64,000 nt of DNA from a bacterium (GTDB taxonomy: Bacteria; Cyanobacteriota; Vampirovibrionia; Gastranaerophilales; Gastranaerophilaceae), in the NCBI GenBank assembly GCA_017559905.1, contig JAFYQF010000025.1, forward strand, positions 1 through 64,000, written 5' to 3'. Of this stretch, positions 1 through 64,000 are shown in pieces (within the stretch, counting starts at the first letter, position 1; the number at the start of each line of letters is the position of its first letter). The notes under the pieces are model-generated. The model did no database searches. It was not told the DNA's origin and saw nothing but the letters and a program-made list of their open reading frames with translations. The position numbers and the translations under genes were made by a program.

Positions 1-320
1 CTGCAAAGCGAATTTTGTTTGAACGAAGTGAGTTAATTCGCTTGGGTTGAGTTTAGTAGTGATTAAACGGTCTGCGTGTTTCTCTTTCTTTGATACGTTT
101 CTTTCTCTTTTCATCGCATAAAAGAGAAAGAAATGTATATATTGAAAAATATTATTATCTTGTTTTTTTATTTCAAATAACATATCTTATGTAACAAAAT
201 TAATTAATATATTTACCATCTTCCCTCTTTTGTATTTTTGCGATAGAATGGTTGTGAACAAAAGAAGTGTATAACTAACTAAAGAAAACGCACTGGAAGT
301 GCGAGAAAGAAAAGGTAATT
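1..320. other. Non-coding region upstream of pnp with inverted repeats
   Basis: No convincing gene is visible. There are three structured elements. A 9-bp inverted repeat (aagcgaatt/aattcgctt) lies at about 6-43. A perfect 14-bp inverted repeat lies at 98-111/120-133 with an 8-nt loop; its arms are pure pyrimidine and pure purine. A short hairpin (CGCACT-GGA-AGTGCG) lies at 289-303, just before the pnp ribosome-binding site. A candidate -10 box (TAGAAT) is near 244 without a good -35. The first two could terminate a gene lying upstream of the window. The last would sit in the pnp leader; pnp leaders are autoregulated in Escherichia coli, but that link here is inference. Confidence 0.4.
98..133. 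repeat. Perfect 14-bp inverted repeat, 8-nt loop
   Basis: The left arm (98-111, tttctttctctttt) is the exact reverse complement of the right arm (120-133). There is no clean T-run after either side, so it is a weak intrinsic terminator candidate. It could also be a structured part of the pnp leader or an mRNA processing site. Confidence 0.5.
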
Positions 321-2465
321 ATGGTACCGGAAACAAAAAAATTTGAGATTGAAATCGGTGGTAAAACCGTAACAATCGAAACAGGGAAGTATGCACAATC
401 AACTAATGGTTCAGTTACAGTAAGATGTGGAGATACAATGTTATTTGTACATTGTGTTGTTTCAAAAGAACCTCGTGTTGGTATCGACTTTTTCCCATTA
501 CTAATCGATTATGAAGAAAGAATGTCTTCAATTGGACGTATCCCTGGCGGTTATAACCGTTCTGAAGGTAAAGCAAGTGACAAAGCTATCCTTGTTTCAC
601 GTCTTATTGACAGACCTATCAGACCTTTATTCCCTAAAGGTTATAGAAACGATATCCAAATCGTAGCTCAATTATTCAGCTACGATCAACAAAACCAACC
701 TGACACACTAGCTATGTTAGGTGCTTCTTGCGCATTGATGTTATCAGGCGCACCTTTCGAAGGTCCTATTGGTGCAGTTAGAGTTTCAAGAGATGAAAAC
801 GGCAATATGATTGCTAACCCAACTCACCAACAAGCTGACAAATCAGATTTAGATATCGTTATTGCAGGTACACACGATTCAGTTATCATGGTTGAAGCTG
901 GTTGCAAATTCGTAACAGAAGACGACATTATGGCTGCTGTTGAGTTTGCTCAAGTTGAAATTAGAAAACAATGCGAAGCTCAAGAAGAATTTGCTAGAGC
1001 TTGCGGAATTGAAAAAGAAAACTTTGTAAACCCATATGATACAACTGAATTAAAAAATATCATTCACGAAACAGCAAACGATATGATTTTCGATGCTTAT
1101 CACAACTTTGACAGAGCTTACAGACAACAAAAATTAGAAGAAGCTAAAAAACTTGTTAAAGAAAGAATTGAAGCATTGCCAGAAGATCATTACATCAAAC
1201 AAATCATTGAAGAAACAGGAATTGACTTTGTTGCAGAAGAATTCAAAAACGCTGAAAAGAAAATCATGAGAACAATGATTCTTGATGAAGGCGTTCGTGC
1301 TGACGGAAGAAAACCTCACGACGTTCGTCCTATTTGGTGCGAAGTTGGAGTTATTCCAAGAGCTCACGGTTCTGCTGTATTTACAAGAGGTCAAACTCAA
1401 GTTCTTTCAGTTGCTACATTAGCAGGCCCTGCAATGAAACAAGAACTTGACGGCGTTGATCCTGAAACAGAAAAAACATATATGCACAAATATATTTTCC
1501 CAGGATTTTCAGTTGGCGAAGTTAAACCATTAAGAGGACCTGGAAGACGTGAAGTTGGTCACGGTGCTTTAGCTGAAAGAGCTAACGTTCCAGCACTTCC
1601 AAGCCAAGATGAATTTGGTTACACAATCAGAGTAACTTCTGACGTACTTGAATCAAACGGTTCAACATCAATGGCTTCAACTTGCGGTTCATCAATGGCA
1701 TTAATGAACGCTGGTGTTCCAGTAAAATCTATGATAGGTGGAGTTGCAATGGGTATGATTACTGAAGAAGGTAAAGAACCTGTTGTTTTAACAGACATCC
1801 AAGGTATCGAAGACTTCCTTGGCGATATGGACTTCAAAGTTACAGGTAACGACACTGGAATCACTGCTCTTCAAATGGATATGAAAGCAAAAGGTATTGC
1901 TAACGACACATTAAGAAGAGCTTTGGCTCAAGCAAAAGAAGGTAGATTGCACATCTTGTCAAAAATGAGAGAAGCAATCACTGAACCTGGACCAATGTCA
2001 CCATTCGCACCAAGCATTTCTACAATGACAATTCCAACAGAAGATATCGGCGCAGTAATTGGACCTGGCGGAAAACAAATCAGAGCAATTATTGATGCAT
2101 CTGGAGCAGAAATTGACATCCAAGACAACGGTATTGTAACAATCACATCTAACGATCAGGAAGGTGCTGAAATTGCAAAACGTATGATTAAAGAAATCAC
2201 TTTCAAACCAGAAGTAGGAATGATTATTAAAGGTAAAGTTGTTAGAATTATTCCTATCGGTGCATTCGTAGAACTTGGTGGCGGTAAAGACGGTATGGTT
2301 CACATTTCACAAATCTGTCAAGAAAGAATTGACACAATCGAACCACACGTAAATATCGGTGACGAAGTTATCGTTAAGATTATCAAAATTGACGAAAAAG
2401 GCAGAGTTAACCTAACTATCAAAGGTGTAACTGAAGAAGAAAAAGCTCAACTTTTAAATCAATAA
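321..2465 (+). CDS. pnp: Polynucleotide phosphorylase (PNPase)
   Basis: A 3'-to-5' phosphorolytic exoribonuclease and RNA tailing enzyme of the mRNA decay machinery, active as a trimer in the cytoplasm. The 714-aa length is normal for the family. Two RNase PH-like domains are visible; the second begins near the DGRKPHDVRP motif and includes FTRGQTQVLSVATLA and the acidic catalytic stretch DFLGDMDFKVTGNDTG. A KH domain (IGPGGKQIRAII) and an S1 domain (VGMIIKGKVVRIIPIGAFVELG) follow at the C terminus. The start is set by the aaagg ribosome-binding site ahead of ATG. The gene stands alone and ends at a strong palindromic terminator. It is not linked to rpsO, its usual neighbour in many bacteria. 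Identification is secure. Confidence 0.98.
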   Translation: MVPETKKFEIEIGGKTVTIETGKYAQSTNGSVTVRCGDTMLFVHCVVSKEPRVGIDFFPLLIDYEERMSSIGRIPGGYNRSEGKASDKAILVSRLIDRPIRPLFPKGYRNDIQIVAQLFSYDQQNQPDTLAMLGASCALMLSGAPFEGPIGAVRVSRDENGNMIANPTHQQADKSDLDIVIAGTHDSVIMVEAGCKFVTEDDIMAAVEFAQVEIRKQCEAQEEFARACGIEKENFVNPYDTTELKNIIHETANDMIFDAYHNFDRAYRQQKLEEAKKLVKERIEALPEDHYIKQIIEETGIDFVAEEFKNAEKKIMRTMILDEGVRADGRKPHDVRPIWCEVGVIPRAHGSAVFTRGQTQVLSVATLAGPAMKQELDGVDPETEKTYMHKYIFPGFSVGEVKPLRGPGRREVGHGALAERANVPALPSQDEFGYTIRVTSDVLESNGSTSMASTCGSSMALMNAGVPVKSMIGGVAMGMITEEGKEPVVLTDIQGIEDFLGDMDFKVTGNDTGITALQMDMKAKGIANDTLRRALAQAKEGRLHILSKMREAITEPGPMSPFAPSISTMTIPTEDIGAVIGPGGKQIRAIIDASGAEIDIQDNGIVTITSNDQEGAEIAKRMIKEITFKPEVGMIIKGKVVRIIPIGAFVELGGGKDGMVHISQICQERIDTIEPHVNIGDEVIVKIIKIDEKGRVNLTIKGVTEEEKAQLLNQ

Positions 2466-2480
2466 GAAAATAATCAATAG

Positions 2481-2520
2481 AAAAGACGGCGGGTTAAAAA
2501 TTTAACCCGCCGTCTTTTTA
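2481..2520. terminator. Bidirectional palindromic terminator after pnp
   Basis: An 18-bp perfect stem (aaaagacggcgggttaaa and its complement) has a 2-nt centre. It is A-rich on the left and T-rich on the right, so it can work on both strands between the convergent pnp and the DUF3137 gene. The GC core ACGGCGGGT/ACCCGCCGT recurs in the palindrome at 8021-8058. Confidence 0.9.
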
Positions 2521-2527
2521 TCAAAAA

Positions 2528-3628
2528 CTATATCTCTACGCTATTATCTATTACAACGTTATCAATCATTAAAAATATTGACGCTATCTGTTTGAAGAAT
2601 ATTTGCACTTGTTTTTTATCCAAAACAGTTGAATACAAATCTCCAATTCCAAACAATCGATTATTAGCACTAATTTCAAAAATCATTTTATTTTCAACAA
2701 AAGAGAATCTAATTGCATCTGCTTTGAACGACGCCATCAAATTATCTAAACATTCAATAAAAGTAGGAGTTGTTAAGTATTTAGCTTCTATTTCGTCATC
2801 AGATTTTATTATGAATTTTTCGTTTGAATTCAAACCTTTAGATTTTGAAGTTGCAAAAAAACTTTTTTGCAAATATGAAACCAAAACACCAAAGGAAACT
2901 ATTATTATCATTAACATAGTAGAAACCCAAAATGAAAACGATACTGATAAAACACAAAACAACACAAATAATAAATATGCCAACCTAAAAACATTACCAG
3001 AATCAGAAAACAATTTTTTCTCAAAAGACATCTTTTTACTTTTAACAGTAATCAATTTTCTAGCAGATTTATTAAGCTCAAACGATAAAAATATTTTATT
3101 TCTTTTATTTTTAAAAATTTCAAAATCAACATTATTTCGACAACCAAAGAAAATATTTTTGTTAAAGCCAAACGTGGTATCAGTATCAATATCAGACTTA
3201 ACGATATCAGAAACCTTATGTTTTGCAAGCACATTTGAATTTATAATTCTTGTAATACGATTTTTTCCAAATGAAATATCCCCTAGTGAATTCAAAAAAG
3301 AACTCATAACTTTGTCGTTCAACATTTTCTGAAAACGGCATTTGCAAGAAGCAATAAATTCCGAAATCAAAACAAGAACCACACAACAGCAAATAGTAAC
3401 CAAAATACAAAACAAACGAACACCTTTTATAGAAGAAAGTTCTTCCATAAAATAGATCATTCCCAAGCCTAACAATATGGTTAGCGCAAGGATTAAAAAG
3501 CATTTACTCAAATTTTTAAGCTCAAACTTTCTTATATTTTCCAACTCAATAATATTCGGTTCAATTACTGAATAATATTTTTCATAAAAATAATCATTCA
3601 TTTCTTTATATGATTTTTCTTTAGTCAT
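2528..3628 (-). CDS. DUF3137-like membrane protein
   Basis: A 366-aa protein of unknown function. The N-terminal soluble segment (about 1-45) precedes a pair of hydrophobic helices (about 46-66 and 75-95, with LILALTILLGLG). After a soluble middle come two more helices (about 213-260) and a C-terminal domain. The C-terminal pattern (KFIIKSDDEIEAKYLTTP, then FVENKMIFEIS, then LF-G) matches what I know of the DUF3137 family, where it reads F-VYS-DQ-EARY-LTP. A paralogue sits at 16334..17470. The GGAGG ribosome-binding site lies 7 nt before ATG. The gene ends against the pnp terminator and is transcribed alone. Family assignment is from pattern memory, and no function is established. Confidence 0.75.
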   Translation of the reverse strand: MTKEKSYKEMNDYFYEKYYSVIEPNIIELENIRKFELKNLSKCFLILALTILLGLGMIYFMEELSSIKGVRLFCILVTICCCVVLVLISEFIASCKCRFQKMLNDKVMSSFLNSLGDISFGKNRITRIINSNVLAKHKVSDIVKSDIDTDTTFGFNKNIFFGCRNNVDFEIFKNKRNKIFLSFELNKSARKLITVKSKKMSFEKKLFSDSGNVFRLAYLLFVLFCVLSVSFSFWVSTMLMIIIVSFGVLVSYLQKSFFATSKSKGLNSNEKFIIKSDDEIEAKYLTTPTFIECLDNLMASFKADAIRFSFVENKMIFEISANNRLFGIGDLYSTVLDKKQVQIFFKQIASIFLMIDNVVIDNSVEI

Positions 3629-3733
3629 ACAACCTCCAAAGAATCATTATATAAAATTCAAAAAAAATAGTAATGCATTATTTGATGTAAAAGTTTCCAG
3701 TTTATTACTTGATTTAATCTAAAAATACATATA

Positions 3734-3773
3734 AAAAAATATAATCCTTTCGGGATGAAAAGATTATATTTTT
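3734..3773. terminator. Terminator-like hairpin in a divergent intergenic region
   Basis: The stem AAAAATATAATC/GATTATATTTTT (3734-3745 and 3762-3773) has a C-rich/G-rich inner loop with CTTTC and GAAAAG able to extend it. Both flanks are A/T runs, so it could terminate on either strand. It lies between two divergently transcribed genes, where no coding transcript should end. It may stop a short leader or small RNA. Confidence 0.5.
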
Positions 3774-3837
3774 AAAACTAAAATTTTTGCATATAAAATC
3801 TTATACTGATACATTAAGTGTAAATTTTCTTGTTTTA

Positions 3838-3846
3838 TGCTATAAT
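3838..3846 (+). promoter_or_regulatory. Extended -10 promoter of the PfkB kinase gene
   Basis: TGCTATAAT is a perfect extended -10 element. The expected start of transcription is near 3853, leaving a short leader that carries the ribosome-binding site (ggaggag). No good -35 is visible, which is usual for extended -10 promoters. Confidence 0.6.
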
Positions 3847-3869
3847 TTAGGCAACTGGAGGAGAGAATT

Positions 3870-4919
3870 ATGTGTGACATTATCACTATCGGAAGTGCAA
3901 CAATGGATGTTTTTGTTGAAAGTAGCGAAGCTAACATTGTATCTGTATGCACAAAAGATAAAAGTTCAGAATTTATGAGTTACCCTTACGGTGCAAAGAT
4001 TGAAATCGAAGACTTTTCTTCGCAAGTCGGAGGAGGCGGAGTCAATACCGCTGTAAACTTTGCAAATCTTGGGTTTAACACTAGTGCCATTTTTAAGATT
4101 GGCAAAGATGTTTATTCAGAAGGGATAACAAACTTTCTAAAAGACAAAAACATTGACCTTTCAAATACAATCCAAGACCCAAATATTAGCACTGGTTTTT
4201 CTATAATTCTTGTAAGCTTTCAAGGTGATAGAACAGTTTTGGCACACCGTGGCGCAAATGCATTAATCAAAAAAGAAGACATTAATTTTGACGCGATAAA
4301 AAACGCAAAATTCTTATACATTGCACCAATGAACGGTGAAAGCACAAAAATCCTTGATGATATAGCAACTTTTGCACACGAAAATAATGTTTACGTATGC
4401 TTCAATGCAGGTTCTTCGAGCATAAAGAAAGGTTTCAAATACCTAACCTCAATTCTTGAAGACGCAAATATTGTAGTAATGAACAAAGAGGAAGCTTCTC
4501 TTGCAACTCAAATCCAAGTTAGGCCAGACACAAGAGATGTGAAATATTCAGAAGAACTTATCCATCCAGACATAAAAGAGATGTGCAAAAAATTACGCAT
4601 CAGAGAGTATCAAGCAATAGTAATAACAGACGGTAGCAGAGGCGCTTACGCATACGATGGCAAACAATTCTATTACTGTCCAATTTTCGATGGTCCGGTA
4701 GTTTCAACACTAGGAGCGGGAGATGCTTTTGCTTCAACATTCTGCGCCGCACTTTATAGAACAGACAAAAACATTGGTAAATCATTGATGTACGCGTCTG
4801 TAAACTCTGCAGCCGCAGTTTCAGAATTTGGCGCAACTCAAGGGCTGTTAACATTCGAACAGATTGAAGAACGCCTAAATTCACACCCTGAATACACATT
4901 CCAAACAATTGACGCATAA
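3870..4919 (+). CDS. PfkB-family carbohydrate/nucleoside kinase
   Basis: A 349-aa ribokinase-family enzyme that should phosphorylate a sugar or nucleoside with ATP. Family signatures are clear. The N-terminal strand is DIITIGSATMDVFV. The substrate-binding glycine cluster QVGGGGVNTAVNFANLGF is near residues 51-68. The C-terminal anion hole and catalytic base motif TLGAGDAFASTF carries the catalytic Asp (GAGD) near residue 284. The start follows a strong GGAGGAG site. A small insertion with charged residues near 210-230 is not part of the classic fold. Substrate cannot be told from sequence; adenosine kinase-like and sugar kinase activities are both possible. Downstream genes are redox proteins with their own promoter, so it is probably monocistronic. 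Confidence 0.85.
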   Translation: MCDIITIGSATMDVFVESSEANIVSVCTKDKSSEFMSYPYGAKIEIEDFSSQVGGGGVNTAVNFANLGFNTSAIFKIGKDVYSEGITNFLKDKNIDLSNTIQDPNISTGFSIILVSFQGDRTVLAHRGANALIKKEDINFDAIKNAKFLYIAPMNGESTKILDDIATFAHENNVYVCFNAGSSSIKKGFKYLTSILEDANIVVMNKEEASLATQIQVRPDTRDVKYSEELIHPDIKEMCKKLRIREYQAIVITDGSRGAYAYDGKQFYYCPIFDGPVVSTLGAGDAFASTFCAALYRTDKNIGKSLMYASVNSAAAVSEFGATQGLLTFEQIEERLNSHPEYTFQTIDA

Positions 4920-4966
4920 CAAACGTTAAAAATAATGAAGTATTATATAGGTTAAAATTTTTGTAG

Positions 4967-4972
4967 TATAAT
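4967..4972 (+). promoter_or_regulatory. Candidate -10 box of the NfnA/Etf operon
   Basis: TATAAT lies 33 nt upstream of the first ATG of the redox operon, with an aaggag ribosome-binding site between. The -35 region is AT-rich without a clear match. Confidence 0.45.
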
Positions 4973-5004
4973 ATTCACTAGAGAGATATAAGGAGAAAAC
5001 TTAA

Positions 5005-5841
5005 ATGGGATATAAGATTTTAGCAAAAAAAGAAATTTGTCCAAATCAATATGAAATAAGAATTGATGCACCATACGTTGTAAGAAATGCACAAGCTGGT
5101 CAATTCATCATTTTCCGTGCAGAAGAAAACGGAGAAAGAGTACCTCTAACAATTGCTGACGTTAACAAAGAAACAGGAGAGTTGACATTAGTATTTATGG
5201 CTGTTGGTTACTCTACAAAAAAACTTGCGGAACTTAATGTAGGCGACGAGCTTCCTGACATTGTTGGACCTTTAGGCAAACCAACTCATATCAAAAATTA
5301 CGGTACAGTAGTATGTTTGGCAGGTGGTTACGGCGCAGCACCTTGTTACTTGATTGCAAAAGCATTCAAAGAAGCTGGCAACAAAGTTTACATGATTATG
5401 GGTGCTAGAAACAAAGATTTAATTTTCTGGGCAGACAAAATGAAAGATGCTTGTACAGAATTATTCATAACAACAGACGACGGTACAATGGGCGAAAAAG
5501 GTTTTGTAACCCAAGTACTTGAAAGACTAATGAACAAAGAAAAAATCGATTATGCAATCGCAGTTGGTCCAATGCCAATGATGAGAGCAGTAGCGAATAT
5601 GACAAGAGGCACAGGAATTTACACCGAAGCTAGCATGAACCCAATTATGGTAGACGGTACAGGAATGTGCGGAGCATGCCGTGTGACAGTAGGCGGAGAA
5701 GTTAAATTTGCTTGTGTTGACGGTCCAGACTTTGACGCTCACCAAATCGATTTTGACGAAGTTATAAACAGAACAAGAATTTATAAAGATCAAGAAAGAA
5801 AACGTGACGAAAACTGTAATCTTTTAAAACAAGCAAAATAA
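5005..5841 (+). CDS. NfnA-type FAD/NAD(P)-binding flavoprotein (ferredoxin:NADP reductase small-subunit family)
   Basis: A 278-aa member of the NfnA/SudB/PyrK group, which moves electrons between NAD(P)H, FAD and a [2Fe-2S] cluster. The FAD-binding barrel comes first (GQFIIFRAEENGERVPLTIAD, about 32-52). The NAD(P)-binding half follows (CLAGGYGAAP, 104-113). Near the C terminus are Asp217, Cys222, Cys225 and Cys237 in the VDGTGMCGAC...KFACVDG context. One Asp plus three Cys is the cluster ligation I recall for Thermotoga NfnA. The usual partner, the large glutamate-synthase-like NfnB, is absent from the window. Instead a four-cysteine mini-protein and EtfBA follow within 12 and 8 nt. The start is supported by aaggag. 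The family is sure; the partner and reaction direction are not. Confidence 0.88.
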   Translation: MGYKILAKKEICPNQYEIRIDAPYVVRNAQAGQFIIFRAEENGERVPLTIADVNKETGELTLVFMAVGYSTKKLAELNVGDELPDIVGPLGKPTHIKNYGTVVCLAGGYGAAPCYLIAKAFKEAGNKVYMIMGARNKDLIFWADKMKDACTELFITTDDGTMGEKGFVTQVLERLMNKEKIDYAIAVGPMPMMRAVANMTRGTGIYTEASMNPIMVDGTGMCGACRVTVGGEVKFACVDGPDFDAHQIDFDEVINRTRIYKDQERKRDENCNLLKQAK

Positions 5842-5853
5842 TAGGAGATTAAA

Positions 5854-6051
5854 ATGGCACCAAACGATAAAAATACATTGTTTTGCCCAGTATTAAGTAT
5901 TGGTACAGGAATTGATATGATTTGTACAAAAGACAGATGTAGCTGGTACATACCAAGCGTAAAAAAGTGTTCTATGTACATAATGGCATACAACGCATTG
6001 TTGTCAGCAAACTCTAGACAAGCTGCACAGAAAAACAAACAAGCACACTAA
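5854..6051 (+). CDS. Four-cysteine mini-protein (possible metal or Fe-S carrier)
   Basis: A 65-aa protein with a clear ribosome-binding site (ataggag) 12 nt after the NfnA-like gene and 8 nt before etfB, so certainly part of the operon. Cysteines at 11, 24, 29 and 39 (C-x12-C-x4-C-x9-C) surround an aromatic SWYIP turn, followed by an amphipathic helix and a charged tail. Small proteins of the form C-P...C-x4-C-x-W...C-A are scattered among anaerobes, and I know of no assigned function. Four spaced cysteines suggest a zinc or iron-sulfur site. A role as an electron relay between the flavoproteins is only a hypothesis from position. No signal peptide. Confidence 0.75.
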   Translation: MAPNDKNTLFCPVLSIGTGIDMICTKDRCSWYIPSVKKCSMYIMAYNALLSANSRQAAQKNKQAH

Positions 6052-6059
6052 TAGTTATG

Positions 6060-6854
6060 ATGAAAATTGCACTCTGCATAAAACAAGTCCCAGATACATC
6101 CGATATCAAGTGGACAGAAAATAATACAATACGTCGTGAAGGGGTTGAAAGTATTATTAACCCCTACGACGTTTTTGCGCTTAATACGGCATTAGAAATC
6201 AAATCAAAACTTCAAGACGTTGAAATAACTGTCTTGACAATGGGACCCGCTCAAGCGGAAGAAATGCTCAAAAAAACAATCGCAATTGGAGCGGACAAAG
6301 GAGCATTAATTTCAGATAGAAAATTTGCAGGAGCAGACACCTACGCAACAGGCAAAACTTTGGCAAAATCTATTCAAACTATCGTTCCGGATTATGATTT
6401 GATTATATGCGGACAATTTGCCATAGATGGCGACACAGCTCAAACTGGTCCGAGCATAGCAAACCATCTTGATTTGAACCAAATCACGTTTGTAAAATCT
6501 ATTATGGAATGTACAAAAGAAAGCATAACCGTATTACGTCAAGCTGACGATGGTGTAGAAACAGTGAAAGCTAGCTTGCCAGCGCTAATTTGTGTATTGG
6601 AACATCCAGACAAACCAACAAGAGCAACAATCAACGGCATAAAAAAAGCGCAATTCAGCGAAGTTAAGACATATTCACTGGATGACATCGGCCTAACGGC
6701 AGAAGATGTGGGAATAAAGGGTTCACCTACTTATGTAAGCAAGGCGTTCCGTCCTATTGTTGAGCACCATTGCGAAAAAATTCAATATACAGAAGACAAA
6801 GTAAATGACATTTGCAACAAAATTAGAGCGTATAAGGCGGGTTCAAATGACTAG
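6060..6854 (+). CDS. etfB: Electron transfer flavoprotein beta subunit
   Basis: The 264-aa beta subunit of the EtfAB heterodimer, which binds AMP or a second FAD and passes electrons between dehydrogenases and carriers. Typical features are the start MKIALCIKQVPD, the signature AIDGDTAQTGPSIANHL and the GADTYATGKTLAKSI segment. Two adjacent ATGs (6057 and 6060) exist; the second gives the usual family N terminus. No ribosome-binding site is evident 6 nt after the previous stop, so translational coupling is likely. No acyl-CoA dehydrogenase or lactate dehydrogenase partner is encoded nearby. Whether this Etf bifurcates electrons cannot be decided by eye. Confidence 0.93.
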   Translation: MKIALCIKQVPDTSDIKWTENNTIRREGVESIINPYDVFALNTALEIKSKLQDVEITVLTMGPAQAEEMLKKTIAIGADKGALISDRKFAGADTYATGKTLAKSIQTIVPDYDLIICGQFAIDGDTAQTGPSIANHLDLNQITFVKSIMECTKESITVLRQADDGVETVKASLPALICVLEHPDKPTRATINGIKKAQFSEVKTYSLDDIGLTAEDVGIKGSPTYVSKAFRPIVEHHCEKIQYTEDKVNDICNKIRAYKAGSND

Positions 6855-7839
6855 AAAAGAAATTTTACTATACGCAGAAATAACAAGAGAAAAATACATT
6901 CACACAGTATTTTTTGAACTTGCGAACAAAGCGCTAGAGCTTTCTAAAAAGATTGAGGGTTGTGAGATTTCTGCGCTATTAATATGCGAACCTGACAGAA
7001 TTGCACAATATCTTGACGGCTTTAAACAGAGCGGAATAGATAAAGTTTACGTATTTGAGAACGAAATATTTTCAAATTACGACACAAATATTTACTCAAA
7101 AATTGCAGTTAATTTGGTAAAAGAGATTGAGCCAGAAATTATGTTAATCGGAGCGACAAATCAAGGTAGAGATTTAGCGCCAAGAATTTCATCAGCGCTA
7201 AACACAGGATTAACAGCGGACTGCACAGATTTAGATATTAACGAAAAAGGTCAATTAGCAGCGACAAGACCTACATTTGGCGGACAATTAATGGCGACAA
7301 TTTTGTGCAAAAATTATCCACAAATGGCAACTGTTCGCCCAAAAGTATTCAAACCTATGGGAGAGAACGCATACAGAGAAACAGAAATTTTAAGAAAAGG
7401 ATTTGACGTTTCTACGGTTGCAAAGGGTGTTGAGATGCTTGAGTTTTTCAAGACAGTAGAAGACGCGATTAACGAGCTTGATAGCGCAGAAATCATTGTT
7501 GCAGGCGGTAGAGGAATGGCAAACGCAGAGGGATTTGCATTATTGAAAGACTTTGCAGATAAAATTGGCGGAACTGTAGGTGCAACAAGAGCTGCCGTTG
7601 AAATGGGACTAGCAAATAAAGATATCCAGATAGGTCAAACAGGCAAGACTGTTCGCCCAAAATTGTATATAGCTTGCGGAATTTCAGGCGCAATACAGCA
7701 CGTTGTAGGAATGAAAGATAGCGACAAAATTGTAGCGATAAACACGGATGAAAACGCTCCTATATTTGATGTTGCTGATTTAGGTATCGTTGGAGATGCC
7801 TTTGAGATTTTACCGCAACTAATCAACGAAATTAAATAA
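6847..7839 (+). CDS. etfA: Electron transfer flavoprotein alpha subunit
   Basis: The 330-aa alpha subunit, carrying the alpha-FAD. The C-terminal FAD domain shows the family motif IGQTGKTVRPKLYIACGISG followed by AIQHVVGMKDSDKIVAINTDENAPIF. The N-terminal alpha/beta domain begins MTRKEILLYAE. I chose the ATG at 6847, which overlaps the etfB stop by 8 nt and has aaggcgg just upstream. A GTG/ATG start 14 codons earlier would only add residues encoded inside etfB. The gene ends the operon; the MITE-like element and the palindromic terminator at 8021 follow. Confidence 0.93.
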   Translation: MTRKEILLYAEITREKYIHTVFFELANKALELSKKIEGCEISALLICEPDRIAQYLDGFKQSGIDKVYVFENEIFSNYDTNIYSKIAVNLVKEIEPEIMLIGATNQGRDLAPRISSALNTGLTADCTDLDINEKGQLAATRPTFGGQLMATILCKNYPQMATVRPKVFKPMGENAYRETEILRKGFDVSTVAKGVEMLEFFKTVEDAINELDSAEIIVAGGRGMANAEGFALLKDFADKIGGTVGATRAAVEMGLANKDIQIGQTGKTVRPKLYIACGISGAIQHVVGMKDSDKIVAINTDENAPIFDVADLGIVGDAFEILPQLINEIK

Positions 7840-7872
7840 AGCGATATTATTTTTGTCATTAAGAATTCTATT

Positions 7873-7999
7873 CTGTCATTCTGATGAGCGTAAGCGAAGA
7901 AGAATCTAACTATGTCATTCTGAAACTCGCAGAGTTGAAGAATCTCTTTTTAGATCCTTCACTACGTTCAGGATGAAAGAGCAAAGTTCAGTATGACAG
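7873..7999. repeat. MITE-like element with 12-bp terminal inverted repeats
   Basis: The left end ctgtcattctga (7873-7884) and right end tcagtatgacag (7988-7999) are inverted repeats with one mismatch. Inside are two direct copies of a unit starting tgtcattctga and ending gaagaatct (7875-7909 and 7912-7946), then an inverted piece (agatccttcactacgttcagga). A third copy of the unit, inverted, lies at 10827-10860. It is non-coding, with no transposase nearby. This 'tcattctga...gaagaatct' type of sequence is a dispersed intergenic repeat in many bacteria. Confidence 0.7.
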
Positions 8000-8020
8000 T
8001 AAATTTTTAACTAGATATAA

Positions 8021-8058
8021 TTAAACGGCGGGTGAGAATTCTCACCCGCCGTTAAAAT
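8021..8058. terminator. Bidirectional palindromic terminator between etfA and purA
   Basis: A perfect 30-bp palindrome (aacggcgggtgagaa and its complement, 8024-8053) has no unpaired centre and an EcoRI site in the middle. It shares the arms ACGGCGGGT/ACCCGCCGT with the pnp terminator. It lies immediately before the purA stop codon and serves both convergent genes. Confidence 0.85.
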
Positions 8059-9336
8059 CTATTTTCTAAAAATTGTTTGTTCTCTATCAGGTCCAACACT
8101 TACAATTGAAACAGGAACTCCTAACAATTCTTCCAAACGTTCCAAATATTTTCTGCAATTTTCAGGAAGTTTTTCATATTCTCTAATTCCTGAAATATCT
8201 TCACACCAACCTTTATGTGTTTCATAAACAGGTTCTAGGTATTTATGCATAAATACATCAGTCGGATAAGAGTTATAAATTTTGCCGTTTCTAATATCTT
8301 TGTAAGCTGTACAAACTTTAATTTCTTCGAATGTATCAAACACATCGGCTTTAGTAAGAGCAACAGAAGTAAGTCCACCAACCAAAACTGAATATCTCAT
8401 AATCACAGCATCAAACCAACCGCAACGACGAGGGCGACCAGTTGTTACGCCAAATTCGTGACCTATATCTTGAATTTTCTTTCCGATTTCGTCAGTAAGT
8501 TCAGTAACGAACGGACCTTCGCCAACACGAGTAACGTAAGCTTTTGCAACCCCAATAACTTCATCAATCATTGTAGGTCCATAACCACTACCAGTAGCAG
8601 CACCGCCACCGATTGGGTTTGAAGAAGTTACGAAAGGATACGTACCGTAGTCAACATCAAGCATTACACCTTGAGCGCCCTCAAAAAGGATTTGTTTTTT
8701 GCGAGAGTTTTCAAGCAATTCTTGCCATTCAAAACAAACATAAGGGCGGAAAATTTCAGCATATTTTTCACACAATGAAAGAATACACTCTTTTGTGTAT
8801 GGTTGAAGACCGTAAACTTTTTCTAACATTTTATTTTTAATAGGCAAAATAATATCAAGTTTTTCATTCAATGTTTCTTCGCAATATAAGTCACCGATTT
8901 TCAAACCGATTCTTTGAGCTTTATCTGTGTAAGTAGGGCCGATACCTTTTTTAGTAGTACCGATTTTACCTTTGCCAGCGGTGCTTTCGCTATATCCATC
9001 GACTTCAGTGTGGTAAGGCATAGTTATAGATGCAAGCGGACTGATTTTCAAACCAGATACGTCAATACCTTGTTCAATAAGTTCAGTTACTTCTTTTTCA
9101 AAAGATTCAGGCAAAATAACAGTGCCTGCGCCAAGAAAACAAGTTTTGCCTTTGTATAAAATACCAGATGGGATTAAGTGGAATTTGTAAGTTTGGTTGT
9201 TTGCAACAACAGTGTGACCAGCGTTACAACCGCCTTGATATCTGATAATCAAATCAGCTTCGCCTGCTAAAATATCAGTAATTTTAGCTTTGCCTTCATC
9301 GCCCCATTGAGAGCCAACAACAACTTTGTTTGTCAT
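8059..9336 (-). CDS. purA: Adenylosuccinate synthetase
   Basis: Catalyses GTP-dependent ligation of IMP and aspartate to adenylosuccinate, the first committed step of AMP synthesis. The 425-aa length is typical. The N-terminal GTP-binding and catalytic motif GSQWGDEGKAKITDILA (with catalytic Asp) is present, as are GCNAGHTVV with the catalytic His, GTTKKGIGPTY, and the aspartate loop TTGRPRRCGWFD. The ribosome-binding site AAAGGGA precedes ATG. It ends against the palindromic terminator shared with etfA. No purine operon neighbours; monocistronic. Confidence 0.98.
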   Translation of the reverse strand: MTNKVVVGSQWGDEGKAKITDILAGEADLIIRYQGGCNAGHTVVANNQTYKFHLIPSGILYKGKTCFLGAGTVILPESFEKEVTELIEQGIDVSGLKISPLASITMPYHTEVDGYSESTAGKGKIGTTKKGIGPTYTDKAQRIGLKIGDLYCEETLNEKLDIILPIKNKMLEKVYGLQPYTKECILSLCEKYAEIFRPYVCFEWQELLENSRKKQILFEGAQGVMLDVDYGTYPFVTSSNPIGGGAATGSGYGPTMIDEVIGVAKAYVTRVGEGPFVTELTDEIGKKIQDIGHEFGVTTGRPRRCGWFDAVIMRYSVLVGGLTSVALTKADVFDTFEEIKVCTAYKDIRNGKIYNSYPTDVFMHKYLEPVYETHKGWCEDISGIREYEKLPENCRKYLERLEELLGVPVSIVSVGPDREQTIFRK

Positions 9337-9430
9337 AATTAATCCCTTTCAAAAATTTGCCTATTTACCGCTCTATTTTAACATAAAAAAAGATGTTATG
9401 AAATAAGATTTTAAGCATTTGTTAATGAAT

Positions 9431-9461
9431 AAAAAAATCGCCTGTGGCGAACCAAAGGCGA
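9431..9461 (-). terminator. Terminator of the pilin-like gene
   Basis: On the minus strand TCGCCT pairs with AGGCGA across a 12-nt loop, followed by a run of seven T. It lies about 40 nt after the pilin-like stop codon. Confidence 0.85.
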
Positions 9462-9497
9462 GAATATAACTTATATTATGTATTGTATAAAAGTCTA

Positions 9498-10286
9498 TTA
9501 TTTTGAATATAGAACCGCTCTAGCTGCACCTGATGCAGGGATAACTGATTGGTTGTAGAATGCGATTGGGTAGATGTCAGTTGGGTTAGTAACTGTACAT
9601 GCATAACCATCTGTACCTTCAGCACCATTTGCAGTATCTTCTGAACCGTTGTCACATTTTATGATACGGTTTGGACCTTTTTGACCGTTAACGTCGATGA
9701 AACCAAAACACCATTCATCAGAAAGGTTGTTAGTAGCTGTACCATCAATACAGTTAAATTGAGTGTTGTCAAAAATCAATGTAATACCATCATTCATAAA
9801 CAACAATGTAGCATCTTCACCGAATTTGCCAGCATCAGCAACCGCAGGGAATGCGTGTTCTGTGTTAGTAGTGTGATTTTCAGCAAATGTTGTATAGTCT
9901 TCAGTATCACCAGCTGTAACGATTAAGTATTGGTTAACATGACCAGCTGTAGTATTGAAGTCATTACCGTTTCTAACTTTAACAACGTTCATTCTGTTTT
10001 TAAAGATAGAATATAGAGATTGTGCTTGAGCATCCATCTCAGCTTCTGTACCGTTAGAACCAGTACCTGCTGTTTCTGACAAGTCATAGTCGTTCAATGC
10101 AATGTTCATTGCAACAGCTTGTGACATTACTGATAATGCTTTTTTGTAAGCAGTTTTGTACTGTGCTCCGTTTGTTGAGTTAATCAATGTAGGCATTGTC
10201 ATTGCTGCTACAACACCAATAATACCCAAAGTAATCAACACTTCTGCAAGCGTAAAACCGCCCATACCAATAGTTCTCTTTGACAT
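9498..10286 (-). CDS. Type IV pilin-like (prepilin-type N terminus) protein
   Basis: A 262-aa secreted protein with a class III (prepilin) signal. A short basic leader (MSKRTIGMG) is followed by GFTLAEVLITLGIIGVVAA, with cleavage expected after the Gly and the Glu at +5 of the mature protein. The rest is a globular domain rich in Asn, Thr and Asp with several cysteines (for example CIDG, WCFG, KCDNG, YACT) that may form disulfides. Such proteins build type IV pili, pseudopili or competence fibres. In gut Melainabacteria many such pilin-like proteins carry this leader, from my general knowledge. The gene has a consensus promoter, a GGAGGT site and its own terminator, so it is probably abundant and monocistronic. 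A divergent PilB-like ATPase lies at the right edge of the window. Confidence 0.88.
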   Translation of the reverse strand: MSKRTIGMGGFTLAEVLITLGIIGVVAAMTMPTLINSTNGAQYKTAYKKALSVMSQAVAMNIALNDYDLSETAGTGSNGTEAEMDAQAQSLYSIFKNRMNVVKVRNGNDFNTTAGHVNQYLIVTAGDTEDYTTFAENHTTNTEHAFPAVADAGKFGEDATLLFMNDGITLIFDNTQFNCIDGTATNNLSDEWCFGFIDVNGQKGPNRIIKCDNGSEDTANGAEGTDGYACTVTNPTDIYPIAFYNQSVIPASGAARAVLYSK

Positions 10287-10346
10287 CTTAAATATACCTC
10301 CGTTTACTTGTACAAAATCCTATTCGTTACATAGGAATTATTCATA

Positions 10347-10375
10347 ATTATATCCGATGAATAGATTTTTGTCAA
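10347..10375 (-). promoter_or_regulatory. Consensus sigma70 promoter of the pilin-like gene
   Basis: On the minus strand a perfect TTGACA (10370-10375) and perfect TATAAT (10347-10352) are separated by exactly 17 bp. Transcription should start about 50 nt before the ATG. It is the strongest promoter by consensus in the window, matching high expression of a structural pilin. Confidence 0.9.
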
Positions 10376-10466
10376 CATGTCGAATAGAATTACATTAAAA
10401 TTCTATCCTTTAGATGGTTTTATTTTAAATATAATCTTGTAATTATAAATAGTGGGAGAGGCGATT

Positions 10467-10772
10467 ATGACGTTAAAACAGCAACTTGGGCAACGCATTC
10501 AAATTTTGCGTAAGAAATGTAAACTTACGCAAGAACAGTTTGCTGAAAAAATTGGCATCGACCCAAAAAACGTCTCTAAAATCGAAAATGGAAACAACTA
10601 CCCCGCTCCCGAAACTCTCACTTCTATTGCGCACGCACTGGACGTTGATGTGTATGAATTGTTCGTTTTTAAAGAAGAAATCCCGCTTGATACTATGAAA
10701 AACGAAATACTGAATGCGCTGAATATCGACAAAAACGTTGTCTTTCTCTACCAGACTCTTAAAACACTTTAA
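10467..10772 (+). CDS. XRE-family helix-turn-helix regulator
   Basis: A 101-aa DNA-binding protein. The Cro/C1-type helix-turn-helix spans about residues 6-60 (LGQRIQILRKKCKLTQEQFAEKIG, then PKNVSKIENGNNYPAPETLTSIAHALDVDVYELF). A short C-terminal tail follows with no sensing domain. The ATG at 10467 is preferred over an upstream start because gggagagg lies 7 nt before it. It is divergent from the pilin-like gene and could regulate it, but that is only positional. It ends at a good terminator. Confidence 0.9.
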   Translation: MTLKQQLGQRIQILRKKCKLTQEQFAEKIGIDPKNVSKIENGNNYPAPETLTSIAHALDVDVYELFVFKEEIPLDTMKNEILNALNIDKNVVFLYQTLKTL

Positions 10773-10786
10773 TAGCAGGCAGTTCA

Positions 10787-10808
10787 GTAGGTTGCACCTA
10801 CTTTTTTT
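10787..10808 (+). terminator. Terminator of the XRE gene
   Basis: GTAGGT-TGC-ACCTAC stem followed by seven T, 14 nt after the stop codon. Confidence 0.88.
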
Positions 10809-10826
10809 GTGCCTTTTTTAATTCAT

Positions 10827-10860
10827 AGATTCTTCTTCGCTCCGCTCATCAGAATGACAG
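10827..10860. repeat. Single inverted copy of the tcattctga/gaagaatct repeat unit
   Basis: Reads agattcttcttcgctccgctcatcagaatgacag, closely matching the reverse complement of the unit at 7875-7909. It lacks the second terminal repeat, so it looks like a solo or decayed unit. It lies between the convergent XRE and ricT terminators. Confidence 0.65.
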
Positions 10861-10896
10861 ATTCCCCTCGCCCCTTTGAGAGGGTATGACGGACAG

Positions 10897-10920
10897 AAAA
10901 AAAGAGTGCTTTCGCACTCC
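10897..10920 (-). terminator. Terminator of the ricT operon
   Basis: On the minus strand GGAGTGC-GAAA-GCACTCT is followed by seven T. The stem closes a GAAA tetraloop, directly after the ricT stop codon. Confidence 0.88.
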
Positions 10921-10929
10921 TTTAAACTC

Positions 10930-11856
10930 TTATACATTACCAGTAGAACTGTTTCTATCGTCTTCTAGTTGTCTTATGTCTATACTTGAATCCGACTCGT
11001 CTGCATATCCTTGCATTACTGGCATGTCTATCTCTACGTTAACATCTGCGTCAACCATTTCGATATCACCTTTCGGGAATTCCTTAACCTTGCCATCTTC
11101 CATCTTAACTGCAACTTTACCACTCAAGAACTGCAAGTAACATACCTTGCCCAAGCCATCCGCTGTCATTACGGATGAACCAATCGGAGGCATTCCCTTT
11201 GCTGCGTCTATATAATTTGAATACTCATAAGTCAAGCAACACAACAATCTTCCGCAAGTGCCAGAAATCTTTCCTGGCGCTATTGGCATACCTTGATCTT
11301 TCGCTAGTTTTACGTTTATTGTCGCAAATTTACGCAAAAAGCTCGAACAACAGAACGGTCTTCCGCAAATACCTGTACCCTCTAATATTGAGGTCTCGTC
11401 CCTTACGCCAATATGTCTTAAGTCAATTCGAACCCTTGTGAAAACTTGAGTCAAATCTTTCAACAACGCCCTAAAATCAACCCTCTCTGGCGCTGTATAA
11501 TAAAAAGTTATCTTTCTTCGGTCGAATGTTATTCTACATTGCACCAAGTTCATATTCAATTTGTGTTGCTGTACCAATGCCTGACACTTGAAAAACGATG
11601 TAACTTCGTCTTTCTTAATCTCATCTAAAACCTGCATATCTCTCTGTGTCAACGTTCTAATCACAGTCAAAGGTTCAGGCTTGTGTTTGCAATCCTCCCA
11701 AAGTTTTGAAATCTTTGAGTTTACCAAAAATGCCTTTAGTGCTTCTTCGCCTTTGTCTGTCCTTACCAACACCATCTGACCATCTTCCAAATGGATTGAT
11801 TCAGGCACTTCTAACGGGTAAAACGTGTTTTTTATATAATTTACAGCAAATTTCAT
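10930..11856 (-). CDS. ricT: PSP1-domain protein RicT (YaaT)
   Basis: A 308-aa PSP1-domain protein. In Bacillus its homologue works with RicA and RicF in an Fe-S-bearing complex that adjusts RNase Y-dependent mRNA maturation. The core is clear: VRTDKGEE near residues 32-39, then FYYTAPERVDFRALLKDL, RIDLRHIGVRDET, and the cysteine-rich CGRPFCCSSFL and CGRLLCCLTYE motifs thought to ligate the cluster. The acidic C-terminal tail (from about 270) is poorly conserved. It is the last gene of a minus-strand operon, 1 nt after gpsA. RNA decay factors PNPase and RNase E/G are also in this window, but neither RicA nor RicF is. Confidence 0.92.
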   Translation of the reverse strand: MKFAVNYIKNTFYPLEVPESIHLEDGQMVLVRTDKGEEALKAFLVNSKISKLWEDCKHKPEPLTVIRTLTQRDMQVLDEIKKDEVTSFFKCQALVQQHKLNMNLVQCRITFDRRKITFYYTAPERVDFRALLKDLTQVFTRVRIDLRHIGVRDETSILEGTGICGRPFCCSSFLRKFATINVKLAKDQGMPIAPGKISGTCGRLLCCLTYEYSNYIDAAKGMPPIGSSVMTADGLGKVCYLQFLSGKVAVKMEDGKVKEFPKGDIEMVDADVNVEIDMPVMQGYADESDSSIDIRQLEDDRNSSTGNV

Positions 11857-11857
11857 T

Positions 11858-12859
11858 CTATACGTATCTTTCTTCTTCTTTTAGTTTTCTGTTCATTAAT
11901 TTGTCAAGCAATGCCTGTGGCGTAATATCAGTATACACAGCCTCGTATATTGCTGATGATACTGGAACATCAATGTCAAGTTTTTTAGCTAATTCACAAA
12001 TAGCTTTTGAAGTTTTCACACCCTCTGCTACTGAACCTAATTCAGCTAAAATATCGTCTATCTTTTTACCTTTCGCAAGCATTGAACCTACTGTGTAGTT
12101 TCTTGACATCGGGCTTGAACAAGTCGCTATCAAGTCCCCCATACCTGACAAACCGTACAATGTTGATGGGTTTGCACCTAACTGCAAGCTCACTCTAACG
12201 ATTTCTGCCATACCTCTTGTCAACAATGAACCTGTGCAATTGTCTCCTAATCCCATTGTTTTTGCAAAACCTGAAGCTATCGCAATTACGTTTTTCAAAC
12301 TTCCACCTAGCTCTGTGCCGATTACGTCATTATTTGTGTAAAGTCTGAATTTGCCAGCAACATTACAAGCTTTTTGAACATAAGTTGCAACTTCCATATC
12401 ATCTGATGCCACAGATGCTGCTGTCGGTTTGCCTTCCAAAACTTCTTTTGCTAAAGTTGGGCCTGATAGTATCGCTAGCTTTTGCTCTGGTAAAACATCT
12501 TTGATTACTTCAGACATTCTCATCAATGACGGCAATTCGATACCTTTTGATGCGTTTACAAGAATTTGGCTTGATTTAATTCCTGCCTCTTTTAACTGTT
12601 CGCAAACACTTCTAGTCCCTGATGTTGCTACAACATTCAATATAATGTCAGCATCTTTTATCGCTGAAGTTAAATCTGATGTCACTTCAACTCTATCATC
12701 AAGTTGAACTTCTAGAGGCTTTGAAGTATGTTTATTCTTTATCAAATCTTCTGTTAAGTCTTGCGCTCTGCCCCATACCGTAACTTTTTCAAAATTATCC
12801 GTCAAAAGCCACGCCAAGGTTAACCCCCAACATCCTGCTCCAATTACTGTTAATTTCAT
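11858..12859 (-). CDS. gpsA: Glycerol-3-phosphate dehydrogenase [NAD(P)+]
   Basis: Reduces dihydroxyacetone phosphate to sn-glycerol 3-phosphate for phospholipid synthesis. The 333-aa length is standard. The N-terminal Rossmann motif is VIGAGCWGLTLAWLL. The catalytic-domain signatures are NASKGIE, LSGPTLAKEV, the lysine in GGSLKNVIAIASG, and NCTGSLLTRGMAEI. It lies 40 nt after murQ and 1 nt before ricT in the same direction, consistent with one operon. Confidence 0.97.
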   Translation of the reverse strand: MKLTVIGAGCWGLTLAWLLTDNFEKVTVWGRAQDLTEDLIKNKHTSKPLEVQLDDRVEVTSDLTSAIKDADIILNVVATSGTRSVCEQLKEAGIKSSQILVNASKGIELPSLMRMSEVIKDVLPEQKLAILSGPTLAKEVLEGKPTAASVASDDMEVATYVQKACNVAGKFRLYTNNDVIGTELGGSLKNVIAIASGFAKTMGLGDNCTGSLLTRGMAEIVRVSLQLGANPSTLYGLSGMGDLIATCSSPMSRNYTVGSMLAKGKKIDDILAELGSVAEGVKTSKAICELAKKLDIDVPVSSAIYEAVYTDITPQALLDKLMNRKLKEEERYV

Positions 12860-12899
12860 ACTTTATTATCCTCTTTTCTTATTCAAAATTATTCTCAAT

Positions 12900-13793
12900 T
12901 TATACCACAGTTTTGGTCTTTAAAAGTTTTCGCAATACGCCACGATGCTTTCTCAATTCTGCTCGTGCGTCTTCTACATCCAATTCCATCTCTAAATTAA
13001 CTATGGCTGTTTTGATTTCCCAGTCTGCTTTCAACAACGCCGCTAGCGCTACGCTGTGTGAAACTTCGGCAATTTGAGCAACAATCCTTATCGCTCTATC
13101 TTTCAATTTTTCATTTACTGCTTGTAAATCAATCATGAAGTTTTCGTAAGTCTTGCCTATCTTAATCATAGCACCAGTAGATAGCATGTTCAATATCATC
13201 TTTTGAGCTGTTCCAGCTTTCAATCGGCTTGAACCAGCAATAACCTCTGGCCCTACTTCTGGGCAAATTACAAGTCCAGCTTCTTCTGCAATTCTACCTT
13301 TTGAGTTACACGTAATGCCAATTGTTTTGCATCCAACTTCCTCTGCTCTTTGCAAAACCCCTAGCAAGTATTTTGGGTTACCACTTGCTGAAATAACTAC
13401 TGCTACGTCATCAGATTTTAACATTGATGAATCTTCAAATCCTTGTTCAAAATTATCTTCTGCACCCTCTACTGATGTACGGATAGCCTTGTCACCACCT
13501 GCGATAATACCTTGCACCATATCTGATGGTACACTGAATGTTGGTGGGCATTCTGAAGCATCTAAAATTCCTAAACGACCCGATGTACCAGCACCAAAAT
13601 AATACAATTTTCCACCTTTTAAAAACTGTTTCGCAATCAAATCAATGGCTTCTGCTATGTGTTCAGTTTCTTCTTCGACAGCTAATGCCACAAGTTTGTC
13701 TTCTTCATTCATCTTTCTAACCATCTCAACAGTTGATAAGATGTCGATGTCTTTTGTGTTTTCGTTACGGTACTCTGTAATTACTTCACTCAT
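12900..13793 (-). CDS. murQ: N-acetylmuramic acid 6-phosphate etherase
   Basis: Cleaves the lactyl ether of MurNAc 6-phosphate to give GlcNAc 6-phosphate, allowing recycling of cell-wall sugar. The 297-aa protein has the SIS-domain signature GAGTSGRLGILDASECPPTF near residues 71-90, and the catalytic Glu lies within it. The second signature is VGPEVIAGSSRLKAGTAQK. GAAGGAGG precedes ATG. No PTS transporter or AnmK kinase is adjacent, so the source of MurNAc 6-phosphate is not shown here. Placement with ribH, gpsA and ricT looks like a housekeeping operon. Confidence 0.96.
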   Translation of the reverse strand: MSEVITEYRNENTKDIDILSTVEMVRKMNEEDKLVALAVEEETEHIAEAIDLIAKQFLKGGKLYYFGAGTSGRLGILDASECPPTFSVPSDMVQGIIAGGDKAIRTSVEGAEDNFEQGFEDSSMLKSDDVAVVISASGNPKYLLGVLQRAEEVGCKTIGITCNSKGRIAEEAGLVICPEVGPEVIAGSSRLKAGTAQKMILNMLSTGAMIKIGKTYENFMIDLQAVNEKLKDRAIRIVAQIAEVSHSVALAALLKADWEIKTAIVNLEMELDVEDARAELRKHRGVLRKLLKTKTVV

Positions 13794-13824
13794 ACAACCT
13801 CCTTCGGGTCTTATAATATAAACA

Positions 13825-14286
13825 CTAAATAACTTTTAATAAGTTGACCATCTCAATCGCAGCTTTTGCAGCTTCTGAACCTTTGTTTCCAGCTTTTGTA
13901 CCTGCTCGTTCTATTGCTTGTTCAATATTATCCGTTGTTAAAACTCCAAAAATAACAGGAATACCTGTCTGTAAGCTAACTTGCGCAATGCCTTTTGAAA
14001 GCTCGGCACTTACATAATCAAAATGAGCTGTTGCACCTCTGATTATTGCGCCTAATGTTATTATCGCACTGTAACGTCCAGTCTTTGCGACTTTTTGTGT
14101 CGCTAATGGAATTTCAAATGATCCTGGAACTTTTACGATATCTATGTTTTCTTCCATTACTCCATGACGCTTTAGTTCATCAATAGCTCCTTCAACTAAT
14201 CTTGAACCAATAAAATCATTAAATCTTGCAACTACTATACAAAATTTTTCACTGCCTGCTACTAATTGACCTTCATAAGTTTTCAT
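13825..14286 (-). CDS. ribH: 6,7-dimethyl-8-ribityllumazine synthase
   Basis: Condenses the ribityl-pyrimidinedione and dihydroxybutanone phosphate in the penultimate step of riboflavin synthesis; it forms pentamers or 60-mers. The 153-aa protein has the family motifs [38 protein letters not shown] (with the catalytic His) and [12 protein letters not shown] precedes ATG. Other rib genes are absent nearby. No FMN riboswitch was recognised in the 90 nt upstream. It is probably the first gene of the ribH-murQ-gpsA-ricT run (32 nt to murQ). Confidence 0.97.
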
Positions 14287-14377
14287 ATTATTTTCTCCAA
14301 AGGAATTGAGTCTAATATCCCTAACACATCACTCAATCCTAACCTATCTATCTGCTATAATTCTAACTCATTTTAAG

Positions 14378-15082
14378 CTATTTTACAACAAATGGCAAGA
14401 AAATCTTATAAAAAATATATAATGACACTAATACTAAAAGTATTCCGCTAACTTTTAACAAAATATCTGAAATTTTATAAAAACCTTTCCAGTTTTTTAA
14501 TTTAGCAGTCAAAACTCCCGCAAAAATCAGAATTATACCTTGTCCAATCGCAAACAAAAACAGCATTATCACAGATTGAACTAAACTAGCTGAAAGCGAT
14601 GCAAATGCCATTATTGCCGCTAATATTGGCGTTGAACACGGAGTCCCTGCTAGTGCAAACACTGCACCTAAAATAAATGGATAAATGAATGTGCTATGTC
14701 CTTCATTTTTCGGCATCTGTCTTATTACAACTGGCATTTCAAAGTCTAAAATCCCAACAAGTTTTAAGCCCATTATCATTACAATTGAGGCTAAAATTAT
14801 ACCAAACCACCCGCCTGCAATTGAAGCAAAAACTTTACCTGTTAGAGCACAAATTATGCCTATTACAGAAAAAACAACCGCAGTACCGATTACAAAAAAC
14901 AACATTTGCAAAAAGGTTTTAAAAGACTTACCTTCTGAATACCCACCAATATAACCCACAATCAATGGCAACATTGCAAGCGAACATGGCGAAATTGAAG
15001 CAACTAAACCGCCCAAAAACGATATCCAAAATAATAACGGTAAACTACCTTGTTGTGTAAATAGTTCTACGTAATTTTCCAC
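14378..15082 (-). CDS. CcdA/DsbD-type thiol-disulfide membrane transporter
   Basis: A 234-aa protein with six hydrophobic helices. The two conserved cysteines of CcdA-type electron carriers are each next to proline: SISPCSLAMLPLIVGYIGG in helix 1 and AGTPCSTPILAAIMA in helix 4. These proteins carry reducing power from cytoplasmic thioredoxin across the membrane. It starts with GTG overlapping the TAG stop of the upstream thioredoxin-like gene (TAGTG), so the two are translationally coupled and probably form one reducing pathway. The target is unknown; no cytochrome c genes are nearby. Confidence 0.9.
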   Translation of the reverse strand: MENYVELFTQQGSLPLLFWISFLGGLVASISPCSLAMLPLIVGYIGGYSEGKSFKTFLQMLFFVIGTAVVFSVIGIICALTGKVFASIAGGWFGIILASIVMIMGLKLVGILDFEMPVVIRQMPKNEGHSTFIYPFILGAVFALAGTPCSTPILAAIMAFASLSASLVQSVIMLFLFAIGQGIILIFAGVLTAKLKNWKGFYKISDILLKVSGILLVLVSLYIFYKIFLPFVVK

Positions 15083-15501
15083 TACTTGAGCCCTTTCAAA
15101 TAACCTTCTAATTCACTTTTCTCAATAGCACCTTCTATACGCTTTACTTGTCTGTTATTTGAATCTAAAAATATCATAGTTGGCACTAATGTTACATTGT
15201 ATTTCTTGATTAATTCGCCAGTAAAAGCGTTTCCATCTTGAACATGAACTTCGGTTAGGACAATTCTTTCATTATATTTTGGAAAAACTTCTTTAAATAA
15301 TTTATTCATTGTTTGACAATCTAAACACATAGCAGAAGAAAATTTGATAACTTGAGGCTTACCCATAGCGATTAAGTCATCAGTCTTTTGTTCAACATTA
15401 ACACTTGTTTTTGCTGTCGTAGTATTAGCATTATTCAAAACCGCAAAAGCAATAAGTGGAATCGCAAAAACTAATGCTACTATTATCATATTTTTCTTCA
15501 T
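15082..15501 (-). CDS. Membrane-anchored thioredoxin-fold protein
   Basis: A 139-aa protein with an uncleaved anchor or signal (about residues 4-22, IIVALVFAIPLIAFAVL) followed by a thioredoxin domain. The redox motif is Cys59-Leu-Asp-Cys62 in KFSSAMCLDC, with the cis-proline in VTLVPTMIFLDS. The orientation implies an extracytoplasmic domain. It is translationally coupled to the CcdA-type protein, which should keep it reduced. This suggests a role in reducing disulfides outside the cytoplasm or in defence against peroxide. No more specific family was recognised. Confidence 0.88.
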   Translation of the reverse strand: MKKNMIIVALVFAIPLIAFAVLNNANTTTAKTSVNVEQKTDDLIAMGKPQVIKFSSAMCLDCQTMNKLFKEVFPKYNERIVLTEVHVQDGNAFTGELIKKYNVTLVPTMIFLDSNNRQVKRIEGAIEKSELEGYLKGLK

Positions 15502-15574
15502 ATAAACATCTCCTTCTCAATTTAATATTATCATAAACTAAAAAGGATTTTATAAAAACACTAATCGGCTAATT

Positions 15575-15994
15575 TTATTGTTGTCTAGCTTGGCTATTTG
15601 AAGCATCTTTCAACTTATCAAAAGCACCTGCAACTCTAATCATATTCGCACCAAACAATGCAATAACTCCGCCTACGGGAATTGTAAACAACCCTCTAAC
15701 CCATTTTTTAGAACTGAATGTTGACAATATTCCCAATGCACCTATTGCAAGAGTAAGTCCTCCTAGAATTTTTTGAACAGTTTGCATTTTAGATATTTGC
15801 GCAACTGAAGGCATTGGAACACCTGGCATCAATTCTTTTTTTGGAGCTTGTGCTTGCTGTTGAAATTTATCCTCTTTTAGAGTTTCTTTCTTATCTATTT
15901 CATTACTTGAAACAACACTTGCATCTTTTTTGTCTACAGCTTTTTCATTTCCAAAAGATGATAATTTTACGTTATTAATTGAATGTACTTGCAT
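15575..15994 (-). CDS. Lineage-specific small membrane protein with SFG motif
   Basis: 139 aa, unknown function. I start it at the ATG at 15994, which is 8 nt after AAGGAGG; a GTG two codons earlier is too close to that site. The N terminus reads MQVHSINNVKLSSFGNEK, then a Lys/Glu/Gln-rich linker (about 20-70). Two hydrophobic helices follow (about 80-98 and 108-124, with ILGGLTLAIGALGIL and LFTIPVGGVIALFGA), then a short polar tail. The SFG segment resembles N-terminal motifs in other unknown proteins of this window. It has no signal peptide. Confidence 0.75.
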   Translation of the reverse strand: MQVHSINNVKLSSFGNEKAVDKKDASVVSSNEIDKKETLKEDKFQQQAQAPKKELMPGVPMPSVAQISKMQTVQKILGGLTLAIGALGILSTFSSKKWVRGLFTIPVGGVIALFGANMIRVAGAFDKLKDASNSQARQQ

Positions 15995-16069
15995 TGGCAC
16001 AACCTCCTTGCTCTTATTAAAGCAAAATATAATATTTTTTGCTAAAAAAATGCAAAAATTTTACATAAA

Positions 16070-16234
16070 TTAAACATCTTCAGGAATAAAAAATTCAGCT
16101 TTTTCTAGAAGTTCTCTAGTATGCTCGTAACAACATGTTCCTCTTGTTATAAGCTGATATTCTCTAACGATATTCAAAACATCATCTACAGACATTTTTA
16201 TAATTCTACGTTCACCCTCAATAATTGTTGCCAT
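16070..16234 (-). CDS. 54-aa hypothetical protein
   Basis: A short gene (MATIIEGERRIIKMSVDDVL...) with a GAAAGGG ribosome-binding site 9 nt before ATG. It is acidic at the end (FFIPEDV) and has a Cys-Cys pair (RGTCCYEH) at 34-35. It is probably one helical domain. It lies between the SFG membrane protein and the DUF3137 gene, all on the minus strand but well spaced. I do not recognise it. The start site and coding look support a real small protein. Confidence 0.6.
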   Translation of the reverse strand: MATIIEGERRIIKMSVDDVLNIVREYQLITRGTCCYEHTRELLEKAEFFIPEDV

Positions 16235-16333
16235 ATAAACCACCCTTTCAAATTAACTAACGACAACAATTAAAAAAACTTTTGCAAAATCATTTGTTGA
16301 GTTTAGAAATAAATTTTAAAATTTTAACCCAAA

Positions 16334-17470
16334 TTATAATCCTGTCTTTTCATCAAGCTTAAAATACTCAATCATTTCCATAATGGAACTTAATTCATTA
16401 AAAAATCTTTTCATATGTTTTGTTGTAGTAAGAGGTGTAAAAATATTTCCTATCTCGAATAAATTTCTACGAGTTGATAAAGCAAACATTATATCATTAT
16501 TATAAAAAGAACATTTTACATTTCTTGCCCCAAAAGCATTCTGCATATTGGTAAATCTATCTAAAAAAGCTGTTGTCAACAAATACCTTCCCTCAACTTC
16601 ATCTGATGAATAAGCCTTAAATCGCTTTGCAAAATTAACATCTTCAAGTTTTATTTCATTTAGAACTTCTTTTGATTTTGATTTCAATAAATAACAAACT
16701 AATAATAATAGAACAATCGCAGAAAAAATTGCTAAAAATATGAAAAAGGGAGATTTAAGAATAGAAACATTTGACATAAATAGCAACGGAAGAAAACCTT
16801 GTGCTATTAATAACAACGCGATTATAATAGAAAAATCTCGTCCTTTAATATTAAAATCGTTTTTAGTAGTAATTATCGTTTTATTTTTAATAGTTTTATT
16901 TGATTCAAAATTTATCAAAACACCATTGAAAACAGAATAATAAATTTTATGTTTTCCAGAACCTCTAATAGTATAAAGATTAGTTTCTGTAATTGTGTAA
17001 GGAACATCCTTATATACACCAATAAAAACATCTCTATCGTCACGATGAGTATAAACAGATAACAATTCACTTGCCGAAATTTGAGAATCACTTAATAACT
17101 GAACTCCTCCATGCATATTTTCACCACTAGCCCATTTAATTTTACCAAAGGCTTTCAATATAGAGGGCATGCATTTCTTTTTCAAATCATTACTAAAACC
17201 AGTTATTACAGAATATAAAAACCAACAAGCACTGACAAAACTTCCAATGGCAATAAAAGTAGTTAGTTCAGAATAAGCAGAATATATTGAATATTTAACA
17301 CACAAAGGAATTATCACACCAATAGCAATTAACACCAATATACATTTTAAAAGTTCTACCCAACGCTTACGCTCCATTGCGGACATTATTGACGCAATAT
17401 CACTATAATAAATTTTATGAAACTCAGAATGAATTTCTGAAAGATTTTTAATCTTTTTACGTCGAGCCAT
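16334..17470 (-). CDS. DUF3137-like membrane protein (paralogue)
   Basis: 378 aa. It has the same architecture as 2528..3628: an N-terminal soluble helix (SEIHSEFHKIYYSDI), two helices at about 40-60 and 70-90, a soluble middle, two helices at about 215-265, and a C-terminal domain. The C-terminal pattern LEDVNFAKRFKAYSSDEVEGRYLLTTAFLDR is cut here as: FKAYSSDEVEGRYLLT, then FYNNDIMFALS, then NLFEIG. This is closer to the DUF3137 consensus than the first copy. The ribosome-binding site GGAGATAGG is good. It lies downstream of rpoC2 beyond a terminator, so it is probably independent. Function unknown. Confidence 0.78.
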   Translation of the reverse strand: MARRKKIKNLSEIHSEFHKIYYSDIASIMSAMERKRWVELLKCILVLIAIGVIIPLCVKYSIYSAYSELTTFIAIGSFVSACWFLYSVITGFSNDLKKKCMPSILKAFGKIKWASGENMHGGVQLLSDSQISASELLSVYTHRDDRDVFIGVYKDVPYTITETNLYTIRGSGKHKIYYSVFNGVLINFESNKTIKNKTIITTKNDFNIKGRDFSIIIALLLIAQGFLPLLFMSNVSILKSPFFIFLAIFSAIVLLLLVCYLLKSKSKEVLNEIKLEDVNFAKRFKAYSSDEVEGRYLLTTAFLDRFTNMQNAFGARNVKCSFYNNDIMFALSTRRNLFEIGNIFTPLTTTKHMKRFFNELSSIMEMIEYFKLDEKTGL

Positions 17471-17528
17471 AATAACCTATCTCCAGAACGATTATACAAT
17501 ATAATGATTCAAATGTAAATTTACAAAT

Positions 17529-17561
17529 AAAAAGAGAGGCACAAATTGTACCTCTCTTTTA
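17529..17561 (-). terminator. Terminator of the rpoB-rpoC1-rpoC2 operon
   Basis: A 10-bp stem (AAAAGAGAGG/CCTCTCTTTT) with an 11-nt loop and a T-rich end lies 19 nt after the rpoC2 stop. The arms are A/T-flanked on both sides. Confidence 0.85.
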
Positions 17562-17579
17562 AATTTATTTGCACATTAA

Positions 17580-20500
17580 CTATTCATCAATGCCATCTTC
17601 TAATTGGAAATCAGGAGCGCCGAACATACCTTCAATTTCTTCCAAAATTGCAGAAGGTTTTCTTGCTTGATTTCTTTGAGCAACAGCACGTTTTCTAGCT
17701 TCACGTTCTTTTTCTTCATTAGCATTTGACAAGTGGTGGAAACCTGTACCTGCTGGAATTAAACGACCAATAATTACGTTTTCTTTCAAGCCACGTAACA
17801 AGTCTTTCTTACCGTCAACTGCTGCTTCAGTCAAGATTCTTGTTGTTTCTTGGAATGAAGCTGCTGAAATGAAGCTTTCAGTGTTCAAAGAAGCTTTTGT
17901 GATACCTAATAATAGGAATTCACAAGTTGCAGGTGCTTTGCCTTCAGCTTCAGCTTTTTGGTTTTCGCTTTCATAATGTTGAATTTCAACCAATTCGCCA
18001 GGCAATAATGTTGTATCACCTGCATCAACAATTTTAACTTTTTTGGTCATTTGACGAACGATAATTTCTACGTGTTTATCAGCGATTTCTACGCCTTGAG
18101 AACGGTATACACGTTGAACTTCGTCTACCAAGTATTGTTGAGCAGCTTCAGGTCCGCACAATCTAATAACGTCGTGTGGGTTTAATGGACCACTTGTTAA
18201 TGGCTGACCTTTTGTGATTTTTTGTTTATCGTGAACAATGATATTTGCATCAATTGCATATTTAATTTCAACTCTGCCGTTTTCATTTACAATATACAAT
18301 CTTGGCAAGTCTTCATCAGTTTCGATTTCAGCAACACCGTCAACTTCAGCCAATATAGCACAGTCTTTTGGTTTACGACCTTCAAGAAGTTCTTCAACCC
18401 TTGGAAGACCTTGAACGATGTCACCAGTTTTTTGTCTTTCGAATACCAATGTCGCAATAATATCACCACGAAGTACCAATGCTCCACTTTCAACTTGTAA
18501 CATTGTACCTGGGCTAATCAAGTAAGGACGGCCATTTCTGATTTTTATTTCGCCTTTGTTTACAGATACAATCTGACCTGATACAGGAGCTTTTTCACCG
18601 TTATCAGTTAATATTGAATCTACCTTAACAAAATCGCCTTTTTTAACAGAAGCTTTACCGCTTACTTTAACCACAGTTTCGTAGCTATCACAAACAATTA
18701 GTAATCTTCTTGCATCTTCACTATCACGCTTAATAGATGCTGCACCATCGTTAATTGCTAAAACTTGAGTTTTTGCAACTGGAGTTTTTGGATCAATTGT
18801 TTGACCATCTTTAACTAGCAATTCTGTTTGTAATGATGACATCAATTTTGAATTACCTTCAAACTCACGACGTACAATCAAGTTTTCAAGAACTACAATT
18901 CTCAAGCTACCGCTTTCATCAAGTTCTACCATACCTTTTAAGTGTGATAGGTAACCTTGCATTTGAAGTACTAAACTTGTTCTTGTAATTGTTGAACCGT
19001 CAAGATTTCTAACTCTAGCACCGTCTTTGTATTGCAATTGAGTTACGGGAACGATATCAATCAAATCATCAGTTGTGTTGAATTGAATTGATACAGTTTT
19101 TTGATCAATATCTAACACTTGAACTGGTCTGATAAGAATTTGTACAGGTTGATTAGCAATATTATCTTCATCTATAGATAAAGTTGTATCTAATTCTTCA
19201 TCCAAATCATCAATATCAATATCTTCAGTAGCTGAATCCATAATAGTAACGATTGATGTTTCTTTTGCTTTGATACCGTCAGCAATTACAGTACCTTTTT
19301 TAACAACTTCACCTTCATCTACTTTTAATTCAGAAATGCTTGATAATTGATGAACTTCACCAGGTCTTACTGTTATTTCGTGTATAATATCATTAAATTC
19401 TTTGAACTCAACAATACCATCAATGTGACAATATACGTCTTTAACAACTTCAGTACCTGCAGTAACAAAAGTACCATTATCAACCATTTTCAATGAACTG
19501 TCTTTTGAAATTTGGTGGATTTCTTCTGGAATAAATACTACTGAACCAGGTTTTGTAATGATTTGATTTTCATCAACTTCAACGTCAACATATCTGATTT
19601 CACCTGAAGAAGATACCGCACACTCATCATCAATAAGTTCTGCGATAATCATACCGTTTTCTACTGGAGTATCTACAGGAGCTTTAACGATATATTTTTC
19701 ACCAGTTTTATCTACTGTCCAAATTTGTTCTTTTTTAGTTTGTTCAAATGAAGCGTTTTCTGGCATCAATGAAGCAATTACGATAGTTAATTCTTTACCT
19801 TGAACAATCTTTTTAATTGTTTTGCCTTCGAATTTAACTTCTTCAATAACTAAATCTTCACCGAAACGAACTTCACCACCGTGTTCAGAAATAGTCAATG
19901 TTTCAGCAAGTTTTTCACCTTCTTTAACTGCTTGTTCGTCTTTTACAAGAACTTTTGAACCAGCTGGAAGGTTATAAACATCACCACCAAGAACCCAAAT
20001 TACGCCTTGTTTGTTTGTAGTTCTTGAAATGTTACCTTGTCTATCTTTCTTTTCATCAGCGATGAAATCTTCATATAATACTTCACCTGACAAATCAGAT
20101 GTAATATCTTTTGTTGCTTTTTCTGTCAAACGAGAACCATCTCCAGATGATGCTGGTTCATAGATTGCAAGTTTGAATCCTTTTTCAACTTTCATTCCAT
20201 TTTCAAAGAATACTGTTGAACCTGCAGGAATATGGTATTTTGTAGAACCTTTTGCACCTTTAATTTCAATATCAGCTTCGTAATTTGAAACTTGTACAAC
20301 ATCCCCGTGACGTGTTCTCAATTCTCTTGTTTTTACGCTTGAAACAACTTCACCAGCAGTTTTAGCTTCAATAGATTTCATTGCACCAGCACCTTTGAAT
20401 ACACCACCAGTGTGGAATGTTCTCATGGTTAACTGTGTACCAGGTTCACCGATTGATTGAGCTGCGATAATACCAATTGCTTCACCAATGTCAACAAGTT

Positions 20501-21437
20501 TTTGAGTTGTCATTGCCCAACCATAACATTTTTGGCAAATACCATACTCTAAACCACAAGTTAAACCTGAACGAACTTTCAATTCAGTTAGATTTAAGTG
20601 TGCAACTTTTTTAACATCATCACGATCCATTGTTGTTCCTGATTTTACAAGAACTGTACCGTCTGTATCTTTAATATCTTCAGCAATTGTTCTGCCTAAA
20701 AGTCTGTCTACCAATGGAACGATTACAGCATCGCCATTTGTAATAGGTTTCATGTTGATAGCTTTTGTTGTACCGCAATCTGTATCACGAATGATAACAT
20801 CTTGTGCAACGTCAACCAAACGTCTTGTCAAATAACCAGAGTCGGCTGTTTTCAACGCAGTATCTACCAAACCTTTACGAGCACCATATGAAGAAATGAT
20901 GTATTCAGTAACTGATAGACCTTCTTTAAAGTTTGATTTAATAGGCAAGTCGATGATTTGACCTTGTGCGTCTGCCATCAAACCACGCATACCTACCAAC
21001 TGTGATACCTGTGAAAGGTTACCTCTCGCTCCAGAGAACGCCATCATATACACTGGGTTTAATTTATCAAAGTTTTCAACTACTTGAGCTGTTAATTTTT
21101 CTGTTGTTTCTGACCAAGTGTCAATAACTTTTGTATATCTTTCTACTTCAGTGATTTCACCTTTTAGGTATCTTGCTGTTGATTTTTCGATTTCTTTTTC
21201 TGCTTCTTGAAGCAGTTCTTTTTTCACGTTAGGAACTTGCAAGTCTGCAATCGAAATTGTTGTACCAGATTTGGTTGCATACCTGTAGCCCAAGTTTTTA
21301 AGGCTGTTTGCAAGTTCTGCGGTTTTTGCACCGCCAAACTCTAGATAAATTTGAGATAACAAGTTATTTAAAGCTTTTTTATCCATTTTTTTGTTTATGA
21401 AATCTAGAGTTTTCTTTGAATTTGTGTATGTTTCCAT
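17580..21437 (-). CDS. rpoC2: RNA polymerase subunit beta'-prime (RpoC2, cyanobacterial type)
   Basis: The C-terminal half of beta', encoded separately as in Cyanobacteria and plastids. 1285 aa. Zinc ligands Cys221, Cys294, Cys301 and Cys304 are present ([21 protein letters not shown]). The bridge/trigger region [23 protein letters not shown] ends at residue 345. The family sequence resumes at [21 protein letters not shown] near 1005. The intervening 650 or so residues are beta-rich repeats (sandwich-barrel hybrid motif type) and correspond to the cyanobacterial SI3 insertion in the trigger loop. A separate ATG with AAGGAAA and a 68-nt gap after rpoC1 show that the split is genuine. Confidence 0.97.
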
Positions 21438-21471
21438 TCTATATTTCCTTATTTTCGTAATTTTCTACGTA

Positions 21472-21505
21472 TCTACCGCTTTTGCGGTTTGAAGGATTTA
21501 ACCTT
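21472..21505 (-). other. Two small hairpins between rpoC1 and rpoC2
   Basis: The gap holds two stem-loops in a row: ACCGC-TTTT-GCGGT at about 21476-21489, and GAAGG-ATTTAA-CCTTC next to it. They lack the U-run of terminators. They could protect mRNA ends or be processing sites in the operon transcript. Confidence 0.45.
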
Positions 21506-23215
21506 CTAAGCCAAAGCTTTTCTTACAGCTTCGTTGAAGATAAGTCTACCAGCAGTAGTTTCCAATCTTTCGCCGTGTTCATCTCTTACAACGATTTTGT
21601 CGTGTAGTTCGATTACACCTACTTCAAGAGCAGAAATTGCATCTGCAAAGTTGTAGAAATATCCTTTTGGTTCTGCTGTTTCATCTTTGATGATTGTCAA
21701 GTAATACATACCAAGTACCATATCTTGAGTAGGTGTGATAATTGGTTTACCTGTTGCAGGAGCCAAGATGTTGTTTGTAGCCAACATCAACATACGAGCT
21801 TCAGTTTGAGCTTCGATAGAAAGTGGTACGTGAACAGCCATTTGGTCACCGTCGAAGTCAGCGTTGAATGCTGTACATACCAATGGGTGAAGTTGAATAG
21901 CTCTACCTTCAACCAATTTCGGTTCAAATGCCTGAATACCTAATCTGTGAAGAGTAGGGGCACGGTTCAATAGAACTGGGTGTCCATCAATTACTTCTTC
22001 CAAGATATCCCAAACGATTGCTTCTGAACGTTCGATTTTCTTTTTAGCTGATTTAATATTTTGAACATATCCACGTTCAATAAGTTTATTAACTACAAAT
22101 GGTTTGAACAATTCGATTGCCATTTCTTTTGGCAAACCGCATTGGTTCAAGCTTAATTGAGGACCAACAACGATTACTGAACGACCAGAGTAGTCAACAC
22201 GTTTACCCAACAAGTTTTGACGGAAACGACCTTGTTTACCTTCAATAATATTTGATAAAGATTTTAATGCTCTGTTGTTAGGACCAACTACAGTTCTACC
22301 ACGTCTACCATTGTCAATCAAAGCATCAACTGCTTCTTGTAACATACGTTTTTCGTTACGAACGATAATTTCAGGAGCACCCATTTCTAATAATCTTTGC
22401 AAACGGTTGTTTCTGTTGATTACGCGTCTATACAAATCGTTCAAATCAGATGTTGCAAAACGTCCACCATCCAACTGTACCATTGGTCTTAAGTCTGGCG
22501 GTGTTACAGGTAACACGTCCATAATCATCCAAGTTGGATCAGTTTCTGATGAAATTAAGCTATCTAATAATCTTAAACGTTTGATTAACTTACTTTTCTT
22601 TTGAACAGAATTTACAGTACCAGCAAGTTCTGTTCTGATTTCTTCAGCAAGTTCTTTTGTATTAATTTCTGATAATAATTCTTTAATAGCTTCTGCGCCG
22701 ATTCCAACTCTTAATGCAGAATCTTCGTTTTCAGCCATATAATCTTCATATTCTTCTTCGCCTAATAATTGAAGTTTTTTGAAGTTACTTTCACCTGGAT
22801 CAAGAACTACGTAGTTGTTGAAATAAATTACTTGTTCAAGATCTTTCAAAGTCATATCTAAAAGTAAACCTAAATATGAAGGAATACCTTTTAGGAACCA
22901 AATGTGTGAAACAGGAGCCGCTAGTTTAATATGACCCATTCTTTCACGACGAACTTTTGAATCTGTAACTTCTACGCCACAACGTTCACAGATGATACCT
23001 TTGTGACGAACTCTTTTATATTTACCGCAATAGCATTCCCAATCTTTTGAAGGTCCAAAGATTCTTTCGCAGAATAGACCGTCACGTTCTGGTTTCAAAG
23101 TACGGTAGTTGATTGTTTCAGGCTTGGTTACTTCACCGTGTGACCATTGTAAAATTCTGTCTGGTGAGGCGATACCAATCCTTATATAGTCAAAATAATC
23201 TATACTTGTTGACAT
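21506..23215 (-). CDS. rpoC1: RNA polymerase subunit gamma (RpoC1, cyanobacterial type)
   Basis: The N-terminal half of beta', 569 aa, slightly shorter than the roughly 620 aa usual in Cyanobacteria. The zinc-binding motif [20 protein letters not shown] lies near residues 60-80. The active-site loop [14 protein letters not shown] carries the three aspartates that hold the catalytic magnesium. The protein ends at [17 protein letters not shown], the normal split position. AGGAG precedes ATG. It is the second gene of rpoB-rpoC1-rpoC2. Confidence 0.97.
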
Positions 23216-23253
23216 TTATATCTCCTTTTAATTTTGATTAATCGTAGATTTAG

Positions 23254-23272
23254 TCCCTCCCTCTAGGGGAGG
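23254..23272 (-). other. GC-rich hairpin between rpoB and rpoC1
   Basis: The inverted repeat CCCTCCC-TCTAG-GGGAGGG is unusually GC-rich for this genome and lacks a following T-run. It resembles the GC-rich box next to the dispersed repeat at 10861-10885 (cccctcgcccctttgagaggg). It may be a mobile palindromic unit or an mRNA processing hairpin. Confidence 0.5.
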
Positions 23273-23283
23273 GTTCTAAAATC

Positions 23284-26200
23284 TTATAAGTCTCCAAATG
23301 TGGTTGGTGTTTCAAAGAAATTGATGTTTAGAAGTTCTGAATCAATATCTGATAGTGTTCTTTTTGGAGCTGATTTTCTCAAATCATCCATATCAGTCAT
23401 CAAGTCAACTTCTGCACCATCTTTCTTCGCAACTGCAATATCCAAACCGATTGATTGTAATTCACGAACCAATACTTTGAATGATTCAGGAATACCAGGT
23501 CTTGGAATATTGTCGCCTTTTACGATTGCTTCATAAGCTCTGTTACGTCCGTTAACATCGTCTGATTTGATTGTTAACATTTCTTGAAGAGTATATGCTG
23601 CACCGTATGCTTCCAATGCCCAAACTTCCATCTCACCGAATCTTTGACCACCGAATTGAGCTTTACCACCCAATGGTTGTTGAGTTACTAATGAGTAAGG
23701 ACCAGTTGAACGAGCGTGGATTTTGTCATCAACCAAGTGAACAAGTTTAAGTATGTATGATAGACCAACAGCTACTGGTTCATCGAATGGAACACCTGTA
23801 CGTCCGTCAATCAATCTTACTTTACCGTCTTCTGTTACCCAATCGCAACCTGATTCTTTAATACCTTTTAAAAGTTCTTGTTTTGTTGCGATTTCAGATT
23901 GGTTATCTCCGTGCATTTCGTCAAATGAAGGAGCTTCGTAGTGGTTTCCTGTCAAGTATGCTGCCAAACCTAACAATAATTCGTATGTTTGACCAACGTT
24001 CATACGAGAAGGTACACCTAGTGGGTTCAATACGATATCCACAGGAGTTCCATCTGGCATGAATGGCATATCTTCTTTTGGAAGAATTCTTGATACGATA
24101 CCTTTGTTACCGTGACGTCCTGAAAGTTTATCACCTACAGACACTTTACGTTTTTGCGCAATGTAAACTCTGATTACTGTATTTGCTCCTGGTGGCAATT
24201 CATCGCCTTTTTCTCTGTCAAATACTTTTACGTCAAGTACTCTACCGCCTTCTCCGTGAGGTACACGAAGTGAGTTATCTTTTACATCTCTTGCTTTTTC
24301 AGCAAAGATTGCTCTTAATAATTTTTCTTCTGGTGGATGTTCAGATTCACCTTTTGGTGTAACTTTACCTACCAAAATGTCATCTGCATAAACTCTAGCA
24401 CCGATACGAACAATACCACGTTCATCCAAGTGTCTCAATGAATCTTCTGAAACGTTTGGAATTTCACGAGTAATTTCTTCTGGTCCTAGTTTTGTTTGAC
24501 GAGCATCTATTTCTAATTTTTCAATGTGAACAGATGTGAATACATCATCGTGTACACAACGTTCTGATAGCAAAATAGCATCCTCGTAGTTGTAACCTTC
24601 CCAAGGCATATACGCTACTAAAACGTTTTTACCTAATGAAAGTTCACCACAATCTGTAGAAGCACCATCTGCGATTACATCGCCTGCTTTAACCTTTTCA
24701 CCTTCTTTTACGATAGGTTTTTGGTTAATACAAGTATCTTGGTTACTTCTTAAATATTTCATTAATTGATATAGGTGAGGATTTCCTTCTTTATCACGAA
24801 TGATAATTTCTTCACCAACTACACGTTCTACAACACCATCAACTTCTGATACAACAACCATACCAGAGTCTTTTGCTGCACGAGCTTCCAAACCTGTACC
24901 TACAACCGGTCTCATTGTTATCAATAGAGGAACCGCTTGACGTTGCATGTTTGAACCCATCAATGCACGGTTTGCGTCATCGTGCTCAATGAATGGAATC
25001 AATGATGTCGCTACTGAAATCACCTGAATTGGTGATACACCCATATAGTCAACTTTGTTTGATTCACCCATTGTAAATTCAGATTTATAACGAACTGGTA
25101 CATAATCATCTTTAAATGTACGGTCTTCATTTAATTGAACGTCTGCAGGTGCAATACGTAAGTTTTCATCTTCGTCTGCTGTTAAGTAATGAACTTCATC
25201 TGTTACAACACCATCTTTAACTACAAAGAATGGAGTTTCAACAAAACCATAATCATTAACTTTAGCGTGAGTTGCCAATGAACCAATCAAACCTGCGTTT
25301 GGACCTTCAGGTGTTTCGATAGGACATATACGACCATAGTGTGATGGGTGAATGTCACGAACCGCAAAACCTGCACGTTCTCTCATCAAACCACCAGGTC
25401 CAAGAGCTGAAATACGTCTTTTGTGAGTTAATTCAGCAAGTGGGTTAGTTTGGTCCATGAACTGTGACAATTGAGAACTTCCGAAGAATTCTTTAATTGC
25501 TGCGTTCAATGGTTTTACGTTTAACAAGTTCAATGGAGTAAGAGTTTCTGAATCTTGCAAAGTCATTCTTTCTTTAACGATTCTTTCAATTCTTGAAAGA
25601 CCAACTCTGAATTGGTTTTGTAACAACTCACCAACTGAACGGATTCTTCTGTTACCCAAGTGGTCAATATCATCAACTGAACCTTCGTCATAAGTTAAGT
25701 TAATCAAATATTCAATTGATGCTACGATATCTTGAACAGTCAAAGTTCTTTGGTTTTTAGGAATGTTCAAGTTAAGTTTTTTATTTAATTTATAACGACC
25801 TACACGACCGATGTCATATTTCTTTTCATCAAAGAAACGAGCTTCCAAAATTTGTCTTCCACCTTGTGGAGATGCAGGATCGCCTGGACGAAGTTTTTTG
25901 TAAACTTCAATCAATGCATCGTCTGTAGTTTCTGCTGTGTCTTTGTCTAATGTTTTCTTTAAGAAATCAAAGTGAGTGAATAATGATTCCATTTCACCAA
26001 CTGTGATACCCATAGCTTTCAACAATGTTGTAGCTAAAATTTTTCTGTTTTTGTCGATTTTAACGTAAATCAAGTCGTTAGAATCTGTTTCAATTTTCAA
26101 CCACGCACCACGGTTTGGAATCATAGTTGCATTGTATAAACGTTTACCTGCTGGTGAAATTTCACGTTTGAAGTAAACACCTGGTGAACGAACGATTTGA

Positions 26201-26601
26201 GAAACGATAACACGTTCTGCACCGTTAACAATGAAAGTACCTTTGTCTGTCATTGTTGGAATATCACCAATATAAACTTCTTGTTCTTTAATTTCACCGC
26301 TGTCACGGTTTACTAATCTAATCATTGCACGCAATTGTTTTGCATAAGTTGCGTCATGAATTCTAGCTTCCTCTACTGAATATTTTGCGTTGTCGAATGT
26401 ATAATTCGGCAAGAAGTGTAATTCTAATCTGCCAGTGTAGTCTTTAATAGGAGAAAATGAAAGTAATTCTTCTTTCAAACCTTCTTTCAAAAACCATTCA
26501 AACGATTTTTTTTGCACTTCAATAAGATCCGGTAAATCGTCCAAACGAGTATGTGGAATACCCATTGGCGTTACTCTTTCTGCATATTTTGTCTTAGACA
26601 T
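23284..26601 (-). CDS. rpoB: RNA polymerase subunit beta
   Basis: The 1105-aa beta subunit, which forms the other half of the active-site cleft. The family order is intact: the N-terminal lobe, the rifampicin-region sequence [21 protein letters not shown], then [18 protein letters not shown] and [23 protein letters not shown]. In the rifampicin region the Gln, Asp, His and Arg contacts look wild type. The ATG at 26601 sits 5 nt after GAGGTG; a TTG one codon earlier is ignored. It is the first gene of the operon. The rplJ-rplL genes that often precede rpoB are not here. Confidence 0.98.
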
Positions 26602-26997
26602 CAATTCACCTCATTAATAATGGTGTACGTACTACTTAAAAAATATTTTTCTAACTTAAGGCTGTAAACCTTTTACCTGTCTACTTTTAAGACGGATAAA
26701 CTTTTATATAACTTTCGGGCTATTCTATTTTTGGGCATAGTTCACCCGACTTTAATTTTTACATGTTACTTAATCGTAATACATCAATATTTTTAGTCAA
26801 GAAAAACTGCATGCTTGTTATTTTCCATGTTAATTTTTTGTAACATTTGTCAAAAACGACCAATTCAACAAGGTTGAAACTATCACTATAATTGCCTTTG
26901 AGTGTCAATACCGATTAAGGATATACTATATTCTAAAAAAGGTCAAAAGTTGCTTATATCAAAACTTTCTGATATATTTCATTTAGGGGGAATTTTT
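26602..26997. other. Divergent regulatory region and long rpoB leader
   Basis: About 400 nt with no large gene. Leftward it holds the rpoB promoter (26773-26800) and a leader of roughly 165 nt. The leader contains a possible 21-codon upstream ORF (26673-26738, minus: MPKNRIARKLYKSLSVLKVD, then Arg and stop) preceded by GGGTGA. Rightward it holds a candidate promoter (TTCAAC at 26864-26869, TATAAT at 26887-26892, 17-bp spacing) for the secreted protein starting at 26998, followed by an aggggg ribosome-binding site. The upstream ORF is only a possibility. Confidence 0.5.
26773..26800 (-). promoter_or_regulatory. Promoter of rpoB-rpoC1-rpoC2
   Basis: On the minus strand TTGACT (26795-26800) and TACGAT (26773-26778) are separated by 16 bp. 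This would give a leader of about 165 nt before rpoB. Confidence 0.6.
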
Positions 26998-27714
26998 ATG
27001 AAAAAGATGTTATTGACAATGTTAATCATAGGGTGTTGCACAATTTCGAACACATCTTTTGCAGACGAAATCATTACAGAAACTGCAACTCCAATTGAAG
27101 CAACTGAAGTTAAACTTAATACAACAGAAACTGGAATAAATACAGAGCCAAATCAGATTATCGAAGGTACCAAAACTATTACTTTGACAGGCGAAGCGAC
27201 ATTTGATTGGTTAGATATTTCTCAAATTGAACGTGACACTATCATCGAAAATTACAAGAACATCATTTTCGGTGAAAATGAAGTTTATAAATATAAAAAG
27301 AAAGAATTTAGAGCTCAATACAAAGAGTTTTTAAAAGATGAAAAAAACAGAACCCATTACATTGAAGCTTCAAACGGAATTACAGAAACTAAAAACTACA
27401 GACTTTGTGGATTTTTTAGTGGAAACATTTTGGTCAGCTACGCAATCCAATACAAAGACAATCCTAGAACAGCCTATTATTACGACGCTTTTGGAAGATT
27501 AAGATACGTTGACGTTATATCTGACAATTATCCAAACTTTCCTTACTGGTCTAAACAATACAAAGCAAATGGCAAAATGATTAGTGCAATTTATTTTACA
27601 TCTCACGATATGCAATATATGTACAAACCTGATGGAGATTTCCAAGGAGTTTGGTTCAAAGATAAGCGTTACACTAGAGATGCAAAACAAGATATGACCA
27701 GAACAAATTGGTAA
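26998..27714 (+). CDS. Secreted protein, tandem paralogue 1
   Basis: 238 aa from the ATG at 26998, which has an aggggg site 7 nt upstream; a reading starting 32 codons earlier would bury the signal peptide. A Sec signal peptide (MKKMLLTMLIIGCCTISNTSFA) ends near residue 22. A Thr/Glu-rich stretch follows (about 24-60), then a globular domain. The C-terminal half (DNPRTAYYYDAFGRLRYVDV, then YKANGKMISAIYF and DGDFQGVWF) matches the next gene. The repeated 'Y-D-x-F-G-x-L' and 'DGD-QGV' elements resemble beta-hairpin or RHS/YD-like strands, but I do not recognise a family. Function unknown; extracytoplasmic. Confidence 0.8.
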   Translation: MKKMLLTMLIIGCCTISNTSFADEIITETATPIEATEVKLNTTETGINTEPNQIIEGTKTITLTGEATFDWLDISQIERDTIIENYKNIIFGENEVYKYKKKEFRAQYKEFLKDEKNRTHYIEASNGITETKNYRLCGFFSGNILVSYAIQYKDNPRTAYYYDAFGRLRYVDVISDNYPNFPYWSKQYKANGKMISAIYFTSHDMQYMYKPDGDFQGVWFKDKRYTRDAKQDMTRTNW

Positions 27715-27719
27715 AATTT

Positions 27720-28328
27720 ATGAAAAAATTCATTCCTTTTTTATTATGCTTAACATTGCTACTTTGTACAATTAGCAATAGTTTTGCCTATGGAGGTTTG
27801 CGCAAACAAAACGACTATAGATATACAACCCAAAGAGATAGAAACGCAAGGGTTGAAACATATCAAAAATTTTTAAAAAGCACTGGAATTTTTGAGGAAG
27901 ACCATCACAAATACAAAGAGTTATTCAATGATTTTAAAGAAGACAAAAACAATAGAATAAATTTGAAACATTTAAAATTTGATGAACCTTTACCAACCCA
28001 AGACTACATTGTCAAAGGGAATTATTATCTGATGGCAGACAAAATTCTTGCAAACTATTCTGTCACATACAATGACAACCCAACTTTCGAATATATTTAC
28101 GATATGTTTGGAAATTTATTTCAAGTAAAAATCTTGTACGGAGATAAAAACCAAAGACCATATTACAAAGCTATTTATTCAAACAATGGATATCTACAAA
28201 AAATAAGTTTTTATGCAACCGATGGCTTTGAATATATATTTCTAGCCGATGGAGATTTACAGGGAGTTGTTGTTAACGGCAAACTATACAACAGAGTAGG
28301 ACGACCAACTCAAATATGGTTATTATAA
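27720..28328 (+). CDS. Secreted protein, tandem paralogue 2
   Basis: 202 aa from the ATG at 27720, 5 nt after the previous stop; a TTG four codons earlier overlaps the upstream gene. The signal peptide is MKKFIPFLLCLTLLLCTISNSFA. It is homologous to the preceding protein over the domain: NDNPTFEYIYDMFGNLFQVKI corresponds to DNPRTAYYYDAFGRLRYVDV, and ADGDLQGVVVNGKLYNR corresponds to PDGDFQGVWFKDKRYTR. This is a tandem duplication with strong divergence. It is co-transcribed with copy 1 and ends at a convergent terminator shared with the M16 protease. Confidence 0.8.
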   Translation: MKKFIPFLLCLTLLLCTISNSFAYGGLRKQNDYRYTTQRDRNARVETYQKFLKSTGIFEEDHHKYKELFNDFKEDKNNRINLKHLKFDEPLPTQDYIVKGNYYLMADKILANYSVTYNDNPTFEYIYDMFGNLFQVKILYGDKNQRPYYKAIYSNNGYLQKISFYATDGFEYIFLADGDLQGVVVNGKLYNRVGRPTQIWLL

Positions 28329-28334
28329 AAGAAA

Positions 28335-28356
28335 AAGCCTCATTATTGAGGCTTTA
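28335..28356. terminator. Convergent bidirectional terminator
   Basis: AAAGCCTCA/TGAGGCTTT with a 4-nt loop and A/T flanks on both sides. It overlaps the stop codon of the minus-strand M16 protease gene. Confidence 0.85.
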
Positions 28357-30934
28357 CTATTGATATTACATAATTTTCTGTAAAATATTTGTTTGCGACT
28401 TCTATTATATCTGATTCTGTAATGGAATTGATTAAGTTTATGTATTCATCTTTGAAATCATAACCTCGTCCGCTAGTTTCAAACCAAGCTAACGTAGAAG
28501 CTTTTTCAAGGTTTGTTTCCTGCGAAATAATATAATTTCCAATTAATTTATCTTTTGCATCTTGCAATTCTTTTGAACCAACAAATTCGTTTTTGAATTT
28601 GCGAACTTCATTCAATAAACCATCCCTTGCTTTATCTAAATTTTCTGGATTTGTGCCAATATAAACTACGAAAGCTCCACCTAACATATTTGGTCCATAA
28701 GCTGAACCCAACTGGTATGCTAAACCTTCTTGGTCACGTAAATTTTTAAATAATCTTGAACTCATTCCTGAACCCAACATCGAATCTATTACTTGCAAAG
28801 TAGCATAGTCTTTTTTATTCTCAAGACTTGAAGCTCTCCAAGCAATGAAAATCCAATCGGTTTTAGTTTCTGGAATAACATTTATTGCAGATTTTTTAGA
28901 AGTAAGATTTCCTAAAGAATTTTTGTAAGAATTATAATCAAAAGTTTGCCCTTTTTTATTAACAAAAATTTCGTTCAAATCTTCTGCAACTTTTTCAACA
29001 TCAACATTTCCATTAATTGAAATTATTACATTTTGTGGTGCAAAAATATTTTCATAATATTCAACTAAATCTCTATGAGTAATTTTGGGCAAGGTTTTCT
29101 CTAAAACTTTTGCAGTATAAGAGTATGGTGTTCCTTCATATATTAAAGTCTTATAATTTTCTAACGCAACTTGCAGAGGAACATCCCTATCTCGTTTAAT
29201 TTTATTTAATTTTTCACTTACCGTTTTTTCAATTTCATAATCATCAAAAGTTGCATTGTTCAAAACTTCACCTAACAATTCAATAGTTTTTTCATATTGA
29301 GGTTTTGTAGTCAAAACACTTACCGTAAAAGCATCCGCCCTCACCGCTGGTGAAATTTTAATACCGTTTTCTTCCAAAACTTTAGCCAATTCTACTGCAG
29401 AATATTTGCGAGTTCCTTTCATAATTACATCTGACACAACAACAGATGTGCCAGGAATTTTATCCAAGAACGAACCACCTTTCGCATAGATACTCATTGC
29501 AACAATTTCATTAACATCATTTGGCGTAATTATTAGCTGAACACCGTTTGAAAGTTTATATTTTTTTGTCTGCTCATTCTCACTAACCAAGATAGGTTTC
29601 TGAACATTTTTATCAACAAGATTTGTAGAAATTTCAACCTCGTTTGATTTTTCAGGAACAACTATTGAAACCGCTGATTTTTCAACACCTAAATATTTAT
29701 TAGCAACGCGTTTTACATCGTCTGCCGTAACTTTTTTTATATTGTTAATATAATCTTCATAGAAATTGATATTTCCAGCCGTTACCATAGTGTATCCAAT
29801 TTCTTGTGCAATATTAGAAATAGATTCTCTTGCATAGTAAGTATCTCTTTCTATTATATTTTTTGCTAAACATAATTGTTCTAATGTAACACCTTTATTT
29901 TGAATAACTTTTATTTCATCAAATATTGCACTCTCTAATTTTTCTAATTTTTCAGGTTCAAAATTAGCTGACACATAAAAAATTCCATCATCCCTAAACG
30001 TTGCATTTGACGCACCAACAGAATATGCCAACTGTTTTTGATCTTTTATATTTCTATAAAAAACAGATGATCTACCATCACCCAAAATCGTTGACAAAAC
30101 ATCCAACGCATAAGAATCATTATCTGTAATCTTTACACCTCTAAAGCCAATAAGCATATAACCAGACTGCACAGGTAAATTAACTTGCTTTCTAGCCTGT
30201 TTTACCAAAGGTTTTTCTATTTGGAATTTTTCATTACTAACTTTTTGATTACCCTTATTAAACTCTTGTTTTACAAGTTCTAACGCTTTTTCACTATCAA
30301 CATCACCAACAATTACCGTTACCATATTGGCAGGTACATAAAAACGATTATAATAATCCAAGATTTCTTCTCTTTGAATTGAACTGATAATATCTCTTGT
30401 ACCAATAACTTTACGATGGTATGGATGTTTTGAATATAACATCGAAATCAGATTTTCATACATTACGTTCTGCGGATTTGTTTCATCTTTTGAAATTTCT
30501 TCAATTACAACTTTGCGTTCTTTTTCCAACTCTTTTCTAGGAATCAATGGATTTAAAAGCATGTCCGCATGAAGTTCTAACGCTAAATCAAAATAATTAG
30601 AAGGTAATGTTATATAGTAATGCGTGAAATCTTTACTTGTAGCAGCATTAGTAACTGCACCTTTTGTTTCTAATATCTTATCAAACTCACCTGATGCAAG
30701 ATTAGTTGTCCCTTTAAAAAATAAATGTTCTAAAAAATGAGAAACCCCATTATTTTTATCATTTTCATTTATTGAACCTGTTCTTACCCAAGTATCAACA
30801 GTAACAATTGGATTAGACCTAACCTCTTTAATTATTACAGTTTGCCCATTATCTAAATTATATACATTCGTTTCTCCTGCAAAAACAGAAGAACCAAATA
30901 CTAACGCAACAAAAATAGTTAATATTTTTTTCAT
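28343..30934 (-). CDS. Secreted M16-family zinc metallopeptidase (two M16 units)
   Basis: About 863 aa, with a signal peptide (MKKILTIFVALVFGSSVFA). It holds two pitrilysin/insulinase-type halves. The first carries the inverted zinc motif H-x-x-E-H (SHFLEHLFFKG, near residues 66-70) and the downstream zinc-binding Glu region (EEISKDETNP). The second half (from about 440, LIITPNDVNEIVAMSIYAKGGSF) lacks the zinc motif and should form the inactive half of the clamshell. I prefer the second of two adjacent ATGs (30934) because of its spacing to GAGGGG. It probably degrades peptides outside the cytoplasm. A second, signal-less M16 protein is at 49601..52417. Confidence 0.92.
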   Translation of the reverse strand: MKKILTIFVALVFGSSVFAGETNVYNLDNGQTVIIKEVRSNPIVTVDTWVRTGSINENDKNNGVSHFLEHLFFKGTTNLASGEFDKILETKGAVTNAATSKDFTHYYITLPSNYFDLALELHADMLLNPLIPRKELEKERKVVIEEISKDETNPQNVMYENLISMLYSKHPYHRKVIGTRDIISSIQREEILDYYNRFYVPANMVTVIVGDVDSEKALELVKQEFNKGNQKVSNEKFQIEKPLVKQARKQVNLPVQSGYMLIGFRGVKITDNDSYALDVLSTILGDGRSSVFYRNIKDQKQLAYSVGASNATFRDDGIFYVSANFEPEKLEKLESAIFDEIKVIQNKGVTLEQLCLAKNIIERDTYYARESISNIAQEIGYTMVTAGNINFYEDYINNIKKVTADDVKRVANKYLGVEKSAVSIVVPEKSNEVEISTNLVDKNVQKPILVSENEQTKKYKLSNGVQLIITPNDVNEIVAMSIYAKGGSFLDKIPGTSVVVSDVIMKGTRKYSAVELAKVLEENGIKISPAVRADAFTVSVLTTKPQYEKTIELLGEVLNNATFDDYEIEKTVSEKLNKIKRDRDVPLQVALENYKTLIYEGTPYSYTAKVLEKTLPKITHRDLVEYYENIFAPQNVIISINGNVDVEKVAEDLNEIFVNKKGQTFDYNSYKNSLGNLTSKKSAINVIPETKTDWIFIAWRASSLENKKDYATLQVIDSMLGSGMSSRLFKNLRDQEGLAYQLGSAYGPNMLGGAFVVYIGTNPENLDKARDGLLNEVRKFKNEFVGSKELQDAKDKLIGNYIISQETNLEKASTLAWFETSGRGYDFKDEYINLINSITESDIIEVANKYFTENYVISIVKPQ

Positions 30935-31008
30935 CATATCCCCTCTCTATTTATTTAATAGAAATTATAACACGAATTTTCACTGTTTAAAAATAGCCTA
31001 ACAAGATA

Positions 31009-31278
31009 TTACCACTTTAAAGCTTTTCGAAAAGTAATATAACCAGCAGCCAAAGCCGCCAATAACAAAGAAATTTTCACAGACAACGGTGTATTCCTTT
31101 TATTCTCAAAACTATTCGCCTTCTCTTTTTCGTACAAATCATGCATAAGAGCTTGAGTCTTTGCAACGCCTTCCTTGTGGGTATACAAAACAGGTTTGTG
31201 CAACGCATTAGGTGGATTAATCACCCCAACGTTTAATTTATTATTATTCACTAAATTATTTTCTACACTATTCACCAT
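31009..31278 (-). CDS. Small hypothetical protein with C-terminal membrane helix
   Basis: 89 aa from the ATG at 31278; a TTG 23 codons upstream would overlap the promoter of the opposite gene and is unlikely. The polar N terminus is rich in Asn (NSVENNLVNNNKLNVG), then comes a charged middle (VAKTQALMHDLYEKEKA) and one hydrophobic helix near the end (VKISLLLAALAAGYITF), giving a tail-anchored topology. No ribosome-binding site is obvious. It has the composition of other lineage-specific proteins here. Function unknown. Confidence 0.6.
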   Translation of the reverse strand: MVNSVENNLVNNNKLNVGVINPPNALHKPVLYTHKEGVAKTQALMHDLYEKEKANSFENKRNTPLSVKISLLLAALAAGYITFRKALKW

Positions 31279-31340
31279 ACTTATATAAAAACACGAACCT
31301 AAAAAAAATTGCCATTCTTTACATTTTTTTAAGAAAACAC

Positions 31341-31369
31341 TTGACAATAATATAAAATTAATATAAAAT
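31341..31369 (+). promoter_or_regulatory. Promoter, and possible Fur/PerR operator, of the peroxide-defence cluster
   Basis: TTGACA (31341-31346) and TAAAAT (31364-31369) are 17 bp apart. The sequence running on from the -10 (aaaatgataattgttac) is AT-rich and partly symmetrical (GATAATTGTTA), as in Fur/PerR boxes. Autoregulation by the first gene is therefore plausible, but the operator is a weak match. Confidence 0.6.
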
Positions 31370-31399
31370 GATAATTGTTACTACTTTTAGGAGCAAACA

Positions 31400-31777
31400 A
31401 TGAATTACTCAAGACAAAGAGAAATTATTTTGGAAACTTTAACAGAGAATGTTGTTCATCCAACAGCAGAATATTTACACGACAAAGTTAAAGAAAAAGA
31501 TCCAAAAATCAGTTTAGCGACATTATACCGAAATCTCAATCAATTAGCTGAAAAAGGTATAATAAAAAAAATAGATGGACTAGAAGCTTCTTCACATTTT
31601 GACCACAATACATTTAAGCATTATCATTTTATATGCAAAGAATGCGGAAAAGTTTTTGACATCAGCGCAGAAGTTGCACCAGATTTGATAGAAAAAACTC
31701 AATCATTAACAGATTTTACTATCGAATCGCACGATGTAGTATTTACAGGAATTTGTAATAATTGTAAAAATAAATAG
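31400..31777 (+). CDS. Fur-family regulator, PerR-like
   Basis: 125 aa. The N-terminal winged helix ([38 protein letters not shown]) carries the family's TLYRNL recognition helix. The C-terminal metal domain has [22 protein letters not shown] and ends with CNNC; the two CxxC pairs would hold structural zinc. His/Asp residues between them could form the regulatory iron/manganese site. PerR is more likely than Fur because of the genes behind it (rubredoxin, rubrerythrin, flavodiiron protein), all for peroxide and oxygen removal. aggag precedes ATG. Confidence 0.88.
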
Positions 31778-31793
31778 TAAAGGAGAATTAATT

Positions 31794-31931
31794 ATGGAAA
31801 AATTTGTATGCACAGTATGCGGTTATGAATACGACCCAGCAGAAAACGAAAATATAGAATTTGAAAAATTAAATGATACTTACGAATGTCCTTTATGCCA
31901 CGTTGGCAAAGATATGTTCGAGAAAGCATAG
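31794..31931 (+). CDS. Rubredoxin (short)
   Basis: 45 aa, a one-iron electron carrier. Iron ligands Cys6, Cys9 ([12 protein letters not shown]) and Cys32, Cys35 ([13 protein letters not shown]) are all present. It is shorter than the usual 52-54 aa because the loop between the knuckles is trimmed. aaggag lies 8 nt before ATG; the gene is 16 nt after the Fur/PerR gene and 10 nt before rubrerythrin. It should pass electrons to rubrerythrin and/or the flavodiiron protein. Confidence 0.93.
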
Positions 31932-31941
31932 GAGGAAAATT

Positions 31942-32481
31942 ATGGAATTAAAAGGCTCAAAAACAGAAAAAAACTTAATGGAAGCGTTTGCAGGTGAATC
32001 TCAAGCAAGAAACAAATACACTTACTACGCAGCACAAGCTAAAAAAGAAGGTTTTGTTCAAATAAGCAAGATATTCGAAGAAACAGCTAACAACGAAAAA
32101 GAACACGCAAAAATTTGGTTCAAATGGTTACACGATGGCACAATGCCAGAAACTATCAAAAACCTTGAAGACGCTGCTAACGGCGAAAATTATGAATGGA
32201 CAGACATGTATGCTAAATTTGCAAAGGAAGCTGAAGAAGAAGGTTTTGACCATTTAGCGGGATTGTTCAAATTAGTTGGCGATATAGAAAAAGAACACGA
32301 AGAAAGATATCGCAAACTTTTAGCTAACATCAAAAACAACGAGGTTTTTACTAAACAGGCCGAAGTAATTTGGGAATGCTCAAATTGTGGACACACTCTA
32401 AAATCAGAAGAAGCAGTTGAACTTTGTCCTGTATGTAAACATCCAAAAGCATTCTTTTTTGTAAAAGCATATAACTATTAA
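31942..32481 (+). CDS. rbr: Rubrerythrin
   Basis: 179 aa, a peroxidase that reduces hydrogen peroxide in anaerobes. The N-terminal ferritin-like four-helix domain carries the di-iron ligands ([42 protein letters not shown]). A C-terminal rubredoxin domain follows ([10 protein letters not shown] and [12 protein letters not shown]). The ATG at 31942 follows AGGAGG by 7 nt; an upstream in-frame start lies inside the rubredoxin gene. It is the third gene of the peroxide-defence operon. Confidence 0.97.
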
Positions 32482-32488
32482 TGGATAT

Positions 32489-32515
32489 GGGCTTTGCAAA
32501 ACAAAGCCCTTTTTT
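32489..32515 (+). terminator. Internal terminator between rubrerythrin and flavodiiron genes
   Basis: GGGCTTTG-CAAAA-CAAAGCCC followed by six T, starting 8 nt after the rubrerythrin stop. Only 24 nt separate it from the flavodiiron ATG, so it probably works as a partial terminator that lowers expression of the last gene. Confidence 0.85.
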
Positions 32516-32538
32516 ACCCTTGTGGAGAAGGAGAAGAA

Positions 32539-33723
32539 ATGAAATTCCAAGAGATAAAAAATAACATATATTACTGCGGACTCAATGATTGCGACAGAAG
32601 AATCTTTGACGAACTTATTCCGCTAGAACACGGCACTAGCTATAACTCTTATTTAGTAAAAGGTAGCGAAAAAACAGCCCTAATTGATACGATGTACCCT
32701 CCGAAAGCTAAAGAATATTTAAAAAGATTAGCAGAAAATCAAATTGGGAAAATTGATTATATTATCGCAAATCACGGGGAACAAGATCACACAGGCTCAA
32801 TACCTGCACTATTGGAAAAATACCCTAACGCAATTGTTGTAACAAATCCAAAATGCGCAGAAAACATTAAATCAATGCTTCACGTAGCTGAAGATAAAAT
32901 AAGAGTTATTGCGGATGGTGAAGAATTATCTCTTGGCAACAAAACATTAAAATTCATATTTGCACCAGGAGTACATTGGCCAGATACAATGTTCACTTAC
33001 ATAAAAGAAGACAACGTATTATGCACTTGTGACTTTTTAGGTGCACACTACACATTCAACGATGTATTTGCGGTAGAATGCGACGCATTAATGAAAAGTG
33101 CTAAAAGGTATTATGCTGAAATTATGATGCCATTCAGAATGATGAGTGAACGCTATACAAAAATGGTAAAAGAAATGAATGTTGATATGATTTTACCAAG
33201 TCACGGTCCTGTTCACACAAATCCTAATTACATTCTTGATTTATATACAGAATGGACATCTCCAAGCCCTAAAAACTTGGTAGCTTTACCTTACGTTTCA
33301 ATGTATGAAAGCACAAAAGAAATGGTTGATTACCTTGCAAATAAACTAGAAGCAAAAGGTATTGAAGTATTCAAATTTGACATTGTAGATGACGATTTAG
33401 GCGATTTGGCAATGGCATTAGTGGATGCAGCTTCAATAGTTTTAGGCACATCAATGGTATTGGCAGGACCTCACCCTACAGCCGTTAACGTAACTTATTT
33501 GGCATCTGTATTAAGACCAAAAGCTAAATTTGGAACAATCATAGGTTCTTACGGTTGGGGAGGTAAACTGTTCGATATTTTAGTAACGCTCCTTGCTCCG
33601 TTAAAGCTTGATTTAATCGAGCCATTAATGATTAAAGGCAAACCAAAGGCTGAAGACTTTGCTAAATTAGACGAAATAGCAGAAAGCCTTTACGAAAAAC
33701 ACAAATCCATCGGTTTGTTATAA
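32539..33723 (+). CDS. fprA: Flavodiiron protein (oxygen/NO reductase)
   Basis: 394 aa. The N-terminal metallo-beta-lactamase domain holds the di-iron centre (HGEQDHTGS, the H-x-E-x-D-H motif, near residues 79-87; GVHWPDTMFTY; SHGPVH). The C-terminal flavodoxin domain binds FMN (YVSMYESTKEMVDYL; GSYGWGGKLF). These enzymes reduce oxygen to water (or NO to nitrous oxide) with electrons from rubredoxin. The ATG at 32539 follows ggagaagg; an earlier start would lie in the terminator hairpin. It completes an oxygen and peroxide detoxification cluster. Confidence 0.96.
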   Translation: MKFQEIKNNIYYCGLNDCDRRIFDELIPLEHGTSYNSYLVKGSEKTALIDTMYPPKAKEYLKRLAENQIGKIDYIIANHGEQDHTGSIPALLEKYPNAIVVTNPKCAENIKSMLHVAEDKIRVIADGEELSLGNKTLKFIFAPGVHWPDTMFTYIKEDNVLCTCDFLGAHYTFNDVFAVECDALMKSAKRYYAEIMMPFRMMSERYTKMVKEMNVDMILPSHGPVHTNPNYILDLYTEWTSPSPKNLVALPYVSMYESTKEMVDYLANKLEAKGIEVFKFDIVDDDLGDLAMALVDAASIVLGTSMVLAGPHPTAVNVTYLASVLRPKAKFGTIIGSYGWGGKLFDILVTLLAPLKLDLIEPLMIKGKPKAEDFAKLDEIAESLYEKHKSIGLL

Positions 33724-33730
33724 TCACCCA

Positions 33731-33758
33731 AAAGCTCCTTTTTAAAAGGGGCTTTTTT
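33731..33758 (+). terminator. Terminator of the flavodiiron gene
   Basis: AAGCTCCTTTT pairs with AAAAGGGGCTT (one G-U pair), followed by a T-run, 8 nt after the stop. Confidence 0.85.
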
Positions 33759-33786
33759 ATTAATTACCTCAAGCAAAACTTACTAT

Positions 33787-34569
33787 TTAGACTATTGGCA
33801 CATCTTCAGCTTTTAAACTATTTGCATAACTTACCAATGCTTTAAACACAAAAGGATGAAGTTTACCCTCTTTTACATCAGAATAAATAATCGTTAGGGC
33901 TTGTTTTGGAGTCATTGCCTCTTTATAAACCCGTTTTTCAGTTAGTGCAGAATATTTATCTGCCATAGTCAAAATCTGCAAATCTAAATCCGCACGAAAA
34001 TCCTTATTAACAAATGGATAACCACTACGTTTAGCGTTTTGATGATGGTTTCTTATTAAATCAAGTGTTTTTTTACTTAAATTAGTATTCTTTAAGATTT
34101 CATATCCAAGTTCAGAATGCTTATGCATAACTTCGGTTTCATAATCATTTAATTTGCCATTTTTATTCAAAACTTCAGGCGGGATTAAGACCTTACCAAT
34201 ATCATGAAGATACGCCGCTTCTTTTAAAGATATTTTATCTACTTTTGATTGCAAAGAAAACGGAAGATTTTCAGCAATTCCTAATGCAACATTTTGAACA
34301 TCAGTACAATGATTATCCAAAAGCGGTTTTAAATCAGCCATATTAAGCTTAACAGGTGCACCAACTTCTTTTAATATAGCTTGTATTTTTGGATTAGAAT
34401 TTACTAATTTGGTTAATGCAATTTCATTGGTAAATCGTGCAGGATTGTTACTTTCAAACCTATCCTGCTCAAGTTGCTGTCCAAAACTTGGGATTTTTGG
34501 ACGCAAAGATATTGCCATATTCGGATTTAAACCACACGCACGAAGAGCGGGATTAATATCTATTCCCAT
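33787..34569 (-). CDS. HD-GYP-like phosphohydrolase (divergent)
   Basis: 260 aa. The C-terminal half is an HD domain: LKEAAYLHDIGKVLIP has the HD pair, HSELGYEILKN follows, and HHQNAKRSGYP stands where HD-GYP proteins have HH-E-x-x-D-G-x-GYP. The Glu and Asp-Gly of that motif are replaced (Gln, Lys-Arg), so activity on cyclic di-GMP is doubtful. The N terminus (MGIDINPALRACG, then PKIPSFGQQLEQ) is lineage-specific and carries the SFG motif seen in other proteins here. There is no sensor domain and no clear ribosome-binding site. It may bind or hydrolyse a nucleotide signal. Confidence 0.8.
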   Translation of the reverse strand: MGIDINPALRACGLNPNMAISLRPKIPSFGQQLEQDRFESNNPARFTNEIALTKLVNSNPKIQAILKEVGAPVKLNMADLKPLLDNHCTDVQNVALGIAENLPFSLQSKVDKISLKEAAYLHDIGKVLIPPEVLNKNGKLNDYETEVMHKHSELGYEILKNTNLSKKTLDLIRNHHQNAKRSGYPFVNKDFRADLDLQILTMADKYSALTEKRVYKEAMTPKQALTIIYSDVKEGKLHPFVFKALVSYANSLKAEDVPIV

Positions 34570-34672
34570 TAAATTTTACACACTATATTTACTACACTAC
34601 GATATTTATATAAAGTATTTTTTTCTAAACAAATTGCCTTTTTGTTAACTTATTTTAAATATAAATATTAAG

Positions 34673-34681
34673 TGATAAAAT
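34673..34681 (+). promoter_or_regulatory. Extended -10 promoter placed 6 nt before ATG (leaderless panE-like gene)
   Basis: TGATAAAAT is an extended -10 element (TG-n-TAAAAT). Six nucleotides (gaattt) separate it from the ATG at 34688, so the transcript should start at or next to the A of ATG. No ribosome-binding site exists. Confidence 0.6.
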
Positions 34682-34687
34682 GAATTT

Positions 34688-35596
34688 ATGGACAAAATTA
34701 AGAACACGTTAATATGCGGGCTTGGCGCTATTGGAAGCATCTATGCAGACAAGATTTCAGAGTTTGATAATACAAATTTAAAAATTCTTGTTGACGAAAC
34801 ACGTATACAAAAATACAAAAACAATCCCATTATTTACAATAACAAACCACTAAACTTAAATTATATATTACCAAATGAAAAAGACTTCAAAGCTGATTTA
34901 ATTGTGATTTCAACAAAAGCAGATGGCTTGATGTGGGCTTGTGAAAATATCAAAAATTTTGTTCACGAAAAGACAATTATTTTACCATTGCTAAATGGAA
35001 TCGAAAGCGAAGAAATACTTGCCTCAAAATACGGGTGGGAAAGAGTTTTAAATGCTTATGTAATCTGCCATAGTTCAATGAGAACAGGACAACACATCAC
35101 ACACGATGGAGTTAACACAATATTCTTCGGCACAAAATCCCCACAAAACAATAAAATAGAAATTTTAAAACAATTCTTTAACAACGCAAAAATAAATTAT
35201 GAAACGCCAGAGGATATTATTTATTCGCAATGGAAAAAATTTGCACTGAATGCTTGCGCTAACCCACTCACTGCTATTTACGGACTAACGTTTGGTGAAG
35301 CTTTAAAAAACAAAGACTTTATGGACGAGGCTTTGCACATTATACAAGAAGTAGTACAAATTGCAAAAGCAGAAGGGATTAACAACACAGACAATTTAGT
35401 TTCGGAAGTGATAGAAGTACTAAAAGCAATGCTTCCAGACGGTAAAACATCAATGCTTCAAGATATTGAAGCTAATAGAAAAACAGAAATAGATATTTTT
35501 GCAGGAACAATAATTAAACTAGGCAAAAAACACAATATTCCTACCCCATACAACAATAAAATTCTCATAAAAATAAATAATCTTGAAAATAAATAA
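34688..35596 (+). CDS. Ketopantoate reductase family protein (ApbA/PanE)
   Basis: 302 aa. Probable NADPH-dependent 2-dehydropantoate 2-reductase of the pantothenate/CoA pathway. The Rossmann motif is LICGLGAIGSIYADKI near residues 8-23. The C-terminal catalytic helix KKFALNACANPLTAIYGLTFGE includes the conserved Lys and Asn, and SMLQDIEANRKTEIDIFAGTI is the usual substrate-binding stretch. Enzymes of this fold also act on other 2-keto acids, so pantothenate is likely but not certain. The mRNA looks leaderless. The end overlaps a convergent terminator. Confidence 0.88.
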   Translation: MDKIKNTLICGLGAIGSIYADKISEFDNTNLKILVDETRIQKYKNNPIIYNNKPLNLNYILPNEKDFKADLIVISTKADGLMWACENIKNFVHEKTIILPLLNGIESEEILASKYGWERVLNAYVICHSSMRTGQHITHDGVNTIFFGTKSPQNNKIEILKQFFNNAKINYETPEDIIYSQWKKFALNACANPLTAIYGLTFGEALKNKDFMDEALHIIQEVVQIAKAEGINNTDNLVSEVIEVLKAMLPDGKTSMLQDIEANRKTEIDIFAGTIIKLGKKHNIPTPYNNKILIKINNLENK

Positions 35597-35620
35597 TCTA
35601 CCTTATTCAGGTAGATTATT
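35592..35620. terminator. Bidirectional terminator overlapping two stop codons
   Basis: A 12-bp perfect stem (AATAATCTACCT/AGGTAGATTATT) with a 5-nt loop. It contains the stop codon of the panE-like gene on the plus strand and that of the 73-aa protein on the minus strand. Confidence 0.85.
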
Positions 35621-35824
35621 GTAATATTCCATTGTTTCTTGTTTCCTCATCTCAATTTCTTTAACAAGATCGTCTACAGCTTCTTCGACACTCTCTTGTT
35701 TAAGCGAAGAATCTTTGAGGTTTGTAGCAGTAGTTGTCTTAAGCACAGGCAAAGTTAAAATCGCTAACACGCCAATTATAGCAATTGCCAATAGCATTGA
35801 CACTGCACCAAACGCGGGTTTCAT
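35603..35824 (-). CDS. 73-aa membrane protein with pilin-like helix
   Basis: A small protein with one N-terminal hydrophobic helix, GAVSMLLAIAIIGVLAILTLP (about residues 6-26, cut here as GAVSMLLAIAIIGVLAI then LTLP). This closely resembles the prepilin helix GFTLAEVLITLGIIGVVAA-TMP, but without the F-T-L-x-E motif. A polar, acidic helix follows (about 40-65). The start overlaps the upstream stop by 4 nt (ATGA), so translation is coupled to the 111-aa protein. It may be a degenerate minor pilin or just a membrane-anchored helix. Function unknown. Confidence 0.7.
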   Translation of the reverse strand: MKPAFGAVSMLLAIAIIGVLAILTLPVLKTTTATNLKDSSLKQESVEEAVDDLVKEIEMRKQETMEYYNNLPE

Positions 35825-36156
35825 TGTAATCTATTCCTTTTTATAAAACCTGCAACAGCTTCTTCAACTGTTTTTGGAGTATTCAAAACATCATCTTTAT
35901 CATTGCTTGGGAATAAGCTCCTATCTACAAAAAACTTATTATAAATAGAACCAATAATCCAAATAGCAATAGATGAAATTGCAACACCTAAAGCTGCGAT
36001 AACAATTTTTGTAATCATATCTTTTTGCATATCAGCAGCTTGTTTGGCATTCAGAGTAGTTTCAGCATCACAAAAACCACTCTGTGCAGTCACAAACAAA
36101 ACTACAGCAACTATTGCAAATAACGATAAGACTTTGAATAAACTTTTATTCTTCAA
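35821..36156 (-). CDS. 111-aa protein with signal peptide and a second membrane helix
   Basis: I start this at a TTG (36156) that lies 6 nt after GAGG inside the end of the RNase E/G gene (11-nt overlap). This gives a normal signal peptide, MKNKSLFKVLSLFAIVAVVL followed by FVTAQSGFCDA. A longer reading in the same frame would be an out-of-frame product of rng. Mature part: a short amphipathic stretch, one membrane helix (about 48-70, IVIAALGVAISSIAIWIIGS) and a soluble tail (SNDKDDVLNTPKTVEEAVAG). It is coupled to rng and to the 73-aa protein. Function unknown. Confidence 0.7.
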   Translation of the reverse strand: MKNKSLFKVLSLFAIVAVVLFVTAQSGFCDAETTLNAKQAADMQKDMITKIVIAALGVAISSIAIWIIGSIYNKFFVDRSLFPSNDKDDVLNTPKTVEEAVAGFIKRNRLQ

Positions 36157-38071
36157 CTTTTTCCTCACTTGTTTTTTTAGTTTTTGTTCTCTTTGAAGTA
36201 CCTCTATTTGGTCTTTTTGCCTTTTTAGGAGTTTCTTCTGCTTGAACAGGTTCAACTTCAACAGGTTTCGCTTGTTCAACCGCAACTGGAGTTTCCTCTG
36301 TTGTAGACTCTTTTTCTGCTAAAGCCTGATTTTCAGCTTCTATTTTCTTATTACGTTTTCCTCTAACTTTTTTAGTCTTTTTAGTAGTTTTCTCAACTTT
36401 TGCTGCCTCTTGTGCCACTGGTTGAACAAGTTCTACTTTTTCTACTTCAACTGCTTTTGGCTCAATTACAGGCTTAATTTCTTCCAATGGCTTGATAACA
36501 GTTTCAGCGGTTGGAATCTCTTGTTTTTCCTTTATTTCCTGTTGAATTTCAACGTTAACATCACGTTCTTCACGATTAAATTTTTTATTACGCCTATTGT
36601 TACGTTGTTTTTTGTTGTTTTCACGTTTTTCAACTTCTTGAACTGCATTTTGCGCAGGATTTTCAACTTCAATCGCAACTGGTTGAACTGTTTCAACTAC
36701 ATCTACAGGAAGTTGATTTTGTTGTTGATTATTTTTGTTTTTATTATTGTTAGCATTCTTTTTAAAGTTGTTTACAGGGAGTTTCAATTTTGCAGCTTTA
36801 GCTCTATATTCGCCCTCTGCTGTAGGTGTAGCAAAATTAAAGTCAACCATTGAATATCCACTACCTTGACAGTGAGGACAACGTTTTGTGAATATTTCTG
36901 ATAAACTTTGACCTTGTCTGTGACGGGTTAACTCAACCAAACCTAAATCTGACAATTGACCAACTTGAGGTTTTGCCTTATCAGGCTCAAGTGCAATTTC
37001 CAACTCTTCCATAATAGCCAACTTATCAGCTCTTGATAACATATCAATAAAGTCAATGATAATCATACCGCCAATATTTCTCAAACGTAGTTGACGAGCG
37101 ATTTCGTGAACTGCCTCTATATTTGTTTTCAAAATGGTTTCATCCTGCGTAGCAGAACTAATAAACTTACCACTGTTTACATCAATTACAGTCAACGCTT
37201 CGGTTTGTTGGATAAACAAATACCCACCTGATGGCATATTAACTTTGATATTTAAAGCAGCTTTAATCTCTTTGTGAATATCCATCGCAACCAAAAGTGG
37301 TTCTGTACCTTTATAAAGAGTAACTTCAATATTTTTACTCATGTGCCAGTTTTGCAAAATATTTTGCACACGATTCATTGCAAAAGCGGTGTCAACGATA
37401 ATTTCTTTTGTATCTTCAGTACAAGCTTCACGAATAACTCTATACAACAAATCTTGATCCCTATAAACAAGATTTGGAGGAGTCATTGTTTCAGCCGCTG
37501 TAATTATGTTATTCCATTTTTCTAATAAGATTTCCAAATCTTCTTGGATATCAGCTTCAGATTGACCTTCAGCTTCTGTTCTAATAATTACACCTACACC
37601 TACTGGCTTGATTAAATTCATAATAGCTTTTAATCTAGCTCTTTCTTTAGAGTTTTCAATTTTTTTAGAAACGCTAACGCCTGGTTCATTTGGCATCAAC
37701 ACCAAAAATCTACCAGGAAGACTAATTTCTGTTGTAACTCTTGGACCTTTATGTCCAGTAGGTTCTTTTACAACTTGAACAATTAATTTTTGTTTTGGAG
37801 AAAGTTTTTCTTTCAAACTACCTTTGCCCATAACATCTTGAGCGTGTAAAAAGCCCATTTTGTCAGTACCCACGTTAACAAACGCAGCATCAATACTTGG
37901 CAAAATATTATCAACAGTAGCTAAATAAACATCTCCCAAAAGGACTTCGCCTCTGTGAATAAAGAAATCTGTAACTTTTTTACCTTCTAAAACTGCAGCA
38001 ATATTGTCACGCTCCGCTATAACAATTTTTTTAGGTGCAGCCTGATTTACATTGTTGTTTTTGTAGCTCAT
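36146..38071 (-). CDS. rng: Ribonuclease E/G family endoribonuclease
   Basis: 641 aa. Endoribonuclease for rRNA maturation and mRNA decay. An S1 domain comes first (RGEVLLGDVYLATVDNILPS, then AAFVNVG). The catalytic DNase I-like domain shows the two magnesium-binding Asp motifs (TVIDVNSGKF; IIIDFIDM). The zinc-link CPHCQGSGYS follows near residue 405. After about residue 430 the tail is low-complexity, rich in Lys, Asn, Gln and Glu/Pro/Val repeats, and could tether partners as in RNase E. PNPase and RicT are also encoded in this window. The gene follows the B12/radical-SAM gene by 20 nt, an arrangement I recall from other bacteria. Confidence 0.93.
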   Translation of the reverse strand: MSYKNNNVNQAAPKKIVIAERDNIAAVLEGKKVTDFFIHRGEVLLGDVYLATVDNILPSIDAAFVNVGTDKMGFLHAQDVMGKGSLKEKLSPKQKLIVQVVKEPTGHKGPRVTTEISLPGRFLVLMPNEPGVSVSKKIENSKERARLKAIMNLIKPVGVGVIIRTEAEGQSEADIQEDLEILLEKWNNIITAAETMTPPNLVYRDQDLLYRVIREACTEDTKEIIVDTAFAMNRVQNILQNWHMSKNIEVTLYKGTEPLLVAMDIHKEIKAALNIKVNMPSGGYLFIQQTEALTVIDVNSGKFISSATQDETILKTNIEAVHEIARQLRLRNIGGMIIIDFIDMLSRADKLAIMEELEIALEPDKAKPQVGQLSDLGLVELTRHRQGQSLSEIFTKRCPHCQGSGYSMVDFNFATPTAEGEYRAKAAKLKLPVNNFKKNANNNKNKNNQQQNQLPVDVVETVQPVAIEVENPAQNAVQEVEKRENNKKQRNNRRNKKFNREERDVNVEIQQEIKEKQEIPTAETVIKPLEEIKPVIEPKAVEVEKVELVQPVAQEAAKVEKTTKKTKKVRGKRNKKIEAENQALAEKESTTEETPVAVEQAKPVEVEPVQAEETPKKAKRPNRGTSKRTKTKKTSEEKVEE

Positions 38072-38091
38072 AAAAAATCCTTTGTTTAAAC

Positions 38092-40641
38092 CTATAACTC
38101 TTTGTCGTTTTCGTCAAAGAACCTCGTTCTTGTTATGTCGAATTTGACATCGGGTGCAATCAGTTCCATCAATGTATCCGCTCTCAAAGACGGTATACCA
38201 CCCTCAAGGTTCTGACCGGTTTTTAAAACTATGAACAGACTATCCTCTGAAAATCTATATGATTTTATTGCTTGTTTAAAGTCTGTTTTTTTAATTAAAC
38301 CTTTTTTGTTTTTCTTCTCGATAACAATTTCTTCAGAAGATAAAACTCTGTTTGTATTATACTTCAATTCTTCAAAATCGTAAAGTGCAGAGTTAAAAAT
38401 TTTAACCTCATATTCTGCCCAGCATACAGTTGTATCAATTGATTTTGCTGATTTATCAATTTTTACAATACTTATTATTTCACATCCTTGTGGTACAACT
38501 TTTTCCAACTTAAGTTGGAGATTTTGCGGAGTCAAATCGTCATAAGCATCTATATCAACAAACTCGCATTTACTTTGCGCAAACAAAGGTAATGCAACTC
38601 CCATTGAAACTTTCATAGTAGGGTTAAAACCTTGAGAAAACGCTATATTAACTCCACTTCTAGAAAGTGCTTTCAAAAACGTATTTTGCCAATCTAAATG
38701 AGAAAAGTATCTCAAAATACCAGTTTTTGTAAGTTTAATTCTGTATTTAAAAACTTCTCTTTTATCTGTTTCTCTTGTGTGTGGGTCTACCGCTTCAAAT
38801 TTTAAATTTTGAGCAACTTCAGAAGCCTTGTAAGGTTTTGCCAAAACTTTATGAGTTTTTAAATTTTTACAAACACCACAATTTACACAGCTTTTCTCAC
38901 AAGTCGGAACAATATGAGAGATTTCGGAAACAGAATCTTTGTTATAATCAATTGATAAGGCTGTTTTATATTCTTTCTCAAACCACTCTTTATCAACACC
39001 GATATTGATAAAATCCCACGGTAATGGTTTTTCAGTATCATAAACTTTTTCAGCTAATTCTTGTAGGGAAATACCACATTCTTTAGCGGTATCATGCCAG
39101 ATATCTTTATTGAAATATTCACCCCAAGCATCGAGATAGCAACCTTTTTTATAAAGCGCTTCTATATACTTGCAAAGGCTATCATCACCACGAGTTAGGG
39201 CAGCCTCAATTCGTGAAACGTATTTTTCATGATAATTTACTTTTACACCTTTTAAATGCGCAATTTTTTCTTTCAAATAATTGATATGCTCTGTCACTTT
39301 GTCTAAATTCATCTGACCGTGCCATTGGAATGGCGTGAACGGTTTTGGAACAAAGATAGAAAGAGTACACGTAATATCAAGCCCGTGAGTTAAGCCTTTT
39401 TCTTTCTTCAACATTCTCGCACGATATTTAATTCTATGGAGAAGTTCCGCCATTTCTTCCATATCGGCAAGCGTTTCTGTAGGAAGCCCACAAATAAAGT
39501 AAAATTTAACTTTTGACCAACCATTTTCATACAACGTTAATACTGCATTAAAAATTTGTTCATCAGTAATATTCTTCTTAATTACATCTCTTAATCTTTG
39601 CGAACCAGCTTCAGGCGCTAATGTCATAGTTGACTTTCTTACACTTTGAACCAAATTCGCTAGCTCTAAATTAAACCCATCTATACGTTGACTTGGTAGA
39701 GATACTGAAACTTTTTTCTCATTAAAATCAACTGCCAACTCTTTGATAACTTCATTTATATTAGAATAATCATTTGACGACAATGACAAAAGCGAATACT
39801 CATCATATCCAGTGTTTTTCACTAATTCTTTCGCTATTTTTATAATATCTTCTGCACTACGTTCTCTAATAGGCAAATTTACGTGCCCTGGTTGACAAAA
39901 ACGACACATTCTGCCACACCCACGTCTAATTTCAACAATTGCTCTATCATGAACTGAAGAAGAAAATGGTATAGGATAAGCTTTCAGAGCTGTTTCGTAT
40001 TTTAATTCAGCAATTCTTTTAACAACATCTCCACCAACAGACTTTGACCAACGTCCAGAATTTTCACCCTCACACAAGGCTTCTATCCTTTTTTGTCTTG
40101 GCAAACCTTTTGTTTTTTCTATAATTTCACAAATTTCAACAATACTATCTTCGCCATCACCAATAACAAAAACATCTACAAAATCCGCTAACGGTAATGG
40201 GTTATATGCACAAGGACCACCAGCAATGATTATAGGGTCATTTTCATTTCTATCAGAGTTTTTGTAAGGAATACCTGCCATATCAAGCATTTTTAGAACA
40301 GTTGGATAAGATAATTCATATTGCAATGAAAATCCTACAATATCAAAATCTTTAATAGGCCTTTTGCTTTCCAAAGCATACAAAGGTACAGGTTTAAAAT
40401 CACCCTCTGGCGCATAAACTCTATCTGCCATATAATCTGCTTGCTTGTTTACTTGTTCATACAAAACTCTTAAGCCTAAATTGCTAATCCCGATTTCATA
40501 TTTATCAGGAAACGCAAAAGCAAATCTAACTTTTGCACTATCAAAATCTTTATTGTATGACAAAAACTCACCGCCTACATACTGATAAGGTTTTGTACAG
40601 TTATATAGGCTTTCATGGTATTCTCTAAAAAAACAATTCAT
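38092..40641 (-). CDS. B12-binding radical SAM protein fused to a DUF2344 domain
   Basis: 849 aa. The N-terminal part resembles B12-binding domains (residues up to about 190). The radical SAM core follows with RRGCGRMCRFCQPGH (C-x3-C-x2-C, near residue 240) and MTLAPEAGSQRLRDVI. A four-cysteine motif (CEKSCVNCGVC) lies near residue 590. The C-terminal DUF2344-type domain starts at about 630 (YRIKLTKTGILRYFSHLDW). This fusion corresponds to the TIGR03960-TIGR03936 pair and commonly stands next to RNase E/G. Its substrate is unknown, probably an RNA or ribosome-related methyl or methylthio transfer. AGGAAG precedes ATG. Confidence 0.9.
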   Translation of the reverse strand: MNCFFREYHESLYNCTKPYQYVGGEFLSYNKDFDSAKVRFAFAFPDKYEIGISNLGLRVLYEQVNKQADYMADRVYAPEGDFKPVPLYALESKRPIKDFDIVGFSLQYELSYPTVLKMLDMAGIPYKNSDRNENDPIIIAGGPCAYNPLPLADFVDVFVIGDGEDSIVEICEIIEKTKGLPRQKRIEALCEGENSGRWSKSVGGDVVKRIAELKYETALKAYPIPFSSSVHDRAIVEIRRGCGRMCRFCQPGHVNLPIRERSAEDIIKIAKELVKNTGYDEYSLLSLSSNDYSNINEVIKELAVDFNEKKVSVSLPSQRIDGFNLELANLVQSVRKSTMTLAPEAGSQRLRDVIKKNITDEQIFNAVLTLYENGWSKVKFYFICGLPTETLADMEEMAELLHRIKYRARMLKKEKGLTHGLDITCTLSIFVPKPFTPFQWHGQMNLDKVTEHINYLKEKIAHLKGVKVNYHEKYVSRIEAALTRGDDSLCKYIEALYKKGCYLDAWGEYFNKDIWHDTAKECGISLQELAEKVYDTEKPLPWDFINIGVDKEWFEKEYKTALSIDYNKDSVSEISHIVPTCEKSCVNCGVCKNLKTHKVLAKPYKASEVAQNLKFEAVDPHTRETDKREVFKYRIKLTKTGILRYFSHLDWQNTFLKALSRSGVNIAFSQGFNPTMKVSMGVALPLFAQSKCEFVDIDAYDDLTPQNLQLKLEKVVPQGCEIISIVKIDKSAKSIDTTVCWAEYEVKIFNSALYDFEELKYNTNRVLSSEEIVIEKKNKKGLIKKTDFKQAIKSYRFSEDSLFIVLKTGQNLEGGIPSLRADTLMELIAPDVKFDITRTRFFDENDKEL

Positions 40642-40695
40642 ATTAATTCTTCCTAACTAAAACTTCGGCATCTATATTTTTTTGAGATTTTACAT

Positions 40696-41040
40696 TTATG
40701 CTAATCCTTCTGGAAAATACTTTTCAATCTCAATAATCTTACCATCAAGGGTATTTTCTTCAAACGATTTTAAAAACTTAAACAAATCATCGTTAGGTAC
40801 ATCATAATTATACAAAACAACTTCTCCGTCAAGTTCTCGCATTACCCTAACTATGTAGTGACAAGTTTTTGAATATTTTACTAAACTTTCAGCATTAAAC
40901 TTGTTTCCATTACTGTCTTTGAGTAATTTTACGTAATTGAACCCAGCATAAAATTTCACTCTTTCATTGTTAACAGGTGGCAACTCGCTATTATGCCTAG
41001 AAAATATATTGATAACCTTTTTGTTTATATCATCACTCAT
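40696..41040 (-). CDS. 114-aa hypothetical protein
   Basis: A soluble alpha/beta-looking protein (MSDDINKKVINIFSRHNSELPP..., then HYIVRVMRELDGEVVLYNY, then DDLFKFLKSFEENTLDGKIIEIE). No motif or signal peptide is recognised. The ATG has no ribosome-binding site; TAAAAT lies 6 nt before it on the minus strand, so the mRNA may be leaderless. The distance from the B12/radical-SAM gene is 54 nt. Function unknown. Confidence 0.65.
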   Translation of the reverse strand: MSDDINKKVINIFSRHNSELPPVNNERVKFYAGFNYVKLLKDSNGNKFNAESLVKYSKTCHYIVRVMRELDGEVVLYNYDVPNDDLFKFLKSFEENTLDGKIIEIEKYFPEGLA

Positions 41041-41091
41041 AGGCGTATTTTATAATCTTTTTGACGGGCATGGCTAATATGTTAAGGAAAA

Positions 41092-41388
41092 TTAATTATC
41101 TTTATTTTGTTCAATATATTCAATAATATCCAATGCCAACTGTCTTTGAATTTCAACAGGCGCATGTTTTAAGTATTCCATAGCGTGTGAAACTCTAATA
41201 TTTTTGTCATACCATCTGCGCATAATGTAGTTATATTGTTCATCTAAAGACATTTCAAAATCCAAATCTTTTAACTTATCAATTACATAATCTGCACAAA
41301 CCGTTTGTAAATTTTCATCAGCAGTTTCCCACAATGAAACAGCTCTACTCATTGTAACATCTACATCATACCAACGTTTAAAATTCAT
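41092..41388 (-). CDS. 98-aa protein with an internal repeat (RWYD repeats)
   Basis: Two similar helical repeats make up the whole protein: RWYDVDVTMSRAVSLWETA then ENLQTVCADYVIDKL, and RRWYDKNIRVSHAMEYLKHA then VEIQRQLALDIIEYI. The shared pattern is RWYD-x5-S-x-A-x3-L-x2-A-x3-Q-x3-A-x2-I-I. GGAGAG precedes ATG. No family was recognised. The layout suggests a small helical adaptor. Conserved Trp-Tyr-Asp at each repeat start may bind a peptide or nucleotide. Confidence 0.7.
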   Translation of the reverse strand: MNFKRWYDVDVTMSRAVSLWETADENLQTVCADYVIDKLKDLDFEMSLDEQYNYIMRRWYDKNIRVSHAMEYLKHAPVEIQRQLALDIIEYIEQNKDN

Positions 41389-41461
41389 ATAAATCTCTCC
41401 TAAATCTTATTTGCAATTCCTGTAATTTATATTATCATGAAATAAGTAAATTTATTATAGT

Positions 41462-41490
41462 ATGACAAAGTTCTATACGTGTAGTATAAT
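41462..41490 (+). promoter_or_regulatory. Promoter 7 nt before the ATG at 41498 (leaderless)
   Basis: ATGACA (41462-41467) and a perfect TATAAT (41485-41490) are 17 bp apart. Seven nucleotides then separate the -10 box from ATG, leaving no room for a ribosome-binding site. Confidence 0.65.
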
Positions 41491-41497
41491 ATAAAGT

Positions 41498-42646
41498 ATG
41501 AAGAAGTTAGTGGCTACATTTTTAATAGGTTCAATTTTTTTGAGCACCCCTGTTTTTGCAACGCCAACTTTTGAAGGGCATGCAGAGTACAGTGAGCATT
41601 ATCAACAAATGCAACAGGATTTGTTCACAGGAGAGATTGAACACCTTGAACGCAAAGACATTATCCACATGACAGTGTCACAAGTTCTTGACGGAAGCAT
41701 CAATATGGAAGGCGATGAATTCTTTGCGGAAGTTACTAACGAAGTCTATGGTGATTCTGGAGTTATAATTCCAAAAGGAACACTTGCACACGGTAGAATT
41801 TCGCAAACAGGCGAACCTGGCAAGATGGGTAAATCAGCTTGGCTTGAATTAGATTTTGATTATTTAGTTACACCTGACGGGAGAGAAATTCCTATAGAAG
41901 GGAAAATGTCAACAAAATTAAACCCCGTAACTGAAACCTCAAAAATCATTGCCCAAGATATTGGGTACACTCTAACAGGCGGAGCTGTCGGCGGTTTTAT
42001 TGCTCTAAACTGGTTGGGGTTAGAAACAGCAATTGCATCTCAAGGTTACACAATTGCTGGCGGAGCTGCTGTTGGTGGCGCAATAGGGCTTGGTATGGCT
42101 TTAATGAGAAAAGGTAATGAAGTCCTTATAGCACCAGGGGATGAAATCAGGGTAAAAATCAATACAACAGTACCACTCCCTGTTTACAAAGATACCGCTT
42201 TACAGCAACACGAAATCAGTTATCCTGGACTTGATATCAATATTAGCAACATCAGGCATGAAGAAGATCCGTTTGGAGAATTGAATACAATTACCCTAAC
42301 CGTAATGATATCAAACCTTTCAGACAAAAATTTTTCAGGGCTTGATATGGCGCTTATTAATGATTATAATAAAACTTTCAGACCATCAATTTTTGGTGAT
42401 ACAAAGTTGATGTTCAAGCATATAAACTCTGGAGATAAAATGGTTGGTAATATCTCCTTTTCGGTCGATAACATTAATCGCAGTTTTTGGTTAGCATTTT
42501 TCGACAAAAGAAGTGGAAAACCACTTGCTAAAATTTCAATTGATAATGCTTATAGAAAACTCCCCGAAAGAACAAAAAAACAAAACCTAAAAAAGCACAA
42601 AAAAACAAAATATGTAAAAGAACCAGATGTTCTTGACGATATTTAA
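41498..42646 (+). CDS. Exported protein with glycine-zipper segment
   Basis: 382 aa with a signal peptide (MKKLVATFLIGSIFLSTPVFA). A beta-rich domain (about 45-145) contains IPKGTLAHGRISQTGEPGKM, resembling segments of VirB10/TrbI-like or copper-resistance proteins. A glycine-rich hydrophobic stretch follows (GGAVGGFIALNWLG; TIAGGAAVGGAIGLGMALM, about 155-205). A C-terminal domain (DINISNIRHEEDPFGELNTI, then NKNFSGLDMALIN) and a basic tail end the protein. The glycine zipper suggests membrane or outer-membrane association. It has a predicted leaderless transcript. Not recognised beyond these features. Confidence 0.75.
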   Translation: MKKLVATFLIGSIFLSTPVFATPTFEGHAEYSEHYQQMQQDLFTGEIEHLERKDIIHMTVSQVLDGSINMEGDEFFAEVTNEVYGDSGVIIPKGTLAHGRISQTGEPGKMGKSAWLELDFDYLVTPDGREIPIEGKMSTKLNPVTETSKIIAQDIGYTLTGGAVGGFIALNWLGLETAIASQGYTIAGGAAVGGAIGLGMALMRKGNEVLIAPGDEIRVKINTTVPLPVYKDTALQQHEISYPGLDINISNIRHEEDPFGELNTITLTVMISNLSDKNFSGLDMALINDYNKTFRPSIFGDTKLMFKHINSGDKMVGNISFSVDNINRSFWLAFFDKRSGKPLAKISIDNAYRKLPERTKKQNLKKHKKTKYVKEPDVLDDI

Positions 42647-42656
42647 AAATCAGTGC

Positions 42657-42684
42657 TTGTAATATAATTATTTTATGTTACAAT
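42657..42684 (+). promoter_or_regulatory. Promoter and candidate self-operator of the BlaI-type gene
   Basis: TTGTAA (42657-42662) and an extended -10 (TGTTACAAT, with TACAAT at 42679-42684) are 16 bp apart. The inverted repeat TTAC-N7-GTAA overlaps the -10 box and could be the repressor's own operator (BlaI-type operators contain TACA/TGTA). The operator reading is tentative. Confidence 0.45.
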
Positions 42685-42724
42685 GTTAGTAATTAATTTT
42701 AGTTAGAAGGAATGTGAGGAAAAA

Positions 42725-43066
42725 ATGGCTTGCGGCAAACTGGAAATTGATATATTAAATACAATTTGGAATCTTACCGCTGAATGTGAAGAACGTGATA
42801 TTTCAATTCAAGATGTAGTAGATGAATTAGCATCTAACGGTATCGAAAGAGCTTACACAACAATAAAAACAGTTATGGACAGATTAACTGTAAAGAGTAT
42901 TCTTGTGAGATACAAAGTTGGTAAAAAATTCTTCTACAGAGCAGCTATGAACAAACGTGAAATGGCTATGGATGCTCTTAACACTGTAGCTGAACAATTC
43001 TTTGATAAAAATTACACTTCTATGATGAAGTTTATCGAAAAAGAATGCAGTGAGCTTTTTGTATAA
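42725..43066 (+). CDS. BlaI/MecI/CopY-family transcriptional repressor
   Basis: 113 aa. The winged-helix domain (KLEIDILNTIWNLTAECEERDISIQDVVDEL, cut as LEIDILNTIW then ISIQDVVDEL, with AYTTIKTVMDRLTVKSIL as recognition region and FYRA wing) matches the BlaI/MecI family. The C-terminal dimerisation part is short. No BlaR/MecR sensor protease or beta-lactamase is nearby, so it probably controls something else, perhaps the next two genes. GAGG lies 8 nt before ATG. Confidence 0.88.
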   Translation: MACGKLEIDILNTIWNLTAECEERDISIQDVVDELASNGIERAYTTIKTVMDRLTVKSILVRYKVGKKFFYRAAMNKREMAMDALNTVAEQFFDKNYTSMMKFIEKECSELFV

Positions 43067-43434
43067 TGCAACAAAATTTTGAAGAAAGACGTTTAGCTTC
43101 GGAATTAGTAAAAAAGACTTTACTTGGATACATTCCAGCACGAGAAGCATTATTGAAATTTCCGCCTGATACCAAAGATAAAAGCGTACAGGCGGCTTTT
43201 CACGCATTAGTGCATTTTGAAGCCGATGAAGACTTGAGAAAAAGAGATTTGTTATACAAAGAAGAACAGGATGAATATCTTGAAACGATTTCACAAATAC
43301 TTGAAACGGGAGAAGATTTACCTAATAATATTATAAAAAATTACGAAATATATTACAAGGAAGCAAATCTTCCTCACGCAGATAACGCAAGAGGAAATTT
43401 AAATAGATTTTTCAGATATTTAAATTTAGACTAA
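43066..43434 (+). CDS. 122-aa hypothetical protein coupled to the repressor
   Basis: The start codon overlaps the repressor stop (TAATG), so translation is coupled. The protein is soluble and largely helical (RRLASELVKKTLLGYIPAREALLKF; QAAFHALVHFEADEDLRKRD; QDEYLETISQILETGEDLP). It is acidic overall, without cysteines, signal peptide or known motif. The coupling suggests it acts with the BlaI-type protein, or is a target of the same control. Function unknown. Confidence 0.78.
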   Translation: MQQNFEERRLASELVKKTLLGYIPAREALLKFPPDTKDKSVQAAFHALVHFEADEDLRKRDLLYKEEQDEYLETISQILETGEDLPNNIIKNYEIYYKEANLPHADNARGNLNRFFRYLNLD

Positions 43435-43444
43435 AGGAGAAGAT

Positions 43445-44503
43445 ATGAAGAAAATTATTGCAACATTAGGGGTATTAACACTATGCGCAACTTCAGCATT
43501 TGCTTTTTCAAAAAAAAGCTTAAACACTGAATTTGTTCTTGTTCCAACAATGAAATCTGAAACAACTCAACAAAACAGAGCTTGGGTTGGCACATTTCAA
43601 CTAGCTTGGAATGATTTCCAAAATTACATAATCAAAAAACCTGTCAAATTTGTTGGCGACGAAAGAAACAATACAGTTAAAGATTTGAACAAACAATCTT
43701 TCAACGAAAAAATGTTAAGTGCTAACTCTTATTACAAAACTTTTGGCGCAATATCTCCAAAACTTAAACTAGATATTGAAACAGGTATTAAAAAGAAATT
43801 CAACGAAACTAGCGACATTCTTGATATGCTTGATTGGACACCTGACTACAACAAGTACCTTGTTTACACAATGTTGAAAAAAGATTTTCAATTCGAAAAT
43901 CCATTCGACAAACTTGACGAAGGAAGATTCGGAAAATTCCAACCTAGAGTTCAATATTTTGGTATCAATGGAGAATCTGACCCAGTTCTTCGTAACAACG
44001 TGAAAGTTCTTTTCTATTATGACGAAAACGATTACGCAGTTGAGTTAAAAACAAAAGGAAAAGATGTTGTTTATTTATACAAAACATCTAAAGACAAAAA
44101 CTTCGAAAAGCTATACCGTGAAATGCAACTTAAAACAAAAGCTTACGTAGACACTAAAGAATTTGGCAAAAAAGATGAACTTAAAGTTCCTGACATCAAT
44201 TTGTACAAATTACAAGATTATCCTGAATTAACAAACAAACAAATCAAAGGTAAAAGCATGTACATTTCAAATGCAATGCAAACCATTGATTTTAAAATGA
44301 ACAATGAAGGCGTTAAACTAAAAAGTGAAGCAATTATTGCCACAATGAGATGTTCACTTGAACCTGAAGACACTACAAAACCTCGTTATTTCTACTTCGA
44401 TGATACATTCGTTTTATTCCTACAAGAAACAGGTAAAAAACAACCTTACATGGCATTAAGAGTGTACGATTTAGATTTAATCAACAAAACTGCTAAAAAA
44501 TAA
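43445..44503 (+). CDS. 352-aa exported hypothetical protein
   Basis: Signal peptide MKKIIATLGVLTLCATSAFA, then a mature domain. Its recognisable phrases are FVLVPTMKSETTQQNRAWVG, AWNDFQNYIIKKPVKFVG and a C-terminal YFYFDDTFVLFLQETGKKQP segment. The N-terminal part (LVPTMKS...WNDF...) and the last strand (F-x-DTFV-F) recall serpin-like patterns, but I cannot confirm that. aaggag precedes ATG, 10 nt after the previous stop, so it is in the repressor operon. Ends at a strong terminator. Confidence 0.75.
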   Translation: MKKIIATLGVLTLCATSAFAFSKKSLNTEFVLVPTMKSETTQQNRAWVGTFQLAWNDFQNYIIKKPVKFVGDERNNTVKDLNKQSFNEKMLSANSYYKTFGAISPKLKLDIETGIKKKFNETSDILDMLDWTPDYNKYLVYTMLKKDFQFENPFDKLDEGRFGKFQPRVQYFGINGESDPVLRNNVKVLFYYDENDYAVELKTKGKDVVYLYKTSKDKNFEKLYREMQLKTKAYVDTKEFGKKDELKVPDINLYKLQDYPELTNKQIKGKSMYISNAMQTIDFKMNNEGVKLKSEAIIATMRCSLEPEDTTKPRYFYFDDTFVLFLQETGKKQPYMALRVYDLDLINKTAKK

Positions 44504-44526
44504 AATCAACACATAATTTTACTAAC

Positions 44527-44562
44527 AAAAAGCGAACAATAAAAAATACTGTTCGCTTTTTT
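44527..44562 (+). terminator. Terminator of the BlaI-type operon
   Basis: AAAAAGCGAACA and TGTTCGCTTTTTT pair across an 11-nt loop, about 23 nt after the stop codon. Confidence 0.88.
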
Positions 44563-44567
44563 GTTGC

Positions 44568-44596
44568 TTTACAAAACAAAAAAACAATACTATAAT
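44568..44596 (+). promoter_or_regulatory. radA promoter, -10 box 6 nt before ATG (leaderless)
   Basis: TTTACA (44568-44573) and a perfect TATAAT (44591-44596) are 17 bp apart. The ATG begins 7 nt after the last base of the -10 box, the usual distance to a transcription start. No ribosome-binding site exists. Confidence 0.75.
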
Positions 44597-44602
44597 TCGA
44601 CT

Positions 44603-45979
44603 ATGGCAAAATTAAAATCAAAATGGATATGTACAGAATGCGGATATGAAACTGCGGGATATTTAGGAAAATGTCCTGAATGCGGAAGCTGGGGTTCTTT
44701 AACAGAAGAAGTTCAGTTTAATGAAAAATCACCAAACGCATCTGCAAACGAATTTATCAACACCGAAAAACCTAAACTATTAAAAGATATCGAAGTTGAC
44801 GAAAGCGTTAGGATAAGTACTAATATTTCGGAATTCGACAGAATTTTAGGCGGTGGATTTGTGCAAGGTTCATTAATTTTACTTGCTGGTGACCCTGGTA
44901 TTGGGAAATCTACTATCACCTTACAGACTTGCGGTGAACTTTCAAAATCAGGCAAAAAAGTTTTATACATTTCGGCAGAAGAAAGTGCAAACCAATTAAA
45001 ACTACGTGCCGACAGATTACAAATCAACTCTGACACGCTTTATATTTATCCACAAACCAATATGGAAAATATAAAAGTTCAGATTGAAGAAATCATGCCA
45101 GACTTTGTTGTAATTGACAGTATTCAAGCTATATATTCAAACAACGTTGCAAGTACCGCTGGCAGTGTTTCGCAAATTAGAGAATGCTGTAATATCTTAA
45201 TGCATATTGCAAAAAGCAAAAATATTACAACGGTTGTAATTGGTCACGTTACAAAAGAAGGTAGCATAGCTGGACCCAAAGTTCTTGAACACATGGTCGA
45301 TACTGTAATCTACTTTGAGGGAGATAAATATAAATCATTTAGAATGCTTCGTTCTATGAAAAATAGATTTGGTAACACTTCTGAAGTAGGTATCTTTGAA
45401 ATGGGTTCAAAAGGGTTAAAATGTATTACAAACCCAAACGAACTTTTCTTAAACGAACGTTCTCAAGGTGCAATCCCAGGTAGCGCAATAATTGTAACGA
45501 ATGAGGGAACTCGTCCGCTTTTAGTTGAAATTCAAGCTTTAGTTGGCACAACTCCATACGCTACACCAAGACGTGTTACTAACGGCGTAGATATGAGTCG
45601 TTTACACCAAATTCTTGCCGTGTTAGAAAAAAGAGTCGGTTTAAATCTTTCAAAACAAGACGTTTATGTAAACGTTATGGGGGGAATTGACGTTGATGAA
45701 CCAAGTGCAGATTTAGGTATTGCCATAGCAGTAGCCACTTGTGCAAGAGATGTTGTTGTTGATAGCCAAACCGTTATTATCGGTGAAATTGGACTTTCAG
45801 GAGAAATTCACCCAGTAAACAATATCGAAAAAAGATTAAACGAAGCAATCACTTCCGGCTTTAAAAAAGCAATTATCCCTTTTGCAAACGAAGTGCCTGA
45901 TGACATCACAAAAATCCAAATCGTTAAAGTTAAAAGATTAATGGATGCCATCACTGCTTGTATTTCTATTGATAAATAA
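44603..45979 (+). CDS. radA: DNA repair protein RadA (Sms)
   Basis: 458 aa. A RecA-like ATPase and helicase that drives branch migration in homologous recombination. The N-terminal zinc finger (CTECGYETAGYLGKCPECG) begins at residue 9. Walker A is GDPGIGKST. The RadA-specific KNRFG motif (MKNRFGNTSE) follows. The C-terminal Lon-protease-like domain (VNVMGGIDVDEPSADLGIA) lacks proteolytic function in this family. The ATG at 44603 is chosen; a TTG or similar start 14 codons upstream lies in the promoter. The transcript appears to be leaderless. Confidence 0.97.
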   Translation: MAKLKSKWICTECGYETAGYLGKCPECGSWGSLTEEVQFNEKSPNASANEFINTEKPKLLKDIEVDESVRISTNISEFDRILGGGFVQGSLILLAGDPGIGKSTITLQTCGELSKSGKKVLYISAEESANQLKLRADRLQINSDTLYIYPQTNMENIKVQIEEIMPDFVVIDSIQAIYSNNVASTAGSVSQIRECCNILMHIAKSKNITTVVIGHVTKEGSIAGPKVLEHMVDTVIYFEGDKYKSFRMLRSMKNRFGNTSEVGIFEMGSKGLKCITNPNELFLNERSQGAIPGSAIIVTNEGTRPLLVEIQALVGTTPYATPRRVTNGVDMSRLHQILAVLEKRVGLNLSKQDVYVNVMGGIDVDEPSADLGIAIAVATCARDVVVDSQTVIIGEIGLSGEIHPVNNIEKRLNEAITSGFKKAIIPFANEVPDDITKIQIVKVKRLMDAITACISIDK

Positions 45980-45995
45980 TCTTCGATTTATAATA

Positions 45996-47663
45996 TTAAA
46001 TCGCCTGTAATTTTTCAAATCTTGTCAGATTTTCAAACATCAGTTTTGAAGCGTCATAAAGCGAAGATTGCGCCCACCCAAGCGGAGTATGCGTACCTGG
46101 AACAAATACTATTTCGCCATTTGATTTTTTGACAGCTTGATAAGCTTCAGGAATTTGATAAGCAGGACAAGGTTTTCCATTTGCTTTGAACGAATTTTCT
46201 CCTGTAATTCGTCCATAAGCTCTATTTATAAATTCGGTTTGTTTTCTTATTGCAGTATTCAAAACCATTTTAACTTCATCATTAAAATCCAACTTACCAT
46301 CTCTAATAGCGTCCATAAGTCTTTTCCCAGCGACACCATAACTTTTTGAAATATCACTAGACATAAACCATTGAGCTTCCGTATTTTTGTTTAACTTACC
46401 TTGATTAACATGATGCCCTGATGTCATATTCAAATACCTATCTCCAACATATCTGATGACACCATTTTCTCTAGAAATACCTTGCTCAAAGATTTCTTCT
46501 TTATCATTCCATTTTTCTGACAAAGAATTCATTCTAGCGATTATTGATTTTGCATCTTTTAAAATATCCTTATCAAAGGTTTCTGTATGCGGAATAAAGC
46601 TCATTGCGCCATCAAAATCCCTTACATCAGGAACTTCTTCTAATGAATTCGTTTTAATTCTATACTCACCAACCGATAATAACTGTCTTAAGGCGTTTTC
46701 ATCCTTAAACACTGCACCGTTTTTTGAGCCAATAATTCTGCCTCGAAGCTTTATCAACTCGGGGTTTGAAGTTTCAGAATACATTAAATTAAGAACTTTT
46801 CTCATACCCTCATTAATCACTGCAACATCACTTGACGGTGTTATTTTAAAAGTAACTTCTTCCCAAGAACCAGTTGATTTTGCATAAGGATACACAACCG
46901 CTTTCAAATATGAAACTATATTCCCTATAGCATTAACTGTCTTGTCAGAAGGATGGTCGTATCCTTTATAACCATATTTTGCACCACTTAATCCGTCCAA
47001 CATCAAATCCGAAACCGCTTGCAAATATAATCCTGTAGATTCTAATCTCGTATGCGCAAACCATTTGTGAGTTGTCATATTTTTAGGGTTAAATACGTGA
47101 CCCACGCCATTCTTTGCAGTGTTTGGCCAATCTCTATTTAATTCATATAACAATGGGTCATTAATTATTCTATTAAAATTTTTGTCTTGCTTTGCATAAA
47201 ACCTAGACATATTTTCTATCAAGGGAACTGCTGCACTAGGATACTTATCTTTCAAAATCGGCAAGTACCTTGCACTATCAGTAACCCAAACCAACTTGCT
47301 CATTAACGGATTTTCTTTTGGGTCAATCAAACTAGTCGTAATGTAATGAGTTTTAGGATTTACATTCAAATCAAATACACCTTTTTTCTCTGCAAAAAGG
47401 AAAAGTTTTTTAAATTCGTCTGACGTATAAAAGCCTTTCATTTTCTTCCCAATGTGTTTGTTATGAACATTAAATCCTGAATACAAAAACTCTTTTGGAT
47501 TGTAATTATCAAAAATATTTTTAACTAAAGTTTTTGAAACCCTACCGCTAAAAGAAACAGTATCAGAACCGTAGCCATTAAAATTCACTCTATTATTGCC
47601 CGCATTTTTATTATTTTGCGTTCTTTGAGCAGAAAAACTTGTTAAAATTGGCAGTACTCTCAT
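45996..47663 (-). CDS. Lineage-specific 555-aa hypothetical protein
   Basis: No recognised family. The N terminus (MRVLPILTSFSAQRTQNNKN) is followed by two F-x-G motifs (RVNFNGYGSD and VSFSGRVSK, about residues 27-45). The rest is a soluble domain with His- and Trp-rich parts (NMTTHKWFAHTRLESTGLYLQAVSDLML; GSWEEVTFKITPSSDVAVINE; SGHHVNQGKLNKNTEAQWF). The ordered pattern of Trp, Glu and His residues, with an alpha-toroid-like middle, would suit a glycoside hydrolase such as a GH15-like enzyme, but this is speculative. GGAGAA lies 7 nt before ATG. It has no signal peptide despite a secreted-looking composition. Confidence 0.7.
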   Translation of the reverse strand: MRVLPILTSFSAQRTQNNKNAGNNRVNFNGYGSDTVSFSGRVSKTLVKNIFDNYNPKEFLYSGFNVHNKHIGKKMKGFYTSDEFKKLFLFAEKKGVFDLNVNPKTHYITTSLIDPKENPLMSKLVWVTDSARYLPILKDKYPSAAVPLIENMSRFYAKQDKNFNRIINDPLLYELNRDWPNTAKNGVGHVFNPKNMTTHKWFAHTRLESTGLYLQAVSDLMLDGLSGAKYGYKGYDHPSDKTVNAIGNIVSYLKAVVYPYAKSTGSWEEVTFKITPSSDVAVINEGMRKVLNLMYSETSNPELIKLRGRIIGSKNGAVFKDENALRQLLSVGEYRIKTNSLEEVPDVRDFDGAMSFIPHTETFDKDILKDAKSIIARMNSLSEKWNDKEEIFEQGISRENGVIRYVGDRYLNMTSGHHVNQGKLNKNTEAQWFMSSDISKSYGVAGKRLMDAIRDGKLDFNDEVKMVLNTAIRKQTEFINRAYGRITGENSFKANGKPCPAYQIPEAYQAVKKSNGEIVFVPGTHTPLGWAQSSLYDASKLMFENLTRFEKLQAI

Positions 47664-47705
47664 TTAAATTCTCCTTTTCACACTAAATCAACCCTTAATC
47701 ATATT

Positions 47706-48023
47706 TTACTTTGTTCTATCAACACCTTTTGTATCTTTAACAATATAAGGTCTGACAAAAGCCCACGTTCCATACAAAGAAGTTAATAATCCACCTACTT
47801 TTAAACAACTGGATAGTCGTTTATGTTGCGACAAGGCACTGCCTAAAGTTACAAAAGTTGTCCCTGTCATTATTGCAAGGTACCCTTTGAAGATTGTTCG
47901 AGGCACAACAACAGTATCTGTCATATCTGCAGAGTTTTTTGTATTTTCGTGAAACTTTGACAGTAAATCCCTATTATAAGAATTTCCAAAAGAGGAACCT
48001 GTTTTTACACTCATCACTTTCAT
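47706..48023 (-). CDS. 105-aa lineage-specific membrane protein with SFG motif
   Basis: Starts at the ATG at 48023; a TTG two codons earlier is less likely. N terminus MKVMSVKTGSSFGNSYNRD carries an SFG motif. Two hydrophobic segments follow (IFKGYLAIMTGTTFVTLGSAL and LKVGGLLTSLYGTWAFV), then a basic tail. No ribosome-binding site is visible, and TATTAT lies about 9 nt upstream. It resembles the 139-aa protein at 15575..15994 in layout: SFG near the N terminus and a helical hairpin near the C terminus. Confidence 0.65.
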   Translation of the reverse strand: MKVMSVKTGSSFGNSYNRDLLSKFHENTKNSADMTDTVVVPRTIFKGYLAIMTGTTFVTLGSALSQHKRLSSCLKVGGLLTSLYGTWAFVRPYIVKDTKGVDRTK

Positions 48024-48115
48024 ACTCAAATGATAATATAAACATGAATATTTGTTATTAGAAACTTAACCTTTTTTTAATAATTCATGAGGTCTAGACC
48101 TATTGATTAGTTTTT

Positions 48116-48144
48116 TTGTTAGTGATATAAAAATCATGTATAAA
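48116..48144 (+). promoter_or_regulatory. Promoter of gap
   Basis: TTGTTA (48116-48121) and TATAAA (48139-48144) are 17 bp apart, leaving a leader of about 24 nt with the aaggag ribosome-binding site. A second TATAAT at 48152 overlaps the ribosome-binding site and is unlikely to be used. Confidence 0.55.
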
Positions 48145-48159
48145 ATTTTACTATAATAA

Positions 48160-49185
<1,026 letters not shown>

Positions 49186-49210
49186 TCAATAATTTAGACA
49201 ATAAATTTCC

Positions 49211-49245
49211 AAAACAAGCTCGAAAGATTTTCGGGCTTGTTTTTT
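49211..49245 (+). terminator. Terminator of gap
   Basis: AACAAGC-TCGAAAGATTTTCGG-GCTTGTT, with inner pairing CGAAA/TTTCG, followed by six T; 25 nt after the stop. Confidence 0.88.
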
Positions 49246-49325
49246 GTTTGATAAAAGATTACACTAAACGGCAATGTTTTCTTATAAAAGATAAAAAATA
49301 ATGTACATAAAAGGAGGTTTCTTTT

Positions 49326-49535
49326 ATGTACATTTTGAAAATTATTACATTTATTTTAGTTTTAATTGGCGCTTTGAACTGGGGTTTAATTGGAGCTTTC
49401 GATTTCAATTTAGTTACGGCTCTATTAGGTGAAGATACAATACTTACTAAAGTAACATACATTTTAGTCGGGATTAGCGCACTAATATTTATGTTCACAG
49501 GCGCAAAAGATATATTCGAAAAGAATGAATTTTAA
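49326..49535 (+). CDS. DUF378-type small membrane protein
   Basis: 69 aa with two membrane helices (ILKIITFILVLIGALNWGLIG and VTYILVGISALIFMFTG). The LIGALNWGLIG-x-FDFNLV stretch matches the DUF378 family. A strong AAAGGAGG site precedes ATG. Family function is unknown. Monocistronic between gap and the M16 gene. Confidence 0.88.
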   Translation: MYILKIITFILVLIGALNWGLIGAFDFNLVTALLGEDTILTKVTYILVGISALIFMFTGAKDIFEKNEF

Positions 49536-49600
49536 TACTACTTATAAATACATACTAAAATATTCCTATTCTACAAATAAATATTGTGGGGTAGGAATAT

Positions 49601-52417
49601 TTATTGTATAGATTTCAAAAATTCTTTATTTTCTTTCAAAGTGTTTTCTGTAGCCAATATTGAATAAACAGGTTTACCTGCAAAAATATAATTCGCAGCA
49701 TTATAGATATCATCAACAGTTATTTCATCAATAATTTTTAGAGCTTGGTTGACCTGTTCTAATCCATAAGGTGAAATCAAACCTGATTGCAGAGATTCAT
49801 TTTTACCACTGTTAGTTTCGTTCATACTTAATATATTATTTTTCAATGTTAATTTAGCATTTTGCAACTCTTTTTCAGAAACTTTTTCTTTAGTTATCAA
49901 ATCGATATGTTTATTGAAGCCATTGATTGATTTTTGCAAATTATCATAGCTGACTTCACCAGTTTCTTTGTTATCAGTAGTTGTACCAATAGACAAACTC
50001 ATCACGCCAACATCTCCTGTTAGCGATAAATTTGAACGAACAGAGTATGCCAACTTTTGTTCTTCTCGCAAATCTTGGAACAATCTTGATGACGGATTCC
50101 CACCTAAAATAGTGTTTAATAAATTCAAAGATATTTCATCTTTTAAATTCTGATTTATTGGGAATTTATAAGCCTTAACGATTTGAGCTTGAGGTTTTTC
50201 ATGAACATCAGTTAAAATTTTCAACTCATCTTGTGGTTTGAAGATTTCTTTTACATCACAATTTTTCGGTTTCACTTCTGGAAGTTCAGCAATTTCATTA
50301 AACACAATTTGTTTCAATTCACTTTTTTTAGAAAATGGCGCAGATACAACTATATTTGCTTGCGAATTCTCCATAATAAATTTATGCAACGCTTTCACAT
50401 CATCTAATGAAACGCTGTCAATTGAATTTAAAACATCCTGTTTTGAATATCCTGAAGGTAGACCTTTAAATAATTCAGGAATTAACTTATCATTAACAGA
50501 TTTTTCAGAAGTTTCAAGCTCATCACGAAGTTCGCTTTTCATCTTTGCCAAAGTTTCTTCTTCAAATCTTGGAGTTTGTAAAACTTCTTTCACTGACCTC
50601 AATGCCTGCACCATATCTTCAGCGAAGAATGATGAACGACCAGCAATTGCGCATTCACTAGACATAACTAACGTTTCAATCGAAAGCTTATCTAATTCAG
50701 ATTGAAATTCTTGTTCGGTTTTATTAATTGAACCTGAATTTAAGATTTTAAACAACAACTCCGCAGTACCAGGTTTTAAATTTTCAGGATACTTATTATT
50801 TTGATAAAGAACTTTTAATTTAGCATTATTATTATTTGAATCATGCAAAACAACAGAAAAATTATTTTTCAATTTGTATTCTTTTACACTATCCATATTG
50901 ACAGCTTGTTTTTGTTTAACAGAACCCGTAAACGAAATATTAGCTACTTTGTTATGGTTTGCTTTAATTGATTCTTCTGTCGCAGTTGCAGGGTGCACAA
51001 CAGTTAGCGCAACCTTGTTCAAATCCAAATATTTTTTAGCACCTTCTGATATTTTTTCAGGAGTTAACGCATTTACAAATTTTTCATACTGCGTAAAATA
51101 ATTCAAATCATCATCTAAAAAGACACCGCCAACAAACGAATTGACAAACTCTGAACGTTCAAAAATCATAGAAAAAGCTTTTAGCATACGTTTTTTGATA
51201 ACATCTAATTCTTCTTCACTAGGCGGATTTTGAGCAAGTCTTGCAATTTCCGTATAGATTGTTTTTATTATTGCTTCTGAATTATTTTCAGTTCCTTCTG
51301 CTAGCAACAAAATGGCACGGTTCGCATTTTTGTCAGAACTAATTCTTTCAACTTCCATAAAGGCACTACTATTGTAATCCTTTAGCTTTTTATCAATCCT
51401 TGAAGTTTTTGCCATAGTCAACATAGAAGACAAAGCTTGAACTAAAACTTTTTCTTCCGCATCATTATTTTTTGGACCATCAAATGCTAAAATAACAGAA
51501 GTAGCAGTAGCTTTATCTGATATAATATCTTCTCTTACAGGCTCTTTTATTGGAACTAAATTTTCTTGGTATCTTTGTGATGGTGGAAGTTTTTTAGATG
51601 AAAAATGTTTTGAAAGAAGTTTCATAGTAGCTTCAGGCTCAACTTCTCCAGTCACAACAGTCACCATATTAGCAGGATAATAGTTATCATCAAAATATTT
51701 AACAACATCTTCTCTTTTCAAATTAGTGATATTAGAAGTTGTTCCACCTATCATATCAAGCGAAGAAGTTTCAATTTGGTATAAATTTTTAAGAGTTTTG
51801 TTAATACCGATATTAAGCGGATTTGCAGTTATCATATTAATTTCGGAATTTACAATACCTTTTTCTTTTTCTAACATTTCGGTTGCAAAACGTGGAGTCT
51901 CCATCATTGAAGCGTGAAGTTTTACCTTTGTTTCCAAATCGTTTTCAGTCAAAAGATTAGAACTTATATAATAATTTGTTTCAGAAAAACCTGTACTTGC
52001 ATTTGTAGAAGCACCCATTTCATCAACTTTTTTGAAGAACTCGCCAGATTCTAACCCATCTGAACCGTTAAAAAGATTGTGCTCAATATAATGACTTATA
52101 CCACGCAAATTGTCAGGCTCATTCATTGAACCAGTATTTACAAAAGTCTTTAATACAGTTTTCCCTTCTTTTGGAATAATTATAACCCTCTGTCCGTTTG
52201 CAAATTTGTATAAATTAGCATTCAAATCATAAGGGAGTTTAAACTCACCCAATTTTTGATATGGCATTGGAGTCTTTACAGCATAATCAGGCGTTACAGA
52301 AGGAAGTGAAGACTTTTCTTCAATAGGATTTGTAACATTGTTTTCAACCTTTTTTTGATTATTTTGTTCTGTAATGACAACCTTATTTGACGCAAATTGA
52401 GGATTAATTCGAATCAT
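49601..52417 (-). CDS. M16-family metallopeptidase without signal peptide
   Basis: 938 aa with two M16 halves. The zinc motif H109-Y-I-E112-H113 (RGISHYIEHNLFNG) and the distal NSEINMITANPLN region mark the catalytic half. The second half lacks the motif. The N terminus (MIRINPQFASNKVV, then a Gln/Asn/Pro-rich linker to about residue 55) has no signal peptide, unlike the paralogue at 28343..30934. An F-T-G motif (ANISFTGSVKQ) lies between the halves. AAGGTAGG precedes ATG. It lies 75 nt after the histidine-free protein, in the same direction, and may share its attenuated transcript. Confidence 0.88.
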   Translation of the reverse strand: MIRINPQFASNKVVITEQNNQKKVENNVTNPIEEKSSLPSVTPDYAVKTPMPYQKLGEFKLPYDLNANLYKFANGQRVIIIPKEGKTVLKTFVNTGSMNEPDNLRGISHYIEHNLFNGSDGLESGEFFKKVDEMGASTNASTGFSETNYYISSNLLTENDLETKVKLHASMMETPRFATEMLEKEKGIVNSEINMITANPLNIGINKTLKNLYQIETSSLDMIGGTTSNITNLKREDVVKYFDDNYYPANMVTVVTGEVEPEATMKLLSKHFSSKKLPPSQRYQENLVPIKEPVREDIISDKATATSVILAFDGPKNNDAEEKVLVQALSSMLTMAKTSRIDKKLKDYNSSAFMEVERISSDKNANRAILLLAEGTENNSEAIIKTIYTEIARLAQNPPSEEELDVIKKRMLKAFSMIFERSEFVNSFVGGVFLDDDLNYFTQYEKFVNALTPEKISEGAKKYLDLNKVALTVVHPATATEESIKANHNKVANISFTGSVKQKQAVNMDSVKEYKLKNNFSVVLHDSNNNNAKLKVLYQNNKYPENLKPGTAELLFKILNSGSINKTEQEFQSELDKLSIETLVMSSECAIAGRSSFFAEDMVQALRSVKEVLQTPRFEEETLAKMKSELRDELETSEKSVNDKLIPELFKGLPSGYSKQDVLNSIDSVSLDDVKALHKFIMENSQANIVVSAPFSKKSELKQIVFNEIAELPEVKPKNCDVKEIFKPQDELKILTDVHEKPQAQIVKAYKFPINQNLKDEISLNLLNTILGGNPSSRLFQDLREEQKLAYSVRSNLSLTGDVGVMSLSIGTTTDNKETGEVSYDNLQKSINGFNKHIDLITKEKVSEKELQNAKLTLKNNILSMNETNSGKNESLQSGLISPYGLEQVNQALKIIDEITVDDIYNAANYIFAGKPVYSILATENTLKENKEFLKSIQ

Positions 52418-52492
52418 AGACCTACCTTTTTACACTTATATGAATATAAAAACATGAACATATCAAAAATTGCCTATAATTAAGAACAAATG

Positions 52493-53806
52493 TTACACTG
52501 TTTTGCTTTCATTATCAACTATACCAGGTTCTAATTTTGAACCAGTATACCACTCACGAAAGGCATATTGTGCTTTCGGCAGACAATATGCAAGCAAGAA
52601 GCTACTCAACCCAACATTTGCCAAGATATTCAAAGATTTGACGGTTTTAGCTTTTTTTGCAAATCGCTGAACTTCTTCTAAAACATTTTTATCACCAGCA
52701 ACAGAAATAGCCTTTGATGAAAATTCTTCTATAGAACGTTTAAACTTAACAAGCTCATCCAAATCTACATACGCTCTAGGATCTCTAACTCCTGATTTCA
52801 ACATTTTTACTTTTTCAAACTCTGTTGCATATTTTGTAAATATTGAATTAGGATTTTCATCAATAAATTTCAATAAAGAAACTCCATCATTCCCTTTTGG
52901 TAATTGAATATTTTTTGTAGCAACATCTTTTATAAAATTTTTATCAGCCAACATAATTGGGTCTAATTTTACGTTCAAATTTAAAACTTTGCTTGTTGCA
53001 TTATCCAAAAACTTTTCAATGTATTTTGGAGCAACAAAATTTAAAAACATCATACCAGCCATCTTGAAAGCAATATCAACAGCTTCATTCTTTTTCCTAG
53101 CAGTTACAACCCTGCCTACAGCATACCCACCATCAATTGTTGCCATTTTTTGATAAGTAGAAAACCCCGCAACAGTAGAAGAAAAACTACCCGTAAATGT
53201 CGGTGCTTTTGAATTTTTAATCATATTATTATCTGTATTTACATTTTTTTGAGTTTCTTTAGCTTTTTTCATAGCTTTAGTTTTTGCCGTTAAGCCAAAC
53301 ACTAGCTTTGGAATTACAAAGCCCATCAAAGCAATAGGAATTGTAGTGGCTGAAATAAATTTAGCTGAAAGTAATTTTTCATACTTCCCTTTATTTAATT
53401 TAACCTTTTTGATATCTTCTAAAGCAGATTTAACTTCTTTCGCCTGTTTTTCATTAAAAATATTTTTGGCAAGTTTTTCTTCATAAGCCTTGATATTAAA
53501 ATCAATTCCCTGACAATTTGATTCCTTAAACAATTTCAAATTCACATCTGGAGAAAGTCCATTTTTCTTTATAAATTTATTGGCAACCCATTCTACAAAA
53601 GGTATTCCACCTAACCAAACCGCTGATGTAGCATATTCATCAATGACACGTTCTCTAGTTGCAAGAAACGCAACATCCTTGTCATCTTTATTTTCTTTAT
53701 ACGTCAAATAAACCTTTGACGGTATTTCAACTCCGCAATCACGGAGTATCAAAGGGTAAACACTACTATTATTACCTATCGCTGATATTATTCTTGTTAA
53801 TGTCAT
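52493..53806 (-). CDS. Histidine-free lineage-specific membrane protein behind a His attenuator
   Basis: About 437 aa, starting at the ATG at 53806 or the one at 53812; GGAG lies 9 or 3 nt upstream. No known family. The N terminus (MTLTRIISAIGNNSSVYPLI) is followed by a soluble domain with VAFLATRERVIDEYATSAVW. Several hydrophobic segments are visible (about 75-90; 185-205 ISATTIPIALMGFVIPKLVF; 275-290; 405-425). A TFTGSFSS motif lies near 225. I find no histidine in the whole reading frame, although about 7 would be expected. It follows an attenuator whose leader peptide has four His codons (53862..54005). Control by charged tRNA-His is inferred. Confidence 0.8.
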   Translation of the reverse strand: MTLTRIISAIGNNSSVYPLILRDCGVEIPSKVYLTYKENKDDKDVAFLATRERVIDEYATSAVWLGGIPFVEWVANKFIKKNGLSPDVNLKLFKESNCQGIDFNIKAYEEKLAKNIFNEKQAKEVKSALEDIKKVKLNKGKYEKLLSAKFISATTIPIALMGFVIPKLVFGLTAKTKAMKKAKETQKNVNTDNNMIKNSKAPTFTGSFSSTVAGFSTYQKMATIDGGYAVGRVVTARKKNEAVDIAFKMAGMMFLNFVAPKYIEKFLDNATSKVLNLNVKLDPIMLADKNFIKDVATKNIQLPKGNDGVSLLKFIDENPNSIFTKYATEFEKVKMLKSGVRDPRAYVDLDELVKFKRSIEEFSSKAISVAGDKNVLEEVQRFAKKAKTVKSLNILANVGLSSFLLAYCLPKAQYAFREWYTGSKLEPGIVDNESKTV

Positions 53807-53861
53807 AATCATTTTCTCCAATTCTAACTTTTTCACTATTCTGGGGTGCGAAATAGGCACT

Positions 53862-53892
53862 AAAAAAGCCTTTCATCTTCCTGATAAAGGCT
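53862..53892 (-). terminator. Attenuator terminator (region 3:4)
   Basis: On the minus strand AGCCTTTATC pairs with GAT(G)AAAGGCT around an AGGAA loop, followed by six T. The 5' half (53883-53894, GTAGCCTTTATC) can pair instead with region 2 (53944-53955). Confidence 0.9.
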
Positions 53893-53948
53893 ACTTTCTT
53901 AATTAGAATTGAACTGATTTAAAACTTCGCACAACATCAATCCATAGC

Positions 53949-54005
53949 CTATATCAGGTCGCTATGATGATGACGATGGAATTTTAAATCAAATAATTTC
54001 TTCAT
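53949..54005 (-). CDS. Histidine-rich leader peptide of the attenuator
   Basis: Reads MKKLFDLKFHRHHHSDLI and stop: 18 codons with four His codons in a span of five (H-R-H-H-H). AAAGGA lies 9 nt before ATG. It is comparable in size and layout to hisL of enteric bacteria (a run of His near the end, then a stop). The stop lies within the region-2 sequence. The product itself need not have a function; the position of a stalled ribosome does. Too short for standard gene finders. Confidence 0.85.
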   Translation of the reverse strand: MKKLFDLKFHRHHHSDLI

Positions 54006-54024
54006 ATAATTTTCCTTTGTCTAG

Positions 54025-54053
54025 AAATTAACACAGGGTAAAACTTTTTTCAA
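54025..54053 (-). promoter_or_regulatory. Promoter of the histidine attenuator transcript
   Basis: TTGAAA (54048-54053) and a TG-extended TAATTT (54025-54030) are 17 bp apart on the minus strand. Transcription should start about 10-15 nt before the leader peptide ATG. Confidence 0.6.
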
Positions 54054-54063
54054 GCCCAGATAA

Positions 54064-54351
54064 CTAATTTGTAAAAAAATCTTTTAATTTTTGTAATTTT
54101 TCATTATCAAAACACTTAATTAAAACTGTTTTTTCTTTAGAAGTTTCCCCTCTAATTATTTCAAACGAAGTTTTTGGAATTTTAAAGTTTTTAGACAAAT
54201 ACTCAATAACAGCCTTGTTAGCCTTACCATCAATTGGCTGAGCAGTTATTTTTAGCTTAACGCCATCAACTGATTTTACAATTTCATTTTTTGACGCATT
54301 TGGTGAAATTTTGATATTTAAAACTAAACCATCTTTTGTTTCTTTTAACAT
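54064..54351 (-). CDS. DUF167 (YggU-like) protein
   Basis: 95 aa. The family pattern is clear: NIKISPNASKNEIV, then LKITAQPIDGKANKAVIEYLSKNF, then SFEIIRGETSKEKTVLI. It is a small alpha/beta domain with no assigned biochemical role. GAGG lies 9 nt before ATG. It is divergent from the RelA/SpoT gene and upstream of the attenuator promoter in the same direction. Confidence 0.93.
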   Translation of the reverse strand: MLKETKDGLVLNIKISPNASKNEIVKSVDGVKLKITAQPIDGKANKAVIEYLSKNFKIPKTSFEIIRGETSKEKTVLIKCFDNEKLQKLKDFFTN

Positions 54352-54410
54352 AAAAAATCCTCTACATAATATTTATACTAGCACAGATGTATGAATTTGC
54401 GTTATTTTAC

Positions 54411-54442
54411 TTGAAAATTGGGAATAAAATCAGTATTATAAT
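54411..54442 (+). promoter_or_regulatory. rsh promoter, -10 box adjacent to ATG (leaderless)
   Basis: TTGAAA (54411-54416) with TATTAT (54434-54439) at 17-bp spacing, or the overlapping TATAAT (54437-54442), which stands 6 nt before the ATG at 54449. In either reading the leader is at most a few nucleotides, with no ribosome-binding site. Confidence 0.65.
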
Positions 54443-54448
54443 TATACT

Positions 54449-56662
54449 ATGACTGAAAAATCACTATTCGAGGATATAAAACAATCACTTCAAGCCCAAA
54501 ACTGGGAAGATGAAGACATAAAACAAGTTGAAAAAGCGTTTCTTTTTGCAGAAAAGCTTCACGAGGGACAATATAGGATTTCAGAAGAACCCTATATAAT
54601 TCACCCTGTCGAAGTTGCAAAAATTCTTGTAAACCTTAAAGTTGACAGTCATACGCTTATTGCCGCATTTTTGCACGATATATTAGAAGATACAGACACC
54701 AAGCCAGAAGAAATAAAAGAGCTTTTTGGTGATGATGTTTTGAACTTGGTGCAAGGAGTGACTAAACTTGGCAAACTTCAATTCAAATCTAACGAAGAAC
54801 GTCAAGCAGAAAACTTCCGACGTCTGTTTATTGCAATGGCAAACGACATCAGAGTTATCTTCCTAAAACTTGCAGACAGATTGCATAATATGCGAACCCT
54901 GAACTTTATGGCTGCAAACAAGCAACAAAAAATTGCACGTGAAACTTTAGATATTTTTGCACCACTAGCAAACCGTTTAGGTATCGGTAAAGTCAAGGCA
55001 GAGCTTGAAGATTTATCATTAAGATACCTTGAACCTGACAAATATTTTGAAATTGCACAACTTGTTTCTCAAACAAAAGCAGAACGTGAAATGACCGTAA
55101 ACTTGCTAATCGAAAAAATTTCTCAAGATGTGCAAAAGAACGGCATAAACGCTCAAATCACAGGACGTGCAAAACATTATTACAGCATTTACAGCAAAAT
55201 GAAACGTCTGAACATCGCATTCCACGATTTATACGATATTACGGCAGTACGTGTAATTGTAGATAGTGAAAAAGAATGCTATGAAGTTTTAGGACTAATT
55301 CACTCACAATTCAAACCAATCCCAGGTAGATTTAAAGATTATATTGCTATGCCAAAAGGCAACATGTACCAATCTTTACACACCTCAGTAATTGGTCCAC
55401 GTTCAAAACCTTTGGAAGTCCAAATCAGAACTTGGGAAATGCACGAAATCGCTGAATATGGGGTTGCTGCACACTGGAGATATAAAGAAAAAGGTTCTCA
55501 AAAAGCTAACAACCCTGCAGATGTTCAATTTAGCTGGATGAGAAAAATGGTTGAATATGAGCAAGACATTACAAATGCAGAAGATTACGTCAATTCTGTT
55601 AAGCTAGACCTTTTCTCTGACCAAGTATTTGCATTCACTCCAAATGGTGACGTACTAGATTTGCCAATAAACGCCACTCCTGTAGACTTTGCATACAGAA
55701 TTCACTCTGATGTAGGACACAGAACAGTCGGTGCACTTGTTAACGGACGTATTGCACAACTTTATACAAAGTTGAATAACGGCGATATTGTAGAAATTTT
55801 AACTTCAAAAACCCAAGCACCTCGCCTTGATTGGCTTAACTTTGTTGTAACAAAACAGGCTTCTTCAAAAATCAAACAATGGTTTAAAAAGAACAACCGC
55901 GAAGATCACATCGAAGTTGGAAAAGCTAACCTTGAGCACGAATTAACTAAAGCAGTTTTTGATGAGTATTTAAAAAGCGGTGAATTTGACAAAATTGCTA
56001 AAGTTATGAACTACCAAACCGCTGAAGACCTTTTTGCAGCGTTAGGATATGGTGAAACAACTTTAAACAAAATCGTTAACAAACTCAAAAAGCCTGAAAA
56101 GAAACCTCTCGAACAAAATTTCCACGTTCATTCCAGAAAGAAATCAGAAAAGGATATTATTGGCTTAGAAGGACTTTTGTACTCATTTGCTCGTTGTTGC
56201 TCTCCAATTCCTGGAGAACCCATTGTAGGCGTTGTAACTCGTTCAAAAGGGGTTTCCGTTCACAGAATTGACTGCAAAACTTTAGAAAACGTTCCCCCTG
56301 AAAGACTTATGGATATCAGTTGGGCAGGTGGAACAACATCCAAAACTTACAGCACCACTATTCGTGTTGAAACTGCTGAAAAAATGGGACTACTCAAAGA
56401 CATTATCGCTGCTGTTTCTGATAACAATACAAATATCAATTATGCAAATGTTAAATCTAAAAACAACAAGATTGGTATCATTGAACTTGGTATTGAGTTG
56501 AATAATATTGAGACTTTGAAAAAAGTTATAACAAGTATTCAATCTATACCTGATGTTTATAGCGTAAAACGTATCCAAACTTCAGCTTCGCACTCAAGCC
56601 AACCTAGAAAGCCACAACAACAAAAAGGAAGATACCCTAAATCAAAACCAAGAAAAAATTAA
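54449..56662 (+). CDS. Bifunctional (p)ppGpp synthetase/hydrolase (RelA/SpoT)
   Basis: 737 aa, the full-length Rel architecture of the stringent response. The HD hydrolase domain is intact (IIHPVEVAKIL; AAFLHDILEDTD; LADRLHNMRT). The synthetase domain has RFKDYIAMPKGNMYQSLHT and EVQIRTWEMHEIAEYGVAAHW. TGS (VFAFTPNGDVLDLP), a zinc-finger-like stretch (FARCCSPIPGEPIVG) and ACT domains (TTIRVETAEKMGLLKDI) follow; a basic tail ends the protein. Both activities should be present. The mRNA is predicted leaderless. A terminator shared with the next, convergent gene follows. Confidence 0.97.
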   Translation: MTEKSLFEDIKQSLQAQNWEDEDIKQVEKAFLFAEKLHEGQYRISEEPYIIHPVEVAKILVNLKVDSHTLIAAFLHDILEDTDTKPEEIKELFGDDVLNLVQGVTKLGKLQFKSNEERQAENFRRLFIAMANDIRVIFLKLADRLHNMRTLNFMAANKQQKIARETLDIFAPLANRLGIGKVKAELEDLSLRYLEPDKYFEIAQLVSQTKAEREMTVNLLIEKISQDVQKNGINAQITGRAKHYYSIYSKMKRLNIAFHDLYDITAVRVIVDSEKECYEVLGLIHSQFKPIPGRFKDYIAMPKGNMYQSLHTSVIGPRSKPLEVQIRTWEMHEIAEYGVAAHWRYKEKGSQKANNPADVQFSWMRKMVEYEQDITNAEDYVNSVKLDLFSDQVFAFTPNGDVLDLPINATPVDFAYRIHSDVGHRTVGALVNGRIAQLYTKLNNGDIVEILTSKTQAPRLDWLNFVVTKQASSKIKQWFKKNNREDHIEVGKANLEHELTKAVFDEYLKSGEFDKIAKVMNYQTAEDLFAALGYGETTLNKIVNKLKKPEKKPLEQNFHVHSRKKSEKDIIGLEGLLYSFARCCSPIPGEPIVGVVTRSKGVSVHRIDCKTLENVPPERLMDISWAGGTTSKTYSTTIRVETAEKMGLLKDIIAAVSDNNTNINYANVKSKNNKIGIIELGIELNNIETLKKVITSIQSIPDVYSVKRIQTSASHSSQPRKPQQQKGRYPKSKPRKN

Positions 56663-56668
56663 TAAATA

Positions 56669-56703
56669 AAAACACCCTCTAAAATTACAGAGGGTGTTTT
56701 TTT
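56669..56703. terminator. Bidirectional terminator after rsh
   Basis: AACACCCTCT-AAAATTAC-AGAGGGTGTT with a T-run on the right and A-run on the left, between convergent genes. Confidence 0.9.
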
Positions 56704-56707
56704 ATTA

Positions 56708-57721
56708 TTATTCAACTTCTGCTTCAGGATGAACTGTCAAATAGTATCTATCGAATTGGCGATACAACATTAACTCATTGAATTGTTCAACCTCTTGAGG
56801 CAACACCATATCAGATGGGAATGTCGTGATTTCTCTTACTTCTTCATTCTCATCAAGACAATAAATAAAGTAAAATGGGACTTGCTCACCCGTTGTCGGA
56901 TCTGTAGTTACAGCCTGTTTCCAGTACTCTGATTTATAACCTTTCTCATTGTAACTCATCATTTCAGAAAATCTTTTAGAGTCATCGCTTGAATACTTCA
57001 AATATTGGTATCTGCTAATCGGCTCATTAACTTTCATAATAACTTGACCATTTTCGTTATATTGAAGTCCAACTTTACCTTGTTGTTTATTTGAGGCAAC
57101 ATTTTTATCAGGTTCAAAATTTGCTATTTCATCTCTCATTGATTTAGGCAAAGCCTTCATTGCATTGTCAACAAAAGCTCTATATTCTTCTTCCGTCATC
57201 TTGTCAAATTTATCAAGTAAAGCCTGCATATAAGGGTCTTCAACCATAGCTTTATATTCTGCTTCTATTTCAGCTTTTGTCATATTTGGTTCTGTTTTTT
57301 GAGGAAGCTCAAATAATTTTAGCGGTTCTTTTGTTTCAGATTTAATATTACCTGTTTTAGCAAAGAATTTAATTTCATCCATTGTAACTTTTTTATCATC
57401 TTGCAACATTTGTTGAATATCATCATAAGATGGCACATTTAAGGCGTATTCTTTACCGACTTCTTTTTTAATAGCTTTTTCGATTTGTTTTGCAGCTTTT
57501 TCATATTCAGCTTTCGTTACGTTGAATTCGCTTTCATCAACAACTCCGTCAGCTATATTGTATGTATTTTGAGAAGTCTTTACGACTTTACCAGACTTAT
57601 CAAACAACGAAAAGACAGCAAGACTAACCATATCTTCTTTAGATAAATCTTTATAAGATTTACCGTCTTTATTGATATCTACAAAATATCTCACCATTTG
57701 GTCTATTTTGAACTTGTCCAT
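56708..57721 (-). CDS. Acidic protein with EF-hand/dockerin-like loops
   Basis: 337 aa from the ATG at 57721, with AAGGAG 8 nt upstream; an upstream GTG is less likely. The N terminus carries two loop-like segments: DINKDGKSYKDL (about 17-28) and NIADGVVDESEF (about 60-71). The second fits an EF-hand better at the DG-x-x-D-x-x-E positions; both are imperfect. The middle is helical, rich in Lys/Glu (AKQIEKAIKKEVGKEYAL; AEIEAEYKAMVEDPYMQALL). The C-terminal part (EPISRYQYLKYSSDDSKRF, then YFIYCLDENEEVREITTFPSD) looks like a beta domain. There is no signal peptide. It probably forms a pair with the following (upstream-transcribed) 558-aa gene. Function unknown. Confidence 0.75.
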   Translation of the reverse strand: MDKFKIDQMVRYFVDINKDGKSYKDLSKEDMVSLAVFSLFDKSGKVVKTSQNTYNIADGVVDESEFNVTKAEYEKAAKQIEKAIKKEVGKEYALNVPSYDDIQQMLQDDKKVTMDEIKFFAKTGNIKSETKEPLKLFELPQKTEPNMTKAEIEAEYKAMVEDPYMQALLDKFDKMTEEEYRAFVDNAMKALPKSMRDEIANFEPDKNVASNKQQGKVGLQYNENGQVIMKVNEPISRYQYLKYSSDDSKRFSEMMSYNEKGYKSEYWKQAVTTDPTTGEQVPFYFIYCLDENEEVREITTFPSDMVLPQEVEQFNELMLYRQFDRYYLTVHPEAEVE

Positions 57722-57773
57722 AAGTTTCTCCTTATTATACACTTCACTTTAATTATTTTAAGCACCTTTTATT

Positions 57774-59450
57774 TTATGAATACATTTTCAAAGTTCTTTC
57801 AACGTTTTTAGAAATCAATTCTTTGATACTGTCATATTCTGTTTGCAATGCGCTATGTTCTGTATCAAGACGTTTCAACTGATTGTCATATTGTTTATCT
57901 TTAGCTTCGATATCACTTAAAGCCTGTTTATATTCAATTTCAGCTTTAGTAATCGCAGCTTCGTTTTGTTCTTCTGTAATATCAATTGCGTTAGTCCAAA
58001 TAATAGAATTCCATTTGCAATCAGAAAGTCCAGTACCAACTTCTGCTTCGCTTACAAACTCAACTCTCTCTAAAGTAACAGTACCGTTATTCAAAGAGTT
58101 TTGAAGCCATTCTGGACTATTCATAAGACCATCTTCCAAAACTTTATACATAGGAAGTCCATCTTCAGTTTTGTCAGTATCAATAATATTACCGTTTTCA
58201 TCAACAGTACCACCTTTGACGTCACTTGCACCATTCATTCTATGCCACAAGTTGATGTACCATTGAGCTTCATCTTTTCTTAAAATAGTTCTGATTTCTT
58301 GGTCAATATAATAATCTACAGTAGGTTTTGGAGGCTCTTGAGCTTTCCAATCTTCAACATCTTTTTCATAAGCTTCTTTATCAAATTCCATTTTTGTAAA
58401 AGCTTGTTCCATATCTTGTTGGAATGTAATTAGAAGAGGCTTACAATCATTTGCATAATCCAAACCTAATGCCGTATAATTCTGCAACAAGTAAATCAAG
58501 TCAACACATTTTTGAGCTAAAGTTTTTAATTGAGGTTCACCATTAGCATCTAAATAATAGTTATTCATTAACTTTTTAGCTTTTTTCTCATCTTCGCTCA
58601 ATGCAGTGTTATTCACAACATCTAACAATTCTTGCTTCATTGTTTCATTTTCAGCACACATAATAGGCTTGTTAATAACTTCTTCTGAAACAATACGCAT
58701 ATCTGGTGTTTTGCCTTGACCATTAATTGTTGACCCCTGAATATAAGCATAACCACAATCTATTGATTGAGTATCACCAGTTGTTGTGGTATAAGTTTTT
58801 GAACCAGTTAAATCCTCATTAGGGTCAAAGTCTGCCAGCAACAAGTGCGCAAGCACGTGGACATAACACCCAGAAGATGAGCCCGTAGCCGCAGTATAAC
58901 AACCTTTTGAAGCATCCAAGAATAGCTTATACAACTTGTCATCAGTATTAACTACTTCTGTCCAATATTTTTCATCATATTTATTTGGTTCTTGAGCTTT
59001 CCAATCAGCTAGCTGATCTTGATATTCACCCCAAGCAACTTGCCAATCAGGGTTAACAACTTGAACCATTTCTCCAGTACCTTCAGGTGCTAATACGCCA
59101 TACTTATCCAAGAAATCATACATATCCTCGCTTGATTCAAAATTCATTGCATCATATTCTGAAACAAGGATTTGACCTGAATTGTTAATAATACCATATT
59201 GATTTTTTAACTGACCATAATGAGTTAAATTATGACCTGTCAAAACTTGAGTCATCTTATTTCCAGAGCCATCGTATGTTGAATATCTCAACTCTGTTTG
59301 AGACAAAGCCGCCATATAAGCAGCACTCGCCATTGTTGTCTTATTTGCTAATGAAGTTTTTGCAGTAGTAATCGTTTGACTGCGCAATTCATTGTCAGAC
59401 AATCTGGAAGTTATGCTTAATAATCTCGCTTGTGATGCGGACATTCCCAT
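57774..59450 (-). CDS. 558-aa protein with conserved helical ends (possible secreted filament or surface protein)
   Basis: The N terminus is MGMSASQARLLSITSRLSDN followed by ELRSQTITTAK: an Ala/Ser/Leu-rich amphipathic helix without a Sec signal. The C terminus is a coiled coil (LKRLDTEHSALQTEYDSIKE, then LISKNVERTLKMYS). The middle is acidic, with Trp-rich repeats (WQVAWGEYQDQLADWKAQEPNK and VEDWKAQEPPK, the WKAQEP unit occurring twice) and cysteine-bearing loops. Matching helical ends around a variable middle recall flagellar or type III/IV-type filament components, but no family is established. GGAAAGG precedes ATG. The adjacent 337-aa gene follows 52 nt later. Confidence 0.75.
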   Translation of the reverse strand: MGMSASQARLLSITSRLSDNELRSQTITTAKTSLANKTTMASAAYMAALSQTELRYSTYDGSGNKMTQVLTGHNLTHYGQLKNQYGIINNSGQILVSEYDAMNFESSEDMYDFLDKYGVLAPEGTGEMVQVVNPDWQVAWGEYQDQLADWKAQEPNKYDEKYWTEVVNTDDKLYKLFLDASKGCYTAATGSSSGCYVHVLAHLLLADFDPNEDLTGSKTYTTTTGDTQSIDCGYAYIQGSTINGQGKTPDMRIVSEEVINKPIMCAENETMKQELLDVVNNTALSEDEKKAKKLMNNYYLDANGEPQLKTLAQKCVDLIYLLQNYTALGLDYANDCKPLLITFQQDMEQAFTKMEFDKEAYEKDVEDWKAQEPPKPTVDYYIDQEIRTILRKDEAQWYINLWHRMNGASDVKGGTVDENGNIIDTDKTEDGLPMYKVLEDGLMNSPEWLQNSLNNGTVTLERVEFVSEAEVGTGLSDCKWNSIIWTNAIDITEEQNEAAITKAEIEYKQALSDIEAKDKQYDNQLKRLDTEHSALQTEYDSIKELISKNVERTLKMYS

Positions 59451-59594
59451 AAGTTTTGACCTTTCCTATAGTTATTCTTGTCTTCGTTTACGGATTTTTT
59501 AGCCAAAACTTTAATATTTATTAGGTTTTATCTAATTTTATTTACATTTATTTACAATTACAAAAATTAACTAATTTGCAATTACATAAATTGC

Positions 59595-59603
59595 TGATAC
59601 CAT
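59595..59603 (+). promoter_or_regulatory. Extended -10 promoter 6 nt before ATG (leaderless kinase gene)
   Basis: TGATACCAT fits an extended -10 (TG-n-TACCAT) and lies exactly 6 nt before the ATG at 59610; no ribosome-binding site is present. The -10 hexamer is a weaker match than at radA. Confidence 0.45.
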
Positions 59604-59609
59604 GAAAAT

Positions 59610-61310
59610 ATGGTTAGAATATTCGTCACTACAGAAAAAAATGAACTTATCTCTCAATACTCAAAAATTTGTGAGAGAAACAATTACGCTTTTAATTTTT
59701 CATCTGATGCAAAAATTATTGAGAGTATGATTTCGGCAGAAACGCCTGACATCATACTTATTGACGATAGTACGCCCACAATTGATACCAAATCACTTGT
59801 AAAAACAATAAAACAGATTTGCGAAACTTCAATATTAATATTAATTACTGAAAATAATGATATTGACAAGGATTTGTTGAAAACTATAAACGCAATCATT
59901 CCAGCTAAATATTCAGAAAACCTTATTGAAGCGACAATAAGCATTAATTTAAGAATGAAAGGTTCTCTACAAAAACTTTCAAACACAAACAAAGACCTTG
60001 CTTCAAGTTTGTACAGATTAAATACCTTATACAACACAAGCTCTCAATTTGCAGGAACATTGGATAAAGAAAAACTTTTTGAATATATGATTGACGGACT
60101 AGACAAATCATTGAGTTTTTCTCTAACAAGCACACTTTCATTCTGTGATAGCACAAACCCTGTGCTTATCTTGCATTCATTATATGACGTATCTGAAGAA
60201 CTTTTAGACGCAATCAAGGTTCGTGCTATATACAACTACAAATCCATCTTTGATGGAAAAGATTTGCCCTATGAAGTTACGGCAGAGTCTTTGAAAGTAA
60301 TTAAAAGCATAAAACACCCGTCTAATAAGTATAACTTCACTCTATTCCAATTTGACAACATGTTTTCGCCAATTGCACTGGGAGAAAACTTTTACGGATG
60401 TATTGAAATATTTAAAGAAAACCATTTTACATCAGATGATGCCAAATGCTTTCAATCTATTACACAACAGGTTACACTACCTCTAAAAAGTGCAACCCTG
60501 TACCAAGAAATAATTGAAACTAACAAAAAACTTGAACAATTAGAAAGGCTAAAATCTGAATTTATTTCGATTGTTTCGCACGAACTCCGTACACCATTAA
60601 CATCAATCAAGAACTCGCTTGATATTCTTCATAGCGGGAAATGCGGAGAAATAACACCTGCATCAGATAAATTTTTGACAATGGCAAAGAAAAACGTCAC
60701 AAGACTTGCCGGAATTATTAACGATCTTCTTGATTTGTCAAAAATCGAAGCTGGCAAAATGGATTTCCATTTCAATCCTATACAAATTAAAAATGTAATA
60801 GAAGATGTAAGAACAGCATTAGCAGGGCTTGCAAAAGAGAAATCACTTGAAATTCTAACAGAAAACAATATCGACTTGCCTGAAGTTATGGCTGATAGCC
60901 AAAGACTAGAACAAGTCTTAACAAATTTGCTATCTAACGCCATAAAATTCACACCTGATAACAAATCGATAACAATTAGAACTCAACTTTTGAATGCAAC
61001 AGAAATAACTTATCACCCAAGTTTTGCCAACGACCTAAAAAGTCTACACGGCGACTATATCGTAGTTTCCGTTGAAGACCAAGGTATAGGTATTGCCGAA
61101 GATGAATTACTACACGCATTTGACAAATTTGCACAAATCGAAAATTCATTATCTAGAAAAGTTGGCGGAACTGGTCTAGGACTACCAATTGCAAAACAGC
61201 TTTTAGAAGCTCACAAGGGCGCTATCTGGTGTGACAGCGCCCTTGAAAAAGGTTCTAAATTCCATTTTGCAATACCAGTTGATAGTGCAAGAGTTAAAGA
61301 ATTAGTCTAA
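59610..61310 (+). CDS. Sensor histidine kinase with receiver-like and GAF-like domains
   Basis: 566 aa, apparently cytoplasmic. Residues 1-115 resemble a response-regulator receiver (DIILIDDS near 50), but the N-terminal acidic pair is missing (FVTTEKNE), so it is probably a pseudo-receiver. Residues about 145-300 look like a GAF domain (LYNTSSQFAGTLDKEKLFEYM). The dimerisation domain carries the phosphoacceptor His324 in SIVSHELRTPLTS. The ATPase domain has N, G1, F and G2 boxes (LSNAIKF; EDQGIGIAEDEL; KVGGTGLGLPIAKQL). No regulator is adjacent, but a stand-alone receiver lies at 62299. The end overlaps the convergent gene by 4 nt. Confidence 0.93.
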   Translation: MVRIFVTTEKNELISQYSKICERNNYAFNFSSDAKIIESMISAETPDIILIDDSTPTIDTKSLVKTIKQICETSILILITENNDIDKDLLKTINAIIPAKYSENLIEATISINLRMKGSLQKLSNTNKDLASSLYRLNTLYNTSSQFAGTLDKEKLFEYMIDGLDKSLSFSLTSTLSFCDSTNPVLILHSLYDVSEELLDAIKVRAIYNYKSIFDGKDLPYEVTAESLKVIKSIKHPSNKYNFTLFQFDNMFSPIALGENFYGCIEIFKENHFTSDDAKCFQSITQQVTLPLKSATLYQEIIETNKKLEQLERLKSEFISIVSHELRTPLTSIKNSLDILHSGKCGEITPASDKFLTMAKKNVTRLAGIINDLLDLSKIEAGKMDFHFNPIQIKNVIEDVRTALAGLAKEKSLEILTENNIDLPEVMADSQRLEQVLTNLLSNAIKFTPDNKSITIRTQLLNATEITYHPSFANDLKSLHGDYIVVSVEDQGIGIAEDELLHAFDKFAQIENSLSRKVGGTGLGLPIAKQLLEAHKGAIWCDSALEKGSKFHFAIPVDSARVKELV

Positions 61311-62134
61311 ATATTATAAGGCAATTCTGCTATACTATCATCGCCAAGTTTTTTAGCTAGTTGTTCGTTAACGTCAAGACGTTTGCCAAAACTATAACAA
61401 TGATTTAATGCATTATCTAAATTTGGTATGTTCGCTTTTATTAATTTAACAGGAGTTTTGTCAGATAAAAATTTATCAATATCAAACACTCCCAAACCGC
61501 CATTTGAAACCCTTTTCAAAATATCTTTTAAAAATGGAATTTTCTTAACGTTTGCGTTTTCATCCAAAATTGAAAGCACCAACTCAACGAATTCTTCTTG
61601 TTTTGCAAATTCTGCTCTACCATTTGCAGGAGCGTTAAGAGCATATTTTGCCATTGACTCTACGACAGGAACGCCTGCCTTGAAGTTTTTCTCCGTATTT
61701 TTCATTGTCAAAAACTGTAAATCAACTGCATCCCTTAAATAAAATTTAGAAGTTATTTGACCAGCGTTGTCAATAACTTCTTTCGTAAAATCTAATGCAC
61801 TTGTATTTGTTTTAGCTAACCTTGGATATAAATACATTAAATAATCCAACGGAGCAAAGATACCATCTTTTGAAACATTCCTTAAATCTACATCCTTCCA
61901 ACTTGTGGCTTTCTTTTGCGAAAGTTCAATAGTATCTGCCACCAGACCTAAATGAGATTTTTTCAAATTCTTCAACTCAGGCAAAATCTGTTTTACTTCA
62001 GGTACGGTTCTTGACCATGCCTCTACAGAAGCTCTTAATTCAGATGCAGTTCTCACATCTTTTGGCCTCCTAAACACACCAGAAGGTTCCCACCCATCAA
62101 ATCGTAATTTTGGGTTAATCAATTTCAATGCCAT
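61307..62134 (-). CDS. Lineage-specific 275-aa protein with F-D-G motif
   Basis: No recognised family. The N terminus MALKLINPKLRFDGWEPSGV has the 'INP...F-x-G' form seen elsewhere in the window. The rest is soluble and helical (LRASVEAWSRTVPEVKQIL; EFVELVLSILDENANVKKIP; NALNHCYSFGKRLDVNEQLA). AGAGG precedes ATG. It lies between the sensor kinase and the response regulator on the opposite strand. Its stop codon overlaps that of the kinase (CTAA), and no terminator is evident, so antisense overlap of the two mRNAs is likely. Confidence 0.7.
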   Translation of the reverse strand: MALKLINPKLRFDGWEPSGVFRRPKDVRTASELRASVEAWSRTVPEVKQILPELKNLKKSHLGLVADTIELSQKKATSWKDVDLRNVSKDGIFAPLDYLMYLYPRLAKTNTSALDFTKEVIDNAGQITSKFYLRDAVDLQFLTMKNTEKNFKAGVPVVESMAKYALNAPANGRAEFAKQEEFVELVLSILDENANVKKIPFLKDILKRVSNGGLGVFDIDKFLSDKTPVKLIKANIPNLDNALNHCYSFGKRLDVNEQLAKKLGDDSIAELPYNI

Positions 62135-62255
62135 AAATAATACCTCTTTCTTAATTTCTTTGCTTCAAAACCCCTAAAAATATTTTTTGCTAAAACAAAA
62201 AATTATTCATCATAATTTTAACAATTTTTAACAAACTAGAAGCTCTAATTGGATA

Positions 62256-62264
62256 TGCTATAAT
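62256..62264 (+). promoter_or_regulatory. Extended -10 promoter of the response regulator gene
   Basis: TGCTATAAT is a perfect extended -10 element, identical to the one of the PfkB gene. Transcription should begin near 62271, giving a leader of about 28 nt with a gagg site. Confidence 0.65.
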
Positions 62265-62298
62265 GAATTTAAGAGAAATTACGGACTTGAGGATAATT

Positions 62299-62661
62299 AT
62301 GAAAAAGATTCTTATTGTTGATGATGAACAAGATATAGTAGAAAGTTTGAAATTTGTGCTTGAAGCATCAAATTACACTTGTTACACTGCTTTTGACGGA
62401 GAAGAAGGATTACGTCTTGCAAAAGAAATCATCCCTGACTTAATCATCCTTGACGTTATGATGCCTAAAATTAACGGGTACAAAATCAGCCGTCTTTTGA
62501 AGTTTGACAACAAATACAAAGACATCCCAATTTTGATGATTACAGCTCGCTCTCAAGCCGAAGACAAGCTTATCGGAGAAGAAACTGGAGCTAATGAATA
62601 TATTACCAAACCATTTGATTTGGATGTAGTTTTGAATACAGTAGAAAAATATTTAGGTTAA
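62299..62661 (+). CDS. Single-domain response regulator (CheY-like receiver)
   Basis: 120 aa made of a receiver domain only. Acidic residues Asp8 and Asp9 (IVDDEQD), the phosphoacceptor Asp52 (ILDVMMPK), the Thr in MITARS, and the Lys in YITKPFD are all present, so it should be phosphorylated. I chose the ATG at 62299 (gagg 8 nt upstream); the in-frame ATG at 62263 overlaps the -10 box. It is 3 nt before the PilB/GspE-like gene, so the two are co-transcribed and the regulator may act on that ATPase, as CheY-like PilG/PilH do for pili in other bacteria. Confidence 0.93.
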   Translation: MKKILIVDDEQDIVESLKFVLEASNYTCYTAFDGEEGLRLAKEIIPDLIILDVMMPKINGYKISRLLKFDNKYKDIPILMITARSQAEDKLIGEETGANEYITKPFDLDVVLNTVEKYLG

Positions 62662-62664
62662 AAA

Positions 62665-64000
62665 ATGGATACAGTAACTAATAAAACACTGGAAAAACTA
62701 AAATATGACCTTGTTAGAGCTAATCTTGTTCCTTACGAAACTTTAGAACAAGCGCAAGAAATTGCTAATGCTCAAAATATTAATATAGGACAAGCTCTAA
62801 TCAATTCTGGTATTTTGACTGAAGAAATACTTATTAAATTTTTGGAAAACAAATTACATACTCCATACGTAAATTTGGAAGATTACAGTTTAGATACAAA
62901 ATGCTTAAAATATGTAAACTATTCAGATGCAAAAAGATTTAAAATTCTTCCATTATTCAAGATAGAAGATTCACTAACAGTTGCTATGGCTGACCCATTG
63001 GACTTATTTGCGATTGACAAAATCATTGAAACAGCAGAATGTTCAATTGAACCAGTTTTAGCATCAGAAGCTGTAATCCTTAAAAAAATCGAAGAATATT
63101 ACCCAAGCGACATTTCTGTTGGTGAGATTTTTACAAACAATTCTAATTTCGACTGGAGAGAAGAACTACACAGTGAAGACTTGAGCGATGCTCACATGCA
63201 AAAAATAATTCGCTCAATTCTAAAACAAGCAATTATGGAAGATGTTCACGAAGTTCTTTTCCAGCGTGGAGAAACAGGGCTAGAAGTTAATTTCAAATTA
63301 AATGGAGATATTTCTAACAAAGGAATTATTCCATCTGTTTTGACACTATCTTTCACTGCAAAATTAAAAACGTTAGCAGAATTAGATCCTAGCGTTAGCG
63401 AAGTTCCACAATTAGGAAAACTTAACTTCAAAGTAGATGACATTTCTGTAGTTGCAAGTATTTCAACATTCCCAACAATTATAGGCGAAAGAATTTTCCT
63501 AAAAATATACAAACCGCCAAAAGAATTAAACCAAATATTATCAAACGAATCACAACTAAAAGTTGTTAAACAAGCTCTTGATAATGCTGGAGTAATTTTG
63601 GTTTGCGGTTCCCCTTTAAGCGGAAAAACTCACGTAATTTATTCGCTATTACTTGAAATTGCAAACAAAAACAAAACTGTAATGACATTGGAAAGTATTG
63701 CAAAATATAATCTTGAAAAAGTAAATCAATGCGAACTTAACGAGAACGTTGGCTTTAATATGGACAAAGCTTCAAGATTTATCGAATTTCAATCTCCTGA
63801 CGTAATCTATCTTGAAGGTATCAAAAATAAAGAGTCTTTTGATTACTACTCAAGCCTTGTTTATAGCGAAAAAACAGTTATTATGGAGTTTATGGCAAAC
63901 AATATGGAAGATTTGCGCAACAAAATGGCATTTTCTGATTTTGAAACTTTAAAATCTATTATAGGTTGCATAGTATTTATTCATTCAAAAAATAGCATAG
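62665..64000 (+). CDS. Divergent PilB/GspE-type secretion ATPase (partial, runs off the window)
   Basis: At least 445 codons open to the end of the window. The N-terminal region (LVPYETLEQAQEIANAQNIN, then IGQALINSGILTEEILIKFL) is the MshEN/T2SSE N-domain, followed by DSLTVAMADPLDLFAID. The ATPase core is degenerate: Walker A is GSPLSGKT (residues 315-322) instead of GPTGSGKT; the Walker B region reads PDVIYLEGIKN in place of PD-hhhh-GEIRD; and the His-box position reads IMEFMANN. It starts 3 nt after the response regulator. It may be a regulatory or inactive paralogue of PilB. The pilin-like gene at 9498 belongs to the same type of machine. Confidence 0.85.
   Translation, partial: MDTVTNKTLEKLKYDLVRANLVPYETLEQAQEIANAQNINIGQALINSGILTEEILIKFLENKLHTPYVNLEDYSLDTKCLKYVNYSDAKRFKILPLFKIEDSLTVAMADPLDLFAIDKIIETAECSIEPVLASEAVILKKIEEYYPSDISVGEIFTNNSNFDWREELHSEDLSDAHMQKIIRSILKQAIMEDVHEVLFQRGETGLEVNFKLNGDISNKGIIPSVLTLSFTAKLKTLAELDPSVSEVPQLGKLNFKVDDISVVASISTFPTIIGERIFLKIYKPPKELNQILSNESQLKVVKQALDNAGVILVCGSPLSGKTHVIYSLLLEIANKNKTVMTLESIAKYNLEKVNQCELNENVGFNMDKASRFIEFQSPDVIYLEGIKNKESFDYYSSLVYSEKTVIMEFMANNMEDLRNKMAFSDFETLKSIIGCIVFIHSKNSI

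Follow-up and report, generated by a model that had tools for sequence, protein, structure and literature searches.

The protein encoded on the minus strand at positions 52,493 to 53,806 of the window, the 64,000-nucleotide stretch of a Gastranaerophilaceae genome analysed here, contains no histidine, and its gene is preceded by a short leader rich in histidine codons. We infer that this leader acts as a switch responding to histidine starvation in a histidine auxotroph and that the switch is the cause of the histidine depletion, a joint reading of regulation and cause to which we assign a probability of roughly 0.78. The conserved leader, the conserved RNA helices, the depletion at the codon level and the co-occurrence with the loss of his genes are all read from sequence comparisons. 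The gene and its upstream elements are listed below.

52493..53806 (-): histidine-free protein of 437 amino acids, all-helical, probably membrane-bound and without known family
53949..54005 (-): leader open reading frame MKKLFDLKFHRHHHSDLI, ending in a stop codon, with 4 histidine codons and preceded by the ribosome-binding site AAAGGA; called from the sequence and from the histidine-rich frame of the orthologues
53961..53978 (-): region 1, the stretch of histidine codons CATCGTCATCATCATAGC, whose complement lies around region 2
53946..53958 (-): region 2, 5′ arm of the antiterminator CCTGATATAGGCT, overlapping the leader stop codon and pairing with region 3
53880..53892 (-): region 3 AGCCTTTATCAGG, 3′ arm of the antiterminator and 5′ arm of the terminator, called from pairing and the consensus fold
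53862..53892 (-): intrinsic terminator formed by regions 3 and 4, AGCCTTTATCAGGAAGATGAAAGGCTTTTTT, a hairpin followed by a U-tract
53901..53913 (-): 5′ arm TTCAATTCTAATT of the Shine-Dalgarno-covering helix, which has 13 bp in the window genome
53817..53829 (-): 3′ arm AGTTAGAATTGGA of the same helix, reaching into GGAG, called from per-sequence analysis

A count over the 437-residue frame (MTLTRIISAIGNNSS...) gave 0 histidines, as had been reported in the preliminary description of this DNA. At the genome mean of 1.515% histidine, 6.6 residues would be expected and the Poisson probability of finding none is 0.0013, close to the earlier estimate of the order of one in a thousand. When open reading frames were counted on 1.83 of the 1.84 Mb of the genome, this protein was the sole frame without histidine among the 446 of at least 400 amino acids, and 6 of the 735 frames of at least 300 amino acids, this one included, had none. 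Because five other proteins of at least 300 amino acids are also free of histidine, the statistic for the single protein is only moderate, and the strength of the observation comes from the family-level statistic. A secreted-looking protein of 352 amino acids at 43445-44503 likewise contains 0 histidines; its orthologues average 0.42% histidine.

The named relatives place the organism in the Gastranaerophilales (Melainabacteria). The orthologues gathered from contigs of named genomes and from further relatives (n = 130) extend down to about 41% identity, and every one of them has a histidine-rich leader frame upstream (at least 3 histidines), often of the form LHHxHHHS. The proteins themselves contain no histidine in 107 cases, one in 16 and two in 7, and none contains more than two. 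The total of 30 histidines in 55,519 residues corresponds to 0.05%, compared to a background of 1.5-1.7%, which places the protein among those with low cognate bias, where the cognate amino acid lies below the proteome average. Within the first 53 orthologues, histidine made up 0.02% of residues compared to 1.73% in neighbouring proteins, and the depletion of any other amino acid was at most about twofold. Distant relatives that lack the leader contain 1-10 histidines; these include members of sister families with RelA/SpoT nearby, and a few of the hits are fragments. Two paralogues in genome G000 (L002, G000:C13:48442-49752, and L003, G000:C6:97020-97862) have 6 and 10 histidines, respectively, and no histidine leader. 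The comparison of histidine counts with and without the leader, which the preliminary description had proposed as a check, therefore shows that the depletion tracks the attenuator: leaderless homologues were not equally free of histidine, and leader-bearing homologues with a normal histidine content were not found among the 130. The locus L053 (FR900486.1), titled Fusobacterium sp. CAG:439, is a typical Gastranaerophilales locus, and its label looks wrong.

The depletion was also analyzed at the level of codons and along the phylogenetic tree. Across the genes of 53 orthologues, CAC or CAT was counted 5 times in frame, compared to 421 and 239 times in the two alternative frames; positional base composition predicts about 500 in-frame occurrences of CAY. 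Because CAY is abundant out of frame, the avoidance acts on the histidine codon and not on the DNA word. Parsimony on a tree of 128 orthologues placed 8,081 replacements, of which only 11 were to histidine; this is 0.08 of the background share, and gains of histidine are thus 12-fold too rare. On the same tree, gains of cysteine were at 0.89 of background and those of glutamine at 1.42, with glutamine and asparagine, which are chemically close to histidine, both at about 1.4. A single branch (support 97/98) separates the leader-bearing proteins from the others, so the correlation between leader and depletion reflects one origin followed by long maintenance rather than many independent gains.

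The leaders have the layout of a ribosome-mediated attenuator, as judged from the short frame with several candidate regulatory codons found in 130 of 130. The histidine codons of region 1 can base-pair with region 2 and the bases that follow it, with a predicted duplex energy of -14.9 kcal/mol in the window genome. Region 3 can pair either with region 2 or with region 4, so that an antiterminator and a terminator that exclude each other share one arm; in the terminator, region 3 pairs with AAAGGCT, which is followed by T residues. A consensus fold of 121 leaders, for which no structure was supplied, recovered the 2:3 antiterminator helix. This helix contains compensatory changes, with one pair found as TA in 42 leaders and CG in 41, and another as GC in 61, TA in 29, CG in 6 and AT in 6, and the antiterminator duplex has a mean energy of -26.8 kcal/mol compared to -15.0 in shuffled sequences. 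A terminator with a U-tract was detected by scanning in 71 of the 130 orthologue leaders, including that of the window. Plain transcription attenuation is not valid throughout the family, because the other 59 leaders show no such U-tract terminator.

Another helix, formed by TTCAATTCTAA with TTAGAATTGGA, extends into the Shine-Dalgarno GGAG. Across the 130 leaders the longest Shine-Dalgarno helix averages 10.2 bp compared to 8.0 bp in shuffles, and lineage versions were found in which the sequence is swapped and the pairing is kept (TTCAATTTCACATT/AATGTGAGATTGGA and CTTTTTTCGTT/AGCGAAAAGAG), while in some lineages the helix is weak or unclear. This helix rests on per-sequence analysis, because the consensus fold of the whole leader gave only the antiterminator helix. 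Its 5′ arm lies inside the 2:3 loop, and the antiterminator should therefore keep the Shine-Dalgarno sequence open. By these comparisons of predicted structures the attenuator is real, and it comprises an antiterminator helix, a terminator in about half of the species and a Shine-Dalgarno helix. It is also the only clear amino-acid leader detected in the one scan of the genome, which gave no convincing case for other amino-acid leaders and whose weaker hits look like chance. The window has no match to Rfam at gathering scores, and positions 53800-54060 gave no leader family up to an E value of 10.

Both hisD and hisB are absent from the window genome, which is 99.96% complete, and they are also missing in nearly all relatives that carry the histidine-free gene; auxotrophy is read here from the absence of these two genes in draft genomes. 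Among 288 genomes of the family, the orthologue was found in 5 of the 81 with hisD and in 153 of the 207 without it, a difference with a nominal Fisher p of 1e-27 that ignores kinship. The two genes occur together in 5 genomes, and 54 genomes have neither. The same pattern is seen inside single genera: genus g6 has 10 genomes with the gene only, 7 with hisD only and 3 with both, genus g21 has 8, 10 and 0, and genus g57 has 1, 16 and 0. Because the gene and hisD alternate in this way, the histidine-free gene can be regarded as mostly a feature of histidine auxotrophs; that it appears to occur almost only in such genomes is a new observation. In genome G197, which also carries the histidine-free gene, the hisD on contig C10 (29542-30756) scores E 5e-181 compared to about 1e-150 for the others of the family, and this hisD would be a late acquisition or contamination.

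In the proposed mechanism, when charged tRNA-His is plentiful the ribosome that translates the leader would reach the stop codon and cover region 2, region 3 would then form the terminator, the downstream helix would hide the Shine-Dalgarno sequence, and the gene would be off. With tRNA-His in short supply, the ribosome would stall on the histidine codons and region 2 would pair with region 3, making both the terminator and the Shine-Dalgarno helix hard to form, and the gene would be on. In species without a U-tract, control would probably act on translation only. The protein would have lost its histidines because its synthesis takes place when histidine is lacking. Since the organism lacks histidine biosynthesis, the switch would be the response of an auxotroph and not the control of a biosynthetic operon.

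The AlphaFold model of the 437-aa protein is composed entirely of helices, with a mean pLDDT of 82. Hydrophobic stretches at about residues 60-80, 155-173, 242-265 and 388-410, the last three of which correspond to segments near 156-174, 242-260 and 388-406, suggest a membrane protein, and from these predictions the protein is probably membrane-bound. No match was found in Pfam, NCBIfam, PHROG or PDB, including none to a transporter family, and the gene matches neither a his gene nor any curated family. Fold searches of PDB with Foldseek and VIA-align gave no convincing match; the best Z of 7.2 over 86 residues has little meaning for a helical model. An internal duplication, considered in view of repeated hydrophobic-P-K motifs, was rejected, with only 4.7% probability in a comparison of the profiles of the two halves.

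The genes flanking the histidine-free gene differ from genome to genome, and the following gene often lies on the opposite strand, so the histidine-free gene is probably transcribed alone. A divergent RelA/SpoT gene (54449-56662), with a YggU gene between, adjoins the histidine-switched gene in many relatives, though not in all, and neither lies within 5 kb in several lineages that retain the leader and the histidine-free protein. The M16 peptidase, which the preliminary description had set against the histidine-free protein as a downstream protein in need of histidines for zinc, lies downstream only by the gene order of the window genome and stands outside the system. It was rejected as a part of that system, as the linkage is not conserved (among the fetched loci, an M16 relative lies beside the gene only in the window genome) and the M16 protein is not free of histidine.

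One alternative is that this branch of the family lacks histidine for structural or chemical reasons, such as the avoidance of metal binding, that have nothing to do with the leader. Two other histidine-free proteins of this genome were checked in the same way, the one of 352 amino acids described above and DnaN, the sliding clamp (L160, 2796-3917, contig C3). The 29 DnaN orthologues hold only 10 histidines in a total of 10,802 residues, 23 of the 29 have none, and the leader scan found no leader for DnaN. Nearly histidine-free families therefore arise for other reasons too, and the family described here is unusual but not unique. The single common origin of leader and depletion and the low cysteine content of the first orthologue set (0.53 of background) point in the same direction. 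However, the leaderless relatives of the same protein family do contain histidine, and on the tree gains of cysteine are near background while those of histidine are not. A structural trait would also require two coincidences, that the missing amino acid is the one coded in the leader and that this leader is the only clear one scanned in the genome. The base rate is set by about 1-6 of the 735 proteins of at least 300 amino acids, and the chance that the sole gene with a histidine leader also belongs to a histidine-free family is, on a rough estimate, somewhere around 1 in 100 to 1 in 700. We consider a structural trait unlikely. Far less probable still is simple chance, in which a histidine-free protein of a low-histidine proteome happens to follow an unrelated leader: such proteins do exist in this genome (the 6 of 735 noted above), but 130 orthologues as divergent as these all staying at 0-2 histidines refute it for the family as a whole. 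The reading of histidine starvation given in the preliminary description is thus supported, with qualifications that concern the single origin, DnaN and the remark on the M16 peptidase.

Two further alternatives bear on parts of the starvation-switch reading. The switch may be mainly translational, acting by hiding the Shine-Dalgarno sequence, with the terminator secondary and often lost; this would be a variant of our reading rather than exclusive of it. The leaders without a U-tract keep the antiterminator and, mostly, the helix into the Shine-Dalgarno sequence, but the hairpin and U-tract are present in the 71 others, the window's among them, and the Shine-Dalgarno helix is not clear in every lineage. 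A mainly translational switch is possible but rather doubtful. As for function, retention of the gene almost exclusively in auxotrophs suggests as the best guess, and a tentative one, that the product helps to obtain or spare histidine. The main alternative is a role in general survival, in which the product would be a dormancy or stress factor for which histidine serves only as the signal of starvation; this proposal competes on function only. The adjoining RelA/SpoT gene in many genomes, the lack of a match to a transporter family and the apparently solitary transcription among varying neighbours would fit such a factor. The strong confinement of the gene to genomes without hisD is not predicted by a general stress role, however, and other lineages keep the gene and its leader away from RelA/SpoT; we regard the stress factor as somewhat improbable.

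The leader of the window is similar to the his and trp leaders of enterobacteria in having a short frame rich in one amino acid, a mutually exclusive antiterminator and terminator, and a leader stop codon inside region 2. In contrast to those attenuators, it controls a single gene rather than a biosynthetic operon, in a host without histidine biosynthesis, it adds a Shine-Dalgarno helix, and about half of the species lack the U-tract terminator. Unlike the enterobacterial his leaders, it matches none of the histidine leader models in Rfam. Judged by its layout, the element resembles a his-type attenuator and probably acts as one, but it is not biosynthetic. In erm-type translational attenuators, stalling of the ribosome on the leader exposes a Shine-Dalgarno sequence that is otherwise hidden. 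The window leader would resemble these in the release of the Shine-Dalgarno sequence by a stalled ribosome, but its signal would be uncharged tRNA and not a drug, and half of the species appear to add a transcription terminator.

Low cognate bias is the tendency of proteins required during starvation for a given amino acid to be poor in that amino acid (Alves and Savageau 2005, via PMC4209129). The known cases, as far as they are described in PMC4209129, are statistical shifts in biosynthetic enzymes. In contrast, the protein described here lies outside known pathways, has near-zero histidine in over a hundred species, and has its cognate amino acid named by the leader of its own gene. Compared to the cases described in that source, the histidine depletion is low cognate bias in an extreme form that is linked to a leader. 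On balance we lean towards the view that auxotrophs keep a leader-peptide switch, acting through termination and the ribosome-binding site, for a membrane effector purged of the missing amino acid. No paper on such a gene was found in the literature collection searched, and it is somewhat probable that a switch of this kind with its purged effector represents a previously undescribed class of starvation genes, made when the amino acid is exhausted.

As a natural example of selection against one amino acid the gene is unusually clean, with the selecting signal in its own leader, and the idea of cognate bias becomes directly testable on one protein by adding histidines back. It also hints at how uncultured histidine-auxotrophic gut bacteria may cope when histidine runs out.

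Follow-up and report, generated by a model that had tools for sequence, protein, structure and literature searches.

The locus analysed here raises the question of why a short reading frame rich in histidine codons should precede a gene that is not part of a histidine operon, and what such an arrangement would sense and control. In Proteobacteria and some Firmicutes, attenuators with His-codon leaders are known from his operons, and in bacilli from hisS-like genes (PMC9413887, PMC2965389). The locus lies in a stretch of 64,000 nucleotides (hereafter the window) from a bacterium of the family Gastranaerophilaceae, and an earlier note, made from the sequence alone, had described a histidine-type attenuator at this place, ahead of a lineage-specific membrane protein of unknown function. 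In the present work, we have examined the leader, the RNA structures that follow it, the regulated gene and the distribution of this gene among related genomes.

The whole element is located on the minus strand, between positions 53806 and 54005. Its leader ORF, MKKLFDLKFHRHHHSDLI* (53949..54005, minus strand), consists of 18 codons, four of them for histidine, and is found 199 nt 5' of the start of the next gene at 53806. With the ribosome-binding site (RBS) AAAGGA upstream of it (54013..54018), the leader is present just as the earlier note had proposed. The histidine codons (53978-53976 and 53972-53964) form the regulatory run CAT CGT CAT CAT CAT (His, Arg, His, His, His; 53964..53978), and all of the relatives have 3 to 7 His at this place. 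A spaced promoter had also been claimed, and a probable one can be placed by eye from the alignment at 54025..54053 (TTGAAA at 54053-54048, a spacer of 16-17 and TTAATT/TAATTT at 54031-54025, all on the minus strand); its -35 motif TTGNAA and a TGNTTANNAT-like -10 motif recur in the alignment of 30 loci, but it is absent from the output of a consensus scanner for the window. A search of the window's own genome for second copies of the attenuator element found none.

The same gene is preceded by DNA homologues of the element in each of the 14 genomes of the genus, and in other genera as well. Of 289 genomes of the class, 111 have a match (E up to 0.1) to a covariance model built from 30 homologues, in nearly every case a single one, and all of them belong to the window's family. 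Leaders were sought near chosen genes, and a short ORF with 3 or more His within 8 residues is present in 109 of the 109 fetched regions that precede true orthologues, the upstream region of L135 being left out of this count because it precedes a different gene. An ORF of this kind starting with ATG was identified in 102 of 103 orthologous upstream regions (L067 has a TTG start). Among the controls, such an ORF turned up in 4 of 1030 dinucleotide shuffles, in none of the 103 opposite strands and in 8 of 1492 windows taken from other loci. The frequency of the His-rich leader is thus far above chance. In a separate named collection, which places the lineage as Candidatus Gastranaerophilales (Melainabacteria), the leader is present at 80 of 80 loci, many of them from species shared with the first set, so that the two sets are not independent. 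The loss of the His codons in relatives, which had been named beforehand as grounds for giving up the proposal, was not seen in any orthologue examined. Within the leaders, the number and spacing of the His residues vary, with T, L, I, N, S, Q, Y or R interspersed, the differences in length are multiples of three, and the His codons are CAT in 424 of 454 cases and CAC in 30. In the genera g29 and g10 (L213-L223), the RNA that follows the leader is unlike that of the window and the His run is still present, which argues that the conserved feature is the reading of His codons.

The RNA arms that follow were described earlier as three hairpins, all of which are present in the window, although this account is incomplete. 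The first of them pairs arm 1, CATCATCATAGC (53961..53972), which spans the His codons, with its complement in arm 2 (53935..53948). Beneath it lies a perfect base of 10 bp, formed by arm 0, TGATTTAAAA (53991-53982), and arm 0-prime, TTTTAAATCA (53924-53915), which had not been described and whose two sides covary. The 1:2 pairing itself is complementary and conserved but invariant, and covariation therefore speaks neither for nor against it. The second pairing, 2:3, is formed by the antiterminator portion of arm 2, CCTGATATAGGCTAT (53958-53944), which includes the leader stop codon, and arm 3, GTAGCCTTTATCAGG (53894-53880). This duplex of -21 kcal/mol is longer than first reported. The third, 3:4, consists of AGCCTTT (53892-53886) and arm 4, AAAGGCT (53873-53867), followed by the U-tract of a putative terminator, six T (53862..53867), as had been claimed. 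The pairings 2:3 and 3:4 are mutually exclusive, since arm 3 is common to both. The putative terminator is absent from scanner output because its loop is 12 nt, the maximum of the scanner being 8. What the three-hairpin account had missed is a helix that sequesters an RBS, in which arm Y (anti-RBS), CAATTCTAA (53911-53903), pairs with TTAGAATTG (53827-53819) in arm Z (53816..53827), which continues into GGAG, the RBS of the membrane-protein gene. GGATTG (53943-53938), within the stretch of arm 2 complementary to arm 1, is also able to pair with Y. The 2b:Y pairing is recovered by RNAalifold and is invariant, covariation being uninformative about it. Folding of the whole stretch beats 198 of 200 dinucleotide shuffles (z -2.8).

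The alternative pairings 2:3 and 3:4 are kept among relatives with compensatory changes, which is the second point on which the earlier note had been prepared to see its proposal fail. In the MAFFT alignment, 7 pairs of 2:3 and 7 of the 10 pairs of 3:4 are changed on both sides, in each case above shuffled and slid controls. In a swap test, in which an arm of one sequence was matched to the partner from another, 0 of 2000 permutations were as good as the true partners for each of 0:0-prime, 2:3, 3:4, Y:Z and X:X-prime; when the comparison is confined to the one genus, 0:0-prime, 2:3 and X:X-prime still stand out, 3:4 and Y:Z do so less strongly, and all of these covariation and swap tests are limited by the relatedness of the sequences. 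The X:X-prime pairing, a possible pseudoknot, joins the 3:4 loop to the segment that follows arm 2. In relatives it covaries, and in the window it is displaced to GTGCGAA (53932-53926) and TTCGCAC (53852-53846), which are complementary to each other. The six-T tract of the window has no counterpart, or a weak one, in 7 of 30 relatives (L044, L048, L053 and L057-L060). Because some relatives have lost the U-tract, control is probably exerted on both termination and translation, and the pairing and covariation of Y:Z suggest that translational control may be the more durable layer, outlasting the terminator in several lineages.

Modelling of the 30 sequences is in keeping with such a switch. With a modelled ribosome at the second His codon, the mean numbers of expected pairs are 13.2 for 2:3 and 0.2 for 3:4, and with the ribosome at the leader stop codon they are 0.0 and 8.2, respectively. 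In these models, 28 of the 30 sequences have more 3:4 at the stop and 21 of the 30 have a more open RBS at the stall, the mean unpaired fraction of the RBS region being 0.44 at the stall and 0.22 at the stop. In the model, then, the position of the ribosome decides the fold, as is expected of an attenuator. We propose that the element would act as a ribosome-mediated attenuator which reads the supply of charged tRNA-His and has the adjoining downstream membrane-protein gene as its target. When histidine is ample, the ribosome would reach the leader stop codon inside arm 2 and mask this arm, whereupon the 3:4 termination hairpin would form, Y would occupy the RBS and the gene would be off. When His-tRNA is short, the ribosome would stall on the His codons and leave arm 2, about 18 nt downstream, free to pair with arm 3 (and with Y), so that the 3:4 hairpin would not form, the RBS would be released and the gene would be on. 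That a His-responsive switch controls the membrane-protein gene is highly probable.

The start of the regulated gene (52493..53806, minus strand) was assigned by aligning its orthologues; a further in-frame ATG is found at 53812. The gene product, of which 436 aa were modelled, has about four hydrophobic stretches, and the AlphaFold2 model is confident and all-helical (pLDDT 86). The protein has no family match in Pfam, NCBIfam or PHROG and no PDB relative by sequence, and the family is restricted to this lineage, in agreement with the earlier description of the gene as lineage-specific and not a member of a his operon. Comparisons of fold are unconvincing, the best Foldseek match having an E value of 0.63 and the best VIA-align match a Z of 6.3 over 119 residues, within the range given for common helical arrangements; a known transporter fold is still a candidate. 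The missing family and fold matches do not establish a new fold. Downstream of the leader, the membrane-protein gene is followed by a gene for an M16 peptidase, and no his genes are found there; a conserved co-transcription unit with this peptidase was not seen in 73 relatives.

Some other features of the surroundings were also observed. A RelA/SpoT homologue (HD, RelA_SpoT, TGS and ACT domains) is encoded by a neighbouring gene of the window at 54449-56662 (plus strand), upstream of the DUF167 gene; RelA/SpoT is the stringent-response enzyme of amino-acid starvation. A gene for a sodium:alanine symporter lies convergent and close downstream in some relatives (PF01235 in L231; the motif in 19 of 73 named loci) and is not found in the window. 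The short motif F-(K/T/N/R/S)-G (e.g. SFTG, NFKG) is present in the window at 49601-52417 and in many unrelated lineage-specific proteins of relatives, where it is located near the N-terminus or precedes hydrophobic parts, and it is a possible sorting or processing signal.

The function of the gene, described earlier as unknown, is not wholly open, as nearly all genomes that have the gene lack hisD and hisB, the two genes by which the histidine pathway was represented in our analyses. The window's genome, which is 99.96% complete, has no hisD and no hisB, and because these are missing, its source bacterium probably cannot make histidine. Among the 276 genomes of the family, an orthologue of the membrane protein (E at most 1e-90) is present in 159, hisD in 79 and hisB in 73. 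The orthologue occurs together with hisD in 5 of these genomes, and with hisB in the same 5 (Fisher p 5e-30 and 2e-26, respectively, by a test that ignores relatedness). Within single genera, in counts uncorrected for relatedness, the gene and hisD are found in 7 and 9 genomes of g21 (both in none), in 8 and 7 genomes of g6 (both in 3) and in 1 and 15 genomes of g41 (both in none); each of these three genera may comprise two clades. The five genomes with both the gene and hisD/hisB are G174, G018, G025, G255 and G263, three from genus g6 being among the last four; the hisD of G174 (G174:C10:29542-30756) scores 601 bits, all other hisD scoring at most 510, and was possibly acquired from outside. 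Both hisD and the gene are missing from 43 of the 276 genomes, so that the absence of hisD does not in every case entail a need for the gene. Taken with the leader, this co-occurrence makes it look like a scavenging gene that was retained or gained where biosynthesis was lost.

Leaders of other composition were also identified in this lineage. Genera differ in the leader that precedes a lineage-specific family of about 500 aa (L135, L141-L170): at the same place, some have a poly-Ser leader (L141 MRKFCLNNSSSSSSSKSSGLR, L152) and others a poly-Cys leader (L155, L157, L160, L167). A hairpin and a T-run accompany most of these leaders, and the regulating amino acid ahead of this family seems to have switched between Cys and Ser. 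Two suggestions about the family were rejected: that it is a paralogue of the window protein is unsupported (hhalign probability 0.3), and that it marks the loss of cysE is contradicted by a cysE-like match in 117 of 117 genomes, 110 of them above the curated cut-off. Ahead of distant relatives of the window protein (about 27% identity; L027-L033, L035 and L037-L039) stands a conserved Arg-rich leader, M.LRLRRKSII.KANAP..RLMNLIWGL, which has a GCCCC/GGGGC hairpin and lacks a T-run; one such relative is found in the window's own genome (C13, at about 48.4 kb). This leader may act as an attenuator or as an arrest peptide. The specificity of the Ser, Cys and Arg leaders is a guess from their composition, and in a third group (L171-L190) in which leaders were sought, none was clear.

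On the basis of the leader and the co-occurrence, we consider it an evenly balanced proposition that the membrane protein serves the acquisition of histidine or of His-containing peptides; its lack of resemblance to any known transporter counts against this role. The most serious alternative accepts the histidine attenuator and holds that the protein plays no part in histidine uptake; it could, for instance, be a protein of general starvation or of the envelope, to which His is no more than the limiting signal. A membrane protein with only about four hydrophobic stretches and no recognisable transporter fold or family would suit this explanation, as would the unrelated family with Ser/Cys leaders in the same genomes, which occurs without loss of cysE; however, the near-exclusive occurrence of the gene where hisD and hisB are missing would not readily be expected of a general stress gene, and we give this explanation appreciable weight while finding it rather doubtful. 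Poly-His, like the poly-Cys of the leaders of the 500-aa family, is also a metal ligand, and a His-rich nascent peptide could in principle sense zinc, nickel or copper and arrest the ribosome ahead of a metal-related gene, but this is very improbable given that the number and spacing of the His residues vary freely (3 to 7, with interruptions), that Ser runs replace the Cys runs in the 500-aa family and that the link of the gene is to missing histidine biosynthesis genes. A purely structural reading, in which the CAT codons are conserved as an RNA arm alone and the leader ORF is incidental, draws on the complementarity of arm 1 to arm 2 and the predominance of CAT, and is scarcely credible against the occurrence of CAC, the changes of leader length in threes, the persistence of the leader where arm 2 has changed (L213-L223) and the Ser and Cys runs that occupy the corresponding place ahead of another gene family.

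Histidine acquisition thus remains our preferred reading, and we tentatively extend it, at a little under even probability, to the proposal that Gastranaerophilales use amino-acid-specific leader switches (His; Ser/Cys, perhaps Arg) on lineage-specific membrane or surface proteins, the His-controlled one being a new histidine-acquisition protein that replaces the lost biosynthesis. The significance of such leaders is that a conserved one points out the probable substrate for a protein family beyond the reach of homology, in a lineage of gut bacteria known mostly from assembled genomes. If true, the proposal would provide a handle on how these cyanobacterial relatives obtain an amino acid that they no longer synthesise, would add one more phylum to those with leader-peptide attenuators and would provide, upstream of one family, a natural series of switches between Cys and Ser as the regulating amino acid.

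In comparison to known systems, the element most resembles the enterobacterial hisL leader (Rfam His_leader), with which it shares tandem His codons, three competing hairpins and readthrough upon stalling, and from which it differs in its phylum, its non-biosynthetic target and its additional RBS-sequestering helix. A search of Rfam gave no gathering-level match, including to His_leader and T-box, and none up to E 10 in 53780-54080; the element works like His_leader and is not filed as a member. The attenuators of Firmicutes his operons (PMC9413887) and of hisS/hisZ paralogues in bacilli (PMC2965389) likewise have His-rich leaders outside the Proteobacteria, but their targets are biosynthetic or tRNA-synthetase-like genes, whereas here the target is a membrane protein in genomes without hisD and hisB. 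The His T-boxes before hisXYZ transporters in Firmicutes also couple shortage of tRNA-His to a gene presumed to supply histidine, although they bind uncharged tRNA directly and here a leader peptide is read (PMC9413887). Runs of one codon that sense one amino acid are likewise reported for the mycobacterial polycysteine leader ORFs (Canestrari et al., 2020, as cited in PMC13236596); these differ from the window element in responding to cysteine, in being leaderless ORFs and in belonging to actinobacteria, and the Ser/Cys leaders of the 500-aa family are a closer parallel to them than the His leader. Attenuators that sequester an RBS instead of terminating have been described in general (PMC9413887), and a literature search that covered mostly papers outside subscription found no leader-peptide attenuator for this lineage. 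Hence, the mechanism is a known one, and what appear to be new are the phylum, the target, the added control of the RBS and the link to auxotrophy.
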